Part shown: positions 1 to 64,000 of the stretch, piece by piece | Layout of the letters: each line of letters starts with the position of its first letter | Position numbering within the stretch: the stretch's first letter is position 1 | From: Sutcliffiella sp. FSL R7-0096 | GTDB lineage: Bacteria > Bacillota > Bacilli > Bacillales > Bacillaceae_I | Assembly (NCBI RefSeq): GCF_038595065.1 | Contig: NZ_CP152003.1 | Span: forward strand, 600,001-664,000 | Length of the DNA: 64,000 nt | Direction: 5' to 3' | Notes under the pieces: generated by a model | What the model was told of the DNA's origin: nothing | The model's input: only the letters and a program-made list of their open reading frames with translations | The model's database searches: none | Translations under genes and position numbers: made by a program

Positions 1-357
1 TCACTAATTGGAACCTTGTTACTAGGAGGCTTTGCTATGCTACTAATCTCTGTATTAATCAAGTTGCGTGCGACCAAGGAATATAAAAGCGACAGGCAGA
101 TCATGGGCGAGATTTTTCTTGCGTTCAGCGAAGATGGCATCCAGCAGAAGCGTCATAAGTCAGAAGCATTTTGGGAGTGGAATGATGTCCTTACCATCAA
201 TGAAAAGAAGGAAATGTTTCTGTTCTATGTATCCAAAAATAGGGCGGTACTATTACCGAAAAACTTTATGGTCAACCATGAGATGATCAAATTAAGAAAA
301 ATCATACATAACAACGCATTGACCCAGAAGGTTAAATTGTTAGAGGAAGCGGTGTAG
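1..357 (+). CDS. YcxB-like membrane-anchored protein, 5' end outside window
   Basis: The reading frame is open to the left edge, so this is the C-terminal part of a longer gene. A hydrophobic stretch (about residues 1-20 of the visible part) is followed by a soluble domain of about 85 residues with the pattern F-x-E-D-G-I, W-x-W-N-D-V and L-P-K-N, which resembles the C-terminal domain of the YcxB-like family. The function of that family is unknown. The stop lies 2 nt before the next gene, so the two are probably co-transcribed. Family call is from memory of the domain pattern; moderate confidence. Confidence 0.6.
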   Translation, partial: SLIGTLLLGGFAMLLISVLIKLRATKEYKSDRQIMGEIFLAFSEDGIQQKRHKSEAFWEWNDVLTINEKKEMFLFYVSKNRAVLLPKNFMVNHEMIKLRKIIHNNALTQKVKLLEEAV

Positions 358-359
358 GT

Positions 360-872
360 ATGACAAGGTCCATCTATATCATTTCTGGTCCCTGTGGTGT
401 TGGAAAATCGACCATCACAAAAGGGCTCGCACGGAAATTAGAGAAAACGGTACTAGTTGAGGGTGACATGATTAGCGCCTTGTTTGTCGGCCAAGTGCAG
501 CCACCTTGGGAAGAAAAGCTCTCCATTGTCTGGCAGAACTTAAGCAGCCTTACCAAGAATTTTTTGTTGAATGGCTACGATGTTGTCATTGATTATGTGG
601 TGGAAGACGAATTGGAGTGGTTTTGCAAAGAACTCCAACAGACAGGATTGGATATTTCGCTTCATTACTATGTCTTACTTGCTGATCCGGAAGTGCTTGT
701 TGAGCGAATAACCAGACGGGGAGACACCAACATGATTCCTCGATCCTTGGAGCTTCTCCATCAGCTGGAAAATAAAAAGGAAAACGCTCTCCATCTATAT
801 GACACGACCAATAAAGATCCGAAAGTCATCATAGAAGAAATTGCAGGCAATAGTACACATTATTATCCTTGA
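360..872 (+). CDS. P-loop nucleoside/nucleotide kinase-like protein
   Basis: 170 residues. A textbook Walker A (G-P-C-G-V-G-K-S-T, residues 10-18) sits at the N-terminus, followed by E-G-D-M in the position where small-molecule kinases of this fold bind substrate and a basic R-I-T-R-R-G-D segment near residue 118 that could be the lid. Length and layout fit the shikimate kinase/adenylyl-sulfate kinase/zeta-toxin-like group of AAA_33 P-loop kinases; substrate cannot be told from sequence. It begins 2 nt after the upstream gene. No toxin-antitoxin partner is seen. The stop codon overlaps the -35 element of a promoter for the next transcript. Confidence 0.7.
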   Translation: MTRSIYIISGPCGVGKSTITKGLARKLEKTVLVEGDMISALFVGQVQPPWEEKLSIVWQNLSSLTKNFLLNGYDVVIDYVVEDELEWFCKELQQTGLDISLHYYVLLADPEVLVERITRRGDTNMIPRSLELLHQLENKKENALHLYDTTNKDPKVIIEEIAGNSTHYYP

Positions 873-897
873 CAGATTCCTTTGAAATTCTTACCAT
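869..897 (+). promoter_or_regulatory. SigA-type promoter for leader and SDR operon
   Basis: Consensus -35 TTGACA (869-874), a 17-nt spacer and -10 TACCAT (892-897). Transcription would start near 904, about 257 nt upstream of the SDR start codon, giving a long leader that contains an intrinsic terminator. Confidence 0.5.
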
Positions 898-903
898 AAA
901 GAA

Positions 904-1066
904 AAGAGATGGACGGAAGGGGAATCGAAAGCCTAACAATGTGGAAAAACCTTTAATGAAAACAGAGTAATTGGATAGAGTCAGCGGTTCCGACCAAGGG
1001 ATTAGTCTGTCCGTCAAATCATTTCATTAAAGGGATACACATGTTGTGGAGTCGATACCCCACTGG
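904..1066 (+). promoter_or_regulatory. Structured leader RNA candidate upstream of SDR operon
   Basis: No credible gene lies here apart from a 15-codon ATG frame from about 911. A perfect 12-bp inverted repeat (950-961 CCTTTAATGAAA with 1022-1033 TTTCATTAAAGG) encloses a second nested pairing (962-971 with 1003-1012, 9 of 10) and a GC-rich apical part. A small GTGG/CCAC hairpin follows and then the terminator at 1067. Promoter, nested helix, terminator and a downstream ribosome site form the layout of an attenuator or riboswitch. I could not match it to T-box, SAM, purine, preQ1 or ydaO consensus. Alternatively it is a free-standing small RNA. Confidence 0.4.
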
Positions 1067-1097
1067 AAACAGGTGCCTTTGGTGCACCTGTTTTTTT
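1067..1097 (+). terminator. Rho-independent terminator in SDR leader
   Basis: Perfect 10-bp stem AAACAGGTGC (1067-1076) with GCACCTGTTT (1084-1093), 7-nt loop, followed by a T run. It stands between the likely promoter and the SDR gene, so it would have to be read through or regulated for the operon to be expressed from that promoter. Confidence 0.8.
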
Positions 1098-1160
1098 GTG
1101 GAGAAAAAACATCTCTTTCGACCACAAATGAATATGCCCTAACACTAGGAGGGTCATTTT

Positions 1161-1922
1161 ATGAATAGAATAGCAATCGTAACTGGCGCAAGCCGTTCAA
1201 AGGGAATAGGAGCTGCCGTCTGCAGAGAGCTTGCAAAAGCGGGGCACCCTATCTTTTTTACGTACTGGACGCCTTATGATGAAGAGATGCCGTGGGGGTC
1301 TAATGCCAATGAACAGACTCTTTTAAAAGAGGAGCTGGAGGGTTTCGGTGTTCCGGTGAACATGATGGAGCTTGATCTAACAAGCCCGGAAGCTCCAGAA
1401 CAATTGTTTCAAAAAGTGAGAGAGGATCTTGGTCAGCCAAGCATTTTAATCAATAACGCGACCTATTCAACCAACGATGATTATAGCACCATTACAGCAG
1501 AGGACTTGGATAAACATTATTTTGTAAACATCCGGGCTACCACTTTGCTAAGTAGCAGGTTTGCTCAGCAGTTCAACCTTGGGAGCGGTGGGCGTATTGT
1601 CAACCTGACATCTGGACAGTTCCAAAGGCCAATGCCTGGCGAGCTTTCGTATGCAACAACTAAAGGCGCAATTGATGCCATGACCATCACCTTGGCAGCA
1701 GAAGTGGCTAAGCTTGGGATTACTGTCAATGCCATTAATCCTGGTCCGACTGATACGGGGTGGATGACAGAGGAAGTCAAGTCTGGTCTATCTGGCATGT
1801 TTCCTTCCGGCAGGGTAGGTTTGCCGAGTGACGTTGCTCGGACTATCAAGTTCCTTGTCAGCGAAGAGGCCGAATGGGTGACAGGACAGATCATCCATTC
1901 TGAAGGCGGATTTAGGAGGTAG
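1161..1922 (+). CDS. SDR-family NAD(P)-dependent oxidoreductase
   Basis: 253 residues, typical length for a classical short-chain dehydrogenase/reductase. The cofactor motif T-G-A-S-R-S-K-G-I-G is at residues 8-17, a D-L-T follows strand 4, N-N-A (variant of NNAG) lies near residue 97, and the catalytic set is visible as N-L-T-S-G and Y-A-T-T-K (Ser, Tyr, Lys). These features and the C-terminal G-G-F resemble 3-oxoacyl-ACP reductase-like members. The insert in the N-terminal third (P-W-G-S-N-A) is characteristic of a Firmicute subgroup. Ribosome site AGGAGGG at 1147-1153. Four nt separate it from the GNAT gene, so the two form an operon. Substrate unknown. Confidence 0.85.
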   Translation: MNRIAIVTGASRSKGIGAAVCRELAKAGHPIFFTYWTPYDEEMPWGSNANEQTLLKEELEGFGVPVNMMELDLTSPEAPEQLFQKVREDLGQPSILINNATYSTNDDYSTITAEDLDKHYFVNIRATTLLSSRFAQQFNLGSGGRIVNLTSGQFQRPMPGELSYATTKGAIDAMTITLAAEVAKLGITVNAINPGPTDTGWMTEEVKSGLSGMFPSGRVGLPSDVARTIKFLVSEEAEWVTGQIIHSEGGFRR

Positions 1923-1926
1923 TGGT

Positions 1927-2409
1927 GTGAGAGAGTTGAGTGTACAATTGCAATTGGTTAAAAGCGCAAATCGTTCGGAGTTTTTACCGTACTTGCTTTT
2001 AGCGGATGAGAGCGAGAGTGTGGTGAAAGAGTATATCGCGGACGGTGAAATGTTCGCGATTATTGATGATAGTGGTTCGGTAGCGGGTGTAGCGTTGTTT
2101 ATGGAAGAATCCGAAGGTGTGGTCGAGCTGAAAAACATTGCATTGGATCCGCAATTTCGCGGGCGCGGACTTGGTAAAAGGGTAATAGCATTGGCCTGTG
2201 AACTATATCGTGTGGAAGGCTTCCATAAAATGATTGTAGGCACCGCTAACTCCAGCATTGCCAATATCGCATTCTATCAGAAGGCTGGATTCAGGATGGC
2301 CGAAATCAGGAAAGACTTTTTCTTGAAGTATCCGGAACCCATTTTTGAGGATGGAATTCAGGCAGTGGATATGGTGATGTTTGAGCTGGTGTTGTTGGAG
2401 ATGAAATAA
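1927..2409 (+). CDS. GNAT-family N-acetyltransferase
   Basis: 160 residues starting at GTG, with AGGAGGT (1914-1920) upstream inside the end of the SDR gene. The acetyl-CoA binding motif A is clear: L-D-P-Q-F-R-G-R-G-L-G-K (R/Q-x-x-G-x-G/A), followed by the conserved N-x-x-x-I-A-F-Y-x-K-x-G-F segment of motif B. The substrate cannot be inferred. It is the last gene of the SDR operon; an intrinsic terminator 15 nt after the stop was split by an inserted repeat. Confidence 0.85.
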   Translation: MRELSVQLQLVKSANRSEFLPYLLLADESESVVKEYIADGEMFAIIDDSGSVAGVALFMEESEGVVELKNIALDPQFRGRGLGKRVIALACELYRVEGFHKMIVGTANSSIANIAFYQKAGFRMAEIRKDFFLKYPEPIFEDGIQAVDMVMFELVLLEMK

Positions 2410-2424
2410 AGTAAAGTTTGAAAA

Positions 2425-2654
2425 GCGCCCCATAAATCTGGGGTAGACAGAGTCATTTGGAGTAATAGTTCTAGTTGATCGCAGTGAAAGGAGCGCAGAC
2501 TCCTGCGGGAGGAAAGGACATGGAAGACCCCGCAGGGCGCAGCCCGAGGAGGCTTCCGGACTGCCCGCGGAAAGCGAAGCTCCTGTAACGGAGATAAACT
2601 GTTACAGGTAATAACCTAACTAATCTATAGAATGTGCGCCCCATAAATCTGGGG
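2425..2654. repeat. Inserted GC-rich repeat element flanked by 19-bp duplication of a terminator
   Basis: GCGCCCCATAAATCTGGGG occurs at 2425-2443 and again at 2636-2654. Removing the 192 bp between them (2444-2635) plus one copy restores a perfect 11-bp terminator stem (AAAGCGCCCCA, loop TAAATC, TGGGGCGCTTT) just after the GNAT stop. The insert carries GC-rich inverted pieces (CCTGCGGG with CCCGCAGG; CTGTAAC with GTTACAG) in a module I recognise as a frequently repeated intergenic sequence in Bacillaceae. It has no coding capacity and no clear terminal inverted repeats. Confidence 0.65.
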
Positions 2655-2848
2655 CGCTTTAACATGCGCTCAAACAACACTTGCTTTAAATGTGACAAAT
2701 TGTAAACAATATCCAACTTATTTTTAACAAAATTTTCAAAAAGTAATTGAGTAATCCGAACTATTTTGAAATAATTGGTGATAGAATATTGGAGCATAAA
2801 GGAGCATTCCTGTTAGAAGGATTTTCGGGGACTTGAACAAAAAAGAGC

Positions 2849-2916
2849 CCTCTTGGTATGATACGGGGTGTCAAATCGTGCACCGAATTGACCCCTAACT
2901 TAGGTAACCAAGGAGG
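2849..2916 (+). promoter_or_regulatory. Hairpin that masks the transposase ribosome site
   Basis: CCTCTTGGTA (2849-2858) can pair with TAACCAAGGAGG (2905-2916), which contains the AAGGAGG ribosome site of the transposase. A second helix GGGGtgTCAA (2865-2874) with TTGACCCC (2888-2895) stacks inside. Such sequestration is a known way for insertion sequences to block translation of read-through transcripts. Confidence 0.5.
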
Positions 2917-2924
2917 ACTCCAAC

Positions 2925-4202
2925 ATGGATTTTAAACAAAATCAGAAGATAAATCAAGTCACCGAAAATACACTTGTAGTCGGAATCGATATTGCAAAGC
3001 GGAAACACTTCGCCTGCTTTGTCGATGACCGTGGGCGTGTGCTTCAAAAATCTTTTTCGGTATTACAGTCTAGCGACGGTTTTGATCGTTTTTACGAGCG
3101 TATTTTGGCTGCCATGAAAGAATACGAAAAGACGGAGGTCATTGTCGGGATTGAACCTACCGGCCATTACTGGCTTAATCTAGCCTATTTCCTTGAGGAA
3201 CGAGGCATTCCCCTGGTGATGACCAATCCTATGCACGTTAAGCGGTCAAAAGAATTGGATGACAACTTGCCAACCAAACATGACCGTAAAGATGCGTTAG
3301 TTATCGCTCGCCTGATTAAAGATGGACGCTTCAGTTATCCTCGTATCCTAAAGGATGTGGAGGCTGAACTCCGTGTGGGTTCAACGTTCAGAAGCAAGTT
3401 GACAGAGGAACTGGGTGCCGTCAAAAACATGGTCATTCGCTGGCTGGATCGCTATTTTCCTGAGTTCACCCAGGTCTTTCCGACATTCGGAAAGATGGCA
3501 ATGGCTGTCCTGGAGTGCACACCATTTCCGGCCGATCTTCATCAGAAACAACCGGATGAAGTATTGGCACTTTACCGTAAGGTCGAGGGGCTCAAATCCC
3601 CCCAAAGGCCGAAAGCCATACGACTGATAGAACTCGCTTCAGACTCGATCGGGGTAACAGAAGGACGGGAGATGGCCCGTATGGAAATTGCCACACTCGT
3701 TCGCCGTTACCACCAGTTAGAACAAGAGATTGAAAGCATTACGCAGCACCTGGTTGAACTTATCCAAACATCAGTAGAATACGAATGGCTCTCAACGGTT
3801 CCTGGACTTGGAGATACCACGATTGTCGATTTACTAGCTGAAATCGGAAGCTTTTCTCACTATGAAGATCCACGCCAACTAATCAAACTCGCGGGATTGA
3901 CATTACGGGAAAATTCCTCCGGCCAGCACAAAGGACAAAAGCGAATCTCCAAAAGGGGCAGAAGAAAGCTTCGTTCCCTCCTATTCCGAGTGATGATGCC
4001 GATGATTCGCCATAATGAAGCTTTTAAAAGGCTCCATGATTACTACACAAACCGTAAGGATAATCCGTTACGCAAGAAGCAATCCATCGTGGTCCTATGC
4101 GGAAAACTCTTAAAAGTTCTCCATGGAATCAGCACGAAGCACAAAGCGTTTGACGCAAAGCGAATGATGAGGGATATTCCTAGTCTCGCAGAGGCTATGT
4201 AA
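2925..4202 (+). CDS. IS110-family transposase (DEDD)
   Basis: 425 residues. The N-terminal RuvC-like domain shows all four acidic residues: D22 in V-G-I-D-I-A-K, E77 in G-I-E-P-T-G-H, and D120/D123 in K-H-D-R-K-D-A. The C-terminal transposase_20 domain has the helix-hairpin-helix P-G-L-G-D-T-T and the conserved E-N-S-S-G-Q with K-R-G-R-R-K-L-R, which carries the serine nucleophile of the family. These enzymes are recombinases guided by a structured RNA from the element's non-coding end. The frame is complete, so the element may be active. Start ATG has AAGGAGG 8 nt upstream, embedded in a hairpin. Confidence 0.95.
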   Translation: MDFKQNQKINQVTENTLVVGIDIAKRKHFACFVDDRGRVLQKSFSVLQSSDGFDRFYERILAAMKEYEKTEVIVGIEPTGHYWLNLAYFLEERGIPLVMTNPMHVKRSKELDDNLPTKHDRKDALVIARLIKDGRFSYPRILKDVEAELRVGSTFRSKLTEELGAVKNMVIRWLDRYFPEFTQVFPTFGKMAMAVLECTPFPADLHQKQPDEVLALYRKVEGLKSPQRPKAIRLIELASDSIGVTEGREMARMEIATLVRRYHQLEQEIESITQHLVELIQTSVEYEWLSTVPGLGDTTIVDLLAEIGSFSHYEDPRQLIKLAGLTLRENSSGQHKGQKRISKRGRRKLRSLLFRVMMPMIRHNEAFKRLHDYYTNRKDNPLRKKQSIVVLCGKLLKVLHGISTKHKAFDAKRMMRDIPSLAEAM

Positions 4203-4365
4203 AGTCCTGCATCCCCTTTAAAGACCTAGACAACAGGATGACACGGAGAAGCTGGCACTATTTTTTCCATTCGACCTCGAGTCCCTAAAGGAGCTTCGCT
4301 AGCCTCTGCCTTATGACTAGACCGAACGAAGGAATGTAGGCACACTGATGCCCAGAGACATGGGA

Positions 4366-4465
4366 GGGTACGTCATCATAAGCTACGCAGAGATCCATTG
4401 TGCATCGTATATCCAATGATCACTACTTTACCATCATTACCCAGTAGTGACCGCGTAGCGTACCC
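4366..4465 (+). ncRNA. Putative bridge/seek RNA of the IS110 element
   Basis: The 3' non-coding part folds into a closed multi-stem: GGGTAC (4366-4371) with GTACCC (4460-4465) and GCTACGC (4382-4388) with GCGTAGC (4453-4459), separated by a 10-nt asymmetric bulge. Inside are two hairpins: GATccATTG/CAATgATC arms around 4392-4421 with a 13-nt loop, and CACTACT (4421-4427) with AGTAGTG (4443-4449) with a 15-nt loop. Two internal guide loops in one scaffold is what IS110-family bridge RNAs look like. Position 3' of the transposase resembles the IS1111 group. Assignment is inference. Confidence 0.5.
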
Positions 4466-4591
4466 ACCAAATGTAAGAGAATCACAAATTTATTAATATC
4501 TGTTAGGGAGTATGTCGAAAAATATTTTTTTGACATCCCACCAACGGGTCAAACCGTTGATATATCAATATTTATAGAGGGAGGAAGCGGA

Positions 4592-4825
4592 TTGGTTTGG
4601 AAGAGTTTTCTTATTCTCACCATCGTTGTCTACCTATCATTATCCTTACCTAGTATGTTGGGTATTGGATATGTAATTGACTGGGTCCCTGAAGCAACGG
4701 CTTTTCAAATGGCCAAAGGGTATGTGGGGCAAGGATTGAAAGCAAATTTTCCTCTAAAACTTCTTATCGCTGTGATAGTGGCTTTGATTGCCAGCTTGTA
4801 TAGAAGGAAAAGAACCTCAGATTAA
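4592..4825 (+). CDS. Small two-helix membrane protein
   Basis: 77 residues starting at TTG with AGGGAGG 7 nt upstream. Two hydrophobic segments (about residues 4-26 and 54-70) flank an amphipathic stretch; the C-terminus is basic (Y-R-R-K-R), predicting a cytoplasmic tail. No family recognised. It is the first gene right of the insertion sequence, and its promoter may lie in or beside the element. Confidence 0.5.
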   Translation: MVWKSFLILTIVVYLSLSLPSMLGIGYVIDWVPEATAFQMAKGYVGQGLKANFPLKLLIAVIVALIASLYRRKRTSD

Positions 4826-4878
4826 TAGCCCCTTGCAACCTTCCATACATACCAACCGTCAAATGCTTGGGTGATATT

Positions 4879-5028
4879 GTGGAAAAAAACTATATTGAAA
4901 AGCATCTAGATAGCAATTCCCTACCGCCCGGGACACCACTCTATCAAAATACACCGAGAACAACAGCAACATCCTATACGAGCTGGATGACAAATACTAT
5001 ATCGCAGAGAAAAAAGACTGAATGTTAA
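4879..5028 (+). pseudogene. Possible remnant of a small gene
   Basis: A GTG frame of 49 codons reads plausibly at its start (charged, K-H-L-D-S-N-S-L-P-P-G-T), while the last 60 nt read more like protein in a neighbouring frame (I-L-Y-E-L-D-D-K-Y-Y-I-A-E-K-K-D then stop at 5018-5020). This suggests a frameshifted relic, but the piece is too short to be sure. No family recognised. Confidence 0.2.
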
Positions 5029-5048
5029 AAATTTTTTAGGGGGATCCA

Positions 5049-5987
5049 ATGGATTTAAAAAAAGAATCACTCAAATTGTCTATTTCCGTTTTTTTGGCTT
5101 TGCTCTTTACCATCCTGCTCATTTTTTTCCCAAGAGGAGGGTACTATGGGGAAATTCCCATGAATTTAGAAGACGGGGCATTTCCAGGTTTTCAGCTTTC
5201 TCTTTTCTTTGAAGTATACCGAACAAACATCACCCAATTCTTTCAGCATATTTGGGAGCACAAGAGTCTTGGCGAAACCATGTTTTCACAGACTTCCGTG
5301 GAAAAAGAACTAGTCCGCTATTATCCAAAAAGTTTGCTTATCATTGTCATCGGATTTGTGGTCAGTATTATTTTTGGAGTATTAAAGGGGATTTTTGATT
5401 ATCGCAATACATATACAAAAAAGAACCTGCTTGGGAACGGGACAACTTGGCTTTTCCAGTCCATACCTGACTTTTTCATCGTGATTATCGCATTTTATCT
5501 AGCGTTCTATTATTTACCGATGGGACTGATTTTCAGTAATCGGAACTGGTACAGCTTTGCCGCGCCAGCCTTACTCGTTTCCATCTATCCGACTATGTAT
5601 GTTGCACGGATGACCTGTGTGTCGCTTTTAAATCAAGATGGACAGGACTATATCCGCACGGCTTTTGCTAAAGGGTTTAAAGTCAAACAGGTGATAAACC
5701 GTCATATTATAAGGAATAGTGCACTTGATTTGATTGCCCACCTGCCGACCATCATGATGGTTGTCATATCAAACATGTTGATGGTGGAGTACTTGACTGG
5801 CTACGCCGGGGCAGGTAATAGGATGTTTGTGGCGCTAGGAGGAAGGCAGGAGACGGTCGGGTTTGGCACTACCTCTATTGAAGCGGGACTAGTCTTTGGT
5901 TATGCCCTCTGTTTCATTGCGACCGTGCTTATCGTCCATATTGTAAAAATGATTCTGCTGACAAGACTCAGCCAAAAGGGGGAATAA
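5049..5987 (+). CDS. ABC transporter permease, dipeptide/oligopeptide (DppB/OppB) type
   Basis: 312 residues with an N-terminal helix, a long extracytoplasmic segment (about 27-90) and five further helices in a BPD_transp_1 domain. The cytoplasmic coupling loop is seen as Y-I-R-T-A-F-A-K-G-F (about residues 198-207), the EAA motif in which A-x-A-K-G contacts the ATPase. Ribosome site AGGGGG just before the ATG. The second permease starts 3 nt after the stop, so both belong to one operon. Neither an ATPase nor a solute-binding protein is adjacent, unlike normal dpp/opp operons. Confidence 0.8.
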   Translation: MDLKKESLKLSISVFLALLFTILLIFFPRGGYYGEIPMNLEDGAFPGFQLSLFFEVYRTNITQFFQHIWEHKSLGETMFSQTSVEKELVRYYPKSLLIIVIGFVVSIIFGVLKGIFDYRNTYTKKNLLGNGTTWLFQSIPDFFIVIIAFYLAFYYLPMGLIFSNRNWYSFAAPALLVSIYPTMYVARMTCVSLLNQDGQDYIRTAFAKGFKVKQVINRHIIRNSALDLIAHLPTIMMVVISNMLMVEYLTGYAGAGNRMFVALGGRQETVGFGTTSIEAGLVFGYALCFIATVLIVHIVKMILLTRLSQKGE

Positions 5988-5990
5988 GGG

Positions 5991-6887
5991 ATGTTGAAAA
6001 ACAAAGCGCTATGGACCGGTGGACTTTTTCTATTGCTGTTAATCCTGGTGGCTGCATTTGGCTCCTATTTTCCATATGTGAAAGAGGGACTAGAGGAAAA
6101 GCGTTTGATATTCCCAGAGTCAGGTGGTCTCGAGAAAGCACCCTTTGCTCCATCCGCGGACTTCCCGCTTGGCTCTGATCATGAAGGCAGAAACATGGTG
6201 AGTCTTCTCGTCATGGGGGCCAAGGATACATTGTTACTCATTTTCTTGATCACCACCATCCGTTATCTTGTGGGAGTAATGCTTGGTGCGATTGCATCAT
6301 TAGGAGGTCGGTTCATCTCAAACGTTCTCAATGTGTGGGATCAGATTTTCTCCAGCATGCCTGTGATTTTCTTTGCCATTCTTGCCTTCAACCTGCCACT
6401 TTTAATTTATGCCGAAAATAGGTTCTGGATTGTCATTTTCAGCATAGCATTGGTGGAAGTGGGGCGCGTTGGGGTGACCACCAGGGATCAATTGATCCAT
6501 GTGAAAAATAAACCGTATATAGATGCAGCTCGCACTGTGGGTGTCACAAATTTCGGCCTTGCCAAAAACCACTACCTGCCTACACTGCTCCCGACCATGC
6601 TTGTTAATTATTGCTTTGATATTGGTAGAGTTGCTTTAATTATCGGTCAGCTCGGGATTTTCTCGATTTTTATTACGATGCAATTTGTAGAGGTTCCACC
6701 GGGAGGAATGTTCCAGTTGGTGAATACAAGCTTCAACTGGCCGACTATTTTGGGAGATGCCCGTAAAGATATCTATACGGCCGTGTGGATTCCGGCAGCA
6801 GCAGCGTTTGCCATTATGTATGTTATTTTGACGTTCAATATTTTAGGGGAAGGATTGAGAAGGCACTTTAGTCGTTTTGGGGTGTGA
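5991..6887 (+). CDS. ABC transporter permease, DppC/OppC type
   Basis: 298 residues. The N-terminal helix is followed by P-F-A-P-S and P-L-G-S-D-H-E-G-R-N, a recognisable version of the P-x-G-T-D-x-x-G-R-D signature of DppC/OppC subunits. The EAA loop reads Y-I-D-A-A-R-T-V-G-V (about 178-187). Five or six helices. It pairs with the upstream DppB-type protein to form the membrane channel of a peptide or nickel-type importer. The stop overlaps the region where a 46-residue gene begins 3 nt later. Confidence 0.8.
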   Translation: MLKNKALWTGGLFLLLLILVAAFGSYFPYVKEGLEEKRLIFPESGGLEKAPFAPSADFPLGSDHEGRNMVSLLVMGAKDTLLLIFLITTIRYLVGVMLGAIASLGGRFISNVLNVWDQIFSSMPVIFFAILAFNLPLLIYAENRFWIVIFSIALVEVGRVGVTTRDQLIHVKNKPYIDAARTVGVTNFGLAKNHYLPTLLPTMLVNYCFDIGRVALIIGQLGIFSIFITMQFVEVPPGGMFQLVNTSFNWPTILGDARKDIYTAVWIPAAAAFAIMYVILTFNILGEGLRRHFSRFGV

Positions 6888-6890
6888 TGG

Positions 6891-7031
6891 ATGAAGAAAT
6901 TTCTTGTGGTATTCCATAGTATTTGGCTCCTGATTTTCGCATTATCGCTGCTTGCGGCGGGGACCAATCCGAGTGAAGAAGAGTATCTTGAACTGTTCGA
7001 TTATCCATGGTGGTTGGAATTGTTTAATTGA
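6891..7031 (+). CDS. Small membrane-anchored or secreted protein in the permease operon
   Basis: 46 residues, starting 3 nt after the permease stop. M-K-K then a hydrophobic stretch (residues 4-24) and an acidic tail with S-E-E-E-Y-L-E and D-Y-P-W-W-L. It looks like a signal anchor with a short extracytoplasmic acidic, tryptophan-rich tail. Tight spacing to the permease genes suggests co-expression and perhaps a subunit role, which is inference. No family recognised. Confidence 0.5.
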   Translation: MKKFLVVFHSIWLLIFALSLLAAGTNPSEEEYLELFDYPWWLELFN

Positions 7032-7053
7032 ACCCGTGAAAAGGAGGAGGGCA

Positions 7054-7326
7054 ATGGATTACAATGACTATCACTATCAGCAATCAAATCACATAAACCA
7101 TGGGACCAGTCCTACGCGACATGACTGGGATAATAGTGGAGTAACGATCGGTACCTGGATTGTCGTCTTGCTCCTTATAGCTATCCCTCTCATAAATATA
7201 ATTGTTTTGCTTGTTTTGGCTTTTGGTGATCATAACGTAAACTTGAAGAATTTTGCGAAAGCATCCTTGATTATTATGGTTGTGGGATTCATGTTTGCTT
7301 TATTGGTGAGTGGATGTAGTTTTTAA
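7054..7326 (+). CDS. Small membrane protein of unknown function
   Basis: 90 residues. Start chosen at the ATG directly after AAGGAGGAGG (7041-7050); an upstream in-frame start would overlap the previous small gene and has no ribosome site. The N-terminal 30 residues are polar with many His, Asn and Tyr. Two transmembrane segments follow (about 34-56 and 68-86), and the end is S-G-C-S-F. No family recognised. Confidence 0.6.
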   Translation: MDYNDYHYQQSNHINHGTSPTRHDWDNSGVTIGTWIVVLLLIAIPLINIIVLLVLAFGDHNVNLKNFAKASLIIMVVGFMFALLVSGCSF

Positions 7327-7435
7327 GGTTCTTAGCACAGAAAGCACTTTTTTTCATCCATTTAAACATGGAACTTTTCCCTTATCCATTTCGTTTAGTT
7401 AATAGTAATAGCGGGAGGAAAGGGGCCATCATAAA

Positions 7436-7807
7436 GTGATGGAATGGATAGTGAGTTCTATAATATGGGGAGGGTTGATGCTGTACTTTATCATTCCTTT
7501 TAATAAAATCAGTGAAGACCCCGGGAACCTTACATCTATAAAACTAGCCATGAAAATAAGCCTTAAGAGGGTCACTTTTCATCGTAAGGTCTCCCTTGCG
7601 TTTATCTTTTTATTACTTACATATCTCGCAATATGGTACTGCAACAAAGATCTGGCCTGGTATAACGAGGCACATGGAGTTCCTCACACATCAAACACAG
7701 TAGAAAAACTACCTTTTTATTTCGCAGGAGTCACCACTTATACCCTTTTCCTCTATTTCGCTGTTGTCGTAAAGCGAGCTCTTTCCTATATGAAAACGGA
7801 GGACTGA
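7436..7807 (+). CDS. Membrane protein of unknown function
   Basis: 123 residues, three predicted helices (about 3-21, 50-68, 92-112). Starts GTG followed by ATG; AAAGGGG at 7419-7425 lies 10 nt from the GTG. It belongs to a run of three short membrane protein genes (7436-8431) with spacings of 3 and 15 nt, probably one operon. No family recognised. Confidence 0.55.
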   Translation: MMEWIVSSIIWGGLMLYFIIPFNKISEDPGNLTSIKLAMKISLKRVTFHRKVSLAFIFLLLTYLAIWYCNKDLAWYNEAHGVPHTSNTVEKLPFYFAGVTTYTLFLYFAVVVKRALSYMKTED

Positions 7808-7810
7808 CTA

Positions 7811-8131
7811 GTGTATACTTATTCCACATTTGAAATAGCAGGAGCATTTGCTTTGCTGAGACCTATTCTATATACAGTATTAGTGTCATCAATCTTACTT
7901 TTTATAATCATTGTCGTACCCAAATGGAAAGCTATGAGACTATCAACTTTAACTGTGCTGATCATTTCCCTTATAAATGTGGTGGTTGCCGGTCAAGTGC
8001 TATTCTTCAGTGCCATAGTGGCCGATGAACTAAATCTTACAGGGGATAGTGTGGGAATGATTTTGTTCATGTTCATACTTGGGGTCAGTGCTTTAAATAT
8101 CTTGCTTTACTTAATCAGAGATAGAAGCTAA
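7811..8131 (+). CDS. Membrane protein of unknown function
   Basis: 106 residues from a GTG start with GGAGGA eight nt upstream, inside the end of the previous gene. Three hydrophobic helices (about 20-37, 47-66, 80-100) and very few charged residues. Second gene of the small-membrane-protein operon. No family recognised. Confidence 0.55.
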   Translation: MYTYSTFEIAGAFALLRPILYTVLVSSILLFIIIVVPKWKAMRLSTLTVLIISLINVVVAGQVLFFSAIVADELNLTGDSVGMILFMFILGVSALNILLYLIRDRS

Positions 8132-8146
8132 TAGGAGTTGTACTAG

Positions 8147-8431
8147 ATGGGATTGTTTTTTGAAAAAGTAAAACGTAAGAAAAGTTCGAAGCCGGTAGCG
8201 GCAGTTAGGATAATATTCTTTATAGGGATGATTGCTCTTTTGATACTAGGGTATAGGGATGATTTTAATGGGGTGTATTTAGGGTATGCCTTTATTGTAG
8301 TGGGACTAATGAATGTCATGAATGGTGTAGAATCGCACTATCACAGAGATGAAAAGAAGGTCTATTTGACTGATTTTTTTCTAGGGGTTTTGTTTTTATT
8401 TATGGCAATCACACAGTTGTGGGTCAGTTAA
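8147..8431 (+). CDS. Small membrane protein (YczI-like, tentative)
   Basis: 94 residues with a basic N-terminus (K-V-K-R-K-K) and three hydrophobic segments (about 18-35, 44-59, 75-91). The pattern of G-Y-x-F-I-V-x-G-L-x-N and a conserved-looking E-x-x-x-H-R-D-E-K-K loop recall the DUF3953/YczI family, but this is weak. Last gene of the small-membrane-protein operon; start ATG after AGGAG. Confidence 0.5.
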   Translation: MGLFFEKVKRKKSSKPVAAVRIIFFIGMIALLILGYRDDFNGVYLGYAFIVVGLMNVMNGVESHYHRDEKKVYLTDFFLGVLFLFMAITQLWVS

Positions 8432-8433
8432 TG

Positions 8434-8453
8434 TGGGTCAAGGTGCCTGTCTT
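8434..8453 (-). repeat. Dispersed GGGACAGG-type motif, degenerate copy
   Basis: TGGGTCAAGGTGCCTGTCTT directly after the stop of the preceding gene; reverse-complement orientation of the motif seen about a dozen times in this window. Confidence 0.4.
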
Positions 8454-8699
8454 AGTGCCTTTCTTGATTTACTTATAACCATATCTGCTTGCAGTACTAT
8501 TTACTGGACAGAAAAAACAGATAACCAGATTGAACGTCTAAATCAAGCCAATATAAATGATGAAATTAGAGATGGAGAGATTTGGATTAGGGAAGAGGGT
8601 ATAAGAAAAGTAGTGGCGTGTTGTAGCTAAGGATGGCTATAATGCAGTTAGAGTGTAAATCTTCTAACATTCACTGAATTAGAATGGTAGGTGACGAAA

Positions 8700-9005
8700 A
8701 TGAATAGTTCTGTTCCACATTCTGAGACGGGAAAGCTAAATAGTAACGCTATTCTTTCTTTAATTCTTGGTATCTTATCAATATTATGTTGCGTCATCAG
8801 TTTTTTGAGCATGCTCTTTGCGGTTCCGGGTTTTGTCCTCGCTCTGATTGGACTTAATGAAATCCAGAAAACCGATCAAATAGGGCGAGGATATGCCAAG
8901 GCAGGATTAATATGTAGCATTCTAGGTATGCTGCTGCCACTCATCATTATCCTCGTTAGTTTGTTATTCTTTCAATCGACAGACTTCATCATGGACTTGA
9001 GCTAA
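8700..9005 (+). CDS. DUF4190-type small membrane protein
   Basis: 101 residues. ATG at 8700 preferred over an upstream GTG because TAGGTGA lies 6-7 nt before it. The sequence has the DUF4190 layout: a polar N-terminus, N-A-I-L-S-L-I-L-G-I-L-S, a glycine-rich second helix, the polar G-L-N-E-I-x-K-T-x-x-x-G-R-G-Y-A-x-A-G-L loop and a third helix. Function of the family is unknown. A terminator follows immediately. Confidence 0.75.
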   Translation: MNSSVPHSETGKLNSNAILSLILGILSILCCVISFLSMLFAVPGFVLALIGLNEIQKTDQIGRGYAKAGLICSILGMLLPLIIILVSLLFFQSTDFIMDLS

Positions 9006-9011
9006 CAATGG

Positions 9012-9049
9012 AAAAGGACAGCCCTTATTGGAAAATGGGTTGTCCTTTT
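9012..9049 (+). terminator. Rho-independent terminator
   Basis: AAAAGGACAGCCC pairs with GGGTTGTCCTTTT (one G-T pair) just after the DUF4190 gene; T run included in the stem end. Confidence 0.8.
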
Positions 9050-9050
9050 C

Positions 9051-9386
9051 TGCATTCTAAAATAGTAATTTTTAAACAAACGTTGGATTAAGAAAAGTTC
9101 AAAGCTATGGGGCAGTAAGGAGGAAAATATATTTAAAAGATTAACTTTTAAAAAAGGTGTAGTGGTATAATTCACAAACCTATCATTTTTCGTATTAAAG
9201 CGACAAATTTCCCGGGAAACATTTATCCTGGAATAGAATTTTTTAAACAAACGTTTGTTGAACAAAATAATAGCCCCTTGAGTGACAAGGGGTTCAGCGA
9301 AAAAATCTTAATTAACTTTTGAAAAAGGTATGGTGGAAAAACATCCTTTTCCTAATTGGAGAATTTCCATGTCTTCTTGTCGAAAT
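9051..9386. other. Gene-free stretch with degenerate repeat and palindrome
   Basis: No gene is supported here. Two short blocks recur about 170 nt apart: TTTTTAAACAAACGTT at 9067 and 9240, and ATTAACTTTT-A/G-AAAAAGGT near 9142 and 9310. The second block includes the perfect 14-bp palindrome AACAAACGTTTGTT (about 9247), the sort of site bound by TetR-like repressors. CCCCTTGagtgaCAAGGGG at about 9274-9292 reads on the minus strand as a terminator for the gene at 9387. Confidence 0.3.
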
Positions 9387-9659
9387 CTATGGTGCTTGAA
9401 AACCGAAAATCGCTACAAATAGTAATAATACCCATCCACAAATACTAAGTAAGTTTGCCGCAATCAGCCAACCCTTCTGCCAGCCTTTTACTCCAACTAT
9501 ACTTACAATTAAACCTACTAAACCACAAACTATGGGAATAAAGATAGTCACTTTGTTGAACAGTTCAATTAATGCAGACCCCCATGAAGTCATAAAGGCG
9601 ACCAAAGGAATGGCGGATAATAGGAAGAATAGTGTCCCCATTATAGTGCTCTTTTGCAT
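9387..9659 (-). CDS. Small membrane protein of unknown function
   Basis: 90 residues on the minus strand. Start taken at M-Q-K-S-T because GGGGGG lies 5 nt before it; the longer frame would run through a terminator hairpin. Three helices (about 8-28, 42-60, 66-86) with G-L-V-G-L-I-V-S-I-V-G-V-K-G-W. No family recognised. Confidence 0.55.
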   Translation of the reverse strand: MQKSTIMGTLFFLLSAIPLVAFMTSWGSALIELFNKVTIFIPIVCGLVGLIVSIVGVKGWQKGWLIAANLLSICGWVLLLFVAIFGFQAP

Positions 9660-9701
9660 AAAGTCCCCCCTTGTTCCATAATAGTATGCTGTGGACTGAA
9701 C

Positions 9702-9734
9702 AAAAACACCGATTCTTACGAAATCAGTGTTTTT
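9702..9734. terminator. Bidirectional terminator-like hairpin
   Basis: AAAAACACcGATT with AATCaGTGTTTTT around a 7-nt loop; A-run on one side and T-run on the other. On the minus strand it would end the DUF2200 transcript before the gene at 9659. Confidence 0.6.
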
Positions 9735-9774
9735 CATTTTCTTACACAAACGGGTGGGTAAAGTGGCCAGTTTC

Positions 9775-10126
9775 CTAAGCCCGCAATATCTTCTCCATCG
9801 CTTTTCCCTTGGCTAATTCATCAATCAATTTATCCAAATAACGAATTTCACGCATGGTTGGTTCTTCAATGTTTTCCACTCGGACACCGCAAACAACGCC
9901 TTTAATCAAGGATCGTGAAGCATTCATTGTGGGAGCTTCCGCAAAGAAAGTTTCAAAATCTGTTTTCTTTTCCAGTACCATTTCTAAACTCTTCCTGGCT
10001 ATAGCCCGTCAGCCAACGGATGATCTCATCCACTTCTGCTTTGGTGCGTCCTTTTCTCTCTGCCTTTGATACATAGTGAGGGTAGACACCTGCGAAACTC
10101 ATAGTGTAGATACGATGCTTTTCCAT
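9775..10126 (-). pseudogene. DUF2200 protein, single-base frameshift
   Basis: The two halves of a DUF2200 protein lie in adjacent frames. The N-terminal half starts at 10126 (M-E-K-H-R-I-Y, with AGGAGG-like site upstream) and runs to W-L-T-G-Y-S-Q-E-E; the C-terminal half continues with [10 protein letters not shown] to the stop at 9775. An extra A in the plus-strand AAA at 9986-9988 (TTT on the coding strand) explains the shift: removing it gives one frame of 116 codons, the usual family length. Either a real recent mutation or a sequencing error. Function of DUF2200 is unknown. Confidence 0.75.
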
Positions 10127-10240
10127 TTTATATCCTCCCTTAAAGGTTTTTCTTTTATTGTAGCATGGAAAATTGAGAATGATGTACAAACCATCGCCAG
10201 TATATATAACATGTGAAGATTAAGGAAGGGTGGAGATGTT

Positions 10241-11065
10241 TTGTTTTTTCACATAAAAGAATTACAATATGAAGCCAAACCGGATAAGCCCGATCCCATA
10301 TTTGCCACAAGATTACAGGAGATTTTGGGTGGGCAATTCGGGGAGATTTCCGTTGCTGTTCAATATCTCTTTCAAGGCTGGGGAGCAAGAAGGCACGATA
10401 AGTACCGGGATTTGTTGATGGACACTGGTACGGAGGAGCTTGCCCATATTGAGATGCTTGCGACAATGATTGCAAGGCTACTAGATGGGGCACCGGTAAA
10501 AGCGCAAGAGGAAGCGGCCCAAAATCCAGTCATGGCAGCGATCATGGGTGGGATGAACCCGCAGTATGCAATCGTATCAGGCCTTGGCGCGTTACCGGTC
10601 AATAGTGTCGGGGTGCCATGGAATGCCGGATATGTTATTGCAAGTGGGAATTTGCTGGCTGATTTCAGGGCAAACCTAAATGCTGAAACGCAGGGACGCC
10701 TGCAGGCAGTAAGACTATATGAACAAACGACGGACCCAGGAGTAAGAGACATGTTGTCATTCCTTATTGCCAGGGATAGAATGCATCAAAACCAATGGTT
10801 GGCAGCTATTCATGAGCTTGAAGCACAAGAAGGCGTCATTGTTCCAAGTACATTCCCTACTTCCAAGGAAAAATCGGAAGTTTCTCATACATTTATAGCT
10901 TTATCAGAGGGTGAACAGAGCAGCAAAGGGAAATGGGCAAGTGGCCCGGCGCCAGATGGATTGGCCAACTTCCAATACTTAAGCATGCCAGGTGCCTGGG
11001 GAAGCAAGCCTTTATTGAATCCTGCACCACCAGCCTTTCATAATACTCCACCATCGGTAAAATAA
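10241..11065 (+). CDS. Manganese catalase
   Basis: 274 residues, the length of Bacillus non-haem catalases (YdbD/YjqC group), which dismutate hydrogen peroxide at a dimanganese site. Ligands are in place: E35 (G-E-I-S-V), E66 and H69 (G-T-E-E-L-A-H), a Glu in the third helix (D-F-R-A-N-L-N-A-E) and His in R-D-R-M-H-Q. The only start in frame with the family N-terminus (L-F-F-H-I-K-E-L-Q-Y-E) is TTG 10241, 7 nt after GGTGGAG; an ATG at 10236 is out of frame. C-terminus P-rich as in relatives. Stands alone and is followed by a terminator. Confidence 0.9.
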   Translation: MFFHIKELQYEAKPDKPDPIFATRLQEILGGQFGEISVAVQYLFQGWGARRHDKYRDLLMDTGTEELAHIEMLATMIARLLDGAPVKAQEEAAQNPVMAAIMGGMNPQYAIVSGLGALPVNSVGVPWNAGYVIASGNLLADFRANLNAETQGRLQAVRLYEQTTDPGVRDMLSFLIARDRMHQNQWLAAIHELEAQEGVIVPSTFPTSKEKSEVSHTFIALSEGEQSSKGKWASGPAPDGLANFQYLSMPGAWGSKPLLNPAPPAFHNTPPSVK

Positions 11066-11135
11066 ATAGGCTTTTTATCTAGCCATGTACAAAATACGTA
11101 AGAGATACAGGCCTTACGAAAATAAACAATAAGGA

Positions 11136-11175
11136 ACGTTTCGATCCACAGATTATGATCGAAACGTCACTTTAT
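11136..11175. terminator. Bidirectional terminator between catalase and ptsG
   Basis: Perfect 11-bp stem ACGTTTCGATC (11136-11146) with GATCGAAACGT (11157-11167) between two convergent genes; A/T-rich runs on both sides. Confidence 0.8.
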
Positions 11176-11176
11176 T

Positions 11177-13234
11177 TTATCCTTTGGATATCTCTACAAT
11201 TCCTTCTTCCTTCAATGAAACTTCACCTTGCTTATTCAGCTTCACCTTTTCATCGTCCTTAAGGTTGGTGAACACGATTGGTGTTATCAACGAAGGAGCA
11301 TTCTTACCGATGAAGTCCATATCAAACTTTAGGAGCTCTTGCCCCTTCGTCACGGAATCTCCTTGGGCAACCAAAGCTTCGAATCCTTCGCCTTTCAAGT
11401 TCACTGTATCAATACCGACGTGGATCAGGATTTCGTGCCCCTCGTTCGACTCAATCCCAATTGCATGCTTGGTCGGGAATAGGTTCACGATTTTTCCGTC
11501 AACAGGGGAGACGACAAGTCCTTCTGAAGGCTCGATGGCAAAGCCGTCCCCCATCATTTTTCCGGAGAAGACTTGATCTGGCACATCATCGAGTGGTTTT
11601 ATTTCCCCCTTGATCGGAGCGATAAATCCGCCTTCTGTCGATTTGGTCTGCATCGCATCTGGATTAATCTCTTCAATCTGCTGCTCGACTTCTTTGTTGG
11701 CGTCCGTTTTAGCAGGACGAGGCGTTTTACCATCCATAATGTCTTTCATCTGAGATTTTAAGGTGTCTGATTTTGGTCCGAAAATGGCTTGGATGTTGTT
11801 TCCGACTTCCAGGACACCAGAAGCACCAAGCTTTTTCAGACGAGCCTTATCAACCATCGAAATTTCATTTACCGATACACGAAGCCTTGTTATACATGCA
11901 TCAAGGTGGGAGATGTTCTGCTTTCCTCCCATTGCCTCTAACACATCATGCGGAAGATCACCGGCAGTAGAAGTGGAGGCTCCATCCTCATCCTCGTCCA
12001 CATCTTCACGACCAGGTGTGGCAAGGTTGAATTTTTGGATAGCGAAACGGAAACCGAAGTAGTAAATGACCGAGAATACAAGCCCCACCGGTATCACCAA
12101 CCACCAAGCAGTCCGGTTAGGCACAACCCCGAACAGAAGGTAATCGATGACCCCACCAGAGAAGGTCATCCCGATTTTTACATCTAAGATATGCATGACC
12201 ATAAAAGATAGCCCCGCAAACACCGTGTGAATCGCAAACAGAACAGGTGCGACAAACAGGAAGGAAAATTCAATAGGTTCTGTGATTCCTGTCAGGAAGG
12301 AAGTTAGGGCAGCAGATGCCATGATTCCGCCGACCACTTTCTTTTTCTCCGGGCGTGCTGTGTGATAAATGGCAAGCGCTGCAGCAGGTAGTCCGAACAT
12401 CATGAACGGGAACTTACCTGTCATGAATGTACCGGCAGTCGGCTCGACACCATCACGCAACTGCGCAAAGAACATGGCCTGGTCCCCACGGACAATATTC
12501 CCGGCTTCCGTCGTATAGGATCCGAACTCAAACCAGAACGGTGAGTAGAAAATATGATGCAGTCCGAATGGAATCAAGGCTCGTTCAATCACACCGAAAA
12601 TAAAGGCAGACACCGTCAGGTTTGTGTTGATCATACTTTCGGAAAGTGTGTTCAATCCACCTTGGATTGGCGGCCATACAAAGGACATGAGAATTCCGAG
12701 CGCAACTGCCGAAGCAGCTGTTACAATCGGAACGAATCGCTTACCGGCAAAGAACCCAAGGTAAGACGGTAATTCAATATTGAAATACTTATTATACATG
12801 AATGCCGCGAGGATACCGACGATTACTCCGCCGAACACCCCACTCTGAAGCGTGTTGATTCCAAGTACATTCGCGTATGCCGGGTCTTCCAGCATTCCGT
12901 CATCGACCCCAAGCACGACACCCATCGTCGCATTCATGATCAGGTACCCGATGATGGCGGCAAGCGCGGCAACCCCTTCACCACCGGCTAGTCCAACTGC
13001 AACCCCAACGGCAAAGAGCACTGGGAGGTTATCAAACACAATCCCCCCGGCAGCATCCATGATATTCGCTACCATCTGGATCCAACCCGCCCCAAGGAAC
13101 GGCATCAGCTCCAGCAAATTCTCCTCCTTCAACGCATTCCCAAACGCAAGCAAAATACCCGCAGCAGGCAAAAGCGCGACAGGAAGCATCAACGCTTTCC
13201 CGACCTTCTGCAACACACCAAACAATCTCTTCAC
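11177..13234 (-). CDS. ptsG: PTS glucose-specific transporter EIICBA
   Basis: 685 residues from a GTG start with AGGAGG 7 nt upstream. It imports glucose and phosphorylates it during transport. Domains in order: EIIC (about 1-410; N-terminal [10 protein letters not shown], and [10 protein letters not shown] loop), a short acidic linker, EIIB with the phosphocysteine in D-A-C-I-T-R-L-R-V, and EIIA with the phosphohistidine in [10 protein letters not shown]. Domain order and length match B. subtilis PtsG (IICBA). It stands alone. A GlcT-type antiterminator target was looked for in the leader and not recognised; instead a double copy of a dispersed repeat lies there. Confidence 0.92.
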
Positions 13235-13322
13235 AGAACAACCTCCTAAATATGTATTAGTCAAAGTGGTTTTAATTTCCCCTAATTGAGCGGTTTTAAA
13301 CAAAAAAGGAGGAGACTGGTTG

Positions 13323-13367
13323 AGGGGACAGACACGGTGACCCATTTGGGGCAACGTGTCTGTTCCG
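13323..13367. repeat. Paired dispersed motif forming a large hairpin in the ptsG leader
   Basis: GGGGACAGACACGGTGACCC and, after a few bases, the inverted copy GGGGCAACGTGTCTGTTCC. The two arms pair over nearly their whole length, with few mismatches. It lies about 90-130 nt upstream of the ptsG start, so it is likely within the leader transcript. Confidence 0.6.
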
Positions 13368-13644
13368 AAAGACCAAAAACTTGTTTTGGCACGAACTTCA
13401 AATGAAACCTTATAAATTTTACTAATATCCACATATATAGGTATTTAAATTTGGGGAGGGAGGGTCTTCGCATGGACATCGCAACATTATTTATAGATTT
13501 ATGGCGCAATTTATAGGGATTTTTCTTTAATCAGGATGGAATTATAAATAAAACAAGAATGGTAACCTGTACTGCTGTTGGGTATTTCTCTTATCGCTTC
13601 TTTGTTTAAATATCCATCCCCGTTTTCTTACACAATATATCCAG

Positions 13645-13694
13645 TTGACTGGACACCAAATAGTGTCATATAATAAAGACACTATTTGGTGTCC
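13645..13694 (+). promoter_or_regulatory. Promoter with embedded perfect operator for the ArsR operon
   Basis: -35 TTGACT (13645-13650), 18-nt spacer, -10 TATAAT (13669-13674). A perfect 17-bp inverted repeat, GGACACCAAATAGTGTC (13651-13667) and GACACTATTTGGTGTCC (13678-13694), fills the spacer and the region downstream of the -10, leaving the -10 in the 10-nt centre. A protein on this site would block RNA polymerase. The ArsR-type repressor encoded 26 nt downstream is the obvious ligand. Confidence 0.8.
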
Positions 13695-13719
13695 TATTTG
13701 TTTGAAAGGAGGGAGAATC

Positions 13720-14040
13720 TTGAATCTTGCCCTACAAGAAAAGGATGTGTACGTGGCTATCGCAGATCCAACAAGAAGAAAGATTATCCGGTTGTTAGCA
13801 GAGTCAGAGGAACTGCCGCTCTACGAACTCACGCCACACTTTGATATGGGCCGTACTGCCGTATCTAAACATTTGACTGTGCTGAAAGCAGCCGATTTAG
13901 TCACAAATCGGAAAATAGGAAGAGAAACAAGATACCGCCTTAACCCGGCCCCTTTGAAAGAAGTACAGGACTGGCTTGCGTTCTATGAGCAGTTCTGGAA
14001 TGAAAGTGCAATGAAACTAAAGAAGTTATTGGAGGAATAA
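13720..14040 (+). CDS. ArsR/SmtB-type winged-helix repressor
   Basis: 106 residues. TTG start chosen because AAAGGAGGG lies 6-9 nt before it; a longer frame would begin inside the promoter. The HTH core reads A-I-A-D-P-T-R-R-K-I-I-R-L-L then M-G-R-T-A-V-S-K-H-L-T-V-L-K-A-A-D-L-V and G-R-E-T-R-Y-R-L, typical of the subfamily linked to SRPBCC (AHSA1) genes. No metal-binding Cys pair is seen in the recognition helix, so metal sensing is unlikely. It probably represses its own operon through the adjacent perfect operator. Confidence 0.9.
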   Translation: MNLALQEKDVYVAIADPTRRKIIRLLAESEELPLYELTPHFDMGRTAVSKHLTVLKAADLVTNRKIGRETRYRLNPAPLKEVQDWLAFYEQFWNESAMKLKKLLEE

Positions 14041-14043
14041 AAT

Positions 14044-14433
14044 ATGGCCAACTTATCATTAGATTATCAATTTAAAAGCCCTATCGACAAGGTTTGGAAT
14101 GCTTTAACCCATTCAGAGACACTGGCACAATGGGTGATGGAGAACAACTTCAGACCAATTGTAGGGTACAAGTGTCAGTTTCAAAATAAAGAAATTGGAT
14201 TGGTTGTTAATAGTGAAGTTTTAGAGGTGGACAAGCCTCATAAATTATCATACACATGGGTTGGCGGTCCCATTGATACGATTGTAACCTGGACTTTAAA
14301 AGAAGATGGCGATACAACTCACCTCCATTTGGAACATACAGGGTTTGAAGAAGAGAACCAAGCTTACTTTGGGGCGAAATATGGTTGGACAATGATGATA
14401 GAAGGGTTGACCGAAATCTTAAAAGAGGGATGA
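14044..14433 (+). CDS. SRPBCC-domain (AHSA1-like) protein
   Basis: 129 residues, 3 nt after the ArsR gene. The START/Bet v1-like fold pattern is visible: F-K-S-P-I-D-K-V-W-N-A-L-T, a central S-Y-T-W-V-G-G and C-terminal G-W-T-M-M-I-E-G-L. Proteins of this group bind hydrophobic ligands or interact with Hsp90; the substrate here is unknown. ArsR-SRPBCC gene pairs are common in Bacilli, and the SRPBCC protein may be the ligand-handling part of the response. Confidence 0.85.
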   Translation: MANLSLDYQFKSPIDKVWNALTHSETLAQWVMENNFRPIVGYKCQFQNKEIGLVVNSEVLEVDKPHKLSYTWVGGPIDTIVTWTLKEDGDTTHLHLEHTGFEEENQAYFGAKYGWTMMIEGLTEILKEG

Positions 14434-14447
14434 AAGGGGATACTTAC

Positions 14448-15128
14448 ATGAGTTTTTTTAAAGATGCACTTTCTATTTTCAAGAAAAGTGAACTTGTTTT
14501 TATTGAAAAAGTAAAAGAATCAGAAAAGGTCTATTCCTTTTTATTTGAAAAGGATCAAGACCTTACATGGAAATCGGGCCAGCACGGGCTATTGACGATT
14601 ACCCACAAGAAAGTAAAAAATGGAACAAAGCCTTTTACAATCTCCTCCATTCCAAGTGAGGGTGTGGTAAGGGTCACTACCCAAATTGGCGATACCACAA
14701 GTGAATTCAAGCGTGCGTTACTGGAATTAGAACCAGGAATGAAAATCAGCATGAGTGGACCGGTAGGCTCTTTTTATCTAAAAGAAGAGAGCCCTGCACT
14801 CTTCATAGCAGCAGATATCGGCATAACCCCATTTCGAGCAATTATTAAGCAAATAGAGGGGGAAAATATAGGGAAGCAAGTTAAACTCCTTTATCTCGAT
14901 AGTGATAATATGCACATCTATAAAGAAGATTTCAAGAACGTTGATGTTGACTTTATCACGACAAAAGAACAGTTGTTGCAGGAATTAAATGCATTCACGG
15001 AAAAACACAAAGAAAATGGTCAATATTTTGTTGCAGGTTCAAAGGACGCAGTAAACATGGTAGTCGAGCACTTGAAGAGTAACAATATAGCCAAACGTAA
15101 TATCAAGAAAGATGTTTTTGTGGGTTGA
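14448..15128 (+). CDS. FAD/NAD(P)H-binding reductase (ferredoxin-NADP reductase fold)
   Basis: 226 residues; ATG 14448 has AAAGGGGA just upstream. The FAD domain shows K-P-F-T-I-S-S (variant of R-x-Y-S) near residue 65 and G-P-V-G-S-F; the NAD(P) domain shows A-A-D-I-G-I-T-P-F near 126 and Y-F-V-A-G-S near 203. It resembles the reductase half of flavohaemoglobins and phthalate-type oxygenase reductases but has no haem or 2Fe-2S domain, so an electron acceptor must come from elsewhere. Third gene of the ArsR-SRPBCC operon; a dispersed motif and a terminator follow. Confidence 0.8.
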   Translation: MSFFKDALSIFKKSELVFIEKVKESEKVYSFLFEKDQDLTWKSGQHGLLTITHKKVKNGTKPFTISSIPSEGVVRVTTQIGDTTSEFKRALLELEPGMKISMSGPVGSFYLKEESPALFIAADIGITPFRAIIKQIEGENIGKQVKLLYLDSDNMHIYKEDFKNVDVDFITTKEQLLQELNAFTEKHKENGQYFVAGSKDAVNMVVEHLKSNNIAKRNIKKDVFVG

Positions 15129-15150
15129 GGGGACAGGCACGGTGCCCCGT
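15127..15150 (+). repeat. Dispersed GGGACAGG-type motif
   Basis: GAGGGGACAGGCACGGTGCC begins at the stop codon of the reductase gene. One arm only; the second half deviates (GCCCC in place of GACCC). Confidence 0.5.
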
Positions 15151-15178
15151 TTTAGTGGAGTATGAAAAAATTTAGCCT

Positions 15179-15217
15179 AAGGCAAGTATGGAGATATGCT
15201 CTATATTTGCCTTTTTT
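15179..15217 (+). terminator. Rho-independent terminator
   Basis: AAGGCAA (15179-15185) with TTGCCTT (15207-15213) and a T run; the intervening 21 nt hold further pairing. Ends the ArsR operon and shows that the apparent upstream extension of the next gene is not coding. Confidence 0.7.
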
Positions 15218-15308
15218 GTTTTTTGATCATCCCGTTAAAAGAAAGACGAATACCAGGCCACCATCAAATCCAAACTATCAAAAAACGAAATGGAATGGAG
15301 CCACTCAA

Positions 15309-15821
15309 ATGTCAAAACTACTTTTGGTAGGCCTGCTTTTAACGATGCCAGTTCAGCCCCTAAACACGGAAACCGATTCTATTACTTCTAATTACACAAG
15401 TTCAGGCTTCACCACAGTCGAAAAAGCTACAGTTCAATATGAAAAGAATACCAGTCTAGACACAGAGACACCCGAATCCATCCCCTTCAAGCCGACGCAC
15501 TCTTTTGGTAGGTATAATGAGAGAGGATACTACAAAGGGAAATTACAGCTGGAATATGTTGACTCAAGTAATATGGATGTTATGGTGGTCTGGGTCGGGG
15601 GAGATGAGCATGAAGATTTTCCTCAAACAATATCGAAGCATGTTCCACTTAAAAATGGCATTAACGGTTCATACGTTGAAGGAAAAGAGCATGCTTCTAT
15701 TTCAAAGCTTGCTTTTGAATATGAAGGAAATCATTACATGATTGAATATATACGGGCACTTTCTAGGCCCTATGTAAAAGAAGTGTCACTTGTGAAAGTC
15801 GCAAATTCCATCATTCAATAA
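15309..15821 (+). CDS. Secreted protein of unknown function
   Basis: 170 residues. ATG 15309 follows ATGGAG at 8 nt and gives a classical signal peptide (M-S-K-L-L-L-V-G-L-L-L-T-M-P). The mature part has a Ser/Thr-rich linker, then a beta-rich region with Y-Y-K-G-K-L-Q-L-E-Y and M-V-V-W-V-G-G-D-E-H-E. No family recognised. An in-frame extension to 15162 would run through a terminator and is rejected. Confidence 0.55.
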   Translation: MSKLLLVGLLLTMPVQPLNTETDSITSNYTSSGFTTVEKATVQYEKNTSLDTETPESIPFKPTHSFGRYNERGYYKGKLQLEYVDSSNMDVMVVWVGGDEHEDFPQTISKHVPLKNGINGSYVEGKEHASISKLAFEYEGNHYMIEYIRALSRPYVKEVSLVKVANSIIQ

Positions 15822-15911
15822 ACTATAGAAATTATTACCATATCCTTACTTATATGATACTATTAATTAAAGACGGAATATTCCTTCATTAAAGAGTAAG
15901 GAGATGGGAAA

Positions 15912-16406
15912 ATGGAGTTATTTCAAAGTCAGTACGATTGGATCAGACGGACAAGGGAGACGTTATTCCAATATTGTGAGGGGATGTCTCACTCCGACTA
16001 TGTAAAGGAAATGGAAAGCTTCGGCGGGGACTCAATACGAAACCTTCACGTACATATAGCGACCTGCTACCATTTTTGGCTTGGTACGCATGGTCTTGGA
16101 AAATCAATCGGCAAAACAGATCCACTCGCTATAAAAAACGTCCACGATATGAGGGAGCTTTTCCGACAAACAGACGAGCTTGTCGAAGAATTTTTACTGA
16201 AGTATCAAGGCAATTGGGAGCACACCATTCCATATACTTTCAAGAGCGGTGAAACCTCTGACTTCAGTACACTCTGGCTTTTCACCCACACCACCACTCA
16301 CGAATTCCACCATAAAGGGCAGATTGTCAAAATAGGACGACAGTTAGGCTATACCCCACCTGATACGGATTTAATTGCGCCGGAGGCAAATACATGTCCA
16401 TCTTAA
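15912..16406 (+). CDS. DinB/DfsB-family protein
   Basis: 164 residues. The four-helix DinB fold is suggested by W-I-R-R-T-R-E-T-L-F in helix 1 and the three-His metal site: N-L-H-V-H-I-A-T-C-Y-H-F-W in helix 2 and T-T-H-E-F-H-H-K-G-Q in helix 4. Members are metal-dependent thiol S-transferases or nucleophile-handling enzymes; substrate unknown. It overlaps the downstream GNAT gene by 13 nt, so the two are translationally coupled. Ribosome site AAGGAG. Confidence 0.85.
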   Translation: MELFQSQYDWIRRTRETLFQYCEGMSHSDYVKEMESFGGDSIRNLHVHIATCYHFWLGTHGLGKSIGKTDPLAIKNVHDMRELFRQTDELVEEFLLKYQGNWEHTIPYTFKSGETSDFSTLWLFTHTTTHEFHHKGQIVKIGRQLGYTPPDTDLIAPEANTCPS

Positions 16407-17200
16407 CAAAAACTCATTTGGAAATAGTGGGACAGTCAGATATCGATGTGCTTGAAGATAGATTGATGAGAGTACGAGGACTTCACGATAATGCGATGGG
16501 CGTGGAGCTGAAACGATTTGGAAATGCAGTTGCTTTCTCGGTCAAAAACATCCCGGGTCCATCATTCAACACGGTGAAGGGGATCAGCGAAGAGAATATA
16601 GATGATCTAGAAGAAATAGTAGAATTTTATTCTAGTAGAGGGATTTCAGCTAGGTTCGAGGTGACACCAGGCAATGCCTCTACAAATCTCTTCCGGAAGC
16701 TCAGTGCAATGGGCTTTTTTCAAAGTGGCTTTCATACGGCTCTTTATCGCAATTTGGATGAGTTGCCTAGATTTGGTGGAGGTAACACCATTCAAATAGA
16801 AGAAATCAGTCTTGAGGATTTCGATATTTTTGGAGAACTTTACACGAAAGGTTTCGGGATGCCCAATGCGTTCAAAGACTTTGTGACCGCCAACAACAGG
16901 GTACTTGCAGAGAGCAAAAACTGGACTTTTTACCTCGCGCTTGTTGATAGGGAGCCAGCCGGGATAGCGGTACTGTTTAGAAAAAATGGCGTAGCAACAT
17001 TGGCTGCTTCGGCAACCATACCTGACTTTAGAAACAAAGGTGTTCACACAGCTTTGCTACAAAAGCGCATCCAAACTGCGATTGATGAAGGTTGCCAATA
17101 CATTATAGGGCAAGCGGCTTTTTGCAGTGTGAGCCAGAAAAACATGGAACGGGCGGGGCTCAAGGTGGCTTATACGAATGCAGTTTGGGAGAAATTTTAA
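16394..17200 (+). CDS. GNAT-family N-acetyltransferase, two-domain
   Basis: 268 residues. The C-terminal half holds the GNAT core: F-Y-L-A-L-V-D-R-E-P-A-G-I-A-V-L and the acetyl-CoA loop P-D-F-R-N-K-G-V-H-T-A-L-L. The first 120 residues look like a divergent GNAT-like domain. Start overlaps the DinB gene. Specific substrate unknown. Confidence 0.8.
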   Translation: MSILTKTHLEIVGQSDIDVLEDRLMRVRGLHDNAMGVELKRFGNAVAFSVKNIPGPSFNTVKGISEENIDDLEEIVEFYSSRGISARFEVTPGNASTNLFRKLSAMGFFQSGFHTALYRNLDELPRFGGGNTIQIEEISLEDFDIFGELYTKGFGMPNAFKDFVTANNRVLAESKNWTFYLALVDREPAGIAVLFRKNGVATLAASATIPDFRNKGVHTALLQKRIQTAIDEGCQYIIGQAAFCSVSQKNMERAGLKVAYTNAVWEKF

Positions 17201-17213
17201 GTAGGAGGCTTTC

Positions 17214-17369
17214 ATGCAAGCAATCATTGATTCAATTAAGGGATTTTTCTTAGACATCATGGCAATGGGAAAAGGATTTATTTATGGCTTTATGATGATT
17301 GGGTTACTCATTGCAGGTGGAACAGCTTTGTTGTATGAGATCTTATGGGTAAGGAATTTATTTATATAG
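17214..17369 (+). CDS. Small single-pass membrane protein
   Basis: 51 residues; AGGAGG 5 nt before the ATG and 13 nt after the GNAT stop, so probably the third gene of that operon. Amphipathic N-terminus (S-I-K-G-F-F-L-D-I-M) and one strong helix (about residues 22-45), glycine-rich (L-L-I-A-G-G-T-A-L-L-Y). No family recognised. Confidence 0.6.
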   Translation: MQAIIDSIKGFFLDIMAMGKGFIYGFMMIGLLIAGGTALLYEILWVRNLFI

Positions 17370-17424
17370 AGTTGCTTGAAAGTGAAGTTACGCAGAGTAG
17401 TTTTGATTAGGAAAGGAGCAACCT

Positions 17425-17553
17425 TTGAAACGCAGAATTGATAAGTGTCGATTGGCATTTATCTTACTCAAAGTGGCTTATAAAAATGAAAACATGATAT
17501 ATGATCCTCATGGGTGGGTAGTTAAGGGTGGATATATCCAAGAAGTTCAGTAA
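17425..17553 (+). CDS. Possible 42-residue protein
   Basis: TTG start with AAAGGAGC 6 nt upstream. Basic N-terminus (K-R-R-I-D-K-C-R) and a short hydrophobic patch, then D-P-H-G-W-V-V-K-G-G-Y. The good ribosome site is the main argument; could be a relic. No family recognised. Confidence 0.3.
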   Translation: MKRRIDKCRLAFILLKVAYKNENMIYDPHGWVVKGGYIQEVQ

Positions 17554-17693
17554 GTTCCCCGAGGCAAGAAGCTCTACGAATATCAATCACCGTATATATT
17601 AAGTCTTATCAATTAAATAATCCCTTTTCCTATGTCCTAGCCCCATCTTCAGTATAAAATGTACATATCAGAAGTGAAAGGAAGGGATTTATT

Positions 17694-18233
17694 ATGTCCA
17701 TAGCCGTTATTTATGGGGGAACCCGGGAGCAAGGAAATACAGAAACTCTAACAAAACACGCCATCCAGGGGATTGAGGTAGAAGAGATATACTTGAAAAA
17801 CCACAACATCCTGCCGATCATCGATATGCGCCACGATGCCCAGGGGTTTCAAAATAGAACCGATGATTATAACGCCATCATGGAGCGTATTCTGGATCAT
17901 GACACATTGATTTTTGCGACTCCGATCTATTGGTACAGTATGTCGGGGACGATGAAAAATTTCATCGATCGCTGGTCCCACTCAATGCGGGATGCTAAAT
18001 TCCCTGACTTCAAAAAAAGAATGTCTACAAAAGGCGCATACGTCATTGCAGTAGGAGGAGATTTTCCTGCAATCAAAGGCTTGCCAATGATCCAACAATT
18101 CAAATACATATTTGAATTCATGGGAGTTGAGTTCAAGGGGTATATCATTGGAAAGGGAAACCAACCAGGAGACATTCATGAAGATAAAGTGGCGCTGTAT
18201 CAAGCAGCAGAACTTCGAAATGAGCTTGGTTAA
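17694..18233 (+). CDS. NAD(P)H-dependent FMN reductase / flavodoxin-fold oxidoreductase
   Basis: 179 residues. N-terminal phosphate-binding loop G-G-T-R-E-Q-G-N-T-E-T-L, then T-P-I-Y-W-Y-S-M-S-G-T-M-K-N-F-I-D-R, the hallmark of the NADPH-dependent FMN reductase family (P-x-Y-x-x-x-x-x-x-x-K-x-F-x-D). Cytosolic, probably a quinone or azo/nitro reductase. Ribosome site GGAAGGG. Followed at once by a strong terminator. Confidence 0.88.
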   Translation: MSIAVIYGGTREQGNTETLTKHAIQGIEVEEIYLKNHNILPIIDMRHDAQGFQNRTDDYNAIMERILDHDTLIFATPIYWYSMSGTMKNFIDRWSHSMRDAKFPDFKKRMSTKGAYVIAVGGDFPAIKGLPMIQQFKYIFEFMGVEFKGYIIGKGNQPGDIHEDKVALYQAAELRNELG

Positions 18234-18242
18234 AATCATAAG

Positions 18243-18277
18243 GGAGTGGGATGTCTGTTGATTCCCACTCCTTTTTT
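18243..18277 (+). terminator. Rho-independent terminator
   Basis: GGAGTGGGA (18243-18251) with TCCCACTCC (18263-18271) and six T residues. Confidence 0.9.
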
Positions 18278-18790
18278 CTCCGCTAGATATAACTAAAACA
18301 ATCAACCCAAACGTGCATAGGACAAGTAACAAGTGCACCATATAACAAGCTAGAGTAGCAAATCCAAGATAGCGCAATGACGTTAACTTTTCTAATGCAA
18401 TCTCCCCCAAAAATAAGATGATCAATGGTATCAGGTAAATGGAACTGTTCCCCGTCCATAAAAGAGGAATACTTATAGGAACAATGGAAAGTAACAGCTT
18501 GATTAAAAGGGCAGTAGTTTTATTGGGGAATGACTTTGTCAGGGTGTCCCCTATTAAAGGTAAAATGAAAGATAGTACTAGTGTGATAACATGCATAATC
18601 GGTACTAAATATGACATCGTGAATACCACAGTAGTTAAAAATTCTTCTGAAGGATAACTCTCCAGGAAAATAAACCGATAATAATCCAGGTACTTATAAA
18701 AGTAGTAAGAAGAACTGTAAGAAATATTTTCCCCAAATATCTGCATTTGAACTTCGTAAGTGACCCTACCAATTCATTATAATCTTCCAT
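18278..18790 (-). pseudogene. Broken multi-pass membrane protein gene
   Basis: From ATG 18790 one frame reads M-E-D-Y-N-E-L-V-G-S-L then a helix (T-T-F-I-S-T-W-I-I-I-G-L-F-S-W) and stops after Q-K-N-F. The adjacent frame takes over at about 18660-18690 with E-S-Y-P-S-E-E-F-L-T-T-V-V and continues with three more hydrophobic helices, then runs without a natural stop into the flavodoxin terminator. Best read as a Yip1-like integral membrane protein gene with an internal frameshift and a lost 3' end. The family guess is weak; the frame switch is visible. Confidence 0.45.
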
Positions 18791-18964
18791 ATTAATCCTA
18801 CCAAGAAAATCAATTATCATACAAAACAATGAAAAGAGAAGGGTTTTTGTCGTGGTAAATAGAAAATATTAGTAGATGAATGTTGCTTAGCGAATAGAGG
18901 TGTAGCTTAGCCATATGTATGAGGAAGAATTATTTTAAAAGGCAAAATAAAGGGGCCAAGGCAA

Positions 18965-19294
18965 ATGGATTCATATCTTTGGGTTCTCCCGGCAATTATT
19001 ACAATTTGTTATTTGAAATTTCTAGGAATAGGTGTTCATTGGGTTAATAAGAAAAAGTACAAAATCGAAAAGAGAGCTTTATTGATTTGTACCTTCGTAA
19101 TACTTATATCGACATTCGTTTTGTTTGTTCCTATAGACTCCGGCATTCATATTAGTTTTGCATTGGCAGGCATAACCGTAGCAGTTTCTTTAGTAATTTT
19201 ATTGGTATGGATAAGACTGACAAAGAAATTCAATCAACAAATCTATGAAAAATCAGTGGGGGTATTAGAGAAGTTTTTAGGGAGACTGGTTTGA
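18965..19294 (+). CDS. Small membrane protein of unknown function
   Basis: 109 residues, three helices (about 5-22, 38-56, 62-82) and a basic C-terminal tail (R-L-T-K-K-F-N). AAGGGGCCAAGG precedes the ATG. No family recognised. Confidence 0.55.
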   Translation: MDSYLWVLPAIITICYLKFLGIGVHWVNKKKYKIEKRALLICTFVILISTFVLFVPIDSGIHISFALAGITVAVSLVILLVWIRLTKKFNQQIYEKSVGVLEKFLGRLV

Positions 19295-19428
19295 TTAGTT
19301 CGTTGTAACTCAATATACCAAAGAAGTAACTCGTATTTTAACGATAAAAGATTGGTTGAAGATAAATGGAAAATAAAGTACTACAAGAGAGTTTAACAAA
19401 ACAATTGCGTAGTAGAAGAGGTGTTCCT

Positions 19429-20304
19429 ATGTGGAAAAGGAATCTAGTAGAGACCGAAAGAGGTAGCTTTGAATATTTTGTTCAAGGACAAGGAGATCCG
19501 ATTGCTGTTACCCATCTGTACAGTGAATTCAATGAGCTTGGTAATTATTTTGCAGATATGTTCCTTCCGCATTTTACAGTGATTTTAATTAATTTGAAGG
19601 ACACGGGTAATTCTATTCGTGTAAAAGAGGATGAGGAACTTAGCATGAAAGAGAGCGTTAAAGATCTTGAAGCAATCCGAGAAGCCCTTGGTTATGAATG
19701 TTGGGCGTTTGGTGGTCATTCTACCGGAGGGATGCTTGGGTTGGTGTATGCGACGCTTTTTCCCAAATCGCTAACTAAATTAATGGTCGGGGGAGCTACT
19801 GCCTCCAATAAATATATGGAGCATGAGCAGAGCATGTACAGTCCTACAAGCCCGTTGAATAAGAGGATAAAGGAGATTTTGCAAACCTTGAATTCTAAAG
19901 AGTCATCAATGGATGAAAGACGACAAGCGGGTATGGAGTGGACAGATATGTCCTTATACAACCCGAGTAATAGGGGGGAATATTTTGTAAAACCAAGTAG
20001 TGGCAAGGTCGTGCCGAGAAGGTTGGATTATTTCTCCTATCATGATTTGCCGCGTTTTGATATTTTACAAGAGCTAGAAAGTGTCACCGTGCCCACGGTT
20101 GTTTATTGTGGCAGGTATGACGCACAGTGTCCGCTTGTTTTTTCGGAAGAAATACATAAAAGTCTTCCTCATTCTATGTTAGTGGTTTTTGAAGAAAGCA
20201 ATCACTACCCGTTTGTGGAGGAAAAAGAAAAGTTTGAAGAGATGATTTCTATGTTTGAGGGTCTGTCTGGGGGGGCGATGAGGCTGCGGCAATTGCGATG
20301 GTGA
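19429..20304 (+). CDS. Alpha/beta hydrolase, proline iminopeptidase-like
   Basis: 291 residues from ATG 19429, which has GAGGTG 7 nt upstream and matches relatives that begin M-W-x-x-x-L-V-E-T; an in-frame ATG at 19366 has a poor ribosome site. Nucleophile elbow G-H-S-T-G-G, catalytic Asp in G-R-Y-D-A-Q-C-P, and His in S-N-H-Y-P-F. H-L-Y-S-E-F-N-E in place of H-G-G-P is usual for this Bacillus subgroup. Probably cytosolic; natural substrate unknown. Confidence 0.85.
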   Translation: MWKRNLVETERGSFEYFVQGQGDPIAVTHLYSEFNELGNYFADMFLPHFTVILINLKDTGNSIRVKEDEELSMKESVKDLEAIREALGYECWAFGGHSTGGMLGLVYATLFPKSLTKLMVGGATASNKYMEHEQSMYSPTSPLNKRIKEILQTLNSKESSMDERRQAGMEWTDMSLYNPSNRGEYFVKPSSGKVVPRRLDYFSYHDLPRFDILQELESVTVPTVVYCGRYDAQCPLVFSEEIHKSLPHSMLVVFEESNHYPFVEEKEKFEEMISMFEGLSGGAMRLRQLRW

Positions 20305-20578
20305 AGGCAGGATTTTATGCAGGTAAGAAAGAGGAGAAGTTGGATGGGTGATAACGCTAATGTGGATGAAAAGATATTTAAAATAGTAAGGGAAGAAAGA
20401 ATGCCTTACTGTTTTATTCCGTGCTATGCCCCTTATTAATAATGAAACATATTTCCAGTATATACGTATAAAAGGTATAGAATAATTTCGGCTGAACAAG
20501 ACAGTAGGGCAAGATTACTGTGAGCCAGGCAAGTTTGTTAAAAAGATAATGATTTTAAGGTAGATAGGAGCAATAAGA

Positions 20579-20713
20579 ATGTTAATTGTTGGAATCGGCA
20601 TATTGCTTGTGGTGTTCATTTCGTCCATAGCAGTTGAAAAGTCATTAAGAAATATAGAAAGTCAAAATGAACAGATTATCGAGCTATTAAAGGAGAATAA
20701 CAATCGGAGATAA
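20579..20713 (+). CDS. Small single-pass protein with coiled-coil tail
   Basis: 44 residues; TAGGAG about 10 nt before the ATG. One N-terminal helix (residues 2-17) followed by a polar heptad-like tail (S-Q-N-E-Q-I-I-E-L-L-K-E-N-N). The stop is 1 nt before the next ATG, so it is coupled to the following small membrane protein gene. Such short YvlD/DUF-type pairs are common in Bacilli; no family recognised. Confidence 0.5.
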   Translation: MLIVGIGILLVVFISSIAVEKSLRNIESQNEQIIELLKENNNRR

Positions 20714-20714
20714 C

Positions 20715-20936
20715 ATGGGGAAACGGAGGGATGAAAAAGTGGGAAAAACCTTTTGGGTACCATTAACAATTGCTTTCGGATCGATGATTTTACTGTATTT
20801 GATTGGATTTTTAGCTGATATCAACTTTCTTATTTTCAAAGTATCCCCTTCGTCTACTGAGATTGCGTTATTACCTATTTTAGTTGGGTTGTTGTTGAGT
20901 TTTTTCAGTCAGCAGATAATAAAGCAAATTAAATGA
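20715..20936 (+). CDS. Small two-helix membrane protein
   Basis: 73 residues. Basic N-terminus (M-G-K-R-R-D-E-K), helices at about 13-35 and 46-65. Starts 1 nt after the preceding stop. No family recognised. Confidence 0.5.
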   Translation: MGKRRDEKVGKTFWVPLTIAFGSMILLYLIGFLADINFLIFKVSPSSTEIALLPILVGLLLSFFSQQIIKQIK

Positions 20937-21041
20937 AATACCACCACCAAAAGGGGATATAAAATTGGAGATACCAAGTATATCGAAACCGTTTATAGGT
21001 ACGATTTTTATTTATTTTGCATTTTTGTATCTATACTTTTT

Positions 21042-21405
21042 TTCCCTGTTGGTGGGATAGAAGCCGGGGAAACTCCGGAGATGGCTACAAAAAGAGAAGT
21101 GTTTGAGGAGTTAGGTGTGAAAATCCTAGTTAAAGAATGCTTCGAACAAGTTGAATATAATGGCGTTCAATATTTTTTCCTAGCAGAAGTATTGGAAGGG
21201 GAAGTAGGAACTGGTATGGGAGAAGAGTTTTACTGATTTGACGAGGAATCGGGGGACCTATGAGCCTATGTGGGTGGAGATTGGTGAAATTCCTTCCTTA
21301 GATGTTAGACCACGACAAGTTGCGAGAAGATTTGTCTCGAGGGGGCTATTGTATGTTTATAAAGGGAAAGGTGCTTTAAAGAATGTTTTTTCAATCAAAC
21401 AATGA
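21042..21405 (+). pseudogene. Nudix hydrolase relic
   Basis: An intact-looking Nudix box (G-G-I-E-A-G-E-T-P-E-M-A-T-K-R-E-V-F-E-E-L-G) is followed by F-F-L-A-E-V-L-E-G-E-V-G-T-G-M-G-E-E-F and then a stop at 21234. The next frame supplies the rest (T-D-L-T-R-N-R-G-T-Y-E-P-M-W-V-E-I then I-P-S-L-D-V-R-P) to the stop at 21403. The N-terminal strand and start are unreadable in any frame. So the gene has at least one frameshift and a decayed 5' end. Its 3' end overlaps the start of the following hydrolase gene. Confidence 0.7.
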
Positions 21406-22201
21406 CAAGCTATTTTATCATATTGAAGGTGACGGATACCCAGTGCTTATTTTGCATGCTATGGGGACTGACCATCACGCTATGAAAAAGTGGATAGAGC
21501 CTATTTTTGCAGCTAAGGAAGGGTTTCAAAGGATCTACGTTGACCTTCCTTGGCATGGACAAAGTGTGTGTAAAGGAATTAAATCATCAGAAGAGGTCCG
21601 GGAGTTGCTGTTTACGTTTATTATGAAGGTGGTTGGAACGAAGCAATTTTCCTGTATTGGGCATTCCTTTGGTGGCTATATTGCCCAAGGGCTGGTATGT
21701 CCTCAACTTTCAGGGCTATGCTTACTGGCACCTGCCGTTCACAAGAAAAATCGGAATGTACCTGAGAAGGCGGTTTATGGTCGGGAAGATATATCACTGG
21801 CAAAAGTAGAGCCAGAGGTCCGAACTGCATTTGAAACACTGATGGTTTATCAATCTAGTGGAAATTTACAAACATTTTTAGAAGAAGTTCAACCGGGACG
21901 CCTACTTGCTGACATAGAATTTTTAACTTCTAGTTGGAGAGATTCTGGGTACTTCTTCAACAAATCCCCATTAGCAGAACAGTATACTGGCACATCGTTA
22001 ATTATTGCTGGAAAATTAGATTCCATTTGTGGTTACAAGGACTACTACGAGCTTATTGAGTGCATGCCAAATTCAACGTTTGTCCTGCTGCAAGCAGGCC
22101 ACCTCTTACATATTGAAAAGAGAAATAGCGTCCAATTCCTCATTCGTGAATGGGTGAACAGCTTAGAGGGTAGCGACGATCCAAACGTAACTGCCTGTTG
22201 A
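21383..22201 (+). CDS. Alpha/beta hydrolase
   Basis: 272 residues. Oxyanion-loop L-H-A-M-G-T, nucleophile elbow G-H-S-F-G-G, catalytic Asp in A-G-K-L-D-S and His in A-G-H-L-L-H. The N-terminal strand F-F-Q-S-N-N-D-K-L-F-Y-H-I-E-G-D-G is typical. Start ATG lies inside the relic Nudix gene with AAAGGTG upstream. Substrate unknown. Confidence 0.82.
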   Translation: MFFQSNNDKLFYHIEGDGYPVLILHAMGTDHHAMKKWIEPIFAAKEGFQRIYVDLPWHGQSVCKGIKSSEEVRELLFTFIMKVVGTKQFSCIGHSFGGYIAQGLVCPQLSGLCLLAPAVHKKNRNVPEKAVYGREDISLAKVEPEVRTAFETLMVYQSSGNLQTFLEEVQPGRLLADIEFLTSSWRDSGYFFNKSPLAEQYTGTSLIIAGKLDSICGYKDYYELIECMPNSTFVLLQAGHLLHIEKRNSVQFLIREWVNSLEGSDDPNVTAC

Positions 22202-22252
22202 TGAAGAACTTTCGTGCACTAAAAAAGGAGAAGCACGGTCTTCAAGTGGTCG

Positions 22253-22275
22253 TAGGGACAGGTTCCTTGACCCAC
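22253..22275 (+). repeat. Dispersed GGGACAGG-type motif
   Basis: AGGGACAGGTTCCTTGACCC, a full single copy, 52 nt after the hydrolase stop and 26 nt before the next start. Confidence 0.6.
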
Positions 22276-22300
22276 ATTCACACAAAATGGAGGTAATCCT

Positions 22301-22674
22301 ATGAGCTACATAGAAAATCTACGAAACGTTGTTGGCCACCAACCGCTGATATTAGTGGGAACTGCAGTGGCAGTGATAAACAATGAAGGGGAAATTTTGT
22401 TGCAAAAACGTAGGGATGGAGTTTGGGGTGTTCCTGGCGGGTTTATGGAATTAGGGGAATCAACGGAGGAAGCTGGCAGACGTGAGGTTTTAGAGGAAAC
22501 GGGTTTGGAAATCGGAGGGGGGTTCTAGGGACGTTTAACGAAGGGAATTTCACGAACCTCCCAGTGGTTGTCGATGACACAATCATCACTGCTAAAGGGT
22601 CTGCTTTTATAGAATTTGCCTTCGCCTTTGGGGATCGCCTGCAACTGAACTATCAGAAAGAATGGTATCGTTAA
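22301..22674 (+). pseudogene. Chimeric relic: Nudix N-terminus joined to DJ-1/PfpI C-terminus
   Basis: The first 75 codons are a good Nudix hydrolase (Y-I-E-N-L-R, L-L-Q-K-R-R, Nudix box G-G-F-M-E-L-G-E-S-T-E-E-A-G-R-R-E-V-L) with AATGGAGG before the ATG, but a stop follows at 22526 right after the box. From about 22522 another frame reads N-L-P-V-V-V-D-D-T-I-I-T-A-K-G-S then I-E-F-A-F-A-F-G-D-R-L to a stop at 22672, which is the C-terminal end of a DJ-1/PfpI (type 1 glutamine amidotransferase-like) protein. A deletion joining two genes explains it. Neither half can be functional in full. Confidence 0.65.
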
Positions 22675-22718
22675 GGTGGGTTAGGGCTTTTGGGGCTGTA
22701 GGAAACCTCCCTCCCGCC

Positions 22719-22822
22719 GATGAAGACCTCTTAGTGTTGGAAGCGGACGAAGTGAGGTCTTCATAGAGGCGATGAAGACCTCTGAGAGTTGAAAACAGAC
22801 GAAGTGAAGTCTTCATAGAACG
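22719..22822. repeat. Tandem pair of 52-bp hairpin repeats
   Basis: Two head-to-tail units starting GATGAAGACCTC (22719 and 22771), each ending in G-AGGTCTTCAT or GAAGTCTTCAT so that every unit is itself an imperfect inverted repeat. Period 52 bp. No coding content. Confidence 0.65.
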
Positions 22823-22875
22823 AATAAAGCGCTACTCTAAGGTATGGCTCGCAGTGCCTGTCCGCCCCAACACCC

Positions 22876-24237
22876 TCAACTATACTTCAACTTCTTCCCG
22901 CCGCTCTTCTTCCACTTCCTGTGCATGATCAATGCCACGATCCCAATCAAAGCTACAAAAAGGATGCTGATGAAAAAACCATTGCGGATGGTCTTTTCTA
23001 CAAGGGTTCCGCTTATGGCCAATAGCAGAAGGAGCAGCCCAAGTATGGATAAAAGCCTCCCTTTCTCCACTAGCTTAAAAGAAGACAGCAGGATGAATAG
23101 CCAGTTATACAATAATAGTAATCCTGCGGCTGTAGTGATAAATTCAAACACCTTTCCTGGAAGGAGGAAGGCACAGATGACGGAAGCTGCCAATCCCCCC
23201 ATTCCAAGTAACAGGGAAGGAAGCGGCAGTTCCTTAAAGTTTAATTTCTTCTGGAATAGCTTTGGGGCGTCCCCGTCTTTTGCCAATGTAACAAGAAGGG
23301 TGGTGACCCCGAAAAGTGCTGCGGTCATGGTTGAGAACCCGGCAATGATGATGGCCCCGTTGAATACATGTGGAAAAAAGGCAAGGTCGTAATTGGTCAG
23401 GGCGGTCACAAAGGGACTTTCTTTTTCGGTAAACTTGTCAAAGGAAGCGAGGCTGACGGCAAGCCCTAATGACCCCACATAGAGAACCATTAAGAGGAAC
23501 ATCATGATGGTTCCTGCTTTTAGCGTATCTTCCTTCTTTTTCAGCTGCATGGCCATCAGGCCGATCACTTCGATTCCCCCGTATGCGTAAAAGGCATATA
23601 TGAGGGAAGACCAGAGCCCTTTTACCCCCATAGGTAGCCACTCTTTGATGGTGTTCGGAAAATTGCCTGGGTTGGAACCGCCACCAGCAGCTCCTTTAAT
23701 CCATCCAAAAAAGATACCCAAAGCAATGACAATGAACATTAAAATCGCCGCGATCTTGATGATGGCAAAAAGGTCTTCCATTTTATCAAACCCCTTTGTT
23801 CCCAGCATAACGACGAAAAAGGATAAAACAGCATACCCGGCTGAAAAAATCCAAAGCGGCACATCGGGAAACCAGAATTGAGATAAAAGGCCAAGGGCAG
23901 TCAGCTGACTACCCATGATCAGTATGTTGGAGCACCAATAATTCCAGCCACAGCTGAATTCTGCCCATTTGCCAAATGCCTTACCTGCGTAATAGCAAAA
24001 GGAGCCTTCCTGTGGATCTTGGATTGTCATTTTAGCTAATCTACTATATACGATATAGGTTCCGGTGGCTCCAATCAAAAAGGAAAGGATGATGGAGGCT
24101 CCGGCATGCTTGATTCCTAGAGAGGATCCCAGGAAAAAGCCGATTCCGATGGTGCATCCGATTCCAATCAATGATAATTGCCACCAAGCTAAATCACCTG
24201 ATGATGTTTGTTTGGTACTGCATGTGGCTTTTGACAT
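22876..24237 (-). CDS. APC-family amino acid permease
   Basis: 453 residues with about 12 helices. The N-terminal consensus of the amino acid-polyamine-organocation superfamily is clear: W-W-Q-L-S-L-I-G-I-G-C-T-I-G-I-G-F-F-L-G, with the unwound G-I-G of helix 1, and A-F-Y-A-Y-G-G-I-E-V-I-G in helix 6. Which amino acid is transported cannot be told. It starts 20 nt after the upstream MFS gene on the same strand, so both may be co-transcribed. Ribosome site AAAGGAGA. Confidence 0.85.
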   Translation of the reverse strand: MSKATCSTKQTSSGDLAWWQLSLIGIGCTIGIGFFLGSSLGIKHAGASIILSFLIGATGTYIVYSRLAKMTIQDPQEGSFCYYAGKAFGKWAEFSCGWNYWCSNILIMGSQLTALGLLSQFWFPDVPLWIFSAGYAVLSFFVVMLGTKGFDKMEDLFAIIKIAAILMFIVIALGIFFGWIKGAAGGGSNPGNFPNTIKEWLPMGVKGLWSSLIYAFYAYGGIEVIGLMAMQLKKKEDTLKAGTIMMFLLMVLYVGSLGLAVSLASFDKFTEKESPFVTALTNYDLAFFPHVFNGAIIIAGFSTMTAALFGVTTLLVTLAKDGDAPKLFQKKLNFKELPLPSLLLGMGGLAASVICAFLLPGKVFEFITTAAGLLLLYNWLFILLSSFKLVEKGRLLSILGLLLLLLAISGTLVEKTIRNGFFISILFVALIGIVALIMHRKWKKSGGKKLKYS

Positions 24238-24257
24238 GTGACTCTCCTTTTAACCTA

Positions 24258-25490
24258 CTACCATAGTGTGCTTTTAGTGGGTTTTACATTTTGGATGAAA
24301 AGAAAAACTAGGACTCCTATTACGACTGCCAGAGCACCGGAGATATACAGGCTTAGTAGAAGGTTGTTTTTCATTACGACAGACATGATCGGCGGACCTG
24401 CCGCGACCCCGATGAATCGAGATGAACTATAAAAGGATGTAATTGTCCCTTTTTCTCCCTTATCTACATTTTCAGTAATCAAAGCATCAAGCGTAGGAAG
24501 CATAGCCCCAATGCTAATGCCGATAAAGCTGGATATCGTGAGCAATAAAAAAATACTCGCATTCAGATATCCAACAAAAACGATGGTTACAGCGATGATT
24601 CCAAGGGAGACCATAAGAATTTTCCTCATCAATTCGATATCCCCTTTTATCACTTTTCCAGTGATAAAGGAGGAGACACACAGAGTAAATAAAGGAACAG
24701 CTAAATATAACCCTTTTGTCACACCATGCAGGTCATGCGTTTTTTCAAGAATGTCTGATAAATAAAATAATAGGCCAAAAAGAATCAGCATTGCGTATAT
24801 GCCGATAACGAAGGTGGTATATAGCCATTTGCCTTCTTTGTGAAAAGTCTTTTTTGTGTTTTGGATAAAAATATTTAGTGCCAGTGGTTTTTCTTCCATC
24901 TTCGGGACCTTGATGAAAACAAGTACGAGCAGGATGGAAATCAAACTGAAAAAGGATATAGAGAAGAATGGAAGGTACCATAGGAAAGCAGCCAATAGTG
25001 AGCCTAAAATAGGGCTTAGAACCTTCCCGAACGTATTGGAGGTCTCAATGATCCCCAAACATGAACTTGTTTTCTCGTCGTCATCCTGATACAAGTCTCC
25101 AACTAGAGGCAAGATGATTGGAGTTGCCCCGGCAGCTCCGACACCCTGTATGATCCGGCCAATGATGATCCAAGTGAAAGGGTCCTCTATCATCCATGAA
25201 GCAAACCCTGAAATCAATCCCCCGATAAGTGCCAGTGTTAAACTTGGCAAAATGATCATCTTCCTGCCAAACCGATCTGATAAATAACCTGCAATAGGTA
25301 TTAAAAAAATGGAAGATACCGAGTAGGAAGTAATGATCATACTCGACTGGAAGGAGGATATGCCCAACTCTTTTTCGAGCAATGGCAGAACGGGAATAAG
25401 CATAGAATTGCCCAATGTCATAATAAGAGGGATGGAAGCCATGCTTATTATGCACCAAGCACTGACTTGTCCTATTTTCTTTGTTGTCAC
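24258..25490 (-). CDS. MFS drug/metabolite exporter (DHA1-like)
   Basis: 410 residues, about 12 helices. Motif A is visible in loop 2-3 (G-Y-L-S-D-R-F-G-R-K) and a motif C-like P-I-L-G-S-L-L-A lies in helix 5, both pointing to a proton-driven exporter. GTG start with GGAGGGG 4-9 nt upstream. Upstream member of the pair with the APC permease. Confidence 0.85.
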   Translation of the reverse strand: MTTKKIGQVSAWCIISMASIPLIMTLGNSMLIPVLPLLEKELGISSFQSSMIITSYSVSSIFLIPIAGYLSDRFGRKMIILPSLTLALIGGLISGFASWMIEDPFTWIIIGRIIQGVGAAGATPIILPLVGDLYQDDDEKTSSCLGIIETSNTFGKVLSPILGSLLAAFLWYLPFFSISFFSLISILLVLVFIKVPKMEEKPLALNIFIQNTKKTFHKEGKWLYTTFVIGIYAMLILFGLLFYLSDILEKTHDLHGVTKGLYLAVPLFTLCVSSFITGKVIKGDIELMRKILMVSLGIIAVTIVFVGYLNASIFLLLTISSFIGISIGAMLPTLDALITENVDKGEKGTITSFYSSSRFIGVAAGPPIMSVVMKNNLLLSLYISGALAVVIGVLVFLFIQNVKPTKSTLW

Positions 25491-25535
25491 CTCTACCCCT
25501 CCGTAGTCGTTTCTATGTTTGATAAGCTGAGTTGC

Positions 25536-25964
25536 TTAAAGCTTGAATGAAAAAGCATCAATCGAATCAATCCTTCCACGCCACCAAGCGTGACTCTTGA
25601 AAGGAGATTGTGTGTTTGCTGAGATGTATACAGCATCCTTTAGATGAATAAATGTAGCGATCATATCCTGCTTGTTCTTTTCTTCCTCTTTTTGCTTTTC
25701 ACTGATATAGGCTTCTTTAAGATCTGTGAATTTCTTATGTAGGACATGAGAAAGGGTACTATTCTCCACATCATCTGCTGATGTAATGATCCCTTCATAA
25801 TAGGTGTGCGGGCCGACAAGCGTCCCGGCAATCACTGTCCCATTCACATTTAAAGTAAGCCCTATCTCCATCCCGTCCTTATCGGTTAGGTCAAGGAGCA
25901 TTTGCAACACTGCATCATCAGTGGATACGTTTTCCTCTTTTTTCGCCATTTTTACCCCACCCAT
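25536..25964 (-). CDS. gvpU: Gas vesicle accessory protein GvpU-like
   Basis: 142 residues. The pattern L-T-L-N-V-N-G-T-V-I-A-G-T-L-V-G, the acidic middle and I-H-L-K-D-A-V-Y-I match GvpU, an accessory protein of the B. megaterium gas vesicle cluster that modulates vesicle clustering. No gvpA or other gvp gene is present here, so in this organism it is a stand-alone homologue of unknown role. Two starts are possible: ATG 25964 (AAAGGA upstream) or ATG 25949. The charged K-Q-K-E-E-E-K-N-K-Q segment may be coiled coil. Confidence 0.75.
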   Translation of the reverse strand: MGGVKMAKKEENVSTDDAVLQMLLDLTDKDGMEIGLTLNVNGTVIAGTLVGPHTYYEGIITSADDVENSTLSHVLHKKFTDLKEAYISEKQKEEEKNKQDMIATFIHLKDAVYISANTQSPFKSHAWWRGRIDSIDAFSFKL

Positions 25965-26071
25965 TCGTTTATGGTCCTTTAATCAAGCACATAGTTAGTA
26001 TAGGTAAATAGGGGTAGGATATTCTGGAAGTTTGTGCAAATGAAGACATTAAAAGGAGGGGGAAATAAACG

Positions 26072-26098
26072 AGAAAAAGCCCGATCAGCATGGGCTCT
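26072..26098 (-). terminator. Rho-independent terminator of the LysE gene
   Basis: On the minus strand AGAGCCC, 9-nt loop, GGGCTTTTTCT; lies at the 3' end of the LysE gene. Confidence 0.7.
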
Positions 26099-26727
26099 CA
26101 CATAAACAGTAATATAAAGGCTTGTACTCCAAAATAAATACCGAACCCAATCATCGAAAGAGATGAAATAATGGATATGAACACAAGGAAATTTGTGTGC
26201 AGAAGGTTCCTTGCAATACTTGAAATCGTGGCCATGAACACATCCCATAATAAAATTCCGCAGATGATCGCAGCACTATAAATGGCCAATTGACTACTGG
26301 AAAAAGAAGTAGCTGTTTTTGCTAAAACGGATCCATAAATACCAAGCCAAAAAAGAATGGTAAGCGGGTTAGAGATAGATAGCAGGAACCCTGAAGTCCA
26401 TGATCGGAGCAATGTCGTCTTTCCTTTTGGCCCATCCACAAAATGTGATTTTTTACTTTTCACCAAACTCTCTATTCCTGTATACGTGAGCACAAAAAAA
26501 CCAAAAAGCCAGAGAAATGCCTTCATCATTGGCTGCTCAATAAAATGAATCATCCCCATGTAAACAAGCAACATATAACAAATATCAGCAATGAGTGCAC
26601 CGACCCCGAATATCCAGGCATGTCCGAATCCTAGTCGCAATCCTTTATCCAACTGCGCAGCATTGACCGGTCCAATAGGTGCTGCGAGGGACACCCCTAA
26701 GAATATGTAAGTGAAAATGGAATTCAT
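26098..26727 (-). CDS. LysE-family amino acid exporter
   Basis: 209 residues, six helices. The N-terminal signature L-A-A-P-I-G-P-V-N-A (x-x-P-G-P variant) and the second repeat with S-I-S-N-P-L-T-I-L-F-W identify the LysE/RhtB superfamily of proton-linked amino acid or metabolite exporters. Substrate unknown. Single gene with its own terminator. Confidence 0.88.
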   Translation of the reverse strand: MNSIFTYIFLGVSLAAPIGPVNAAQLDKGLRLGFGHAWIFGVGALIADICYMLLVYMGMIHFIEQPMMKAFLWLFGFFVLTYTGIESLVKSKKSHFVDGPKGKTTLLRSWTSGFLLSISNPLTILFWLGIYGSVLAKTATSFSSSQLAIYSAAIICGILLWDVFMATISSIARNLLHTNFLVFISIISSLSMIGFGIYFGVQAFILLFM

Positions 26728-26793
26728 TTCGTAGCCCTCCCCATCATCTCCTTACATTTCTATTCACCATCTAGGGGTTGTACCACTATTTCC

Positions 26794-26822
26794 GAAAAAA
26801 AGAGCCCCATCCTGGGACTCTT
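26794..26822 (-). terminator. Rho-independent terminator
   Basis: Minus strand AGAGTCCCA-gga-TGGGGCTCT followed by a T run; directly after the stop of the small helical protein gene. Confidence 0.8.
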
Positions 26823-26824
26823 CA

Positions 26825-27073
26825 TTAATCATTTCGTATGGCGTTCTCAGCCGCTTGTGTCTCTTTCAAGAGCCTGAGCATATCTTTTGCACGTTGTTCT
26901 TCTATAGAAGAAGTGTGATTTTCTTTTGCTTCTTTCAACGCTTGTTCCACTCTCTCGATTGCCTGTTGGGAATAACCGAGATTATCACTAGTGCTTTCCA
27001 ACTGGGTGGCATATACTGCCTCATCAGCATGTTTGATAGCTTTTGTTAACTTTTCATTATGTTCATGCGCCAT
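26825..27073 (-). CDS. Small helical protein (DUF2564-like, tentative)
   Basis: 82 residues. Start M-A-H-E-H-N chosen because AGGGGT lies 6 nt upstream and a longer frame overlaps the previous gene. Almost entirely helical with repeats of A-I-K-H-A-D-E-A-V-Y-A-T-Q and Q-A-I-E-R-V-E-Q-A-L-K-E-A, a pattern reminiscent of DUF2564. Ten nt after the DUF3231 gene, so an operon with it. Function unknown. Confidence 0.6.
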   Translation of the reverse strand: MAHEHNEKLTKAIKHADEAVYATQLESTSDNLGYSQQAIERVEQALKEAKENHTSSIEEQRAKDMLRLLKETQAAENAIRND

Positions 27074-27083
27074 AAAGGGACCC

Positions 27084-27626
27084 CTACTTGTGTTCAGGAC
27101 CATTTAGGTGTAATGGTGGAGGAACGAGCCATCCCTTACTTTTATTCAGCTTTAGAAGTTTTGCGCCATATTGCGCTTTTGTCATATGAAATTGCCCATA
27201 CATCAAGGCAATATCCTCACGGACGCATTGTGCAATGACTTGGCTGCATGCCACAAGGGCTTCACCAGTGTTTTTAGACAAAGTCGCACTGATTTCTGGA
27301 TCACTGAACCTTGCTCCGACTGGAATTTCCTCCAAGTTTGCAGTTGGTCGTTCTGGCGGTGCAGGAGGTAATCCAATACCATTCGCCTTAAGCACTTGTT
27401 CGATTTGTTTGTTCTCTTCTTTTAAACCTTCAATGCCTTCCTCTACCAGCTTTCTGAGATCTTCATCACCGGTATGATTCACAAATGTTTGTGAAGCAGC
27501 GATAGATCCATGATTCGCTAATAGATTGGACCACATACTAAATACTTCTCCATAATGTAAAGGTTCATTCTGAGGGTTTCCGTCTAAAATTCCCATAATA
27601 ACACTCCCTATTTTGCCAAGATTCAT
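27084..27626 (-). CDS. DUF3231-family protein
   Basis: 180 residues; start M-N-L-G-K has AAAGGAG 8 nt upstream. The first 30 residues (G-S-V-I-M-G-I-L-D-G-N-P) and the pattern E-V-F-S-M-W-S-N-L-L-A-N-H-G with H-x-x-D-x-D-L-R-K are typical of DUF3231, a ferritin-like four-helix family. Members are common in spore formers and some are expressed in the forespore; role unknown. Paired with the small helical protein gene downstream. Confidence 0.8.
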   Translation of the reverse strand: MNLGKIGSVIMGILDGNPQNEPLHYGEVFSMWSNLLANHGSIAASQTFVNHTGDEDLRKLVEEGIEGLKEENKQIEQVLKANGIGLPPAPPERPTANLEEIPVGARFSDPEISATLSKNTGEALVACSQVIAQCVREDIALMYGQFHMTKAQYGAKLLKLNKSKGWLVPPPLHLNGPEHK

Positions 27627-27766
27627 GTGAGGCTCCTTTGTCAAGGATTTGCTCAGTTAGTTTGTGCAATAAATATAATCCTAATCCTACACATTCAAAT
27701 GAGTATTATTTATTCGTTTCCTTTGGGTAACAATAGAAAATAGAATTTAGTAAAGGGGGTCTATTA

Positions 27767-28621
27767 ATGTCGTTATTTTCAAAGAATCCGATGCGGCCGC
27801 ATGTTAGAAGTGAGTATGATGTGTTAAAAAAAGTCATCTTGTGTAAACCAGAGCATATGACCATTCGTGAAGTAATCAATGAAACGCAGAAAAAGTTCAA
27901 AAATGAAGGCATTCATATCGAAATTGCAATGGCACAACATAAAAAGTTCGTGGATACATTGGAGGAGCAAGGAGTGGAAGTGATACTCCTACCTGCGATC
28001 AAAATGTTCCCAGAGCAAGTTTTCACACGTGATATTGGCTTCACCCTCGGAAATATTCTTTTTGTTGCGGAAATGGCCAACAAAATAAGACAAGGGGAAG
28101 AAGAAGTCCTGAAAAGCATGCTGGAGCATCATGAAATCTCCTATTTGAATTTAAAAGGCGACATGATCGAAGGTGGAGATGTCATCATAAATGGCGAAAC
28201 CGTATATGTTGGCATAAGTAACCGGACCAACGAGGAAGCAATCGAACATCTGCAAATCATCCTGCCTCATTATGAAGTCGTAAAGGTACCATTCAAGGAA
28301 AAATATTTACATCTGGATTGCGTGTTCAATATCATCTCACCAACAGAAGCACTATATTATCCAAAAGCGTTCACACAACAAGAACTAGACATCCTATCTT
28401 CCCGCTTTGAGCTAATCGAAGTAACAGAAGATGAACAGTTCTCCCTTGGCACAAACGTACTCAACATAGGCAACAAAAAAATCTTCAGCCTCCCTGTTAA
28501 CCCAAAAGTAAACGCAGAGCTCAAGCAAAGAGGCTATGAAGTAATCGAAGTCGACATCATGGAAATCATCAAATCCGGAGGCTCCTTCCGCTGCTGCACG
28601 CTCCCGATTCTGCGTGATTAG
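27767..28621 (+). CDS. Dimethylarginine dimethylaminohydrolase-family amidinohydrolase
   Basis: 284 residues of the guanidino-group-modifying (amidinotransferase) fold. Catalytic residues are in place: E-G-G-D in D-M-I-E-G-G-D-V, His in Y-L-H-L-D-C-V-F-N, and the C-terminal nucleophile Cys in S-F-R-C-C-T-L-P. This fits hydrolysis of methylated arginine or arginine-like compounds to citrulline; the precise substrate is uncertain. AAAGGGGG before the ATG. Single gene. Confidence 0.82.
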   Translation: MSLFSKNPMRPHVRSEYDVLKKVILCKPEHMTIREVINETQKKFKNEGIHIEIAMAQHKKFVDTLEEQGVEVILLPAIKMFPEQVFTRDIGFTLGNILFVAEMANKIRQGEEEVLKSMLEHHEISYLNLKGDMIEGGDVIINGETVYVGISNRTNEEAIEHLQIILPHYEVVKVPFKEKYLHLDCVFNIISPTEALYYPKAFTQQELDILSSRFELIEVTEDEQFSLGTNVLNIGNKKIFSLPVNPKVNAELKQRGYEVIEVDIMEIIKSGGSFRCCTLPILRD

Positions 28622-28866
28622 AGCGGACAGGGACGTATCCCCCTTAGTAAAAAATCAATAATCTACGCAGGCGCTTACCTACTGGGGTGCGTCTTTTTTG
28701 TGTATCTTAGAGGATTTTTCAAAAACAAATAGAAACATACACATACTACAGTTAATGAGCGCGTGAGCCGGTCAATCTGCGTGTTTTCTAGAGAAAGCTG
28801 ATAAGTTTGTTGGCCTCGTGGGATTTTTGAGGTTTCTATTGGTGCGATGGTGATTTCTATGGGGTG
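28622..28866. other. Intergenic stretch with degenerate repeat motif and weak terminator
   Basis: Begins with GAGCGGACAGGGACGTATCC, a poor copy of the dispersed motif, directly after the stop. ACGCA ... TGCGTC followed by six T residues (about 28675-28700) may terminate the preceding gene. Nothing else recognised. Confidence 0.35.
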
Positions 28867-29013
28867 ATTGTAACTATTTTTATACTGATTGTGAGTTTTC
28901 CAGCTGTTATTGTGACTAATTTTGTAGTCATTGTGAGTTTTCCAGCTGTTATTGTGACTAATTTTGTAGTCATTGTGACATTTCCAATGGTTATTGTGAC
29001 ATTTATACTCAAT
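28867..29013. repeat. Seven-unit tandem repeat with exact 21-bp period
   Basis: Units begin at 28867, 28888, 28909, 28930, 28951, 28972 and 28993, each with ATTGTGA (first unit ATTGTAA). Two 21-bp variants, ATTGTGAGTTTTCCAGCTG.. and ATTGTGACTAATTTTGTAG.., alternate in the middle so that a 42-bp pair is repeated perfectly. In one frame the units read I-V-(T/S)-(N/F)-..., but no start or ribosome site supports translation. Confidence 0.8.
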
Positions 29014-29116
29014 CGTCCGATTAAATAAAAGATGAGCTGTTATTGCCGCGCAATGGTTTCAGCTAAAAAACAAAAGAATATGGTAGAAAAGCAATAGTGC
29101 ATAGGGGGATAAGCTT

Positions 29117-29599
29117 TTGCGACAGATTACATTATCAAATGGTACGAAGGTGGAAGTGGAGTGTTTAAGTTGTGCATTAACGAGCGGTCTGATAGAGCCG
29201 GATGGGGGAGTGGTGTTGGAAACAGAGCACTTTCATGCTCATCAGGATGTGGCTTACCCCATTAAAGGGTTGATCATCCTTGCCTCTAAGCGACATATCA
29301 AATGTTTTGATGAATTAACGGAAGAGGAGAAAATGGAATATATTCAGGTGCTGGCTAGGATCAGGAAAGCGCAAAGGGATGTGCTCGGTATTGAATATGT
29401 TTACTATTTTTACAACGAAGATACCACGCATCATTTTCACACGTGGATGGTACCGAGGTATGACTGGATGTACGAGTTTGGTCGTTCGGTGGAATCCGTT
29501 CGCCCGGTGTTACTGCATGCCAGGAATAACATGAACGGCGGGGATAATTTGGTGGAAGTGATGGAGGCTATTGAGGCGTTGAGGCGGGAGTTGGGGTAG
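29117..29599 (+). CDS. HIT-like family protein
   Basis: 160 residues from TTG, with AGGGGGA upstream. The strand-helix pattern H-Q-D-V-A-Y-P-I-K-G-L-I-I-L-A-S-K-R-H and the catalytic triad region H-H-F-H-T-W-M-V-P-R (H-x-H-x-H-like, with one shift) place it in the histidine triad superfamily of nucleotide hydrolases or transferases. The C-E-C-L-S-C-A pair near residues 15-19 could bind zinc. Substrate unknown. Confidence 0.75.
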   Translation: MRQITLSNGTKVEVECLSCALTSGLIEPDGGVVLETEHFHAHQDVAYPIKGLIILASKRHIKCFDELTEEEKMEYIQVLARIRKAQRDVLGIEYVYYFYNEDTTHHFHTWMVPRYDWMYEFGRSVESVRPVLLHARNNMNGGDNLVEVMEAIEALRRELG

Positions 29600-29608
29600 A
29601 GGAAGCGA

Positions 29609-29635
29609 GTCGAGGGAACAGGCACCCCGACCCAG
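29609..29635 (+). repeat. Dispersed GGGACAGG-type motif
   Basis: GTCGAGGGAACAGGCACCCC then GACCCAG, 10 nt after the HIT-like stop and in the gap between two convergent genes. Confidence 0.6.
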
Positions 29636-29645
29636 TTTCTTAACT

Positions 29646-30200
29646 CTAATTTTTAAAAATTGTCAGCTTCTTTTCTGCGGAAGTCCGCTCTCTCTTTGGT
29701 GGCACCTGTTCAAAGTATCCCATATGCAAGAACCCGGCAATCTTTTCTCCAGGCTGTACGCCTAAAATTGCATGGACCTTTGGATCATATATATGCGGAT
29801 TGGTTTTCCAGACAACGCCAAGCTTTTGTTCCCAGGCAAGCAGCTGAAAGTTCTGAATTAGCGAGCTGACCGCCCCAAAGTTTTCCTCCCATTGTTTTTG
29901 TCTCGGGTCTTCCTCCATTACCACGATCAGAAAGGCGGCCGGCTGACTGAAATAATTCCTCCTATTATCCTGCATCTCTGGGGGAAAGGTTTTGACCAGT
30001 TTTTCAACGAATCCTTCCTTCTCATTTGAAGATACAAAAATGAACCGCCAAGGCTCCCTTAATCCATGGTTTGGTGCCCAGACTGCATCGTCCAGTAGTT
30101 CCAGTACGGTTTCCTGTGTCACTTCTTTATCGGTATATCCAGCTTTTATAGAACGTCGCTCACGAATGGTTTGAGCTAGGGTCGATTTATTCTTTTCCAT
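29646..30200 (-). CDS. Nitroreductase-family protein
   Basis: 184 residues. N-terminal R-E-R-R-S-I-K-A (FMN phosphate binding R-R-S), A-P-N-H-G-L-R-E-P-W-R-F-I-F-V in place of the usual A-P-S-x-x-N-x-Q-P-W, and C-terminal F-L-H-M-G-Y. Like YfhC/YdjA it should be an FMN-dependent NAD(P)H oxidoreductase. A Fur-like box about 38 nt upstream of the start suggests iron control. AAGGAGA precedes the ATG. Confidence 0.85.
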   Translation of the reverse strand: MEKNKSTLAQTIRERRSIKAGYTDKEVTQETVLELLDDAVWAPNHGLREPWRFIFVSSNEKEGFVEKLVKTFPPEMQDNRRNYFSQPAAFLIVVMEEDPRQKQWEENFGAVSSLIQNFQLLAWEQKLGVVWKTNPHIYDPKVHAILGVQPGEKIAGFLHMGYFEQVPPKRERTSAEKKLTIFKN

Positions 30201-30237
30201 TGGATTGTCTCCTTTTTAATCTTTTTCAGCGTGACTC

Positions 30238-30252
30238 TGATTATCATTCTCA
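30238..30252 (-). promoter_or_regulatory. Fur-like box upstream of the nitroreductase gene
   Basis: On the minus strand TGAGAATGATAATCA matches the 7-1-7 Fur consensus TGATAATnATTATCA at 12 of 14 defined positions. PerR and Zur boxes fit less well. It lies 38-52 nt upstream of the nitroreductase start, where a repressor would block transcription. Confidence 0.55.
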
Positions 30253-30400
30253 ATTACATTGTAGTATAGATTTTTATTTAATTCCATATCTATGGGAGAA
30301 AAAAGAAAATGTTCATTTTTTAAAAGCGACTCATTAAAGAGAGATGTAACATTTTCCATTTTTATACGTAATTAATAGTAGAGAGGAAGGGGATCCACAC

Positions 30401-30991
30401 ATGTCAAAAAACATATACATAGTCAGGCATTGCCAAACTGAAGGGCAACCACCAGAATCGCAGCTTACAGAAGAAGGATTTAAACAAGCGTTAGAGCTAG
30501 CACAATTCTTTTCCAACACACCAATAGACCGCATCGTCTCAAGCCCCTTTTTGCGCGCCATCCAATCTATTGAACCATTGAGCAAGAAAACGAATATTCG
30601 CATGGAAGTGGATGAGCGCTTAGCCGAACGCACACTGAGCACGGAAGATTTACCGGATTGGCTGGAAAAATTGGAAGCAACTTATGATGACTTGGAGTTG
30701 AAATATAAGGGTGGCGAATCAAGTAGAGAGGCGATGGACCGGATCGTCAGCATGGTAGAAGAAGCGTTTGAAAGGGACGCGGAAAACATCATTATTGTGA
30801 CACACGGAAATATCATGTCATTGCTCTTAAAAAACTATAAAAATAGTTTTGGATTTGAGGACTGGAAGAACCTAAGGAATCCGGATGTGTACCTTTTGCG
30901 GAGAGTCGAAGGGAGTCAAGGCGACAGACATGATGACCTGGAAATCCGGGGGGCGATGGGTTGGCCCTATTCGGTGGAAAGGATGATGTAA
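30401..30991 (+). CDS. Histidine phosphatase superfamily protein
   Basis: 196 residues. Catalytic motif I-V-R-H-C-Q-T-E (R-H-C rather than the usual R-H-G), R-A-I-Q-S for the second phosphate-binding Arg, and the acid/His box V-T-H-G-N-I-M. Phosphoglycerate mutase-like phosphatases act on diverse phospho-compounds. Ribosome site GGAAGGGGA. The small membrane protein gene follows 2 nt after the stop. Confidence 0.88.
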   Translation: MSKNIYIVRHCQTEGQPPESQLTEEGFKQALELAQFFSNTPIDRIVSSPFLRAIQSIEPLSKKTNIRMEVDERLAERTLSTEDLPDWLEKLEATYDDLELKYKGGESSREAMDRIVSMVEEAFERDAENIIIVTHGNIMSLLLKNYKNSFGFEDWKNLRNPDVYLLRRVEGSQGDRHDDLEIRGAMGWPYSVERMM

Positions 30992-30993
30992 AA

Positions 30994-31182
30994 TTGAATG
31001 GTTTATTGGGCTTTACCATTGCATTCTTTTTGATTGGCTTTGTGGTTCTCTCCTTACTGAAGACGAACCTACAGGGGAAAAAAGACGCGACACAATTTGG
31101 CGTATGGTTTGTTGTAGGGACCACAGTCTGGGGGACAGTGAGCATGTTTCTTTTTGTTTGGTGGTTTAATGCAACTTTTTGA
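30994..31182 (+). CDS. Small two-helix membrane protein
   Basis: 62 residues from TTG with AAAGGA 10 nt upstream, just after the phosphatase stop. Helices at about 4-22 and 36-57 with aromatic-rich end (V-W-W-F-N-A-T-F). Likely co-translated with the phosphatase. No family recognised. Confidence 0.5.
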   Translation: MNGLLGFTIAFFLIGFVVLSLLKTNLQGKKDATQFGVWFVVGTTVWGTVSMFLFVWWFNATF

Positions 31183-31396
31183 TTGGTTATCTCGCAAAAT
31201 TAGGAGATTAAAAGGTTCGGTGTCAATATTTCAAAAAACAGCCCCAATCATACAAAATATCGCAAGAAATGGTCGAATAACAACAACAAGTATACAAAAA
31301 CCAATGGAAATGGTAGATAATCCATATTTTGTAAGATGAAGTAACTCAATCTATCTATAAAAGGGTTAGAGACTGCACAGGAACTACTAGAAATTG

Positions 31397-31420
31397 GGTG
31401 GGTCACGGAACCTGTCCCTA
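31397..31420 (-). repeat. Dispersed GGGACAGG-type motif, inverted orientation
   Basis: GTGGGTCACGGAACCTGTCC in reverse-complement orientation. Confidence 0.6.
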
Positions 31421-31483
31421 AACCCAAAGGAATCGAATGGAAGCTTTTGAGGGAATATATTGAGCTAGAGAATTGAGTCAAAA

Positions 31484-31508
31484 TGGGCCGTGGTGGCTGT
31501 CCCCACGA
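31484..31508 (-). repeat. Dispersed GGGACAGG-type motif, inverted, degenerate
   Basis: TGGGCCGTGGTGGCTGTCCC just beyond the 3' end of the next minus-strand gene. Confidence 0.5.
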
Positions 31509-31519
31509 CCCCACCAACT

Positions 31520-31762
31520 TTAACTCCGCTCTAACACCTTCACAAGCATACGGTGAATTACCTCATGATCCCGCAAATCATGCAGGCGATAGTCTTCTCC
31601 AGGAAGTGTGTACCATTCTGCGGCACCGACATAGGTGATGGCGAGCGAGAGGGTACCATCTTCATCACAAGTGGTACGTAATTCAAGTTCGCCGCTTATG
31701 ACTCCAACCTCGGTTGTCATGACTCCGTGTGATGCAGTAAAAATAGAAGATTTCTTTTCCAT
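31520..31762 (-). CDS. Small conserved-looking protein of unknown function
   Basis: 80 residues. Start M-E-K-K-S-S has GGGAGGTG 8 nt upstream. Predicted beta-rich (G-E-L-E-L-R-T-T-C-D-E-D-G-T-L-S-L-A-I) with a polar C-terminal helix (D-H-E-V-I-H-R-M-L-V-K). No signal peptide or helix in the membrane. No family recognised. Confidence 0.55.
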   Translation of the reverse strand: MEKKSSIFTASHGVMTTEVGVISGELELRTTCDEDGTLSLAITYVGAAEWYTLPGEDYRLHDLRDHEVIHRMLVKVLERS

Positions 31763-31849
31763 ATGTATGACACCTCCCGTTTCCATGAATGAATAGTGCG
31801 TCTGCAAGCACAGCCAACTCCGCTCGCAGACGCATACACAATATCTAAT

Positions 31850-32482
31850 TTAGTAAGCGCAGCCGTTAAGCATCGTTTGCAAAGAAGATTTCTCAGATGA
31901 CTGAAGGTGTAGGTTCCAGCGGTGTTTCGTATTGATCCACCATTTTGCATAGGCACAGCGAGCGCCGGCACGAGGTGGTTGCCATGTAGACGGATCTTGG
32001 TCCCCTTTGGAGCGATTGACGCTTGCTGTAACTGCTATCAGCTGCGGACCAGTGAGGTCGTTGGCAAAAGCCCGTCGCTGTTCGGTAGTCCAACTGCTTG
32101 CGCCGGAGCGCCAAGCCTCAGCTAATGGAACAATGTGATCAATGTCAATCTCAGACGGAGAATACACAATGACACCATCAAAATAACTATACCATTTTCC
32201 GGAAGTAGTGGGACAGGTACCAGTGTAATAGTCGGCATCGCGTTGCAAGACGATTTGGCGGGTATCGCAACCATTGCCTTGACCGCTCCAGTGTGGGAAT
32301 AAGTCCCTCGAGTACCCGGTCATAGAGCCCTCCGATTTTACGGTCAAGGAGTTCAATTGGTTTTGCGCTTCAGACTTGGTCGGTGTGCCAGGGGGAAGTG
32401 CAGAGACGGTTTGTGGGTCAAGCTGCAGGGCTGAGAACGACAGGATAAATGCAAAAACAACCAACATGGATTTTTTAAGCAT
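31850..32482 (-). CDS. Secreted HNH/DUF1524-type nuclease
   Basis: 210 residues with a clear signal peptide (K-K-S-M-L-V-V-F-A-F-I-L-S-F-S-A). The conserved core I-D-I-D-H-I-V-P-L-A-E-A-W-R-S-G, N-D-L-T-G-P-Q-L-I-A-V, N-R-S-K-G-D-Q-D-P and the paired cysteines (C...C near residues 72/90 and 176/208) match exported Gram-positive nucleases related to the GmrSD C-terminal domain. It should degrade extracellular DNA for nutrient gain or competition. AGGAGG before the ATG; own transcription unit. Confidence 0.85.
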   Translation of the reverse strand: MLKKSMLVVFAFILSFSALQLDPQTVSALPPGTPTKSEAQNQLNSLTVKSEGSMTGYSRDLFPHWSGQGNGCDTRQIVLQRDADYYTGTCPTTSGKWYSYFDGVIVYSPSEIDIDHIVPLAEAWRSGASSWTTEQRRAFANDLTGPQLIAVTASVNRSKGDQDPSTWQPPRAGARCAYAKWWINTKHRWNLHLQSSEKSSLQTMLNGCAY

Positions 32483-32680
32483 AGTTATGCCTCCTACTAT
32501 AAATTTTTTATATCAAAATCCCGTGGATGGACGAGATTTTAATAGTTTCAAAAAGTTCGTCGACTATGTATCTACTTGAAATAATAATATATAAAAGAGC
32601 CTTAATAAGTTAAAATATTGTAAAGATTAAGAAAAGGTACTGTCCTCCTGCGCCTGATGGACCAGCAAGGGGCGGGAAGA

Positions 32681-32755
32681 GTCGAAGGGACAGGTCCGTT
32701 GACCCAGAGTATGGGTTGGCCTTTCCTATGTGGGTCGCGGTACCTCTCCCTACAG
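32681..32755. repeat. Inverted pair of dispersed GGGACAGG-type motifs
   Basis: GAAGGGACAGGTCCGTTGAC plus CCAG (32681-32706) and, 25 nt later, the inverted copy TGGGTCGCGGTACCTCTCCC (32731-32750). The pair could fold into a long hairpin in the leader of the DUF402 gene. Confidence 0.6.
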
Positions 32756-32778
32756 CACAGCACACAAGGAGGATGCAG

Positions 32779-33351
32779 ATGCTAAAACGAAGACACGGAG
32801 ATCGCTCAGAATGGAAGAGGATAGTAAAACGGCAATATTCTCAGAAGTACATCGATAGTGATGGCTTCAAAGGGTATGTGACCTTACTTAACATACATAA
32901 AGTTAAAGAGCCATTAACTGTCCACTATGAAGAGAAGAGTGTATGCATTGTGGATGATGGGTACATGTGGCTTCAGCACTTTCCAAGCCATGAACATTAC
33001 TCCTTGACGACAATGTTTGACGCTAATGGCGAAGTTGTTCAATGGTATATCGATATAACGGATGAGAACGGAGTAGATAACGACCTCCCATACACGGATG
33101 ACCTTTTCTTGGACATCATCGTGCTTTCGACAGGAGATGTCATCCAGAAAGATTCGGACGAATTGGAGGAAGCACTAGCTCAAGGGAAAATTAATCAAGC
33201 GCAATACCAACTTGCTTGGGTAGTGGCAAACAAAATTAATCAACAAATTGAAAAAAATGAATTTCTGTTGATGGAGCAGGCAAAGTCACATTTAAAAATG
33301 TTATTGGAGGATTTGGGTGTGTACGATGAAAATGATAACAGAGGATATTAA
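32779..33351 (+). CDS. DUF402-domain protein
   Basis: 190 residues. ATG 32779 lies 6 nt after AAGGAGG. The core D-D-G-Y-M-W-L-Q-H-F-P and W-Y-I-D-I-T-D-E-N-G ... D-L-F-L-D-I-I-V-L match DUF402, a beta-barrel family that in Bacillus includes nucleoside phosphate-hydrolysing enzymes (Ntdp/YgaC group). D-x-D/E metal ligands are present. The next gene overlaps its last 35 nt. Confidence 0.75.
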   Translation: MLKRRHGDRSEWKRIVKRQYSQKYIDSDGFKGYVTLLNIHKVKEPLTVHYEEKSVCIVDDGYMWLQHFPSHEHYSLTTMFDANGEVVQWYIDITDENGVDNDLPYTDDLFLDIIVLSTGDVIQKDSDELEEALAQGKINQAQYQLAWVVANKINQQIEKNEFLLMEQAKSHLKMLLEDLGVYDENDNRGY

Positions 33352-33757
33352 AGGCAAGCGCTACAATCAACTAATTGATTTTCTGGCAAAACATTGTGAT
33401 CGTTTTGCCTTTGTAGAGAACAGGCAATTGATGGAGGTTGAAGAAGAGCGCCTTGCATATGTAGATGAGCTAATTTTGAACATTAGAAAATATCTCCTAG
33501 AAAGAAAGATTCAAAGGGAATGGGAAACGACAAAACTTCGGGGTGTTACGGCTTATGTCTACCATTTTCAAATGAATAATGTAACAAAATTATTTCTAAG
33601 AGCCCAAAGTGACTCGCTTTTCGGTTGGACTGGTCGTTTGCCGGAGGATTTGATGTTTTATCAAGAGGAGAAGTGTCTTCTGGCTGCCTGCTCACATGAG
33701 GGTTTTTATATGGTGGATGAGGGTTTATGGAAGGAATTTATATATAACACAAAATAA
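33317..33757 (+). CDS. Protein of unknown function coupled to DUF402 gene
   Basis: 146 residues from GTG with GGAGG 6 nt upstream; an ATG 9 nt later is an alternative. Soluble, mixed alpha/beta, with W-E-T-T-K-L-R-G-V-T-A-Y-V-Y-H-F and F-G-W-T-G-R-L-P-E-D-L. The 35-nt overlap with the DUF402 gene indicates translational coupling. No family recognised. Confidence 0.6.
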   Translation: MCTMKMITEDIKGKRYNQLIDFLAKHCDRFAFVENRQLMEVEEERLAYVDELILNIRKYLLERKIQREWETTKLRGVTAYVYHFQMNNVTKLFLRAQSDSLFGWTGRLPEDLMFYQEEKCLLAACSHEGFYMVDEGLWKEFIYNTK

Positions 33758-33770
33758 AGAGGTGTAAACC

Positions 33771-34592
33771 ATGCTAACAAAAGAACAGCTACAACAGATT
33801 GCAGAACTCAAATCCCTTTGCGAAAAAGAAGGCGAGTTCGAACTGAAGCTAAATGAAGATATGCTCGAAACCCGCGATGCAAACAGCAATGAAGACTTCT
33901 TTCATTATGAAGAAGGACGTCTTGTGGGATTCCTTGGTTGTTATGGATTTGGAAATAAAGTAGAGATGACAGGGATGGTTCACCCGGATTACCGTAGAAA
34001 AGGGATTTTCTCAAAATTGTTTGCTGAAGCGGTGGCAGAGACGAAGAAGCGCGAGAATACGACAATTTTGCTGAATGCGCCTAGCTCTTCTGCAAGCGCC
34101 AAAAAGTTTCTAGAAAGTATTCCGTGTACATTCGAGATGGCGGAGTACCAAATGAAATGGGTAGCAGGTGAGTTATATGAAGATCCTGCTGTAAGCATTA
34201 GGCCTTCAACCTCCCAGGAGGATTTTGAAGCGGAAATCCAACTGGAAGTGGCTTGCTTTGGCTTCACTGAACAAGAAGCGCGTAGTTTTAATCAGCGAAT
34301 GAAGGAATTAAACAGTGAGGACATGTTCATCATCGAAGCAGAAGGTAGACCTGCCGGAAAGATCCGTGTCTCAGAAACGAACGGAGAAGCGTGGATATAT
34401 GGATTCGCTGTCTTCCCTGAGCTTCAAGGAAAAGGAATTGGACGGAAAGCTCTATCTAAAGTGGTGAAAGTGGAAACGGAAAAAGGACTGCCTGTCTTTT
34501 TGGAAGTAGAAGCGAGGAATGCCCATGCGCTGAAACTCTATGAGTCTTGTGGATTTAGGAGTTATCATTCGCAGGATTACTATAAGTATTAG
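33771..34592 (+). CDS. GNAT-family N-acetyltransferase with tandem domains
   Basis: 273 residues with two GNAT cores. The first has H-P-D-Y-R-R-K-G-I-F-S-K-L, the second F-P-E-L-Q-G-K-G-I-G-R-K-A-L followed by V-E-A-R-N-A-H-A-L-K-L-Y-E-S-C-G-F. Both acetyl-CoA loops look intact. Substrate unknown. AGAGGTG before the ATG, 14 nt after the preceding gene, so probably the same operon. Confidence 0.85.
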   Translation: MLTKEQLQQIAELKSLCEKEGEFELKLNEDMLETRDANSNEDFFHYEEGRLVGFLGCYGFGNKVEMTGMVHPDYRRKGIFSKLFAEAVAETKKRENTTILLNAPSSSASAKKFLESIPCTFEMAEYQMKWVAGELYEDPAVSIRPSTSQEDFEAEIQLEVACFGFTEQEARSFNQRMKELNSEDMFIIEAEGRPAGKIRVSETNGEAWIYGFAVFPELQGKGIGRKALSKVVKVETEKGLPVFLEVEARNAHALKLYESCGFRSYHSQDYYKY

Positions 34593-34683
34593 GGGTATGG
34601 AGATGAAGAGAATTTGAGTGGATAACTAGGATAACTTGCAGCATTCAGAGGTTTACACTCCCTTAACCCTTAGGAGGAATAAC

Positions 34684-35058
34684 ATGATAAAAAGACTCAC
34701 CATCATCAGCCTTATTGTCATTCTTGGAATACTCGCATACAATAGCAGATTTTACTACCCGACTCTGCCAATAGATTCTGTAAGTAAACAGGTAGTCTTG
34801 CAGTCTATCGATGATTCATTAGAACCCATCGTGAAAATTGCAAATGAAGATGGCTATGATTGGTTTATAGCACGAGGAAAACAAGGGGATTACAGAGATG
34901 CCCTCAAAAAAATGATGGGTGAACATGGATGGGAGTTTGAATACCAAGAAGGCGGGGGTTACTTTTTTGAAAAAGCTGATCATCGATTAATTGTATCCAC
35001 ACAAATGTGGACAGGGAAGTATGTGTTAGTTAAGGTACCAGAGGGCTGGGAAGAGTGA
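34684..35058 (+). CDS. Membrane-anchored protein of unknown function
   Basis: 124 residues; ATG follows AGGAGGAATAAC. Signal anchor at residues 4-18, then a soluble domain with W-F-I-A-R-G, a G-E-H-G-W-E-F-E-Y-Q-E-G-G-G-Y-F-F centre and Y-V-L-V-K-V-P at the end. No cysteine lipobox. No family recognised. Confidence 0.6.
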   Translation: MIKRLTIISLIVILGILAYNSRFYYPTLPIDSVSKQVVLQSIDDSLEPIVKIANEDGYDWFIARGKQGDYRDALKKMMGEHGWEFEYQEGGGYFFEKADHRLIVSTQMWTGKYVLVKVPEGWEE

Positions 35059-35112
35059 AAGTGGGATGCTTTCATTTGTTTATTAGAGCAAAAACAATAA
35101 GGAGAGAAAAAA

Positions 35113-35691
35113 ATGACCAACATAAAACCAATCTTAAAGGATTTTCCATCAGAGTTCACCACAGATAGACTCTTAATCAGAATGCCGTTGCCAGGAGATG
35201 GTCTTGAGGTACATGACGCCATCATTCATTCTCTTCCTGAGCTCAAACCTTGGATGATCTTCGCTCAACATGACCAGGCAGTAGAAGATGTGGAATCGAA
35301 TATAAGGGAAAGTCATGCAGAGTTTCTACAACGAAAGGATTTGAGGCTCTTAGTTTTCTTAAAAGAAACCGGTGAATTCGTGGCATCCTCTGGATTGCAT
35401 CGAATCGATTGGTCTATTCCAAAGTTTGAAATCGGCTATTGGGTTGATTCTAGATACAGTGGCAAGGGCTACATAACCGAAGCGGTAGGGGGAATCAGCC
35501 AGTTTGCTTTTGAACAATTAGGGGCAAATCGCGTAGAGATTCGCTGCGATTCTAAAAACGTGAAGAGTCGGGCGGTTGCAGAGAGAGCGGGATATACCTT
35601 AGAGGGAGTCTTGAAAAATAGTGAGCGCGATGTAAATGGGGAGTTGCGGGATACGTGTGTGTTTGCGAAAGTCGTTATAGAAGGTAAGTAG
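35113..35691 (+). CDS. GNAT-family acetyltransferase, RimJ/RimL-like
   Basis: 192 residues. L-L-I-R-M-P-L-P-G-D at the start, I-G-Y-W-V-D-S-R-Y-S-G-K-G-Y and A-E-R-A-G-Y-T-L-E-G-V-L at the end are the RimJ/RimL/YdaF pattern. These enzymes acetylate N-terminal amines or small molecules. AAGGAGAG before the ATG; terminator immediately after. Confidence 0.85.
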   Translation: MTNIKPILKDFPSEFTTDRLLIRMPLPGDGLEVHDAIIHSLPELKPWMIFAQHDQAVEDVESNIRESHAEFLQRKDLRLLVFLKETGEFVASSGLHRIDWSIPKFEIGYWVDSRYSGKGYITEAVGGISQFAFEQLGANRVEIRCDSKNVKSRAVAERAGYTLEGVLKNSERDVNGELRDTCVFAKVVIEGK

Positions 35692-35693
35692 AG

Positions 35694-35722
35694 ACAAGTT
35701 TGATGGTGGCACTTGTTTTTTT
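35694..35722 (+). terminator. Rho-independent terminator
   Basis: ACAAGT (35694-35699), 11-nt loop, ACTTGT (35711-35716) and a T run. Confidence 0.65.
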
Positions 35723-35733
35723 GTGGGAAAAAA

Positions 35734-35880
35734 CCATCCCTTTTTGGCGAAGTGGTAGAAGGTTGGGGTGAAACGGTAGAACATCCTTTGGGAAATGTAG
35801 AAGTAACCTCGGGAAATGTAGAAGTTGGCCGTTAAAAGGTAGAAGATGAAGGCTGAATGGTAGAATAGTATGGAAGTATA
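35734..35880. repeat. 147-bp direct repeat, copy A, with 21-bp GTAGAA array
   Basis: GTAGAA begins at 35755, 35776, 35797, 35818, 35839 and 35860: exactly 21 bp apart six times, while the 15 bases between differ from unit to unit. The whole block recurs at 36058-36204. No gene or ribosome site in either strand fits. Confidence 0.8.
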
Positions 35881-36020
35881 GAGAATACCATCTTCTCATT
35901 TAGATGATCCACTGAGAACGCCTCTTTTTACGTTGCTAGCCACGGAAAACAATCATAAAAAAATCAGGCATCATGGAATCATCTGATGTTGAAACATTAG
36001 GGTTAATGTTTCAAGACTAA

Positions 36021-36070
36021 GGGATGGTTCGCCGTACTTCAAATGGAAGCGCGGCGAACCGTCCCTTTTT
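36021..36070 (+). terminator. Terminator-like hairpin between the two direct repeats
   Basis: GGGAtGGTTCGCCG pairs with CGGCGAACCgTCCC (one mismatch), 17-nt loop, then six T residues. Confidence 0.65.
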
Positions 36071-36204
36071 TGCGAAGTTGTAGAAAGTTGGGGTGAAACG
36101 GTAGAACATCCTTTGGGAAATGTAGAAGTAACCTCGGGAAATGTAGAAGCTGCCCGCAAAGTGGTAGAAGTTGAAGGTCAAAAGGTAGAATGGTACGTAA
36201 GTAT
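36058..36204. repeat. 147-bp direct repeat, copy B, with 21-bp GTAGAA array
   Basis: GTAGAA begins at 36080, 36101, 36122, 36143, 36164 and 36185, again exactly 21 bp apart. The first half is almost identical to copy A, the second half has diverged at the spacer bases but kept the period. Confidence 0.8.
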
Positions 36205-36307
36205 AAAGTTATTTACCAGCAAGTAACCCACCACCCCAACTGGCAAGCCCATCTCCGGTATGGTACAATCGGAACAGCGATTTTAACGTGAAGGAAGAGA
36301 AAAATAC

Positions 36308-37684
36308 ATGACAGTACCTGTTCAGAAAAATGAATACTACGATGTCACCGTCCAGGATCTGACCCATGATGGCGCAGGCGTAGCAAAAATAGAAGGCTTT
36401 CCGATTTTTGTTCAACATGCATTACCGGACGAGGAAATCAAAGTCAAAATCATTAAGGTGAAAAAAGGTTATGCATTCGGTCGACTTGAGGAGATCCACA
36501 AGACAAGTCCTTACCGTGTCGATGCCCCATGCCCGATTTATAAGCAATGTGGGGGCTGCCAGCTTCAGCACCTGAGCTATGAAGGTCAGCTTGTGGCGAA
36601 GCAAAAGCAGGTCAAGGATGTCCTCGAACGCATTGGACATCTAAAAGACGTGCCGGTTCATCCGGTACTCGGCATGGACCACAATCCATGGCGTTACCGA
36701 AACAAAGCCCAGGTTCCGATCGGTGAACGCGAAGGCGGTCTGATTGCAGGATTTTACCAGCAACGCAGTCACGAAATCATTGATATGAAGGAATGCCTGA
36801 TCCAGCAGGAAATCAACGACCGTGTCGTCCAAACGGTCCGCGAAATCTGCGACAAACATGGCGTTCGTGCTTATAACGAAAAAACACACAAAGGCGTGCT
36901 ACGTCACGTGATGGCCCGCTATGGCCTAGTCACAGGCGAAGTGATGATCGTGCTAATCACCCGTACTCCTGATATCCCGAATCGCAAGGCCATCGTCGAA
37001 GAAATAGTAGCAGCCCTGCCTGAAGTGAAGTCCGTTGTGCAGAACGTAAACACGAAGAAAACGAATGTTATTTTCGGCGATGAAACGCGTGTGCTTTGGG
37101 GCAATGAATACATTTATGATTTCATCGGCGACATTAAGTTTGCGATTTCCGCGAGATCCTTCTACCAGGTGAACCCGGAGCAAACGAAGGTTCTGTATGA
37201 TAAAGCGCTCGAGTATGCCGACCTGACAGGCGAAGAGACCGTCATTGACGCATACTGCGGAATCGGAACCATCTCCTTGTTCCTGGCACAAAAGGCGAAA
37301 AAAGTGTACGGCGTAGAAATCGTGCCAGAAGCGATTGAAGATGCCAAACGAAACGCTGAACTGAACGAAATCACAAATGCAGAATTCGGAGTGGGTGAAG
37401 CGGAGGTTGTCATCCCGAAATGGTATAAGGACGGCATTACAGCAGACGTGCTGGTGGTGGATCCGCCCCGTAAAGGCTGTGATGAAGCATTGCTTAAAAC
37501 CATTCTGGAAATGAAGCCTAAAAAAGTTGTCTACGTATCCTGTAATCCGGCGACACTTGCAAGGGACCTGCGAGTGTTGGAGGATGGGGGATATAAGACG
37601 GTTGAGGTACAGCCAGTGGATATGTTCCCGCATACGGTGCATTGTGAGGCTGTTGCTAGAATTGAATTAAATCCCACATTATAA
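36308..37684 (+). CDS. rlmD: 23S rRNA (uracil-C5)-methyltransferase, RlmD/RumA type
   Basis: 458 residues, full length for the TrmA/RlmD family, which methylates uracil C5 in 23S rRNA using SAM. N-terminal TRAM domain (about 8-65), 4Fe-4S cysteines C75, C81, C84 ([10 protein letters not shown]) with a fourth near residue 162, SAM motif [17 protein letters not shown] and the catalytic [11 protein letters not shown]. Bacilli carry two paralogues (RlmCD and a YfjO-like one); which one this is cannot be said. Single gene with strong terminator. Confidence 0.92.
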
Positions 37685-37691
37685 TATCTAG

Positions 37692-37734
37692 AACCCCATC
37701 AAACCTCTATGTAGAAGAGTTTGATGGGGTTTTT
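37692..37734 (+). terminator. Rho-independent terminator of rlmD
   Basis: Perfect stem ACCCCATCAAAC (37693-37704) with GTTTGATGGGGT (37719-37730), then T residues. Confidence 0.9.
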
Positions 37735-37738
37735 GGTT

Positions 37739-37800
37739 TAGGGGACAGGCCCCTTTTTTCCAATTAATGTTATGAGAAGCATCGGGAACCGTCCCCGATG
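37739..37800 (+). repeat. Truncated dispersed motif plus hairpin
   Basis: TAGGGGACAGGCCCCTTTTT is the 5' part of the dispersed motif ending in a T run; GCATCGGGAacCGTCCCCGATGC follows as a separate hairpin. Placed between rlmD and the LysM gene. Confidence 0.4.
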
Positions 37801-37963
37801 CTGCCCAGGAAACATTTTCAATGTCCCTCGAAACAGAATTGATTTTTCCTCGGTTTCGTTGAACCTTGCACTTCTTATCGAATAGTATATGGGCAGAGAG
37901 AGTGTACCCATTTTATACTTCAACTTAACTCATGGGAAATTTAGCTAATGGGAAGTGAATATC

Positions 37964-39781
37964 ATGCAGATTTTTTACACAGTACGTTCAGGTGATACGT
38001 TATACGAGATTTCCAGGAGATGGGGAATTCCGACAGATTCCCTTATTTCTGCAAATAATTTGAATCCACCTTATACGATTCATATAGGTCAACAGCTCTC
38101 CGTTCCTCCTGGGGTTGACAAAGTGCGTGTTAGACAAGGTGATTCCGTGTATCGAATTTCACAATTATATAGAGTGCCATCTTCAGTGTTAATAGAGGCA
38201 AATCAACTTCGACCACCTTATGTTATTCAGATCGGTCAATTATTAAAGGTTCCACCAGGTGTTCCTTATTACATCGTACAACCAGGGGATACACTGTATC
38301 AGCTTGCAGGACGGTTTAATGTACGAACAAACGGGGAGCCGAATTATGAGCTTATTCGGAATGTAAACCAACTTCCATCTTCCCACCTATTTCCCGGTAT
38401 GAAGTTAATGATTCCATACGCCCCTCCTGGTGGCCAAGGACGGATTGCCTATACCTCTGATCGGGGAGGGCATTATGATATTTGGTTATATAATCCCCTG
38501 ACAGGAGAGAACTTGCAGCTCACCAGTGGATTAGGTGACTCCTTCTCAATTCCTGAATGGTCACCGAATAGTACGAGAATTGCGTTTGTAGGAAAGAACA
38601 GAATAATAAATGTTATTGAGGTTGCAACAGGTTCCATTGCTCAAATCGACCAGATGGAAGAAGAGGTTGAGTTCAAATTGGCTTGGTCCCCTGACAGCAC
38701 CCAAATTGCTTATACTAAACAAGGTCACATTATCTTGTACGATGTACTGTCTCATCACGTGCAAAGCATTCAACAACCTAATTCAACAGATGTTCAATGG
38801 TTTCCGAATGGTATGGAACTGCTTTTTCAGGCACCGGATGAAACAGGAATCAGTCAGCTTTACCGAAGTCAAACCGACGGGACAGGGAAACAGCAAATTA
38901 CAAGTAACACAGAAGGAAGGCTTAATAATTCCCAGCTATCACCCGACGGAAGCTTTGTACTTTATACAACACCAGGTGTCAGTATCTCCATCATTCACAC
39001 CATTGAGCTCTCAACAGGGAATGTGTTCGAAGTAAAAGGAGGGCCGCTGGCAAAAAATTATTATCCGAAATGGTCTCCCGATTCTTTAAAGATTGCCTAT
39101 AGCGCTACCGCCTTGGAAGATAGGGGGTATTTTTCGCAAGTTCGAACGGTGGGGAGGCGAGGAGAAGAGGACCGAATTTGGGCTATATCTAATTGTTTTG
39201 CATCACCTGTCACGTGGTCTACGGACGGAACAAATATAGCATATCTTAGTGGGTGCAGGGAACAGGAATCAGCCCATGAAATGTGGACTATCAATCTCCA
39301 ACGGCCCGTTCCAATTCGACTAATTGAAGGAGTTAACATTCAGTCACTTCAATGGTCTCCCACTGCCATAATGGATGTCACCCAAAACACATATACGAGC
39401 ACTACTTACAAGGTTAGTTTCCAATATCCATCAAACTGGCGAAAAGTGAACGAGGAAAGATACGAAGGTGCGGACGATTTTTTTCAAATATCAGCTATTT
39501 CTGCTGGTGAAAACTTGGATGAGGTGTGCCATGGGGAAGCTTTCCATCCATTAATGCCCTATGGATCCTTGCCAAGAATAGTAAAGGCAAGAATTCAAAA
39601 TCAAGAAGCATGCTACATTTTTCCCTCTGTAGATCAACCAACAGAAATGTTGAATCAATCTGCTTTAATCGTAAGGTATCCAATTCCTATTAAAATCCAG
39701 GGGGAAACTTACAATTACTTCATCTTATGGACAGACCAACCGCATATGAAGGAAATAGCTTCAAGCTTAACCTTCTTATAG
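37964..39781 (+). CDS. LysM-beta-propeller protein
   Basis: 605 residues; ATG 37964 preferred over GTG 37955 because GGGAAG lies 6-8 nt before it. Three N-terminal LysM modules (about 2-46, 50-95, 98-148; Y-x-V-x-x-G-D-T-L-Y and I-G-Q-x-L-x-V-P), each binding N-acetylglucosamine-containing glycans. Then six TolB/WD40-like blades with W-S-P-D/N-S-T-x-I-A-(F/Y) repeats (about 155-470) and a C-terminal domain. No signal peptide is seen, which is usual for Bacillus LysM proteins assembled onto the spore (SafA-type) from the mother cell. Spore-coat or cortex role is inference. Confidence 0.8.
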   Translation: MQIFYTVRSGDTLYEISRRWGIPTDSLISANNLNPPYTIHIGQQLSVPPGVDKVRVRQGDSVYRISQLYRVPSSVLIEANQLRPPYVIQIGQLLKVPPGVPYYIVQPGDTLYQLAGRFNVRTNGEPNYELIRNVNQLPSSHLFPGMKLMIPYAPPGGQGRIAYTSDRGGHYDIWLYNPLTGENLQLTSGLGDSFSIPEWSPNSTRIAFVGKNRIINVIEVATGSIAQIDQMEEEVEFKLAWSPDSTQIAYTKQGHIILYDVLSHHVQSIQQPNSTDVQWFPNGMELLFQAPDETGISQLYRSQTDGTGKQQITSNTEGRLNNSQLSPDGSFVLYTTPGVSISIIHTIELSTGNVFEVKGGPLAKNYYPKWSPDSLKIAYSATALEDRGYFSQVRTVGRRGEEDRIWAISNCFASPVTWSTDGTNIAYLSGCREQESAHEMWTINLQRPVPIRLIEGVNIQSLQWSPTAIMDVTQNTYTSTTYKVSFQYPSNWRKVNEERYEGADDFFQISAISAGENLDEVCHGEAFHPLMPYGSLPRIVKARIQNQEACYIFPSVDQPTEMLNQSALIVRYPIPIKIQGETYNYFILWTDQPHMKEIASSLTFL

Positions 39782-39914
39782 AACAATTATTTTCCTATCC
39801 CAAGTTCAAGATTAGTAAAAGAAATTGTTAATTCACCAACTATCTCATGTGTTGCTACACACACTATGGACATGGTGAGGCTGTTGAGGAAATTGAATTG
39901 GCATAAATAGGAGG

Positions 39915-39946
39915 AGCCTTATCCATTGGTGGATAGGGCTTTTTTG
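39915..39946 (+). terminator. Rho-independent terminator
   Basis: AGCCTTATCCA (39915-39925) with TGGATAGGGCT (39930-39940), 4-nt loop, T run. Confidence 0.9.
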
Positions 39947-40064
39947 TAGCAAAACATTCACTAATTGAAATGGTTTATCCATTCTTGTATTAGTTGCTAC
40001 GACCGTCCCCATTTCTCTCAGATAGTAGTACCAAGATCGCATATCACGAATTATCTGAATGTTA

Positions 40065-40496
40065 TGATATAATGAAAATGTTGCTTGAGGGTGTACGGAT
40101 GGATCTCATCGAAATAAACGTGGGATGAAAAAAGCAGAAAGTTTAACGTGGGTGCTGTTTATTCTATAGATTGCTAGGGAATAGTAATCTATAAATGAGT
40201 CAATGGCTTTTCTGACCGTTTCTTTTTGTTATCCGCTCAAGAAAAGATTCCTATATAGAAGTAGTAGGGATAACAAGAAATCCATCTTACATTTTAAAGA
40301 AAAATCAAATCATCTCTCTTTAATGCTGGAATAGTAAGACGTATCATCTAGATACCAATACACTTCCCGCATTATTCATTTTATATCATCGCATTAATGT
40401 GATGGAAGGATGCCGTTGGTTCATCTAGAAGACATTTCAATCAAATACGTATTTACTTCTAGCTTAGAGTAGAAATAAAGTGCTGGAGGCTTTTAC
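40065..40496 (+). promoter_or_regulatory. Extended -10 promoter and long leader of the BCCT operon
   Basis: TGA-TATAAT (40065-40073) is a good extended -10. From there to the BCCT start is about 420 nt without a gene. The leader holds TATAGATT/AATCTATA (about 40165-40193) and GTTATCC/GGATAAC (about 40229-40270) hairpins. No known riboswitch consensus was recognised. A 16-codon frame from 40078 lacks a ribosome site. Confidence 0.35.
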
Positions 40497-42086
40497 GTGA
40501 TGAAAGGAATAAAAGGAGAGAGTATAAATAATTTAATAGACTACAAAATTTTTGTACCATCGATGTTGATTATTTTAGGAATTAGTATTCCATTTACAGT
40601 CTACGAAACAAAATCCCTAAATCTGTTAAACAACATTTTTAATCACATTGTGGAAATGTTTACTTGGGGATATATGTGGTATGCCGCATTAATGGTGGCA
40701 GCTGCCTTATTTTTCTCATTTTCAAAATATGGGAAAGTGGTGCTGGGAGATCCATTGGAGAAACCAAAGTACACCATGTTTGAATATGCTTCGATTTTAA
40801 TCGCGATGGGTCTAGGATCTACCATTATGCGGACAGGCATGATTCAATGGACTGATGTTGCATTAGAACCTCCATTTGGAACGGAAGCAAGGTCGGCAGA
40901 AGCATTATTGTGGGGAAATTCCTATAGTATGTTTTTGTGGAGCTTCCAAGTCTTTGCCATCTTTGTCATGGCAGCTCCTGCTATGGGGTACATCATGCAT
41001 GTTCGTAAAAAGCCATTGATACGAATATCGGAAGCGTGCCGGTGCATTTTTGGGGATAGATTCACAGATGGATTCGGTGGAAAAATCCTTGATATTATTT
41101 TTTTAATTAGTATTATCGCTGGGGCAGCTGTCACGCTTGGATTGGGAACACCCATCATTACCTATAATTTATCCAAGTTGGCAAATATCGAGGTTACATT
41201 TGGTTTGACGTTACTTGTGACCATTGTTTGGGTTTTATTATTTTCTGCCAGTGCTTATTTAGGCATTGATAAAGGAATCAAACGATTAAGCACACTTAAT
41301 ATGTATTTAGCCGCTGCTTTCGGTTTATTCATCATGATTGCAGGCCCTGGGGTATTCATCCTGACTTATTTTACTGATAGTATTGGATTTTTAGTTAAGA
41401 ATTATATAGATATGTCTTTTTCTACAAATTCGCTTGGCCAAGGGAACTCGATTATGGAAAGCAATACCGTGTTTTGGTTTGCGTATTGCGCCACTTGGGC
41501 GATGTTGCATAGTATATTTGCAGCAAAGATTTCTCGTGGCAGAACAATCAAAGAGATGATTTTGACATATCTGTTGGCACCTACACTTATTTCTTGGATT
41601 GCAACTGGCGTTCTTGGTGGTCTTAGTGTAGATCGATATATTACAGGAGAAGTTCCTGTATTACAAATTGTCCAAAACCAAAATGCAATGGCGGCCATTC
41701 CGGAAATACTTGCTTCTTTACCTTTTTCTATGATTGTCATGATCGTGTTTGTGCTTATTACAACGGTTTTCCTGACGACCACACTTGACTCCACTACGTA
41801 TACAATTGCATCGTATACAGGCACAAGGGATATGAGTAAATTTGAACCTTCAAAAGGGTTACGTTTAATTATTTCTGGGGTTGTGACAGTAATTGCTCTT
41901 GTATTAATGAGGATCGGTGGTTTGGCACCTCTAGAAGTTCTTTCCGGCCTTATGGGAATACCAATCATCTTTATCCAATTCTTGACCATTTTTGCAGCCA
42001 AGAAGATGATGGATGAGGATCGTGCGTGGGAAAGGAACGTAAGAAAAGGTGTGGTAGTAGAAGGTAAAGAACGTAAGATTAGTTAG
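40497..42086 (+). CDS. BCCT-family betaine/carnitine/choline transporter
   Basis: 529 residues with 12 helices. L-I-A-M-G-L-G-S-T-I-M-R-T-G-M-I-Q-W and the conserved I-S-R-G-R-T-I-K-E-M-I after helix 8 define the family. The substrate-box helix reads W-F-A-Y-C-A-T-W-A-M-L-H, poorer in Trp than the W-x-x-W-x-x-W box of sodium-coupled betaine carriers, and G-M-I-Q-W recalls CaiT-like antiporters. So exchange of a trimethylammonium compound is as likely as osmoprotectant uptake. TGGAGG before the start; MFS gene follows. Confidence 0.85.
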   Translation: MMKGIKGESINNLIDYKIFVPSMLIILGISIPFTVYETKSLNLLNNIFNHIVEMFTWGYMWYAALMVAAALFFSFSKYGKVVLGDPLEKPKYTMFEYASILIAMGLGSTIMRTGMIQWTDVALEPPFGTEARSAEALLWGNSYSMFLWSFQVFAIFVMAAPAMGYIMHVRKKPLIRISEACRCIFGDRFTDGFGGKILDIIFLISIIAGAAVTLGLGTPIITYNLSKLANIEVTFGLTLLVTIVWVLLFSASAYLGIDKGIKRLSTLNMYLAAAFGLFIMIAGPGVFILTYFTDSIGFLVKNYIDMSFSTNSLGQGNSIMESNTVFWFAYCATWAMLHSIFAAKISRGRTIKEMILTYLLAPTLISWIATGVLGGLSVDRYITGEVPVLQIVQNQNAMAAIPEILASLPFSMIVMIVFVLITTVFLTTTLDSTTYTIASYTGTRDMSKFEPSKGLRLIISGVVTVIALVLMRIGGLAPLEVLSGLMGIPIIFIQFLTIFAAKKMMDEDRAWERNVRKGVVVEGKERKIS

Positions 42087-42325
42087 TAGTTATGGATGCT
42101 ATTGAAGCAAGAACACAAACTCACCAACATCCCATGTGTATCCGGGATATGGAGTGGCCGTATTACCAGATAACCAAAATAAGTGATTTTTTCAAACCAT
42201 GTTCCCTCAAACAACAGTTTGGGGGATTTATTATGGTTCGATTACAAGCAATACTTTTTAAATACTGTTTCTACTGTTGCAGGAACCCCATATATATAGG
42301 GTAAAAGCTAACAGGAGTAGATAAC

Positions 42326-43579
42326 ATGGACAAACAAAATAGTAAATTTAGATGGGTTATATTTACTTCTGTATTGTTTACATATTTATTGATGTCGAGC
42401 CAACGAACCGCTCCGGGATTGATTACAGACCAATTGATGACGGATTTTAGCATAACGGCAGCGACGGTTGGATTAGTGACAAGTATCCAATTTTTTGTAT
42501 ACACCGCTTTGCAAATTCCAATGGGGTTTTTGGCTGATCGTTATGGACCCAGTTTTTTTCTTATTATAGGTGCCGCTCTTACAGGTATAGGTACAATCGT
42601 TTATAGCCTTGGTACACATGAATTCGTCCTTTTTTCTGCTAGAATATTAACGGGAATAGGGGATGCGACTATCTGGGTAAATATGGTGTTAGTTTTAAGC
42701 CAATGGTTTAGTAAAAAAGAATTTACTCGATTGATTGGTTTTGCCGGAATGACAGGAAGCCTTGGTTTCCTTTTTGCAACTGTTCCTTTCTCCTTATTTA
42801 TAGTCTTACTTGGGTGGAGGGGGGCATTTCTTTCAGCTGGAGTCCTTTTATGTTTATGTAGTTTTTTTCTTTATTTTGTACTCGTAAAAAAATCAAAGCA
42901 ATCGCTATTCGTAAAAAATAAAAGACAACATGAAAAAACATCGGTTTTACTTCGGAGAATATTTTCGAATCGGCAGGCATGGGCATTATTCTTTTGCCAC
43001 TTTGGGATTGTCGGAGGGTATATAGGATTTATCGGTTCGTGGGCAGTTCCATATGTAATGGATGTGTATGGAATGTCACGCTTAGATGCAAGTCAACTTA
43101 TTATGATTAGTCTCATTGGAGCGCTTATTGGTGCACCTCTAATTGGATGGATTTCAAGTTATTTAGGAACCATTAAACGACCATATATTGTCTTTCATAT
43201 TACGGTTTTAGTGTGTTGGTCTTTCTTTCTTTTATTTAATGAGCATCCACCATATTACTTAGTAATTATACTTTTCTTTACCATTGGCTTTGGATTCGGG
43301 TCAAATTCTTTAACCTTTGCAGTCGTTCGTCAATCTTTCCCTATCACAGAATCAGGCATTGTTTCGGGGTTTGCAAATACGGGTGGATTTCTAAGTGCAG
43401 TATTGCTGCCAAGCATTTTTGGCTATATATTAGATCATTTTCAGTCAACTTCAGGGAGTATTGGTAATGGATACTACTACGGTTTCCTCATTCTGGTAAT
43501 CTTTTCTATTTTTGGTTTAATTGGAGTGATGTTTATCAAGGAAAAGGCCAGGATGCAGGACGGACACAAAACCTCTTGA
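42326..43579 (+). CDS. MFS transporter
   Basis: 417 residues, 12 helices. Motif A variant G-F-L-A-D-R-Y-G-P in loop 2-3, conserved T-G-I-G-D-A-T-I-W-V in helix 4. The N-terminal S-Q-R-T-A-P-G-L-I and G-F-A-N-T-G-G-F-L-S are typical of organic-anion/metabolite carriers. Substrate unknown; clustering with the BCCT gene hints at a related small-molecule pathway. Ribosome site AGGAG 9 nt before the ATG. Confidence 0.82.
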   Translation: MDKQNSKFRWVIFTSVLFTYLLMSSQRTAPGLITDQLMTDFSITAATVGLVTSIQFFVYTALQIPMGFLADRYGPSFFLIIGAALTGIGTIVYSLGTHEFVLFSARILTGIGDATIWVNMVLVLSQWFSKKEFTRLIGFAGMTGSLGFLFATVPFSLFIVLLGWRGAFLSAGVLLCLCSFFLYFVLVKKSKQSLFVKNKRQHEKTSVLLRRIFSNRQAWALFFCHFGIVGGYIGFIGSWAVPYVMDVYGMSRLDASQLIMISLIGALIGAPLIGWISSYLGTIKRPYIVFHITVLVCWSFFLLFNEHPPYYLVIILFFTIGFGFGSNSLTFAVVRQSFPITESGIVSGFANTGGFLSAVLLPSIFGYILDHFQSTSGSIGNGYYYGFLILVIFSIFGLIGVMFIKEKARMQDGHKTS

Positions 43580-43881
43580 ACGACTGAAGTGCTCCTTTCT
43601 TCGATTTAAGTGGTTCCATACGATTGCTTGGACGACTGAACTCCTCTTTTTTTCGATTTTGGTGGTTCCATACGACCGCTTGGACGACTGAAGTCCTCCT
43701 TTTTTTGATTCAGTGGTTCCATACGACCGTTTGGACGACTGAAGTCCTCTTTTTTTCGGTTCAGGTGGTTCCATACGAGCTCTTGGACGACTGAACTTCT
43801 CCTTTTTTGGGGTCAGGTGGTTCCATACGGTCGCTTGGAAGACTGAACTCTTCCTTTTTTTAATTCAGGTGGTTCCATAAA
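43575..43881. repeat. Six tandem units with 52-bp period
   Basis: Units start at 43575, 43627, 43679, 43730, 43782 and 43834. Each has CTTGGACGACTGAAGTCC (GGAC...GTCC can pair), a T-rich tract of 6-8 and GGTGGTTCCATACGA. So each unit looks like a mini-hairpin followed by a T run, that is, a row of terminator-like modules after the MFS stop. The reverse strand has a long frame only because the period is nearly a multiple of 3. Confidence 0.8.
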
Positions 43882-43985
43882 TGTAAATGGGGTTTCTATA
43901 TAACTCAGGATCCCCAAGAATAATAACCCTTAAATAGCTAATAATAACCCTCATCTGATTAAATGCGGGAAAGGGGTTAACCATT

Positions 43986-44519
43986 TTGCTAAAAAAAGCA
44001 CTGATTGTCTTTACTATTATGGGGCTGCTTACTGCTTGTGGAGGCAATGAAGATAAGGCGGGGAAAGAAGCCCAAAATGTTGCCAATAAGGTACAAGCGA
44101 AAAAGATGGCTAATAGGGGAGATTTCACTACTGCTGAAGAATTAGAAGCAATGGATCTTGATTCCAGGGACTTCAAGTGGGAAGATATTTATTTGTCAGA
44201 GCAAACGTTCAATGACATTTTATTCAGGTTTACCGAACCTAACGATCAAGGGGATGTACTGCTGAAAAGGGCAGAGCTAGTAGATACGGACACTGTCGAG
44301 CTAGTCGTTAATAATTCAGAAGGCGAATCACTTGAAAATTCCCTTCAAGCTGTGTCACTTGATTCGATTGTCCGCCAGCTATATAAGCATTCCGAGCTAT
44401 TTAATGGAGAAGAACCACATATCAGGATGATGGATTTAAACGGGGTTGTTCTAGCAGAGAACAAAGAACCCATTCATTTTGGGCAAGGAGAAAAGAAGAA
44501 AGGTAAAGGAAAGGGATAA
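43986..44519 (+). CDS. Putative lipoprotein
   Basis: 177 residues from TTG with AAAGGGG upstream. Lipobox L-L-T-A-C at residues 14-18 after a short hydrophobic stretch predicts lipid anchoring to the outer face of the membrane. The mature protein is acidic with a lysine-rich tail (K-K-K-G-K-G-K-G). No family recognised. Confidence 0.65.
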   Translation: MLKKALIVFTIMGLLTACGGNEDKAGKEAQNVANKVQAKKMANRGDFTTAEELEAMDLDSRDFKWEDIYLSEQTFNDILFRFTEPNDQGDVLLKRAELVDTDTVELVVNNSEGESLENSLQAVSLDSIVRQLYKHSELFNGEEPHIRMMDLNGVVLAENKEPIHFGQGEKKKGKGKG

Positions 44520-44574
44520 GTTTATACGGCTATCCCCGTATTTTGCCATGGATAGCTCGAAACTCATATAAAAC

Positions 44575-44609
44575 AAGGCAACTACCCCCTTTGGGCTGTT
44601 GCCTTTTTA
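44575..44609 (+). terminator. Rho-independent terminator
   Basis: AAGGCAAC (44575-44582) with GTTGCCTT (44598-44605), T run. Confidence 0.85.
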
Positions 44610-44999
44610 CGTTTTTAAATCTTAAATTAAAATTTATTCAATGAGAGGGGAGAGTTCGGTTGCAGTTAAGGTATATAGTTCAGTCATGTTATATCAATCC
44701 CGGGTCCACTATCACAATGAGTACTTCCTCATTTAAATCATTATTTATGCTCCTACATCTACCTAGAAATTCTTCTATAGATGCAGGTATCTTCTGGCAT
44801 TTTGTTTAAATAAATTCCATTGGGGACCGATTTTCGTTAAAATAAACATTGTCGGTTTTCGAAAGAATTCTTCCCATTCACACATGTCCAAAGATGGATG
44901 TGTTTGATAATAAGTTAGGAAGCATGATATAAGGTATAGGTGTAAATTTTTTGAACGTGAAATTAGTTAGTTATTGTATACATTACGAGAGGATTTGAG
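44610..44999. other. Gene-free stretch with a possible minus-strand relic
   Basis: No intact gene. On the minus strand two adjacent frames (about 44870 to 44695) read M-F-I-L-T-K-I-G-P-Q-W-N-L-F-K-Q and I-P-A-S-I-E-E-F-L-G-R-C-R-S-I-N-N-D-L, which may be one decayed gene of about 60 codons. Evidence is weak. Confidence 0.25.
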
Positions 45000-45974
45000 T
45001 TGGACATGATAGATAATTTTTGGCGTGATTTACCGCGACCGTTTTTTGTGTTGGCGCCGATGGAAGATGTGACGGATGTTGTATTTCGTTCTGTTGTAAG
45101 GAAAGCAGGGCGACCAGATGTGTTTTTTACAGAGTTCACAAACTCCGACAGCTATTGTCATCCAGAAGGAAAGGACAGTGTGCGCGGTCGCTTGCTTTTC
45201 ACAGAAGAGGAACAGCCGATGGTGGCGCATATATGGGGAGATAATCCCGAGTATTTCCGTCAAATGAGTATCGGCATGGCGGAGATGGGATTTAAAGGAA
45301 TTGATATCAACATGGGTTGTCCTGTACCGAATGTGGCGACAAGAGGGAAAGGGAGCGGCCTTATCCAACGTCCGGATGTTGCAGCGGAATTGATCCAAGC
45401 TGCAAAAGCTGGCGGATTGCCTGTCAGCGTGAAAACGCGACTCGGCTTTACGGAAGTGGACGAGTGGAAGGAGTGGTTGAAGCATATCCTAGAACAGGAT
45501 ATTGCGAACCTTTCCATTCATCTACGTACACGAAAAGAAATGAGCGAAGTGGATGCCCATTGGGAATTGATTCCCGATATTAAAGAATTACGTGACCGTA
45601 TCGCTCCAAATACGCTACTAACCATCAATGGAGATATTCTTGACCGCCAAAAGGGGCAGGAGCTCGCGGAGAAATATGGCATTGATGGCGTGATGATTGG
45701 GAGAGGTATTTTCAAGAATCCTTTCGCTTTTGAAAAAGAGCCGAAAGAGCACAGCAGCAAGGAGTACCTTGATCTCTTACGGCTGCAGCTGGACCTGCAA
45801 GATCATTATGCGGAAATAGTGCCACGTTCCATATCAAAGCTACACCGTTTTTTCAAAATCTATGTCAAAGGCTTCCGTGGGGCTGGGGAATTAAGAAATC
45901 AACTCATGAACACGAAATCAACTGACGAAGTGCGTGCATTGCTTGATGGGTTTGAGAAAGAAAACGGATTGTGA
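45000..45974 (+). CDS. tRNA-dihydrouridine synthase family protein (YfjN-like)
   Basis: 324 residues. FMN-barrel start L-A-P-M-E-D-V-T-D (18-26), catalytic N-M-G-C-P with C107, K-T-R-L-G-F near 146, H-x-R-T-R-K near 176 and I-G-R-G-I-F-K-N-P. It reduces uridine to dihydrouridine in tRNA with NADPH. Length and the F-W-R-D-L-P-R-P-F start fit the B. subtilis YfjN group. TTG start with GAGAGGA 7 nt upstream; ATG 45006 is an alternative. Confidence 0.88.
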
Positions 45975-45995
45975 CCCCTTATCTAAATGAATTTC

Positions 45996-46028
45996 AAAAG
46001 CCGAGAATACCAACTATTCTCGGCTTTT
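45996..46028 (+). terminator. Rho-independent terminator
   Basis: AAAAGCCGAGAATA / TATTCTCGGCTTTT with a 5-nt loop. Same core as the terminator at 50181. Confidence 0.9.
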
Positions 46029-46049
46029 GTGCGCCTTGCACTAAGAAAA

Positions 46050-46075
46050 TGGGTCGGCGTGCCTGTCCCCTCGAC
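46050..46075 (-). repeat. Dispersed GGGACAGG-type motif, inverted
   Basis: TGGGTCGGCGTGCCTGTCCC plus CTCGAC, 22 nt after the terminator. Confidence 0.65.
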
Positions 46076-46337
46076 TCAAAGATTTAAGGTATATATATGA
46101 TTGAATTTAGCTTCTGTTTATTATATTGGATTTCTTGAAACAAGGAAGTTCTCATTTTATTTGGAAAAACCATTATATTTTGGGTTTTTTTAAGATATTA
46201 TGGAACTTTTTGTTATGTTTATACGTCTATATATAGGCTGCAATGTCGTTACTAGGCGAAAGTAGAAGAAAAACTCGGAGTTATTATGAACTACTAGTTT
46301 TTGAGATTATCATCTCCTTGAAGGAGGTGGTGCTTCT

Positions 46338-46403
46338 TTGTCCTTTACATATAGAAATATCCAAGGGAGCTTACAAAAACCAAGGTCGGCGTTTGCATTC
46401 TAA
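46338..46403 (+). CDS. Possible 21-residue leader peptide
   Basis: TTG start 8 nt after AAGGAGGTGG, an essentially perfect complement to the 16S rRNA tail. The frame gives a basic 21-residue peptide (starts M-S-F-T-Y-R-N) and ends 20 nt before the permease start. It may be a translated leader controlling the ABC operon, a signal peptide ligand, or a gene relic. Confidence 0.3.
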   Translation: MSFTYRNIQGSLQKPRSAFAF

Positions 46404-46423
46404 CTAAAATGGGGGGATTGTAC

Positions 46424-47890
46424 ATGAATTTTATTAAACGGGGATTGCTTAGCATTACAAGGAACAAAGGAAAGTCTATTATTTTATTGTTGGTCATTTT
46501 TGTGCTGGGTAATTTAATCTCAGGAGCAATTTCCATTCAACAAGCAACGGGGAATGTAGAGACAAGCATTAAAGAAAAATTAGGAGCAGCAACAACGGTC
46601 GAGCTTGATTACGAGGCTTTGGATGAAATGTCTGCTGAAGAATTGGGTGAGTATGAGATTAAAAACTTGGATCTCGACCTGATTAAGAAGATTGGAGAAT
46701 TATCCTATGTAAAATACTATGACTATAATACCAATATTCATTTAGGTTCTAAAACGCTTAAAAGCTACAGAGGAGAGCATCAAGAAGATTTTGAGCATGT
46801 AACAGATGATTCTTTCTTAAGTATGGATTTTATGATAAAAGGGATTAATTATGCCCCTGTCCTTGATTTTGAAGAACAAAAATCAAAATTGACGGATGGT
46901 CGTGTTTTTAAGAAGGAAGAAATAGAGAATGGATCTTCTGTTGCTATTATTTCTAAAAAATTGGCTGATAAAAATAGCCTCCAAATCGGTGATACGTTCG
47001 TATTAAATAGTGAAATCTATGGTATGAATAGTGATAAACCTACTGCTGTTCGTGATGTGGTTTTAGAAGTAATAGGATTTTTTGAGCCGCAGTCGGTGAA
47101 GAAGGAAGAAGGATCGAACAAAGATAGAGGTATGTATGATTGGATGGATATGGATCTTCAAAATACCATTTATGTACCTAACGAAGTGGTAATAGCTGAA
47201 AATAGAGCACATATAGAAGAGTATATAAAGTCTGATCCGGAATTTGCAGAGATGATGGAAAATGAAGAGATGTCCGAATACTATTCGCCTATTTTTGTAT
47301 TGAACAAGCCGGAGGATAGTGCTTCGTTTGAAGAAGAAGTAAAGCCATTGGTACCTGAATTGTATACGGTGCGAAAAGCTAGTGATCAATACGACACAAT
47401 CTCTGCTCCTATTCAATCCATGTCTAAATTATCCAACTATGTATTGATTGCAGCAATTATCACAACCGTTATGATTATCGGTCTTGTTGTACTTCTGTTC
47501 TTACGTGATCGCAAACGTGAATTAGGTATCTACTTATCCCTAGGGGAGCGTCGTGGGCGTCTGGTTGGCCAAATCATTTTGGAAGTGATGATTGTTTCCC
47601 TTATAGGGATCACCTTGTCCTTATTCACTGGAAACTATTTAGCGCAAGGCGTATCGGATACGATGATCAACACGGAAAAAGGTCAAACTAACGAAGATTA
47701 CTACATGTATCCTAATTCAAGCATGCACTCTAATTTGACTACAGATGATGTCCTTGCATCTTATCAAGTGTCATTGGATGCTTCATTTATCTTTTTATTC
47801 TATGGGGTAGGAATTGCGACGATTCTATTATCAACGATTCTACCGCTGATTTACATCATTCGATTGAATCCGAGAAAGATAATGTTGTAA
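46424..47890 (+). CDS. ABC transporter permease, FtsX/MacB type
   Basis: 488 residues; ATG follows GGGGGGA. One N-terminal helix (about 20-42), a large extracytoplasmic MacB_PCD domain (about 43-345), then three C-terminal helices (about 350-372, 395-420, 455-478) of the FtsX domain. Such type VII permeases act as mechanotransmitters, driving periplasmic or surface events rather than import. First gene of an operon with an ATPase and a PASTA protein. Confidence 0.88.
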   Translation: MNFIKRGLLSITRNKGKSIILLLVIFVLGNLISGAISIQQATGNVETSIKEKLGAATTVELDYEALDEMSAEELGEYEIKNLDLDLIKKIGELSYVKYYDYNTNIHLGSKTLKSYRGEHQEDFEHVTDDSFLSMDFMIKGINYAPVLDFEEQKSKLTDGRVFKKEEIENGSSVAIISKKLADKNSLQIGDTFVLNSEIYGMNSDKPTAVRDVVLEVIGFFEPQSVKKEEGSNKDRGMYDWMDMDLQNTIYVPNEVVIAENRAHIEEYIKSDPEFAEMMENEEMSEYYSPIFVLNKPEDSASFEEEVKPLVPELYTVRKASDQYDTISAPIQSMSKLSNYVLIAAIITTVMIIGLVVLLFLRDRKRELGIYLSLGERRGRLVGQIILEVMIVSLIGITLSLFTGNYLAQGVSDTMINTEKGQTNEDYYMYPNSSMHSNLTTDDVLASYQVSLDASFIFLFYGVGIATILLSTILPLIYIIRLNPRKIML

Positions 47891-47992
47891 ATAAACAGAC
47901 ATTATTAATAGATACCCTCTTTATAAGAAAGTAAACATGTTTTGAAACATTTTTTGTAATTTGCAAACCTACAACCTGAAAGGTGATGAAAC

Positions 47993-48664
47993 ATGATATT
48001 AGAAGTAAAAGACTTGAACTATTACTACCAAGATGGTGAGAATCGCCGTTTTATATTAAAAGATACAAACATTTCCTTTGAAAAAGGAAAGTTTTATACC
48101 ATCTTAGGACAATCGGGTTCTGGAAAGAGTACTTTTCTATCCCTTATAAGTGCCTTGGATACGCCACAAAATGGATCTATCTTGTTTAATGGACAAGATA
48201 TTAAAGGTATTGGTTATGATTATTATCGCCGCAATAATGTGGGGATCATTTTTCAAAACTATAATCTGATCCCCACCTTCACAGCGGTGGAAAATGTATT
48301 AATTCCGATGTCAATCACAGAAAACCCGTTACCTGATGATAAAATGACTGTCGCATACAATCTACTAGATTATATCGGCATTGGGAAAAGTAAGGCGGAT
48401 CGCAGGGTAAACCAACTTTCTGGTGGAGAACAGCAACGTGTGGCCATAGCAAGATCCTTAGCAACAAATGTGGAGTTAATCCTTGCTGATGAGCCAACAG
48501 GAAACCTGGATGAAGAAATGGAACAAGAAATCATCGCTATTTTTAAGAAATTAGCGCACGAACATCAAAAGTGCGTTATCGTGGTAACTCATTCCCAAGA
48601 AGTTGCTCAACAATCTGATAAAATATTTCAACTGAAAAAGGGTGTCTTAGCTCCGTATGAGTGA
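47993..48664 (+). CDS. ABC transporter ATP-binding protein, LolD/FtsE type
   Basis: 223 residues. Walker [10 protein letters not shown] (39-47), Q-loop I-F-Q-N-Y-N, signature L-S-G-G-E-Q-Q-R, Walker B L-I-L-A-D-E-P and H-loop V-T-H. It powers the permease encoded upstream. Overlaps the PASTA gene by 8 nt. The 102-nt gap to the permease shows no terminator. Ribosome site GAAAGGTGATG. Confidence 0.92.
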
Positions 48665-50126
48665 CTTTTTATCCAAGTTTGGTAAAGATAATTATGATAA
48701 ATTAGAGAATGAGCAAAAGAGGTCTGGGGAAAAGAAGGAACAAAAAAGTGACGATATTCAAGAAGAGCCAAAAGTAGAGACGGTACCGTCAACTAGTAGT
48801 AATTCAGAAAAGCAACCTACACAAAGTAGATATTATTCTAATATGGTGCAAGGGAATGCTGACACCGATAGGTCAGATGAAGAAGTAGAGGTGGATGCTG
48901 ACACCGATAGGTCAGATGAAGAAGTAGAGGTGGACCCTGACTATAGGAGAAATAAACGGCGTAAGCAAGGGATTATTATCGCCGGATCTGTTCTGGCCGG
49001 TATCCTACTCTTTTTCATATACTATCAAATGGTACATGTAAAGATGGATGACTTTGTGGGTAAGCCTGTTTCTGAAGCCCGTTCTTGGATAGCGGATAAC
49101 GACTTAGAAATGGAATTAACCCAAGAATTTAGTACGGAGTATGAGGAAAACCAAATTATCTCTCAAAGTGTTCCAGAAAAAGATAAAGTTCGCAAAGGAA
49201 AAACGGTTCAATTTGTAAGTAGCAAAGGGGCAGATCCTGAAGATGTCATTCCACTTCCTGATTTTTCAACGCTATCTCAAGCTGATATTATAAGTTGGAT
49301 TGAAGAAAATTATGCAAAGAATCTCAAAGTGGTATACGAATTCAGTGAAACAATTAAGCAAGGGGAATTCATCCGGCTGGAAATAAGAGATAGCAATATT
49401 GCGGCTGAGGATTATAAACGAAAAGATAGTGCTGCTGTGTACCTGTCTAAAGGAGAAGAAGTGTTTGCAAAGGATATCACGGTTCCGGACTTTACTAACA
49501 AACCAAAAGAAGAAGTGGAACAATGGGCCAAAACAAACATGATTGAGATGGAGTATGAAGAAGAAGATTCAAACACCATTGAAGCTAATCTGGTTATCAG
49601 TCAGAGTGTAAAAGCAGAGGAGAAAATTGCTAAGAAAGACAAAATGAAAGTGAAAGTCTCCTTAGGAAAGGCAACGATTGTGCCGAACTTCGGAGATCTT
49701 ACACCGGATGAAGCGAGTGAACAAACAGGATTGGTGTTATCGGTAAAACAAAAATTCCACTCCGATGTCTCATATGGGAAACTCATTTCTCAATCGGTTG
49801 AAGCGGGTACAAAACTGACGGGTCAAGAGGAGACGGCCATCACTGTGGTGTATTCATTAGGACGCCCGTATTTAAGAGATTATCGTGGTCAATTAGATGG
49901 AGATTTACCACGTCTCTTTTATGAAGACTATCAATCTAAGGGAGCGAACGTGAATTATATTGTGAAATATGTCGACTCCCCAGAAATTAAGGGGACCATA
50001 GTCGGTATGAGTGCGTTTAATCAGTTTATTGCAATGACCTATACAGTTGAGGTAGAAATTAGTAAGAATGATTCTGTATCACCGGTAATGGCACCAATGC
50101 CAGGGGATATGGGCGATGGAGAGTAG
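48657..50126 (+). CDS. Membrane protein with extracellular PASTA repeats
   Basis: 489 residues. Cytoplasmic N-terminus rich in Glu, Lys and Ser (1-104) with a 13-residue tandem duplication (A-D-T-D-R-S-D-E-E-V-E-V-D, 68-93), one helix (about 105-125), then four PASTA-like repeats (about 128-195, 198-270, 275-340, 341-405) with Q-S-V-x-x-x-x-x-V-x-x-G-x-x-V endings, and a related C-terminal repeat. PASTA domains bind muropeptides or lipid II in PknB-type kinases, but no kinase domain is present. Its place after an FtsX-type ABC pair suggests an envelope-sensing or remodelling complex. Confidence 0.8.
   Translation: MSDFLSKFGKDNYDKLENEQKRSGEKKEQKSDDIQEEPKVETVPSTSSNSEKQPTQSRYYSNMVQGNADTDRSDEEVEVDADTDRSDEEVEVDPDYRRNKRRKQGIIIAGSVLAGILLFFIYYQMVHVKMDDFVGKPVSEARSWIADNDLEMELTQEFSTEYEENQIISQSVPEKDKVRKGKTVQFVSSKGADPEDVIPLPDFSTLSQADIISWIEENYAKNLKVVYEFSETIKQGEFIRLEIRDSNIAAEDYKRKDSAAVYLSKGEEVFAKDITVPDFTNKPKEEVEQWAKTNMIEMEYEEEDSNTIEANLVISQSVKAEEKIAKKDKMKVKVSLGKATIVPNFGDLTPDEASEQTGLVLSVKQKFHSDVSYGKLISQSVEAGTKLTGQEETAITVVYSLGRPYLRDYRGQLDGDLPRLFYEDYQSKGANVNYIVKYVDSPEIKGTIVGMSAFNQFIAMTYTVEVEISKNDSVSPVMAPMPGDMGDGE
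48858..48935 (+). repeat. 39-bp in-frame tandem duplication in the PASTA gene
   Basis: Two copies starting at 48858 and 48897 differ only at the last codon (GAT/GAC). Encodes the acidic duplicated segment next to the membrane; near-identity suggests a recent slippage event. Confidence 0.9.
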
Positions 50127-50128
50127 GG

Positions 50129-50155
50129 TTGAAGGGACAAGTACACCGACACCCA
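50129..50155 (+). repeat. Dispersed GGGACAGG-type motif
   Basis: TTGAAGGGACAAGTACACCG then ACACCCA, 2 nt after the PASTA gene stop; pairs with the inverted copy at 50234. Confidence 0.6.
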
Positions 50156-50180
50156 TTATCGAACTATAATAGTCAAAGTG

Positions 50181-50215
50181 AAAACCCCGAGAATACAAGG
50201 TATTCTCGGGGTTTT
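50181..50215. terminator. Bidirectional terminator between convergent genes
   Basis: Perfect 15-bp stem AAAACCCCGAGAATA (50181-50195) with TATTCTCGGGGTTTT (50201-50215), 5-nt loop. Confidence 0.92.
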
Positions 50216-50233
50216 GCGTCTATGCATAAGAAT

Positions 50234-50258
50234 TGGGTCAGCGCGCTTGTCCCCTCGA
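50234..50258 (-). repeat. Dispersed GGGACAGG-type motif, inverted
   Basis: TGGGTCAGCGCGCTTGTCCC plus CTCGA overlaps the 3' end of the MFS gene, so its last codons derive from the repeat. Confidence 0.6.
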
Positions 50259-51437
50259 TAGCTCCCTCTGATCCAAATAATAACTAAGGAACGTAAGAAG
50301 ACTCGCACATATAGCAACAATACCGCCAACCCATGTCACATGAATGAGGCCGGCTTGATGGTAGACTAACCCACCCAGGGCTGATCCAAAAGCGATGCCG
50401 ACGTTGCTTGCCACAGGCATGAGGGAGGCGGCGAGCCCAGTTGCTTTTGGTTGATAGATTCCAGCAAGGTCTATCAGGTAGAGCTGGGTGGATGTGGTTA
50501 TGAGAATGGCCATTAACGACATCAATCCAATGTTTACAAGTCCCAGCCCGAAATGGTTGGTAGTCCAAAATAAGCTTATCAGAACAACCGCCTGAATGAG
50601 AAACACAAAACGAAGGCGACCGATTGCATTATGGCTGGCTATTTTACCTGCCAAAATATTGCTGAAAATCGAGATGAATCCATATGCAAAAAGAATTAAA
50701 CTGATGGAATAGTTTGGTGCTCCCATTCCCTTCAGAAGCGGAACAAGATATGTGAACACGACATAGGTTGCCCCGAATCCGAGAGCGGGAATGAAAAAGG
50801 CAATCAAGATTCTAGGGTTGGTCAGCAACAAGAACTGATCCCGAATCGAGCTTCGGACCTGGCTGAGCTTGCTTGGCAGCACGAAATAAGATGCTACGAA
50901 TGCCAGTACTCCCAATAAAGTCGTCAGCATGAACGTGGAATTCCATCCAAACCATGATGCCACAACCGTCCCAATCGGCACCCCGATAACGTTCGCAAGC
51001 GTAAAGCCGCCGAACACGAAAGATATGGCAAGTCCCCGCTTTGCTGCCGGCATGGTTTCACTTGCCACAATCATGGCTAGGGATATAAGAACACCCGTCA
51101 CAATTGCTGTCAAAATCCGAAAAGAAAGTAGCATCGTGTAAGATGTAGAAACCGCGCACAACGCATTGAAAATAATGAAAGCCCCTATTAAAAACAACAT
51201 CCATTTACGCTTTGGAAAATGACTTGTTGCAGACATCACGATCGGTGTGGCGATGGCAAATGTAATGGCAAACGCAGAAACAAGCGTACCAGCTTTTGCA
51301 TTAGACATATCAAGGCTTGAGGAAATCTCCGTCAAGATCCCAACAATAACAAACTCGCTTGTACCAAGGACAAACGTTAATAAAGAAAGTGTTAAGATGA
51401 GCAACCAGTGTTGCCTCGTTAATTTTTCAGATTGCAT
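50238..51437 (-). CDS. MFS exporter, DHA1 family (AraJ/PbuE-like)
   Basis: 399 residues, 12 helices. L-G-T-S-E-F-V-I-V-G-I-L in helix 1 is characteristic of the sugar/nucleoside efflux group (AraJ, SotB, PbuE). R-I-L-T-A-I-V-T-G-V in helix 4 and G-V-P-I-G-T-V-V in helix 5 agree. Probably exports small metabolites or drugs with proton exchange. Its 3' end runs into a dispersed motif. Confidence 0.85.
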   Translation of the reverse strand: MQSEKLTRQHWLLILTLSLLTFVLGTSEFVIVGILTEISSSLDMSNAKAGTLVSAFAITFAIATPIVMSATSHFPKRKWMLFLIGAFIIFNALCAVSTSYTMLLSFRILTAIVTGVLISLAMIVASETMPAAKRGLAISFVFGGFTLANVIGVPIGTVVASWFGWNSTFMLTTLLGVLAFVASYFVLPSKLSQVRSSIRDQFLLLTNPRILIAFFIPALGFGATYVVFTYLVPLLKGMGAPNYSISLILFAYGFISIFSNILAGKIASHNAIGRLRFVFLIQAVVLISLFWTTNHFGLGLVNIGLMSLMAILITTSTQLYLIDLAGIYQPKATGLAASLMPVASNVGIAFGSALGGLVYHQAGLIHVTWVGGIVAICASLLTFLSYYLDQRELSRGQAR

Positions 51438-51614
51438 AAATACCTCTTTTCTAAGCTGAATGAAAGTGTGTTATGTGGTAGATAAACAACCTAAACATCA
51501 TAACATAATGCGTGCTATTTTAAGAAATATTCTCGCAGTGGTAAAGAATTAAAGGAATTAGCCTCTAAGACGAGAATACCCTTTAAATAATGATTAAGGG
51601 GAGTGTAGGACAAA

Positions 51615-52100
51615 ATGACACATGCAAAAGAAGTACTTGCTGATCAGCTGTTGGCCAATGCCAATGATAGGAGTTGGTATGTTTCCTTTGCGGAAGCGGT
51701 AGAAGGGCTTAAAGAAGAGGATGCGTTTTGGAAACCGAATGATAATTCGAACAGTATTGCGGAGATAGTTTGGCACCTTTTGTTTTGGAATAATGTTTGG
51801 CAAAAGCGTTATCGAGCCGATGATGTTAAAGCCGTTCCGTCCGTTGAGAATAATGAAGAGAGCTTCCTTATCCCTGAAGAATACAGCTTTGATCGAATGA
51901 AAACGGAGTTGCTTGAAGGTCTATTGGCTTGGCAGGAAATCCTTACGGAAGAAAAGCTGTGCGGAGATGCCACTGGTTTTCCAGTGGAAGCGAAATGGTG
52001 GCATTTAATAAGCAACGCTACCACTCATAACGCCTATCACATCGGACAGATCCTATACATTCGGAAGCTGCAGGGAAGTTGGAATGAAGTGGTTAAGTGA
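51615..52100 (+). CDS. DinB-family protein
   Basis: 161 residues. Metal-site histidines in I-V-W-H-L-L-F-W (helix 2) and T-T-H-N-A-Y-H-I-G-Q (helix 4); W-K-P-N-D-N-S-N-S-I-A-E is the usual loop before helix 2. Putative metal-dependent transferase of unknown substrate. Second DinB of the window, only distantly like the one at 15912. GGGG-AG site weak. Confidence 0.85.
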   Translation: MTHAKEVLADQLLANANDRSWYVSFAEAVEGLKEEDAFWKPNDNSNSIAEIVWHLLFWNNVWQKRYRADDVKAVPSVENNEESFLIPEEYSFDRMKTELLEGLLAWQEILTEEKLCGDATGFPVEAKWWHLISNATTHNAYHIGQILYIRKLQGSWNEVVK

Positions 52101-52253
52101 TAAAGGGGAAGAGCAGATACATTGGTTTAATTGTCTAGTATTTGACCAACTTTGCGTACCATATTTCGAGTAACGTTGTGTCCCAGGTTCCTTATTAAAG
52201 GACCCTGCATAGTAAAGAAGCAAAACCATCATTAGAATTATTCATAAATGTAC

Positions 52254-52288
52254 AGGGGCAACGGGCAAGTCATGTTGTCCCCTTTTTA
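52254..52288 (+). terminator. Rho-independent terminator
   Basis: AGGGGcAAC (52254-52262) with GTTGtCCCCT (52274-52283), then five T residues. One bulge on the 3' arm. Confidence 0.7.
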
Positions 52289-52421
52289 TTTTTGATTTTC
52301 CATTGGAAGCGATAGTGTGGGCTTGAGAGAATAAGGCAAAGTCTGTAGCCCTGTCTTCTCCCCCTCTAATGTAGAAACTAAAGGAATGGTGTAAAATCTA
52401 TAGCTCTTTTGTGTGACAGAT

Positions 52422-52449
52422 TGACACTCTATAGGCCATCTTATATCTT
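52422..52449 (+). promoter_or_regulatory. Likely promoter of the GH85 gene
   Basis: -35 TTGACA (52422-52427), 16-nt spacer, -10 TATCTT (52444-52449). Start near 52456. A cre-like site lies 40-55 nt downstream of that start. Confidence 0.5.
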
Positions 52450-52496
52450 GTTGTTTATCTTAGGAGGGGAAAATTCTGAATTTTTAAACCCATCAT

Positions 52497-52510
52497 TGTA
52501 AGCGCTTTAA
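52497..52510 (+). promoter_or_regulatory. cre-like CcpA site upstream of the GH85 gene
   Basis: TGTAAGCGCTTTAA matches the Bacillus cre consensus TGWAAnCGnTnWCA except for the C near the end. The site is downstream of the likely start point, where bound CcpA would act as a roadblock. Suggests repression when preferred sugars are present. Confidence 0.6.
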
Positions 52511-52613
52511 TTTTGCCTCTTCATTTGTAAAGTAGGTGATGATGGAAAAGTTGGAAAAGTCATAGTTGGATGTTTCTATTAATATCGAACGGAAAAAACA
52601 ATAGGGGTGAGTG

Positions 52614-55283
52614 ATGTTGAGAAAGAAGGGTAGTATTCTATATTTCTGCGCATTAGTAGTTTTACTTATTTGTATGAATCCGATCAATGGTTTTGCAAAA
52701 CAACCAGAATCCTCTTACTGGTACCCAGAGGGCTTGCTCGAATGGAGTCCGGAAAACGACCCTCATGCTGAATTCAATAGAAGTTCTATTCCTCTAGCTG
52801 AAAGGGAAGTCCTATTTAATAGTAATGATACACAACAATCAGATGCTAAAATAGTAGCCCTTTCTGCACTAAACCCTAACACGAGCGGGGTTCCATCACA
52901 AGGGGGGAACAGTTTTTTTGCTAATACGTTCAGCTATTGGCAGTATGTAGACTTAATGGTGTATTGGGCAGGCTCGGCTGGTGAAGGGATAATTACCCCT
53001 CCAAGTGCAGATGTTATCGATGCTTCTCATAAAAACGGTGTGCCTATTTTAGGAAACGTATTTTTTCCTCCAAAAGTATATGGTGGGAGAGATGAATGGG
53101 TAGATCAGATGCTTGCCCAGCGTGAGGATGGGTCTTTTCCAGCTGCGGACAAGCTATTGGAGGTAGCTGAATATTACGGCTTTGACGGTTGGTTCATCAA
53201 TCAAGAAACAGAAGGTGGATCCGCTGAAACTGCTGCAAAGATGCAACAATTTCTAATCTATTTACAAGAAAACAAGCAAGAAGAGATGCACATTATGTGG
53301 TATGACTCCATGGTGGAAAACGGGAGCATCAATTGGCAGAATTACTTAACCGACCGCAATAAGATGTTTCTTCAAGAAGATGACACCAGGGTCGCAGACA
53401 GTATGTTCCTTAATTTCTGGTGGTGGAACAATAGCCAGGAACGTTCCTATAACAAAGCATTAGAGCTTGGGCGCAGTCCTTATGATTTATTTGCGGGAAT
53501 TGATGTGGAGGCAAATGGAACGGGTTCAAGAGTGAGCTGGGAAAATCTTTTCCCTGCGAATGGTTCGCCGTTTGCATCCCTAGGCATCTATCGTCCGGAT
53601 TGGGCGTTTAAGACGACCGATAATATGGAGGATTTTTATCAAAAAGAACAACAATTCTGGGTTGGGGAGGCAGGTAACCCAAGTCAAACCCATGATAATC
53701 CGGAAAGTTGGAAAGGGATGGCACATTATTTCAGTGAAACCACTGTGATCAATAAAGCCCCTTTTATAACAAATTTTAACACGGGTAGTGGGAAGTTCTT
53801 CACGATTGACGGAAAAGTAAAATCAAATAAGTCGTGGAATAACCGCAGTTTGCAGGATGTTTTACCAACTTGGCGTTGGTTTACGGAAAGTAAAGGGGAA
53901 GCACTACAGGTTGATTTTGATTGGGATGAAGCATTCTATGGTGGGAGCTCATTAAAAGTTTCAGGAAATCTGTCAAAGGAAAATGCGACACACGTAAAAT
54001 TATACAAGACAAATATAAAGGTGGAAAAAGATACGGAAATAGGGGTTACATTTAAAGGATCCAGTAAACAGACGAATATGAAAGTAGGAGTCAGTTTCTT
54101 GGATGACCCCGCTTCCTTTACATTTTTCGATGTGAAGAAGAAAAGTAATGGGAAATGGGTTACAGAGGATATTAAGTTAAAGAAATTTGCTGGTGAAAGT
54201 ATCGCAACGATTTCTTTATATTTCGAGAGTGATAAGCCAGTGGAAGACTATAGTATGAATATTGGTGAACTAAAGGTTCTGAATAAACATGACAAAACAC
54301 TTCCTGACATGCCTTCTAATGTATCTGTGACAGATACTGTTTTTAAACAAGGGCTTTATGCAGATATTTCCTTGAAATGGGAAGGGTCGGAGGATGTCAA
54401 GCATTATGAGATTTACCGTCATTTAGAAAATGGTGAAAAGGAATTTGTAGGAGCGGTTCCCAATGATGTTTATTATATTTCCGACCTTAGAAGAGAGCAA
54501 AAGGAGAATGTGACAACCCTGGAAGTTGTATCTGTTAATCACAATCTAACAAGAAGTCGCTCCGGGGCACTCATCACTTTTGAATGGCCTGCCTATCCAA
54601 CACCAAAAGCAGGCTTCTCTGTCAGTAAATCTATTGCTGCACCTGGGGAGGACATCCAATTCTTTAATGAGTCCTCGGAGGCAACTGAAGAGGTGGAATG
54701 GGTATTTGAAGGCGGAGATCCAGTGTCTAGCATGGAAGAAGACCCGATAGTTACTTATATGGAAGAGGGAGTTTATCCCGTGAAGTTAATAGCCAGGAAC
54801 AGTGAAGGGGAAGATGTGCTCCTTAGAGAGGCATTCATCACCATTTCAGAGGATGCCGCTAATATTGCTAATGTAGCGTTAAATAAATCGGCTACTGCAA
54901 GTGGGCAATGTTCCCCAACTGAAGCACCGCAATATGCGGTGGACGGAAAAGTAACCGACAATAGTAAATGGTGCGCCATAGGTTCCAACAGTTGGTTACA
55001 AATAGATTTGGGAGAGATCTATCAGCTTTCCAGCTTTGTTTTGAAACATGCTGAATCGGGTGGAGAACCTGCTGCATTCAATACGAGGGCCTTTACCATC
55101 GAAGTGAGCGGAGATGGAGAAGATTGGGAAAGAGTGGTTGCTGTAACAAATAATGTTGGTGGAGTGAGTGAACATACGATCTCCTTAACAGAGGCAAGAT
55201 ACGTTCGCTTATCTGTCCAACAGCCAACACAAGGTGGGGATCAGGCAACAAGAATTTTTGAGTTCGAGGTATATGGATTTTAG
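52614..55283 (+). CDS. Secreted GH85 endo-beta-N-acetylglucosaminidase
   Basis: 889 residues. Signal peptide (about 1-28, ending G-F-A-K). GH85 barrel about 40-410: F-S-Y-W-Q-Y-V-D-L-M-V-Y-W, and the catalytic F-I-N-Q-E-T at about 194-199, with the Asn (near 196) that orients the acetamido group and the acid Glu (near 198). A beta-sandwich follows, then a fibronectin-like region, a PKD domain (about 665-745) and a C-terminal F5/8C (CBM32-like) domain (about 755-889). GH85 enzymes cut the chitobiose core of high-mannose N-glycans, leaving one GlcNAc on the protein; Endo-A and B. halodurans Endo-BH have the same plan. Own promoter, cre site and terminator; first step of the locus. Confidence 0.93.
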   Translation: MLRKKGSILYFCALVVLLICMNPINGFAKQPESSYWYPEGLLEWSPENDPHAEFNRSSIPLAEREVLFNSNDTQQSDAKIVALSALNPNTSGVPSQGGNSFFANTFSYWQYVDLMVYWAGSAGEGIITPPSADVIDASHKNGVPILGNVFFPPKVYGGRDEWVDQMLAQREDGSFPAADKLLEVAEYYGFDGWFINQETEGGSAETAAKMQQFLIYLQENKQEEMHIMWYDSMVENGSINWQNYLTDRNKMFLQEDDTRVADSMFLNFWWWNNSQERSYNKALELGRSPYDLFAGIDVEANGTGSRVSWENLFPANGSPFASLGIYRPDWAFKTTDNMEDFYQKEQQFWVGEAGNPSQTHDNPESWKGMAHYFSETTVINKAPFITNFNTGSGKFFTIDGKVKSNKSWNNRSLQDVLPTWRWFTESKGEALQVDFDWDEAFYGGSSLKVSGNLSKENATHVKLYKTNIKVEKDTEIGVTFKGSSKQTNMKVGVSFLDDPASFTFFDVKKKSNGKWVTEDIKLKKFAGESIATISLYFESDKPVEDYSMNIGELKVLNKHDKTLPDMPSNVSVTDTVFKQGLYADISLKWEGSEDVKHYEIYRHLENGEKEFVGAVPNDVYYISDLRREQKENVTTLEVVSVNHNLTRSRSGALITFEWPAYPTPKAGFSVSKSIAAPGEDIQFFNESSEATEEVEWVFEGGDPVSSMEEDPIVTYMEEGVYPVKLIARNSEGEDVLLREAFITISEDAANIANVALNKSATASGQCSPTEAPQYAVDGKVTDNSKWCAIGSNSWLQIDLGEIYQLSSFVLKHAESGGEPAAFNTRAFTIEVSGDGEDWERVVAVTNNVGGVSEHTISLTEARYVRLSVQQPTQGGDQATRIFEFEVYGF

Positions 55284-55329
55284 AGCTGGAAGATTTTAAT
55301 GTCATTTTTAAAGTTTTCCTGTGTTTATT

Positions 55330-55368
55330 AAAGGACTTGGGGCGAATCCGTTCCAAGTCCTTTTTTTT
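55330..55368 (+). terminator. Rho-independent terminator of the GH85 gene
   Basis: AAGGACTTGG (55331-55340) with CCAAGTCCTT (55353-55362), eight T residues. Separates the GH85 gene from the GH1 operon. Confidence 0.9.
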
Positions 55369-55392
55369 CTTTATATGATAAGAGTAACGCAA

Positions 55393-55406
55393 TGTAAGCG
55401 ATTTCT
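55393..55406 (+). promoter_or_regulatory. cre-like CcpA site upstream of the GH1 operon
   Basis: TGTAAGCGATTTCT fits the cre consensus TGWAAnCGnTnWCA at all but the last base. A -10-like TATGAT (55374-55379) precedes it, so the site overlaps or follows the start of transcription. Shares TGTAAGCG with the site before GH85. Confidence 0.65.
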
Positions 55407-55428
55407 AAAATGGGGGAGGACTTAGAGA

Positions 55429-56814
55429 ATGGAAAAATTCCCGGAACATTTTTTATGGGGGGCTGCATCTTCTGGACCACAGCTTGAAGGGGCTTCGGAT
55501 ATGCATGGAAAAGCGCCAACAGTGTGGGATCATTGGTTTCAAACAGAACCAGAAAGATTCTATCAACAAATAGGTCCCCAAAAAGTCTCTGATTTTTACA
55601 CCAACTATAAAACTGATATTTTAACCATGAGAGATATTGGTTTTAATTCCTATAGGACGTCTATTTCATGGGCGCGACTGCTGCCAGATGGAAAGAATGT
55701 AAATGAAAAGGCTGTTTACTTTTACCGAGATGTTTTTACAAGGTTAAAAGATAACGGTGTGAAGCCAATCATAAATTTATTTCACTTTGATATGCCACTT
55801 TATCTGCATGAGAAAGGTGGTTGGGAGAATCGCGATATCGTTCAAGATTTTGGCTATTATGCTAAAACTGCTTTTGATTGTTTTGGGGATTTGGTAGAAG
55901 ATTGGGTGACATTTAACGAACCAATTGTTCCGATAGAAATGGGATATTTAAATGATAAACACTTACCGGCCATAGTTGATTTAAAGAGAGCTTTCCAAGC
56001 TGGATTCCATACGATACTTTCTCATGCTCAAGCAGTGAAAGTATTTAAAGAGAATTACTATAAAGGCAAAATAGGGATTATTTTAAACTTAACACCTAGC
56101 TATCCCCGCAGTGCTGATCCTGTTGATCTAAAGGCAGCAAATTGGGCGGATATCTTGTTTAACAGAAGTTTCCTAGATCCAGCTGTTCACGGAACTTTTC
56201 CTGTAGAGCTAAAGGAATTTATGCAGGAGGAACAAATAATTCTAAACTGCAGGGCGGAGGACTTTACGTTAATAAAACAACACAAAATTGACTTTCTAGG
56301 TGTAAATTACTATCAACCTAGAAGGGTGCAAGCTGGGGAGAAAGGCGTCAATGGCGAAGTATTACAAAATTACTTTACGCCATATAAGTGGCCAAATGCC
56401 AAAATGAATCCACATAGGGGCTGGGAAATATACGAAAAAGGCTTGTATGATATCGCGCTCAGGATACGTGATGAATATTTGAACATTCCTTGGTATGTTG
56501 CCGAAAATGGGATCGGCGTGGAAGGAGAAGAACAATACCTTAATATGAGCGGTGAAGTGCAAGACGATTATCGAATAGAGTTTGTGGAAAATCATCTGCG
56601 TTGGTTACAAAAAGGAATCAAAGAAGGATCCAACTGTTATGGATATCACGTATGGACGTTCATTGATAATTGGTCTTGGCTCAATGAATATAAGAATCGT
56701 TACGGATTAATAAGACTAGATTTAGAAACGATGGATCGCCATAAGAAAAAAAGTGCATATTGGTTTGCTGAATTAGCGAAGGAAAATGCTCTTCCGGATA
56801 AATGGGTGAAATGA
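55429..56814 (+). CDS. GH1 beta-glycosidase (candidate beta-mannosidase of the N-glycan core)
   Basis: 461 residues, full length, no signal peptide, so intracellular. Acid/base E164 in W-V-T-F-N-E-P and nucleophile E359 in Y-V-A-E-N-G; H-F-D-M-P and G-G-W-E-N-R fit GH1. The aglycone loop reads D-N-W-S-W-L-N-E-Y-K-N-R-Y-G: Ser416 replaces the Glu of plain beta-glucosidases and K-x-R-Y-G recalls phospho-beta-glycosidases, so a phosphorylated substrate is possible. In this locus the missing activity is cleavage of Man-beta-1,4-GlcNAc left after the alpha-mannosidases; GH1 could supply it. First gene of the operon; GGGGGAGG before the ATG. Confidence 0.88.
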   Translation: MEKFPEHFLWGAASSGPQLEGASDMHGKAPTVWDHWFQTEPERFYQQIGPQKVSDFYTNYKTDILTMRDIGFNSYRTSISWARLLPDGKNVNEKAVYFYRDVFTRLKDNGVKPIINLFHFDMPLYLHEKGGWENRDIVQDFGYYAKTAFDCFGDLVEDWVTFNEPIVPIEMGYLNDKHLPAIVDLKRAFQAGFHTILSHAQAVKVFKENYYKGKIGIILNLTPSYPRSADPVDLKAANWADILFNRSFLDPAVHGTFPVELKEFMQEEQIILNCRAEDFTLIKQHKIDFLGVNYYQPRRVQAGEKGVNGEVLQNYFTPYKWPNAKMNPHRGWEIYEKGLYDIALRIRDEYLNIPWYVAENGIGVEGEEQYLNMSGEVQDDYRIEFVENHLRWLQKGIKEGSNCYGYHVWTFIDNWSWLNEYKNRYGLIRLDLETMDRHKKKSAYWFAELAKENALPDKWVK

Positions 56815-57728
56815 TGGAATGTATTTTGACGATTGATATTGGGGGGACTTTTACGAAGATTGCCTGTATTTCAAGGGCCGGAAAGCTAGAAGGCAAGAAG
56901 GAAATAGAAACACCGGGATCTTGTAAAAGCTTTCTTCAATGGGTGCAAAATCAGTTCAAAACGTATAGCAAGAAGTATTCCATCATTGGAATTGGTGTCA
57001 GTAGTCCTGGAAGTGTAAGTAGTACTGGGGATGTGCTTGGGTATAGTTCTGTACCTTTCGTCCATGAACAAAATGTTAAACAACTATTAGAAGAGTATTT
57101 TAAGTTACCTGTCTTTATGGAGAATGATGCGAATTGTGCGGCACTGGCAGAGATGTGGAATGGAGCAGCTGCAACTATCGATACATATGCTTGTGTGATT
57201 TGCGGTACAGGAATAGGCGGGGCGATTGTCATCAATAAGAAGCTCTATAAAGGGGCTAACTTGCATGGAGGAGAATTTGGATACATTCTTTTGGACCGTG
57301 AATTTTCTGCTTCTAGCACATGGAGTGAGTTGGGATCTTCCTCAGCAATTACACGCAGATTGAAAAAAGCTGACCCGTATTTTGAAAAATGGTCCGGACC
57401 GTTGGTTTTTGAGCAGGCAAAGGCAGGTCATCCTGAAGCGAGGAAGTCCCTAGATACATTTTTTCAAACGTTAGCGGTCGGGGTCTTTAATATACAGTAT
57501 ATGCTCGACCCTGAGAAGATTTTAATCGGTGGCGGAATTACAAGACAACCGGGATTTCTGAATGAACTTTCTAAGAAATTAAATGAGGTATTGGCATCAA
57601 AACCTTTTGCGGAAATCCGCCCCTCCCTCTCATTATGCCATTATCTTGATCAAGCACAATTATATGGAGCGGCTGTTGGCTGGAAAGAATGTTACGAGAA
57701 AGGAGATACGGTATGTTTACGAGATTAG
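56811..57728 (+). CDS. ROK-family sugar kinase
   Basis: 305 residues, overlapping the GH1 stop (ATGA), so translation is coupled. ATP-binding D-I-G-G-T-F-T-K near residue 8, G-V-S-S-P-G-S-V, E-N-D-A-N-C-A-A-L-A-E, C-G-T-G-I-G-G-A and H-G-G-E-F-G are all present. The zinc motif C-x-C-G-x-x-G-C-x-E of most ROK kinases is absent (A-S-S-T-W-S-E instead). Its likely job is to phosphorylate mannose or GlcNAc freed inside the cell. A ROK gene beside GH38 and GH125 is also seen in the pneumococcal N-glycan locus. Confidence 0.88.
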   Translation: MMECILTIDIGGTFTKIACISRAGKLEGKKEIETPGSCKSFLQWVQNQFKTYSKKYSIIGIGVSSPGSVSSTGDVLGYSSVPFVHEQNVKQLLEEYFKLPVFMENDANCAALAEMWNGAAATIDTYACVICGTGIGGAIVINKKLYKGANLHGGEFGYILLDREFSASSTWSELGSSSAITRRLKKADPYFEKWSGPLVFEQAKAGHPEARKSLDTFFQTLAVGVFNIQYMLDPEKILIGGGITRQPGFLNELSKKLNEVLASKPFAEIRPSLSLCHYLDQAQLYGAAVGWKECYEKGDTVCLRD

Positions 57729-58354
57729 GTGGCTTTTTTACCGAATCAAGTTTATGGATTTGGAGAATCATTCAACTGAATATAATGTGGATTTTCCACA
57801 TTCTGTTAGGAGGAATCGTCCTCGGTTTGTTCCCGGCCACGGTTGCGATGTTTGCAACTACAAGAAAGTGGTTAAAAGGCGGAATTGATTATCCGATGCT
57901 GCAAGAGTACCGGAATTATTATAAGGATAACTTTTGGAAGGCTAATGCTTTGGGCTGGATTTATTTTCTGATAGGCGCTTTCCTTGTAATCGACCTTCTA
58001 TTAGTAACGCAAATACAAGGTATTATTGCTCTTATCAGCACGATGATCATTTTGTTTATTCTAGTAATCTATGTTTTCTCCTTTTTGTATTTCTTTAGCT
58101 ATTACGTTCATTTCCAGCAAACCTTCAGAAACTATCTGTTTCAACCATTCATCATTACGCTGATTAGTTTGAAGCATAACTTATTGATAACTATCGGACT
58201 AATGATGATAGGCTATTTAATTCAGCAATTTCCTGGATTGATTCCATTCACATTAGGGGTAATGCCCGCATACTGGGTAATGAAGATTTCCATGAATCGA
58301 TTTAAGGAAGTGCAATATGGCAGCAGACACGAAATAGCGGGAGGCCAATCATGA
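57713..58354 (+). CDS. YesL-family (DUF624) membrane protein
   Basis: 213 residues; ATG 57713 has AAGGAGA 6-8 nt upstream and lies inside the kinase gene end (16-nt overlap). Five or six helices; N-terminal F-F-T-E-S-S-L-W-I-W-R-I-I-Q-L-N and L-G-L-F-P-A-T-V-A-M-F are DUF624 marks. YesL-like proteins accompany sugar ABC importers and polysaccharide operons of Bacilli; the mechanism is unknown. It overlaps the next gene by 4 nt. Its presence hints at an ABC sugar importer beyond the right edge. Confidence 0.85.
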   Translation: MFTRLGGFFTESSLWIWRIIQLNIMWIFHILLGGIVLGLFPATVAMFATTRKWLKGGIDYPMLQEYRNYYKDNFWKANALGWIYFLIGAFLVIDLLLVTQIQGIIALISTMIILFILVIYVFSFLYFFSYYVHFQQTFRNYLFQPFIITLISLKHNLLITIGLMMIGYLIQQFPGLIPFTLGVMPAYWVMKISMNRFKEVQYGSRHEIAGGQS

Positions 58355-61071
58355 CAAAAGAAAAGACAGCGCATATCATTTCTCATTCCCACTGGGATCG
58401 GGAATGGTATATGTCATTAGAAGAGCATAAATACTATTTAGTGAAATTATTCGATGACTTATTGATTAAATTGGCATCCGATCCGGATTTTCATAGTTTT
58501 CATTTGGATGGCCAAACAATCATGGTAGATGACTATATAAAGGTTCGCCCTGAGAAGGAAGAAGAAGTGAAAAAGTACATCAAGGAAGGCCGGTTGATTA
58601 TCGGACCTTGGTATATATTGCAGGATGCTTTTTTGACCAGCTCAGAAGCGAACATAAGAAATTTATTGTATGGAATGAAAGATACCAAGAAATTAGGCCA
58701 GGATGGGGTAATCGGTTATTACCCCGACACATTTGGCATATATGGGCAAGCGCCGCAGATATTAAAGCAAGCAAATATCGATGTTGCAGCTTTTGGCAGA
58801 GGGGTGACGCCTACAGGATTCAACAATCAGGTTCATCATAGTGATGAATATTCCTCTCCATATTCCGAAATGATGTGGGAATCTCCAGATGGCTCTAAAG
58901 TGTTAGGGATCCTGTTTGCCAATTGGTACTCCAATGGTAACGAAATACCGACGGAAAAAGAAGAAGCAATGGAATTCTGGAAGAGGAAGTTGGAAGAGTC
59001 AGAGAGATTTGCCTCTACATCCCAGTTATTATTCATGAATGGTTGTGACCATCAACCATTGCAAAAGGATATCATCCAAGCCATTGAAACAGCAAATGAG
59101 CTTTTTCCAAATATAAAATTTAAGCATTCCAGCTTCCAAGAGTATATAGAAAAAGTGAAAAAGGAATTGCCAGAAGAGCTTCAAACGATACGAGGGGAAT
59201 TGCGTAACCAAAAGACAGATGGCTGGTCAACATTAGTGAATACGGCAAGCGCACGAGTTTATTTAAAACAAGCAAATGATCGTGCTCAAACCATGTTGGA
59301 AAGAGTAATGGAGCCTTTGGGGTTATTTGCAAAGGATCGGGAATTCCACAGGGACTTTCTAGAGTATTATTGGAAGCTGCTTATGGAAAATCACCCACAT
59401 GATAGCATTTGCGGTTGCAGTGTAGATGAAGTGCACCGTGAAATGGAAACGCGTTTTGAAAAAGTGGAAAAAGGTGCACGTAAATTTATAGAAGAACAAA
59501 TACGCGATGTTGCTCATACAATCAATTCAACACATGATCTCCAAGATGCCATCCCTTTAGCGGTATTCCATACAGGTGGGAAAGCCGCTACTACAGTGAT
59601 AAAAAAGAAGGTAGCAGTGAGGAAGATATTTTTCAGTGAAATGGACTTTACCGCTATTCCGAACGTGTTAAAAAAGGAATCTATACCTGAGTATGTTATG
59701 GAGCGTTGGAATTCAACAAAACTTCCTGTTGTTGTAAAAGACTTGGGAGTAAGCTTTGGTTACGACTTACCTGATGATGGTTTCAGAAGACCATATTATG
59801 CCAGGGAAGTGGAAGTGACGTTCATTCTGGATACTACCATTCATATCGGCTATGAAATGTGTTACCTTGTTCCGGCAAACGAGCCTTTAGACAATGATGA
59901 ACAACCCATTTGGACGGAGACGGAACAGTCTTTACTTAATGAATATCTAAAAGTCGCTATTCATCCGAACGGTTCTTTTTCCATAACAGATAGGCTTACA
60001 GGAAAAGTATATGAAAACCTTGGGATATATGAAGATACCGGTGATATCGGAAACGAATATATGTTTAAAGAGACGGGAGATCAGATGCGCGTGACTACAG
60101 AAGCTATTTCTTCCACCATAAGAATGGTAGAAAATAATAGCCTTTGTGGATCAGTGGAGGTCACCACCACTCTCCAAGTGCCTAAATCAGCTGATGACCT
60201 GCTAAAAGAAGAACGGGAAAATTTAGTTTGGCATCCAGAACGAACAGCCAAAAGGCATGAAGAGACAGTACCATTGAACATCGTAACGGTACTAACATTA
60301 GAAAAAGCAGCAAAAGGGTTGAAAGTTGAAGTGACGGTGGATAATCCAGCGAAAGACCACCGCTTACGTGCATTGTTTCCAGTAGGGACGGGGAACACGC
60401 ACCATTATGCAGATAGCATCTTTCAAATAGCCCAAAGACCAAATAAACCTGAAACCCAATGGAAAAATCCAACCTTTGACCATCATATGCAACGGTTTGT
60501 CAGTCTTGATGATAATGAATACGGTTTGACGATTGCGGCAAAGGGGCTTCATGAATATGAAATCATTCCAAATGGAACAATCGCCCTGACTCTGTTGCGT
60601 TCAGTGGGAGAGCTTGGGGATTGGGGAGTATTTGAGACACCAGAAGCTCAATGTCTGGGAACCAACAAAGCCGAATATATGGTCATTCCTCATAAAGGGA
60701 ATGTACTGGATTCAAAAGCCTATCTTACGGCGTATCAGTATCCATTGGAGCCAACGGTAGTACAGGTTGAACAAAGGGACGGAAAAGAAGGCAAATCAAT
60801 GGACCTATTTAAATGGTCCAGCGAAAAAGCTGTGTTAACAACAAGTAAACCATCACTGGATTTAAAGAGTACAATCATCAGATGGTTTAATCCCACCAAT
60901 TCAGACGCCGATATCGTGGTGGAGGTAAACGCAAACCAATCTATCTACCTATCAACTATTTTAGAAGAAAAACGGGAAAAGCTCGGTAAGTCGAAAGTGG
61001 AGATATCAATCAAGCCAAACGAGATTATCACCCTGTCAGTAGAAGAGGAAGAAGGGGGAGACAAGGAATGA
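58351..61071 (+). CDS. GH38 alpha-mannosidase (MngB-like)
   Basis: 906 residues, no signal peptide. Zinc ligands H14 and D16 in H-S-H-W-D-R-E-W, nucleophile D126 in Y-Y-P-D-T-F-G, and a second zinc His in E-N-H-P-H-D-S-I-C-G-C-S near residue 350. C-terminal GH38 beta domains follow. It should hydrolyse alpha-mannosyl linkages of imported high-mannose oligosaccharides; MngB homologues also act on mannosyl-glycerate, but the GH85/GH125 context favours N-glycans. ATGA overlaps at both ends (58351 and 61068) show coupling with YesL and GH125. Confidence 0.92.
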   Translation: MTKEKTAHIISHSHWDREWYMSLEEHKYYLVKLFDDLLIKLASDPDFHSFHLDGQTIMVDDYIKVRPEKEEEVKKYIKEGRLIIGPWYILQDAFLTSSEANIRNLLYGMKDTKKLGQDGVIGYYPDTFGIYGQAPQILKQANIDVAAFGRGVTPTGFNNQVHHSDEYSSPYSEMMWESPDGSKVLGILFANWYSNGNEIPTEKEEAMEFWKRKLEESERFASTSQLLFMNGCDHQPLQKDIIQAIETANELFPNIKFKHSSFQEYIEKVKKELPEELQTIRGELRNQKTDGWSTLVNTASARVYLKQANDRAQTMLERVMEPLGLFAKDREFHRDFLEYYWKLLMENHPHDSICGCSVDEVHREMETRFEKVEKGARKFIEEQIRDVAHTINSTHDLQDAIPLAVFHTGGKAATTVIKKKVAVRKIFFSEMDFTAIPNVLKKESIPEYVMERWNSTKLPVVVKDLGVSFGYDLPDDGFRRPYYAREVEVTFILDTTIHIGYEMCYLVPANEPLDNDEQPIWTETEQSLLNEYLKVAIHPNGSFSITDRLTGKVYENLGIYEDTGDIGNEYMFKETGDQMRVTTEAISSTIRMVENNSLCGSVEVTTTLQVPKSADDLLKEERENLVWHPERTAKRHEETVPLNIVTVLTLEKAAKGLKVEVTVDNPAKDHRLRALFPVGTGNTHHYADSIFQIAQRPNKPETQWKNPTFDHHMQRFVSLDDNEYGLTIAAKGLHEYEIIPNGTIALTLLRSVGELGDWGVFETPEAQCLGTNKAEYMVIPHKGNVLDSKAYLTAYQYPLEPTVVQVEQRDGKEGKSMDLFKWSSEKAVLTTSKPSLDLKSTIIRWFNPTNSDADIVVEVNANQSIYLSTILEEKREKLGKSKVEISIKPNEIITLSVEEEEGGDKE

Positions 61072-62390
61072 AACAGCATGAAAAAGTCGTGCCTAAATCA
61101 TTACAACAGGTCATAGATAAAGTGAAGGAATATTATTCAGAGGATAGGGAGGTTCAGAAGCTTTTTGAAAATTGTTTTTTAAACACGTATGAAACGACTT
61201 TAAAGCAGGACAAAGAAGGAACATTTGTCATTACAGGGGATATCCCTGCCATGTGGTTAAGGGATTCTTCCGCACAGGTTAGACCATACTTGATGGTTGC
61301 GAAGGAAGATAAGGAGATTGCTAAAATGTTAAGGCAAGTAATTGAGCGTCAATGGAAGTATATTTTGCTTGATCCTTATGCCAATGCTTTCAACCAGACC
61401 GCTAACAATCAAGGCCATCAAAATGACCGGACCGATATGAGCCCCTGGATCTGGGAAAGGAAATATGAAATAGATTCTCTGGCATATCCAATCCAATTAA
61501 CCTATCTATATTGGAAAGCAACAGGAGATGAAACTATATTAAATGATCAATTAAAAGAAGTGATAGAAACGATTTATGGGGTGTGGAAAGTAGAACAGAA
61601 CCATGAAGAAAAATCACCTTACCTATTTGAACGTGATGACTGCAGGGTGTCGGATACTTTACTTCGTGATGGGAAAGGAGGCTATTCAGTAGAGACTGGA
61701 ATGACTTGGTCTGGGTTCCGTCCTAGCGATGATGCTTGCTTATATGGTTATTTAGTACCGGCAAACATGTTTGCTGTCGTAGCTTTACAATATGCAGACG
61801 AGATGCTACAAGAAATGAATGATAGTACTACTTTGGCAAGTAAATGCCGTGAGCTTGCTACAGAAATAAAGGTTGGTATTGAAAAATGTGGAAAAGTTAA
61901 TCACCCCGTCTTTGGAGAGATGTATGCCTATGAAACAGATGGTGCTGGTAATTTTAATTTAATGGACGATGCAAATGTCCCGAGTCTATTAGCAATTCCT
62001 TACTTAGGATATACAGACGCAAATGACCAAGTTTATAAAAATACGAGAAATTTTATCCTAAGCCGTCATAATCCATATTATTATGAAGGGGCTGCAGCGG
62101 AAGGAATCGGAAGCTATCATACACCAGATCACTATATTTGGCACATTTCCCTTGCGATTCAAGGGATGACAGCTACCACCTCAGAAGAGAGAAATAGAAT
62201 AGTGAATACTTTCAAAGCTACACATGGATCGACTTATTATATGCATGAAGGATTTGATGCCGATCGTCCTGAAAGCTTTACACGTTCATGGTTTGCATGG
62301 GCGAACTCGATGTTCAGCGAGTTTATTTTAAGCGAAATTGGAATGCATGTTCCTGGGAGTCCGTTAGATAAAATCAATTTCTCGAAGTGA
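61068..62390 (+). CDS. GH125 exo-alpha-1,6-mannosidase
   Basis: 440 residues, the size of GH125 (formerly DUF1237). I-P-A-M-W-L-R-D-S-S-A-Q near 59-70, G-M-T-W-S-G-F-R-P-S-D-D-A-C with the acid D221/D222, D-D-A-N-V-P-S-L-L, and F-T-R-S-W-F-A-W-A-N-S-M-F-S-E near 403 are family hallmarks. Inverting, metal-independent; removes terminal alpha-1,6-mannose and so complements GH38. Cytosolic. ATGA overlap with the GH38 gene. Confidence 0.93.
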   Translation: MKQHEKVVPKSLQQVIDKVKEYYSEDREVQKLFENCFLNTYETTLKQDKEGTFVITGDIPAMWLRDSSAQVRPYLMVAKEDKEIAKMLRQVIERQWKYILLDPYANAFNQTANNQGHQNDRTDMSPWIWERKYEIDSLAYPIQLTYLYWKATGDETILNDQLKEVIETIYGVWKVEQNHEEKSPYLFERDDCRVSDTLLRDGKGGYSVETGMTWSGFRPSDDACLYGYLVPANMFAVVALQYADEMLQEMNDSTTLASKCRELATEIKVGIEKCGKVNHPVFGEMYAYETDGAGNFNLMDDANVPSLLAIPYLGYTDANDQVYKNTRNFILSRHNPYYYEGAAAEGIGSYHTPDHYIWHISLAIQGMTATTSEERNRIVNTFKATHGSTYYMHEGFDADRPESFTRSWFAWANSMFSEFILSEIGMHVPGSPLDKINFSK

Positions 62391-62400
62391 AAAATGGAGG

Positions 62401-62431
62401 AAAAGTTAGATGCTCATCGTCTAACTTTTTC
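62401..62431 (+). terminator. Rho-independent terminator after the GH125 gene
   Basis: AAAAGTTAGA (62401-62410), 9-nt loop, TCTAACTTTT (62420-62429). Only 30 nt before the next start, so the second GH38 is probably expressed by read-through. Confidence 0.8.
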
Positions 62432-62460
62432 TTTGAATAATAAGAATAAAGAGGTGGACG

Positions 62461-64000
62461 ATGTTTTATAAAATAGAAAAGCTACAAAACCGTATCCATG
62501 ATTTAAATAGACTACGGTATCGAGCACTACAAACCATTGGTGCCTTCCGTATGCATGAGCCAGAAAAGGGTTTGGAATCCATCCTCCCACAAAAATACGG
62601 CACCAAAGAAATGAAGGTGAATGATACATGGTCAGGAAGAGATCGCTATATTTGGCTTCACACCATGTTACAAATACCTGAACAATGGACTGGTAAAAAA
62701 GCGGTCCTATTTTTAGACATGGGTCGTACAGGTGGTGGGAACAACTCGGGATTCGAGTCATTATTATATGTAAATAAACAGCCTTTTCAAGGGGTGGATT
62801 CTAATCACCAAGAGGTGATCCTTCCTGATATTACAGGAGAATTAGAGATTGATATATTATTGTGGTCAGGACTTGAAGGAGGAGGCACTCCTTCTGAACA
62901 ATTTTATAGATTAAAAGAAGCCTGGGTTGGCTGGCTTGATGAAGAGGTAGATGCCTTTTACTATAAGGCCAAAGCAATTCTCGATTCTATTAAAAGGTTG
63001 AATGAACATGATTCTATCCGTTCGGATTTAATGGCTGCCCTAGATCGTGTTTTTTATTTTATAGATTGGTCTCTTCCTGGTAGTGATGCTTTCTATGAAT
63101 CAACCTACAAAGCATTGGATGCATTGGATAGCAATATGAAAGAACTAGCAAAAAATACAAAGGTAACCGTTCATACAATTGGCCATTCGCATATTGACCT
63201 GGCTTGGTTATGGCGTACGAAACATACGAAGGAAAAAGCAAAACGAACTTTTTCCACTGTATTGCGATTGATGGATCTATATCCAGATTACACCTATTTG
63301 CAAAGTCAGCCACAGTTATATGAATGGATAAAAAAAGAAGATCCGGAGCTATTTGAAAAGATCAAAGAAAAAGTAAAAGATGGGCAATGGGAAGTCGAAG
63401 GGGCAATGTGGGTAGAAGCAGACTGCAATATCCCATCTGGTGAATCATTTGTCCGTCAACTATTGTATGGAAAGCGCTTCTTCCAAAAAGAATTCAATAA
63501 AACGAACCGTACCCTTTGGCTTCCGGATGTATTTGGTTATAGCTGGTCATTGCCTCAACTTTTACGGAAATCAGGAATCGACACATTTATGACAACAAAG
63601 ATTAGTTGGAATCAATACAATCGTATGCCACATGATACGTTCAAATGGCGGGGAATTGATGGGTCGGAAATATTAACACATTTTATTACCACGCCAGAGC
63701 CTGGTAGACCGGAAGATTCCTGGTTCTATACTTATAACGGGTTGGTTACAGCAGAAACCGTTAACGGGGTGTGGGAGAAATATCGTGATAAAGGAATCAA
63801 CAAAGACCTTCTATTGGCGTATGGCTACGGCGATGGCGGCGGTGGTGTCAATCGTGAGATGTTAGAGATGAAACGGCAACTAGATACTGTCCCGGGAATA
63901 CCAAATGTACAATCTACAAAAGCAGAAAATTATTTCCAAAGGCTTCATGAAACAATAAGTGAAACAGATCAGTATGTTCATATTTGGGATGGTGAGTTAT
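62461..64000 (+). CDS. Second GH38 alpha-mannosidase, 3' end outside window
   Basis: 513 residues visible. GAGGTGG before the ATG. An N-terminal helical and jelly-roll region (1-235) precedes the catalytic barrel, as in the ManC/MAN2C1 type of about 1000 residues. Zinc motif G-H-S-H-I-D-L-A-W-L-W with H244 and D246, nucleophile D356 in L-P-D-V-F-G-Y-S-W, G-Y-G-D-G-G-G-G later. This subclass differs from the MngB-like GH38 upstream, so the two probably split the alpha-1,2/1,3 linkages between them. No signal peptide. Confidence 0.92.
   Translation, partial: MFYKIEKLQNRIHDLNRLRYRALQTIGAFRMHEPEKGLESILPQKYGTKEMKVNDTWSGRDRYIWLHTMLQIPEQWTGKKAVLFLDMGRTGGGNNSGFESLLYVNKQPFQGVDSNHQEVILPDITGELEIDILLWSGLEGGGTPSEQFYRLKEAWVGWLDEEVDAFYYKAKAILDSIKRLNEHDSIRSDLMAALDRVFYFIDWSLPGSDAFYESTYKALDALDSNMKELAKNTKVTVHTIGHSHIDLAWLWRTKHTKEKAKRTFSTVLRLMDLYPDYTYLQSQPQLYEWIKKEDPELFEKIKEKVKDGQWEVEGAMWVEADCNIPSGESFVRQLLYGKRFFQKEFNKTNRTLWLPDVFGYSWSLPQLLRKSGIDTFMTTKISWNQYNRMPHDTFKWRGIDGSEILTHFITTPEPGRPEDSWFYTYNGLVTAETVNGVWEKYRDKGINKDLLLAYGYGDGGGGVNREMLEMKRQLDTVPGIPNVQSTKAENYFQRLHETISETDQYVHIWDGEL

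Follow-up and report, generated by a model that had tools for sequence, protein, structure and literature searches.

A very probable N-glycan utilisation locus of Sutcliffiella sp. FSL R7-0096 with a proposed kinase-first cleavage of its core disaccharide Man-beta-1,4-GlcNAc

We analysed a window of 64,000 nucleotides (genome positions 600001-664000) from the single 4.9-Mb contig of Sutcliffiella sp. FSL R7-0096, the GH125 protein of which is 86% identical to that of Sutcliffiella halmapala, the nearest named relative in our GH125 search. A locus of about 22 kb (genome 652611-674857) begins near the right end of the window, and 11.4 kb of it lie inside (Table 1). The sequence-only reading had listed here a GH85 gene, a run of GH1, ROK, YesL, GH38 and GH125 genes and a second GH38 gene. 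This list was confirmed by Pfam, the domain scores of which rule out chance, and the gene overlaps among GH1, ROK, DUF624, GH38 and GH125 are real. The second GH38 gene ends beyond the window and encodes 1041 amino acids at full length. Extension to the right, which that reading had suggested in search of an importer and a regulator, revealed an NgtS-like ABC importer, a histidine kinase/AraC-type pair and mannose genes.

Table 1. Features of the locus in window coordinates; positions beyond 64,000 are window-equivalent
Feature	Position	Strand	Remarks
cre-like site	52497..52510		about 100 bp before GH85; 1 mismatch to cre consensus
GH85	52611..55283	+	Pfam E 3e-90, profile positions 9-302 of 302; predicted secreted
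terminator-like hairpin	55330..55363	+	15 pairs; between GH85 and GH1
cre-like site	55393..55406		immediately upstream of GH1; one mismatch
GH1	55429..56814	+	Pfam 5e-126; 6-phospho-beta-glycosidase type; proposed 6-phospho-beta-mannosidase for glycan core
ROK1	56802..57728	+	Pfam ROK 2e-45; proposed Man-beta-1,4-GlcNAc kinase
DUF624 (YesL) membrane protein	57689..58354	+	Pfam PF04854, 6e-26
GH38a, SpyGH38-type	58351..61071	+	Pfam 2e-35, five GH38-related domains; alpha-1,3 predicted
GH125, predicted exo-alpha-1,6-mannosidase	61068..62390	+	Pfam 8e-157
GH38b, predicted Ams1-type alpha-mannosidase	62461..64000, on to 65586	+	GH38 N-domain E 1e-96
histidine kinase	65859-67679		in next 30 kb
AraC-type response regulator	67639-69177
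two ABC permeases	about 69415-70359 and 70366-71352
binding lipoprotein carrying DUF3502	71423-72901		lipoprotein box judged by eye
ROK2	72883-73848		second ROK of locus
mannose-6-phosphate isomerase (ManA)	about 73868-74857

The GH85 protein also carries GH85_C and F5/8-type C domains and a marginal PKD domain (27.1 bits vs. a cut-off of 27), and its hydrophobic N-terminus (residues about 9-24, judged by eye) fits secretion. The N-x-E motif is present as FINQE; this motif and those given below for GH1, GH38 and ROK proteins are of catalytic significance. Its nearest solved structures are 2vtf, 3fhq and 3fha (E 7e-201 to 1e-200), with EndoD (2w91) far behind (4e-109). We take 2vtf/3fha to be Endo-A, a high-mannose enzyme, and the GH85 of the locus is predicted to be high-mannose specific. 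The DNA was searched with the consensus of cre, the site of carbon catabolite repression. In addition to the two sites of Table 1, a third cre-like site with one mismatch precedes the ATG of the first permease, and 5 matches in 20 kb compare with 1.5 expected, two sites being counted on both strands. The hairpin downstream of GH85 is the longest terminator-like site of the region (the next longest has 7 pairs). In number, neither the terminator-like sites (7 vs. 8.5 expected) nor the promoter-like sites (35 vs. 31.9 expected) were above chance.

Both GH38 proteins and GH125 have solved relatives. For GH38a, the nearest solved protein is SpyGH38 of Streptococcus pyogenes (2wyh, E 3e-240), and 3lvt/5kbp are also near. 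GH38b is nearest to yeast-type Ams1 (6lz1, E 2.5e-140) and GH125 to the alpha-1,6-mannosidases 2nvp, 5m7i and 3qt3 (E 3e-154 to 6e-153). The GH38 motifs were found as PDTFG/PDVFG. SpyGH38 is described as alpha-1,3 specific in passages of PMC2815779. Of the 62 GH125 loci with GH38a, 59 retain the DUF624 gene.

When the binding protein was compared with solved structures, three sequences scored E 9e-90 to 6e-89 and no other fell below 4e-7. We assume that 5mlt is NgtS. The same holds for 5swa/5swb and 5suo according to passages of PMC5215778, in which NgtS is described as holding Man5GlcNAc and Man1GlcNAc via the reducing-end disaccharide, with Trp386 packing on Man-GlcNAc. Across 48 aligned binding proteins, the residue at the GGW/PSF site is most often Tyr (31), followed by Trp (10) and Phe (7). 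Two tryptophans near NgtS Trp386 align to Phe and Leu in our protein, and since the position of Trp386 on the solved chain could not be identified from its number, the aromatic-site assignment is a guess. Within the cluster, we recognised no ATPase for the importer; the pneumococcal ABC-NG likewise comes without an ATPase gene, and MsmK has been suggested (passages of PMC5215778). With 27 probes, which were positive on a control locus, we found no PTS of the lactose/cellobiose type in window positions 40001-64000 and the next 30 kb. ScrK is the best NCBIfam model for ROK2 (304 bits, below the cut-off of 400); the isomerase scores above the cut-off of the ManA model. Among the locus proteins, Pfam detected no mannanase, and there was no counterpart of GH92, GH20, GH29 or StrH. 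With the NgtS-like importer, the regulator pair, the ScrK-like kinase and ManA, the locus unites an N-glycan regulon that is scattered in pneumococcus, and it is therefore very likely an N-glycan utilisation locus. The earlier idea that N-glycans are harvested by one step outside the cell and the rest in the cytosol is supported by an importer with NgtS as its nearest solved relative.

The order GH85-GH1-ROK-DUF624-GH38-GH125-GH38-histidine kinase-response regulator-importer recurs in a second Sutcliffiella locus (with one extra open reading frame) and in Jeotgalibacillus, and the same order from GH85 to the importer was found in two Evansella loci and in Thalassobacillus. GH1 is present in N-glycan clusters of many other Bacillaceae, and a GH85-like open reading frame in 47 of the 62 GH125 loci with GH38a. 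Our interim conclusion that the Neobacillus and Peribacillus clusters have no GH1 was wrong, the gene being located about 3-9 kb beyond the first flank examined. The locus had been called a distinct assembly, which is only partly right: as worded, the claim is not supported, since related genera share the order and GH1 is common in such clusters. Nor can GH1 replace GH92, an alpha-mannosidase, as had been suggested together with GH130 and GH2; a replacement is possible only for the core beta-mannosidase step (GH2, GH5_18, GH130). The locus is a variant of a known system rather than a new kind, and its most interesting part is the relationship of ROK and GH1, which was absent from the sequence-only reading.

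Several of these clusters show peculiarities. The GH1 gene of L012 (Caldalkalibacillus mannanilyticus) and of L259 is spread over two frames, and other cluster genes look fused or split, as a result of sequencing error or of decay. In Neobacillus and its kin, the N-glycan clusters contain a GH20C-type open reading frame that is absent from the locus of the window, and these bacteria may import glycans still carrying GlcNAc. The corresponding protein cluster (626-661 amino acids) is found in 21 of 76 GH125 loci, its assignment as GH20C-type hexosaminidase resting on Pfam for a single member (L034:12040-13923).

Three loci of genus g52 (L275, L276, L278) have the order GH125-GH38-ROK-open reading frame of 626 to 648 amino acids-permease-permease-NgtS. 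In L276, this reading frame is GH20C-like and GH92 lies beside it, as in the pneumococcal locus, and g52 was therefore taken for Streptococcus. All 18 g52 genomes with GH125 contain GH1 (E 1e-140 or better) and ROK1 (1e-46 or better), while among seven further g52 genomes without GH125, GH1 was found in four and ROK1 at 1e-46 in none (best 3e-44); these counts cover the genomes among the GH1/ROK1 matches listed, so that genomes without any match may be missing. In another locus, GH1 adjoins a two-component system, GH92, GH125 and GH38. This position fits the arrangement reported for some streptococci, with bglA3 directly downstream of tcs07 (passages of PMC7075642).

The nearest structures of GH1 are titled 6-phospho-beta-glucosidases, and its top NCBIfam model is beta-glucosidase, below the cut-off. 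The protein contains the motifs NEP and ENG, HF[DE]xP in the -1 site, and the Ser and Tyr that form part of the phosphate site in 6-phospho-type enzymes. From LacG-type enzymes, a K-x-Y phosphate motif is known, but in GH1 its Lys is missing and Asn is found there. SPy1599 (4b3k, 43% identical to GH1), which we take to be the GH1 of the S. pyogenes SpyGH38 operon, likewise has Asn at this position, and thus the Lys does not define this GH1 subtype. By its sequence, GH1 is of the 6-phospho-beta-glycosidase type. ROK1 contains DIGGT and ENDAN, and Pfam detected no DNA-binding domain. Its nearest solved relative is the pneumococcal ROK protein 2gup, presumably SP_2142. ROK1 matches the NCBIfam models of glucokinase, GlcNAc kinase and ManNAc kinase as well as ManNAc-kinase folds. 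It scores far below the equivalog cut-off of BglK (NF042998; 156 of 550 bits) and was therefore classed only as working like BglK, not as BglK.

The gene context was surveyed for 121 GH1 genes that share 47% identity or more with that of the locus; this is a chosen and not a random set. They came from 60 regions around the best-scoring matches (86 of 398 Bacilli genomes have a match), 37 regions from GH125-bearing genomes (36 of the 37 match), 3 more regions, 20 others (many ROK-centred), 19 loci of the GH125 search and the locus of the window itself. Regions that lacked a GH1 of the required identity and length have no row in the set, L012 and L259 were dropped for their split GH1, and the GH1 of eight g52 genomes was left out. 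All 121 proteins carry HF[DE]xP and WSW...RYG. PTS context was defined by a PTS EIIC at no more than 4 kb in the absence of N-glycan markers, with PTS families assigned by Pfam on cluster representatives; N-glycan context required GH125, GH85, GH38a or an NgtS-like protein within 8.5 kb, and one locus with a PTS further on was assigned by hand. By these definitions, 47 GH1 genes were in PTS context, 54 in N-glycan context and 20 in neither, some of the latter with a PTS at 4-8.5 kb.

In a tree built from 112 ROK proteins by a quick method, with SH-aLRT as the sole support measure, two clades separate at SH-aLRT 100: clade I (70 rows), containing ROK1 of the window, N-glycan loci, the streptococcus-like processing loci of g52 and some others, and clade II (42 rows), which includes ROK2 and ScrK-like proteins. 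GH1 has a clade-I ROK at a distance of up to 1.2 kb in 43 of 54 N-glycan contexts, 1 of 47 PTS contexts and 6 of the 20 other places; five further PTS places have one 2-4 kb off. For eight of the 11 misses in N-glycan context, the coordinates reveal a gene resembling ROK1 on the same contig: at 3.3, about 9, about 10 and about 19 kb in four loci, about 17 kb away at the far end of the cluster in three, and next to GH1 in one, where it had escaped the ORF caller and was hence scored as a miss. In the remaining three, such a gene is present only at another place of the genome. Both GH1 and ROK1 were found in 17 of the 76 GH125 loci, including those of Romboutsia and Paraclostridium. The raw Fisher value for GH1 context vs. 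ROK clade (5.5e-17) treats related genomes as independent and is no true probability; a second Fisher value was set aside because unequal distances had been compared. The ancestry-corrected test did not reach significance (2 independent pairs when supported branches alone were counted, 5 when all were) and is low in power, since the tree shows only 5 changes of GH1 context.

The survey yielded additional arrangements. In three regions of 17.4 kb each, GH1 lies beside a clade-I ROK in mid-region, and neither a PTS nor an NgtS-type importer nor an N-glycan gene was recognised within 8 kb; the genomes have GH125 elsewhere, and the pair seems to travel as a unit. Three other loci combine a more distant GH1 (35-42%) and a clade-I ROK with adjacent ABC importer genes, two of them additionally with a two-component system. 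For other beta-disaccharides, the combination of ABC import, ROK and GH1 may generally serve in place of PTS import. A third type of ROK (27-34% to our own ROKs), forming a subclade of clade II with a protein from a PTS locus, adjoins GH1 in ten clusters, where a clade-I ROK follows, and seems to replace ROK2 there. In four of these ten, two of them from Peribacillus genomes, the GH1 nucleophile motif is ESG and not ENG, so that the catalytic Glu is kept and the neighbouring Asn lost.

A 6-phospho-type GH1, no PTS as phosphate source and an adjoining ROK of the kind present in the pneumococcal locus led us to propose a kinase-first step. Secreted GH85 would cut the chitobiose core of mainly high-mannose N-glycans to ManxGlcNAc, which would be taken up by the NgtS-type importer, probably under the control of the adjoining YesMN-like two-component system. 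In the cytosol, GH38a, GH38b and GH125 would trim the alpha-mannoses to leave Man-beta-1,4-GlcNAc. ROK1 would phosphorylate this disaccharide on O6 of the mannose, and GH1, acting as 6-phospho-beta-glycosidase, would split the product into mannose-6-phosphate and GlcNAc. Free mannose would be phosphorylated by the ScrK-like ROK2, and ManA would convert mannose-6-phosphate to fructose-6-phosphate. Inferring the activities and the regulation, above all the ROK1-GH1 step, from observed gene content, families, residues, gene order and conservation, we assign the whole pathway a probability of about 0.58.

It is possible, if doubtful, that in the same N-glycan locus GH1 cleaves Man-beta-1,4-GlcNAc without prior phosphorylation, as an ordinary beta-mannosidase, and that of the products GlcNAc (or mannose) is phosphorylated by ROK1. 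Intracellular release of GlcNAc needs a kinase, and the range of kinase models and folds matched by ROK1 and the beta-glucosidase model of GH1 agree with this idea, but the 6-phospho-type residues and nearest structures of GH1 argue against it, as do the 47 of 121 close relatives that sit with a lactose/cellobiose-type PTS; moreover, a GlcNAc kinase has no need to adjoin GH1 specifically. Far less probably, the cluster is for N-glycans but its GH1 acts on a disaccharide that is phosphorylated by a PTS and arises elsewhere in the cell, with ROK1 as bystander or sensor: the GH1 clade has many PTS-linked members and ROK proteins can act as regulators, but the two genes overlap and co-occur in the GH125 loci counted above, and ROK1 has kinase motifs without a DNA-binding domain by Pfam. 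Equally improbable is a cluster for another mannoside (mannosylglycerate, fungal or plant mannan oligosaccharides) with an incidental GH85, since, although mannosylglycerate hydrolase (MngB) is the best NCBIfam model of GH38a (478 bits, missing the equivalog cut-off of 1138) and GH1, ScrK-like ROK and ManA are also grouped in PTS loci resembling the gmu beta-mannan operon, GH38a is nearer to SpyGH38 and 3lvt/5kbp than to any other solved protein, the binding protein is of the NgtS type, GH85-like genes recur in the GH125 loci, and neither a PTS probe match nor a mannanase was obtained for the locus.

We lean towards the kinase-first scheme for many Firmicutes including streptococci: a ROK would make Man6P-beta-1,4-GlcNAc and a GH1 6-phospho-beta-mannosidase would split it, with the ATP-driven ROK replacing the PTS on which closely related GH1 enzymes depend. 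The term 6-phospho-beta-mannosidase was not found in the literature searched, which covered few subscription papers, and in its titles and abstract openings no kinase route was proposed.

Parts of this scheme are familiar from other systems. The gmu beta-mannan operon of Bacillus subtilis, which relies on PTS import, contains a module of GH1, ScrK-like ROK and ManA-like isomerase; our locus shares this module but has ABC import instead and no mannanase. In the cellobiose route of BglK and 6-phospho-beta-glucosidase, the imported disaccharide is phosphorylated and then cleaved by the 6-phospho-glycosidase. The logic would be the same here, but with Man-beta-1,4-GlcNAc as substrate. Phospho-glycosidases are also included in family GH4. 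The core Man-beta-1,4-GlcNAc is attacked by enzymes of GH2, GH5_18 and GH130 according to passages of PMC10154615; these break the bond by direct hydrolysis or phosphorolysis, whereas a kinase plus phospho-glycosidase would, if true, be a fourth solution. For the GH38/GH125/GH20/GH4 locus of C. acnes, passages of PMC6160142 report the lack of a beta-mannosidase candidate, and a supporting-figure legend lists a ROK kinase; by analogy, kinase plus GH4 would fit the same kinase-first logic.

The SpyGH38 (Spy1604) operon of S. pyogenes combines GH38, GH1, sugar transporters and a two-component kinase, as does our locus, but it has GH84 (passages of PMC2815779), and the word ROK is absent from that paper. 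In pneumococcus, the N-glycan regulon is scattered (EndoD, NgtS-P1-P2, SP_2141-2146, TCS07), whereas here it forms one locus (passages of PMC5215778, PMC7075642). The table of the TCS07 regulon includes EndoD, NgtP1, NgtP2, NgtS, GH38, GH125, ROK, BglA3, ManA and ScrK, and also StrH, GH20, GH92 and GH29 (passages of PMC7075642). The first ten all have counterparts in our locus. Both systems share GH85, an NgtS-type importer without ATPase gene, the GH38 and GH125 pair, ROK and a two-component system, and the counterparts of pneumococcal ScrK, ManA and GH1 (BglA3) lie in the same locus here. Our locus differs in a GH85 nearest to 2vtf/3fha and not to EndoD, an extra Ams1-type GH38, DUF624, and no GH92, GH20 or GH29. 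For pneumococcus, passages of PMC5215778 (2017) state that the fate of Man1GlcNAc is unknown and that no candidate beta-1,4-mannosidase was identified; the TCS07 model ends at ManGlcNAc, and passages of PMC7075642 give ROK and BglA3 no role. A kinase plus phospho-glycosidase pair would close this gap and that of C. acnes and would, if true, provide roles for ROK and BglA3 in pneumococcus, and the proposal is testable with two purified proteins from one locus in which all parts adjoin.
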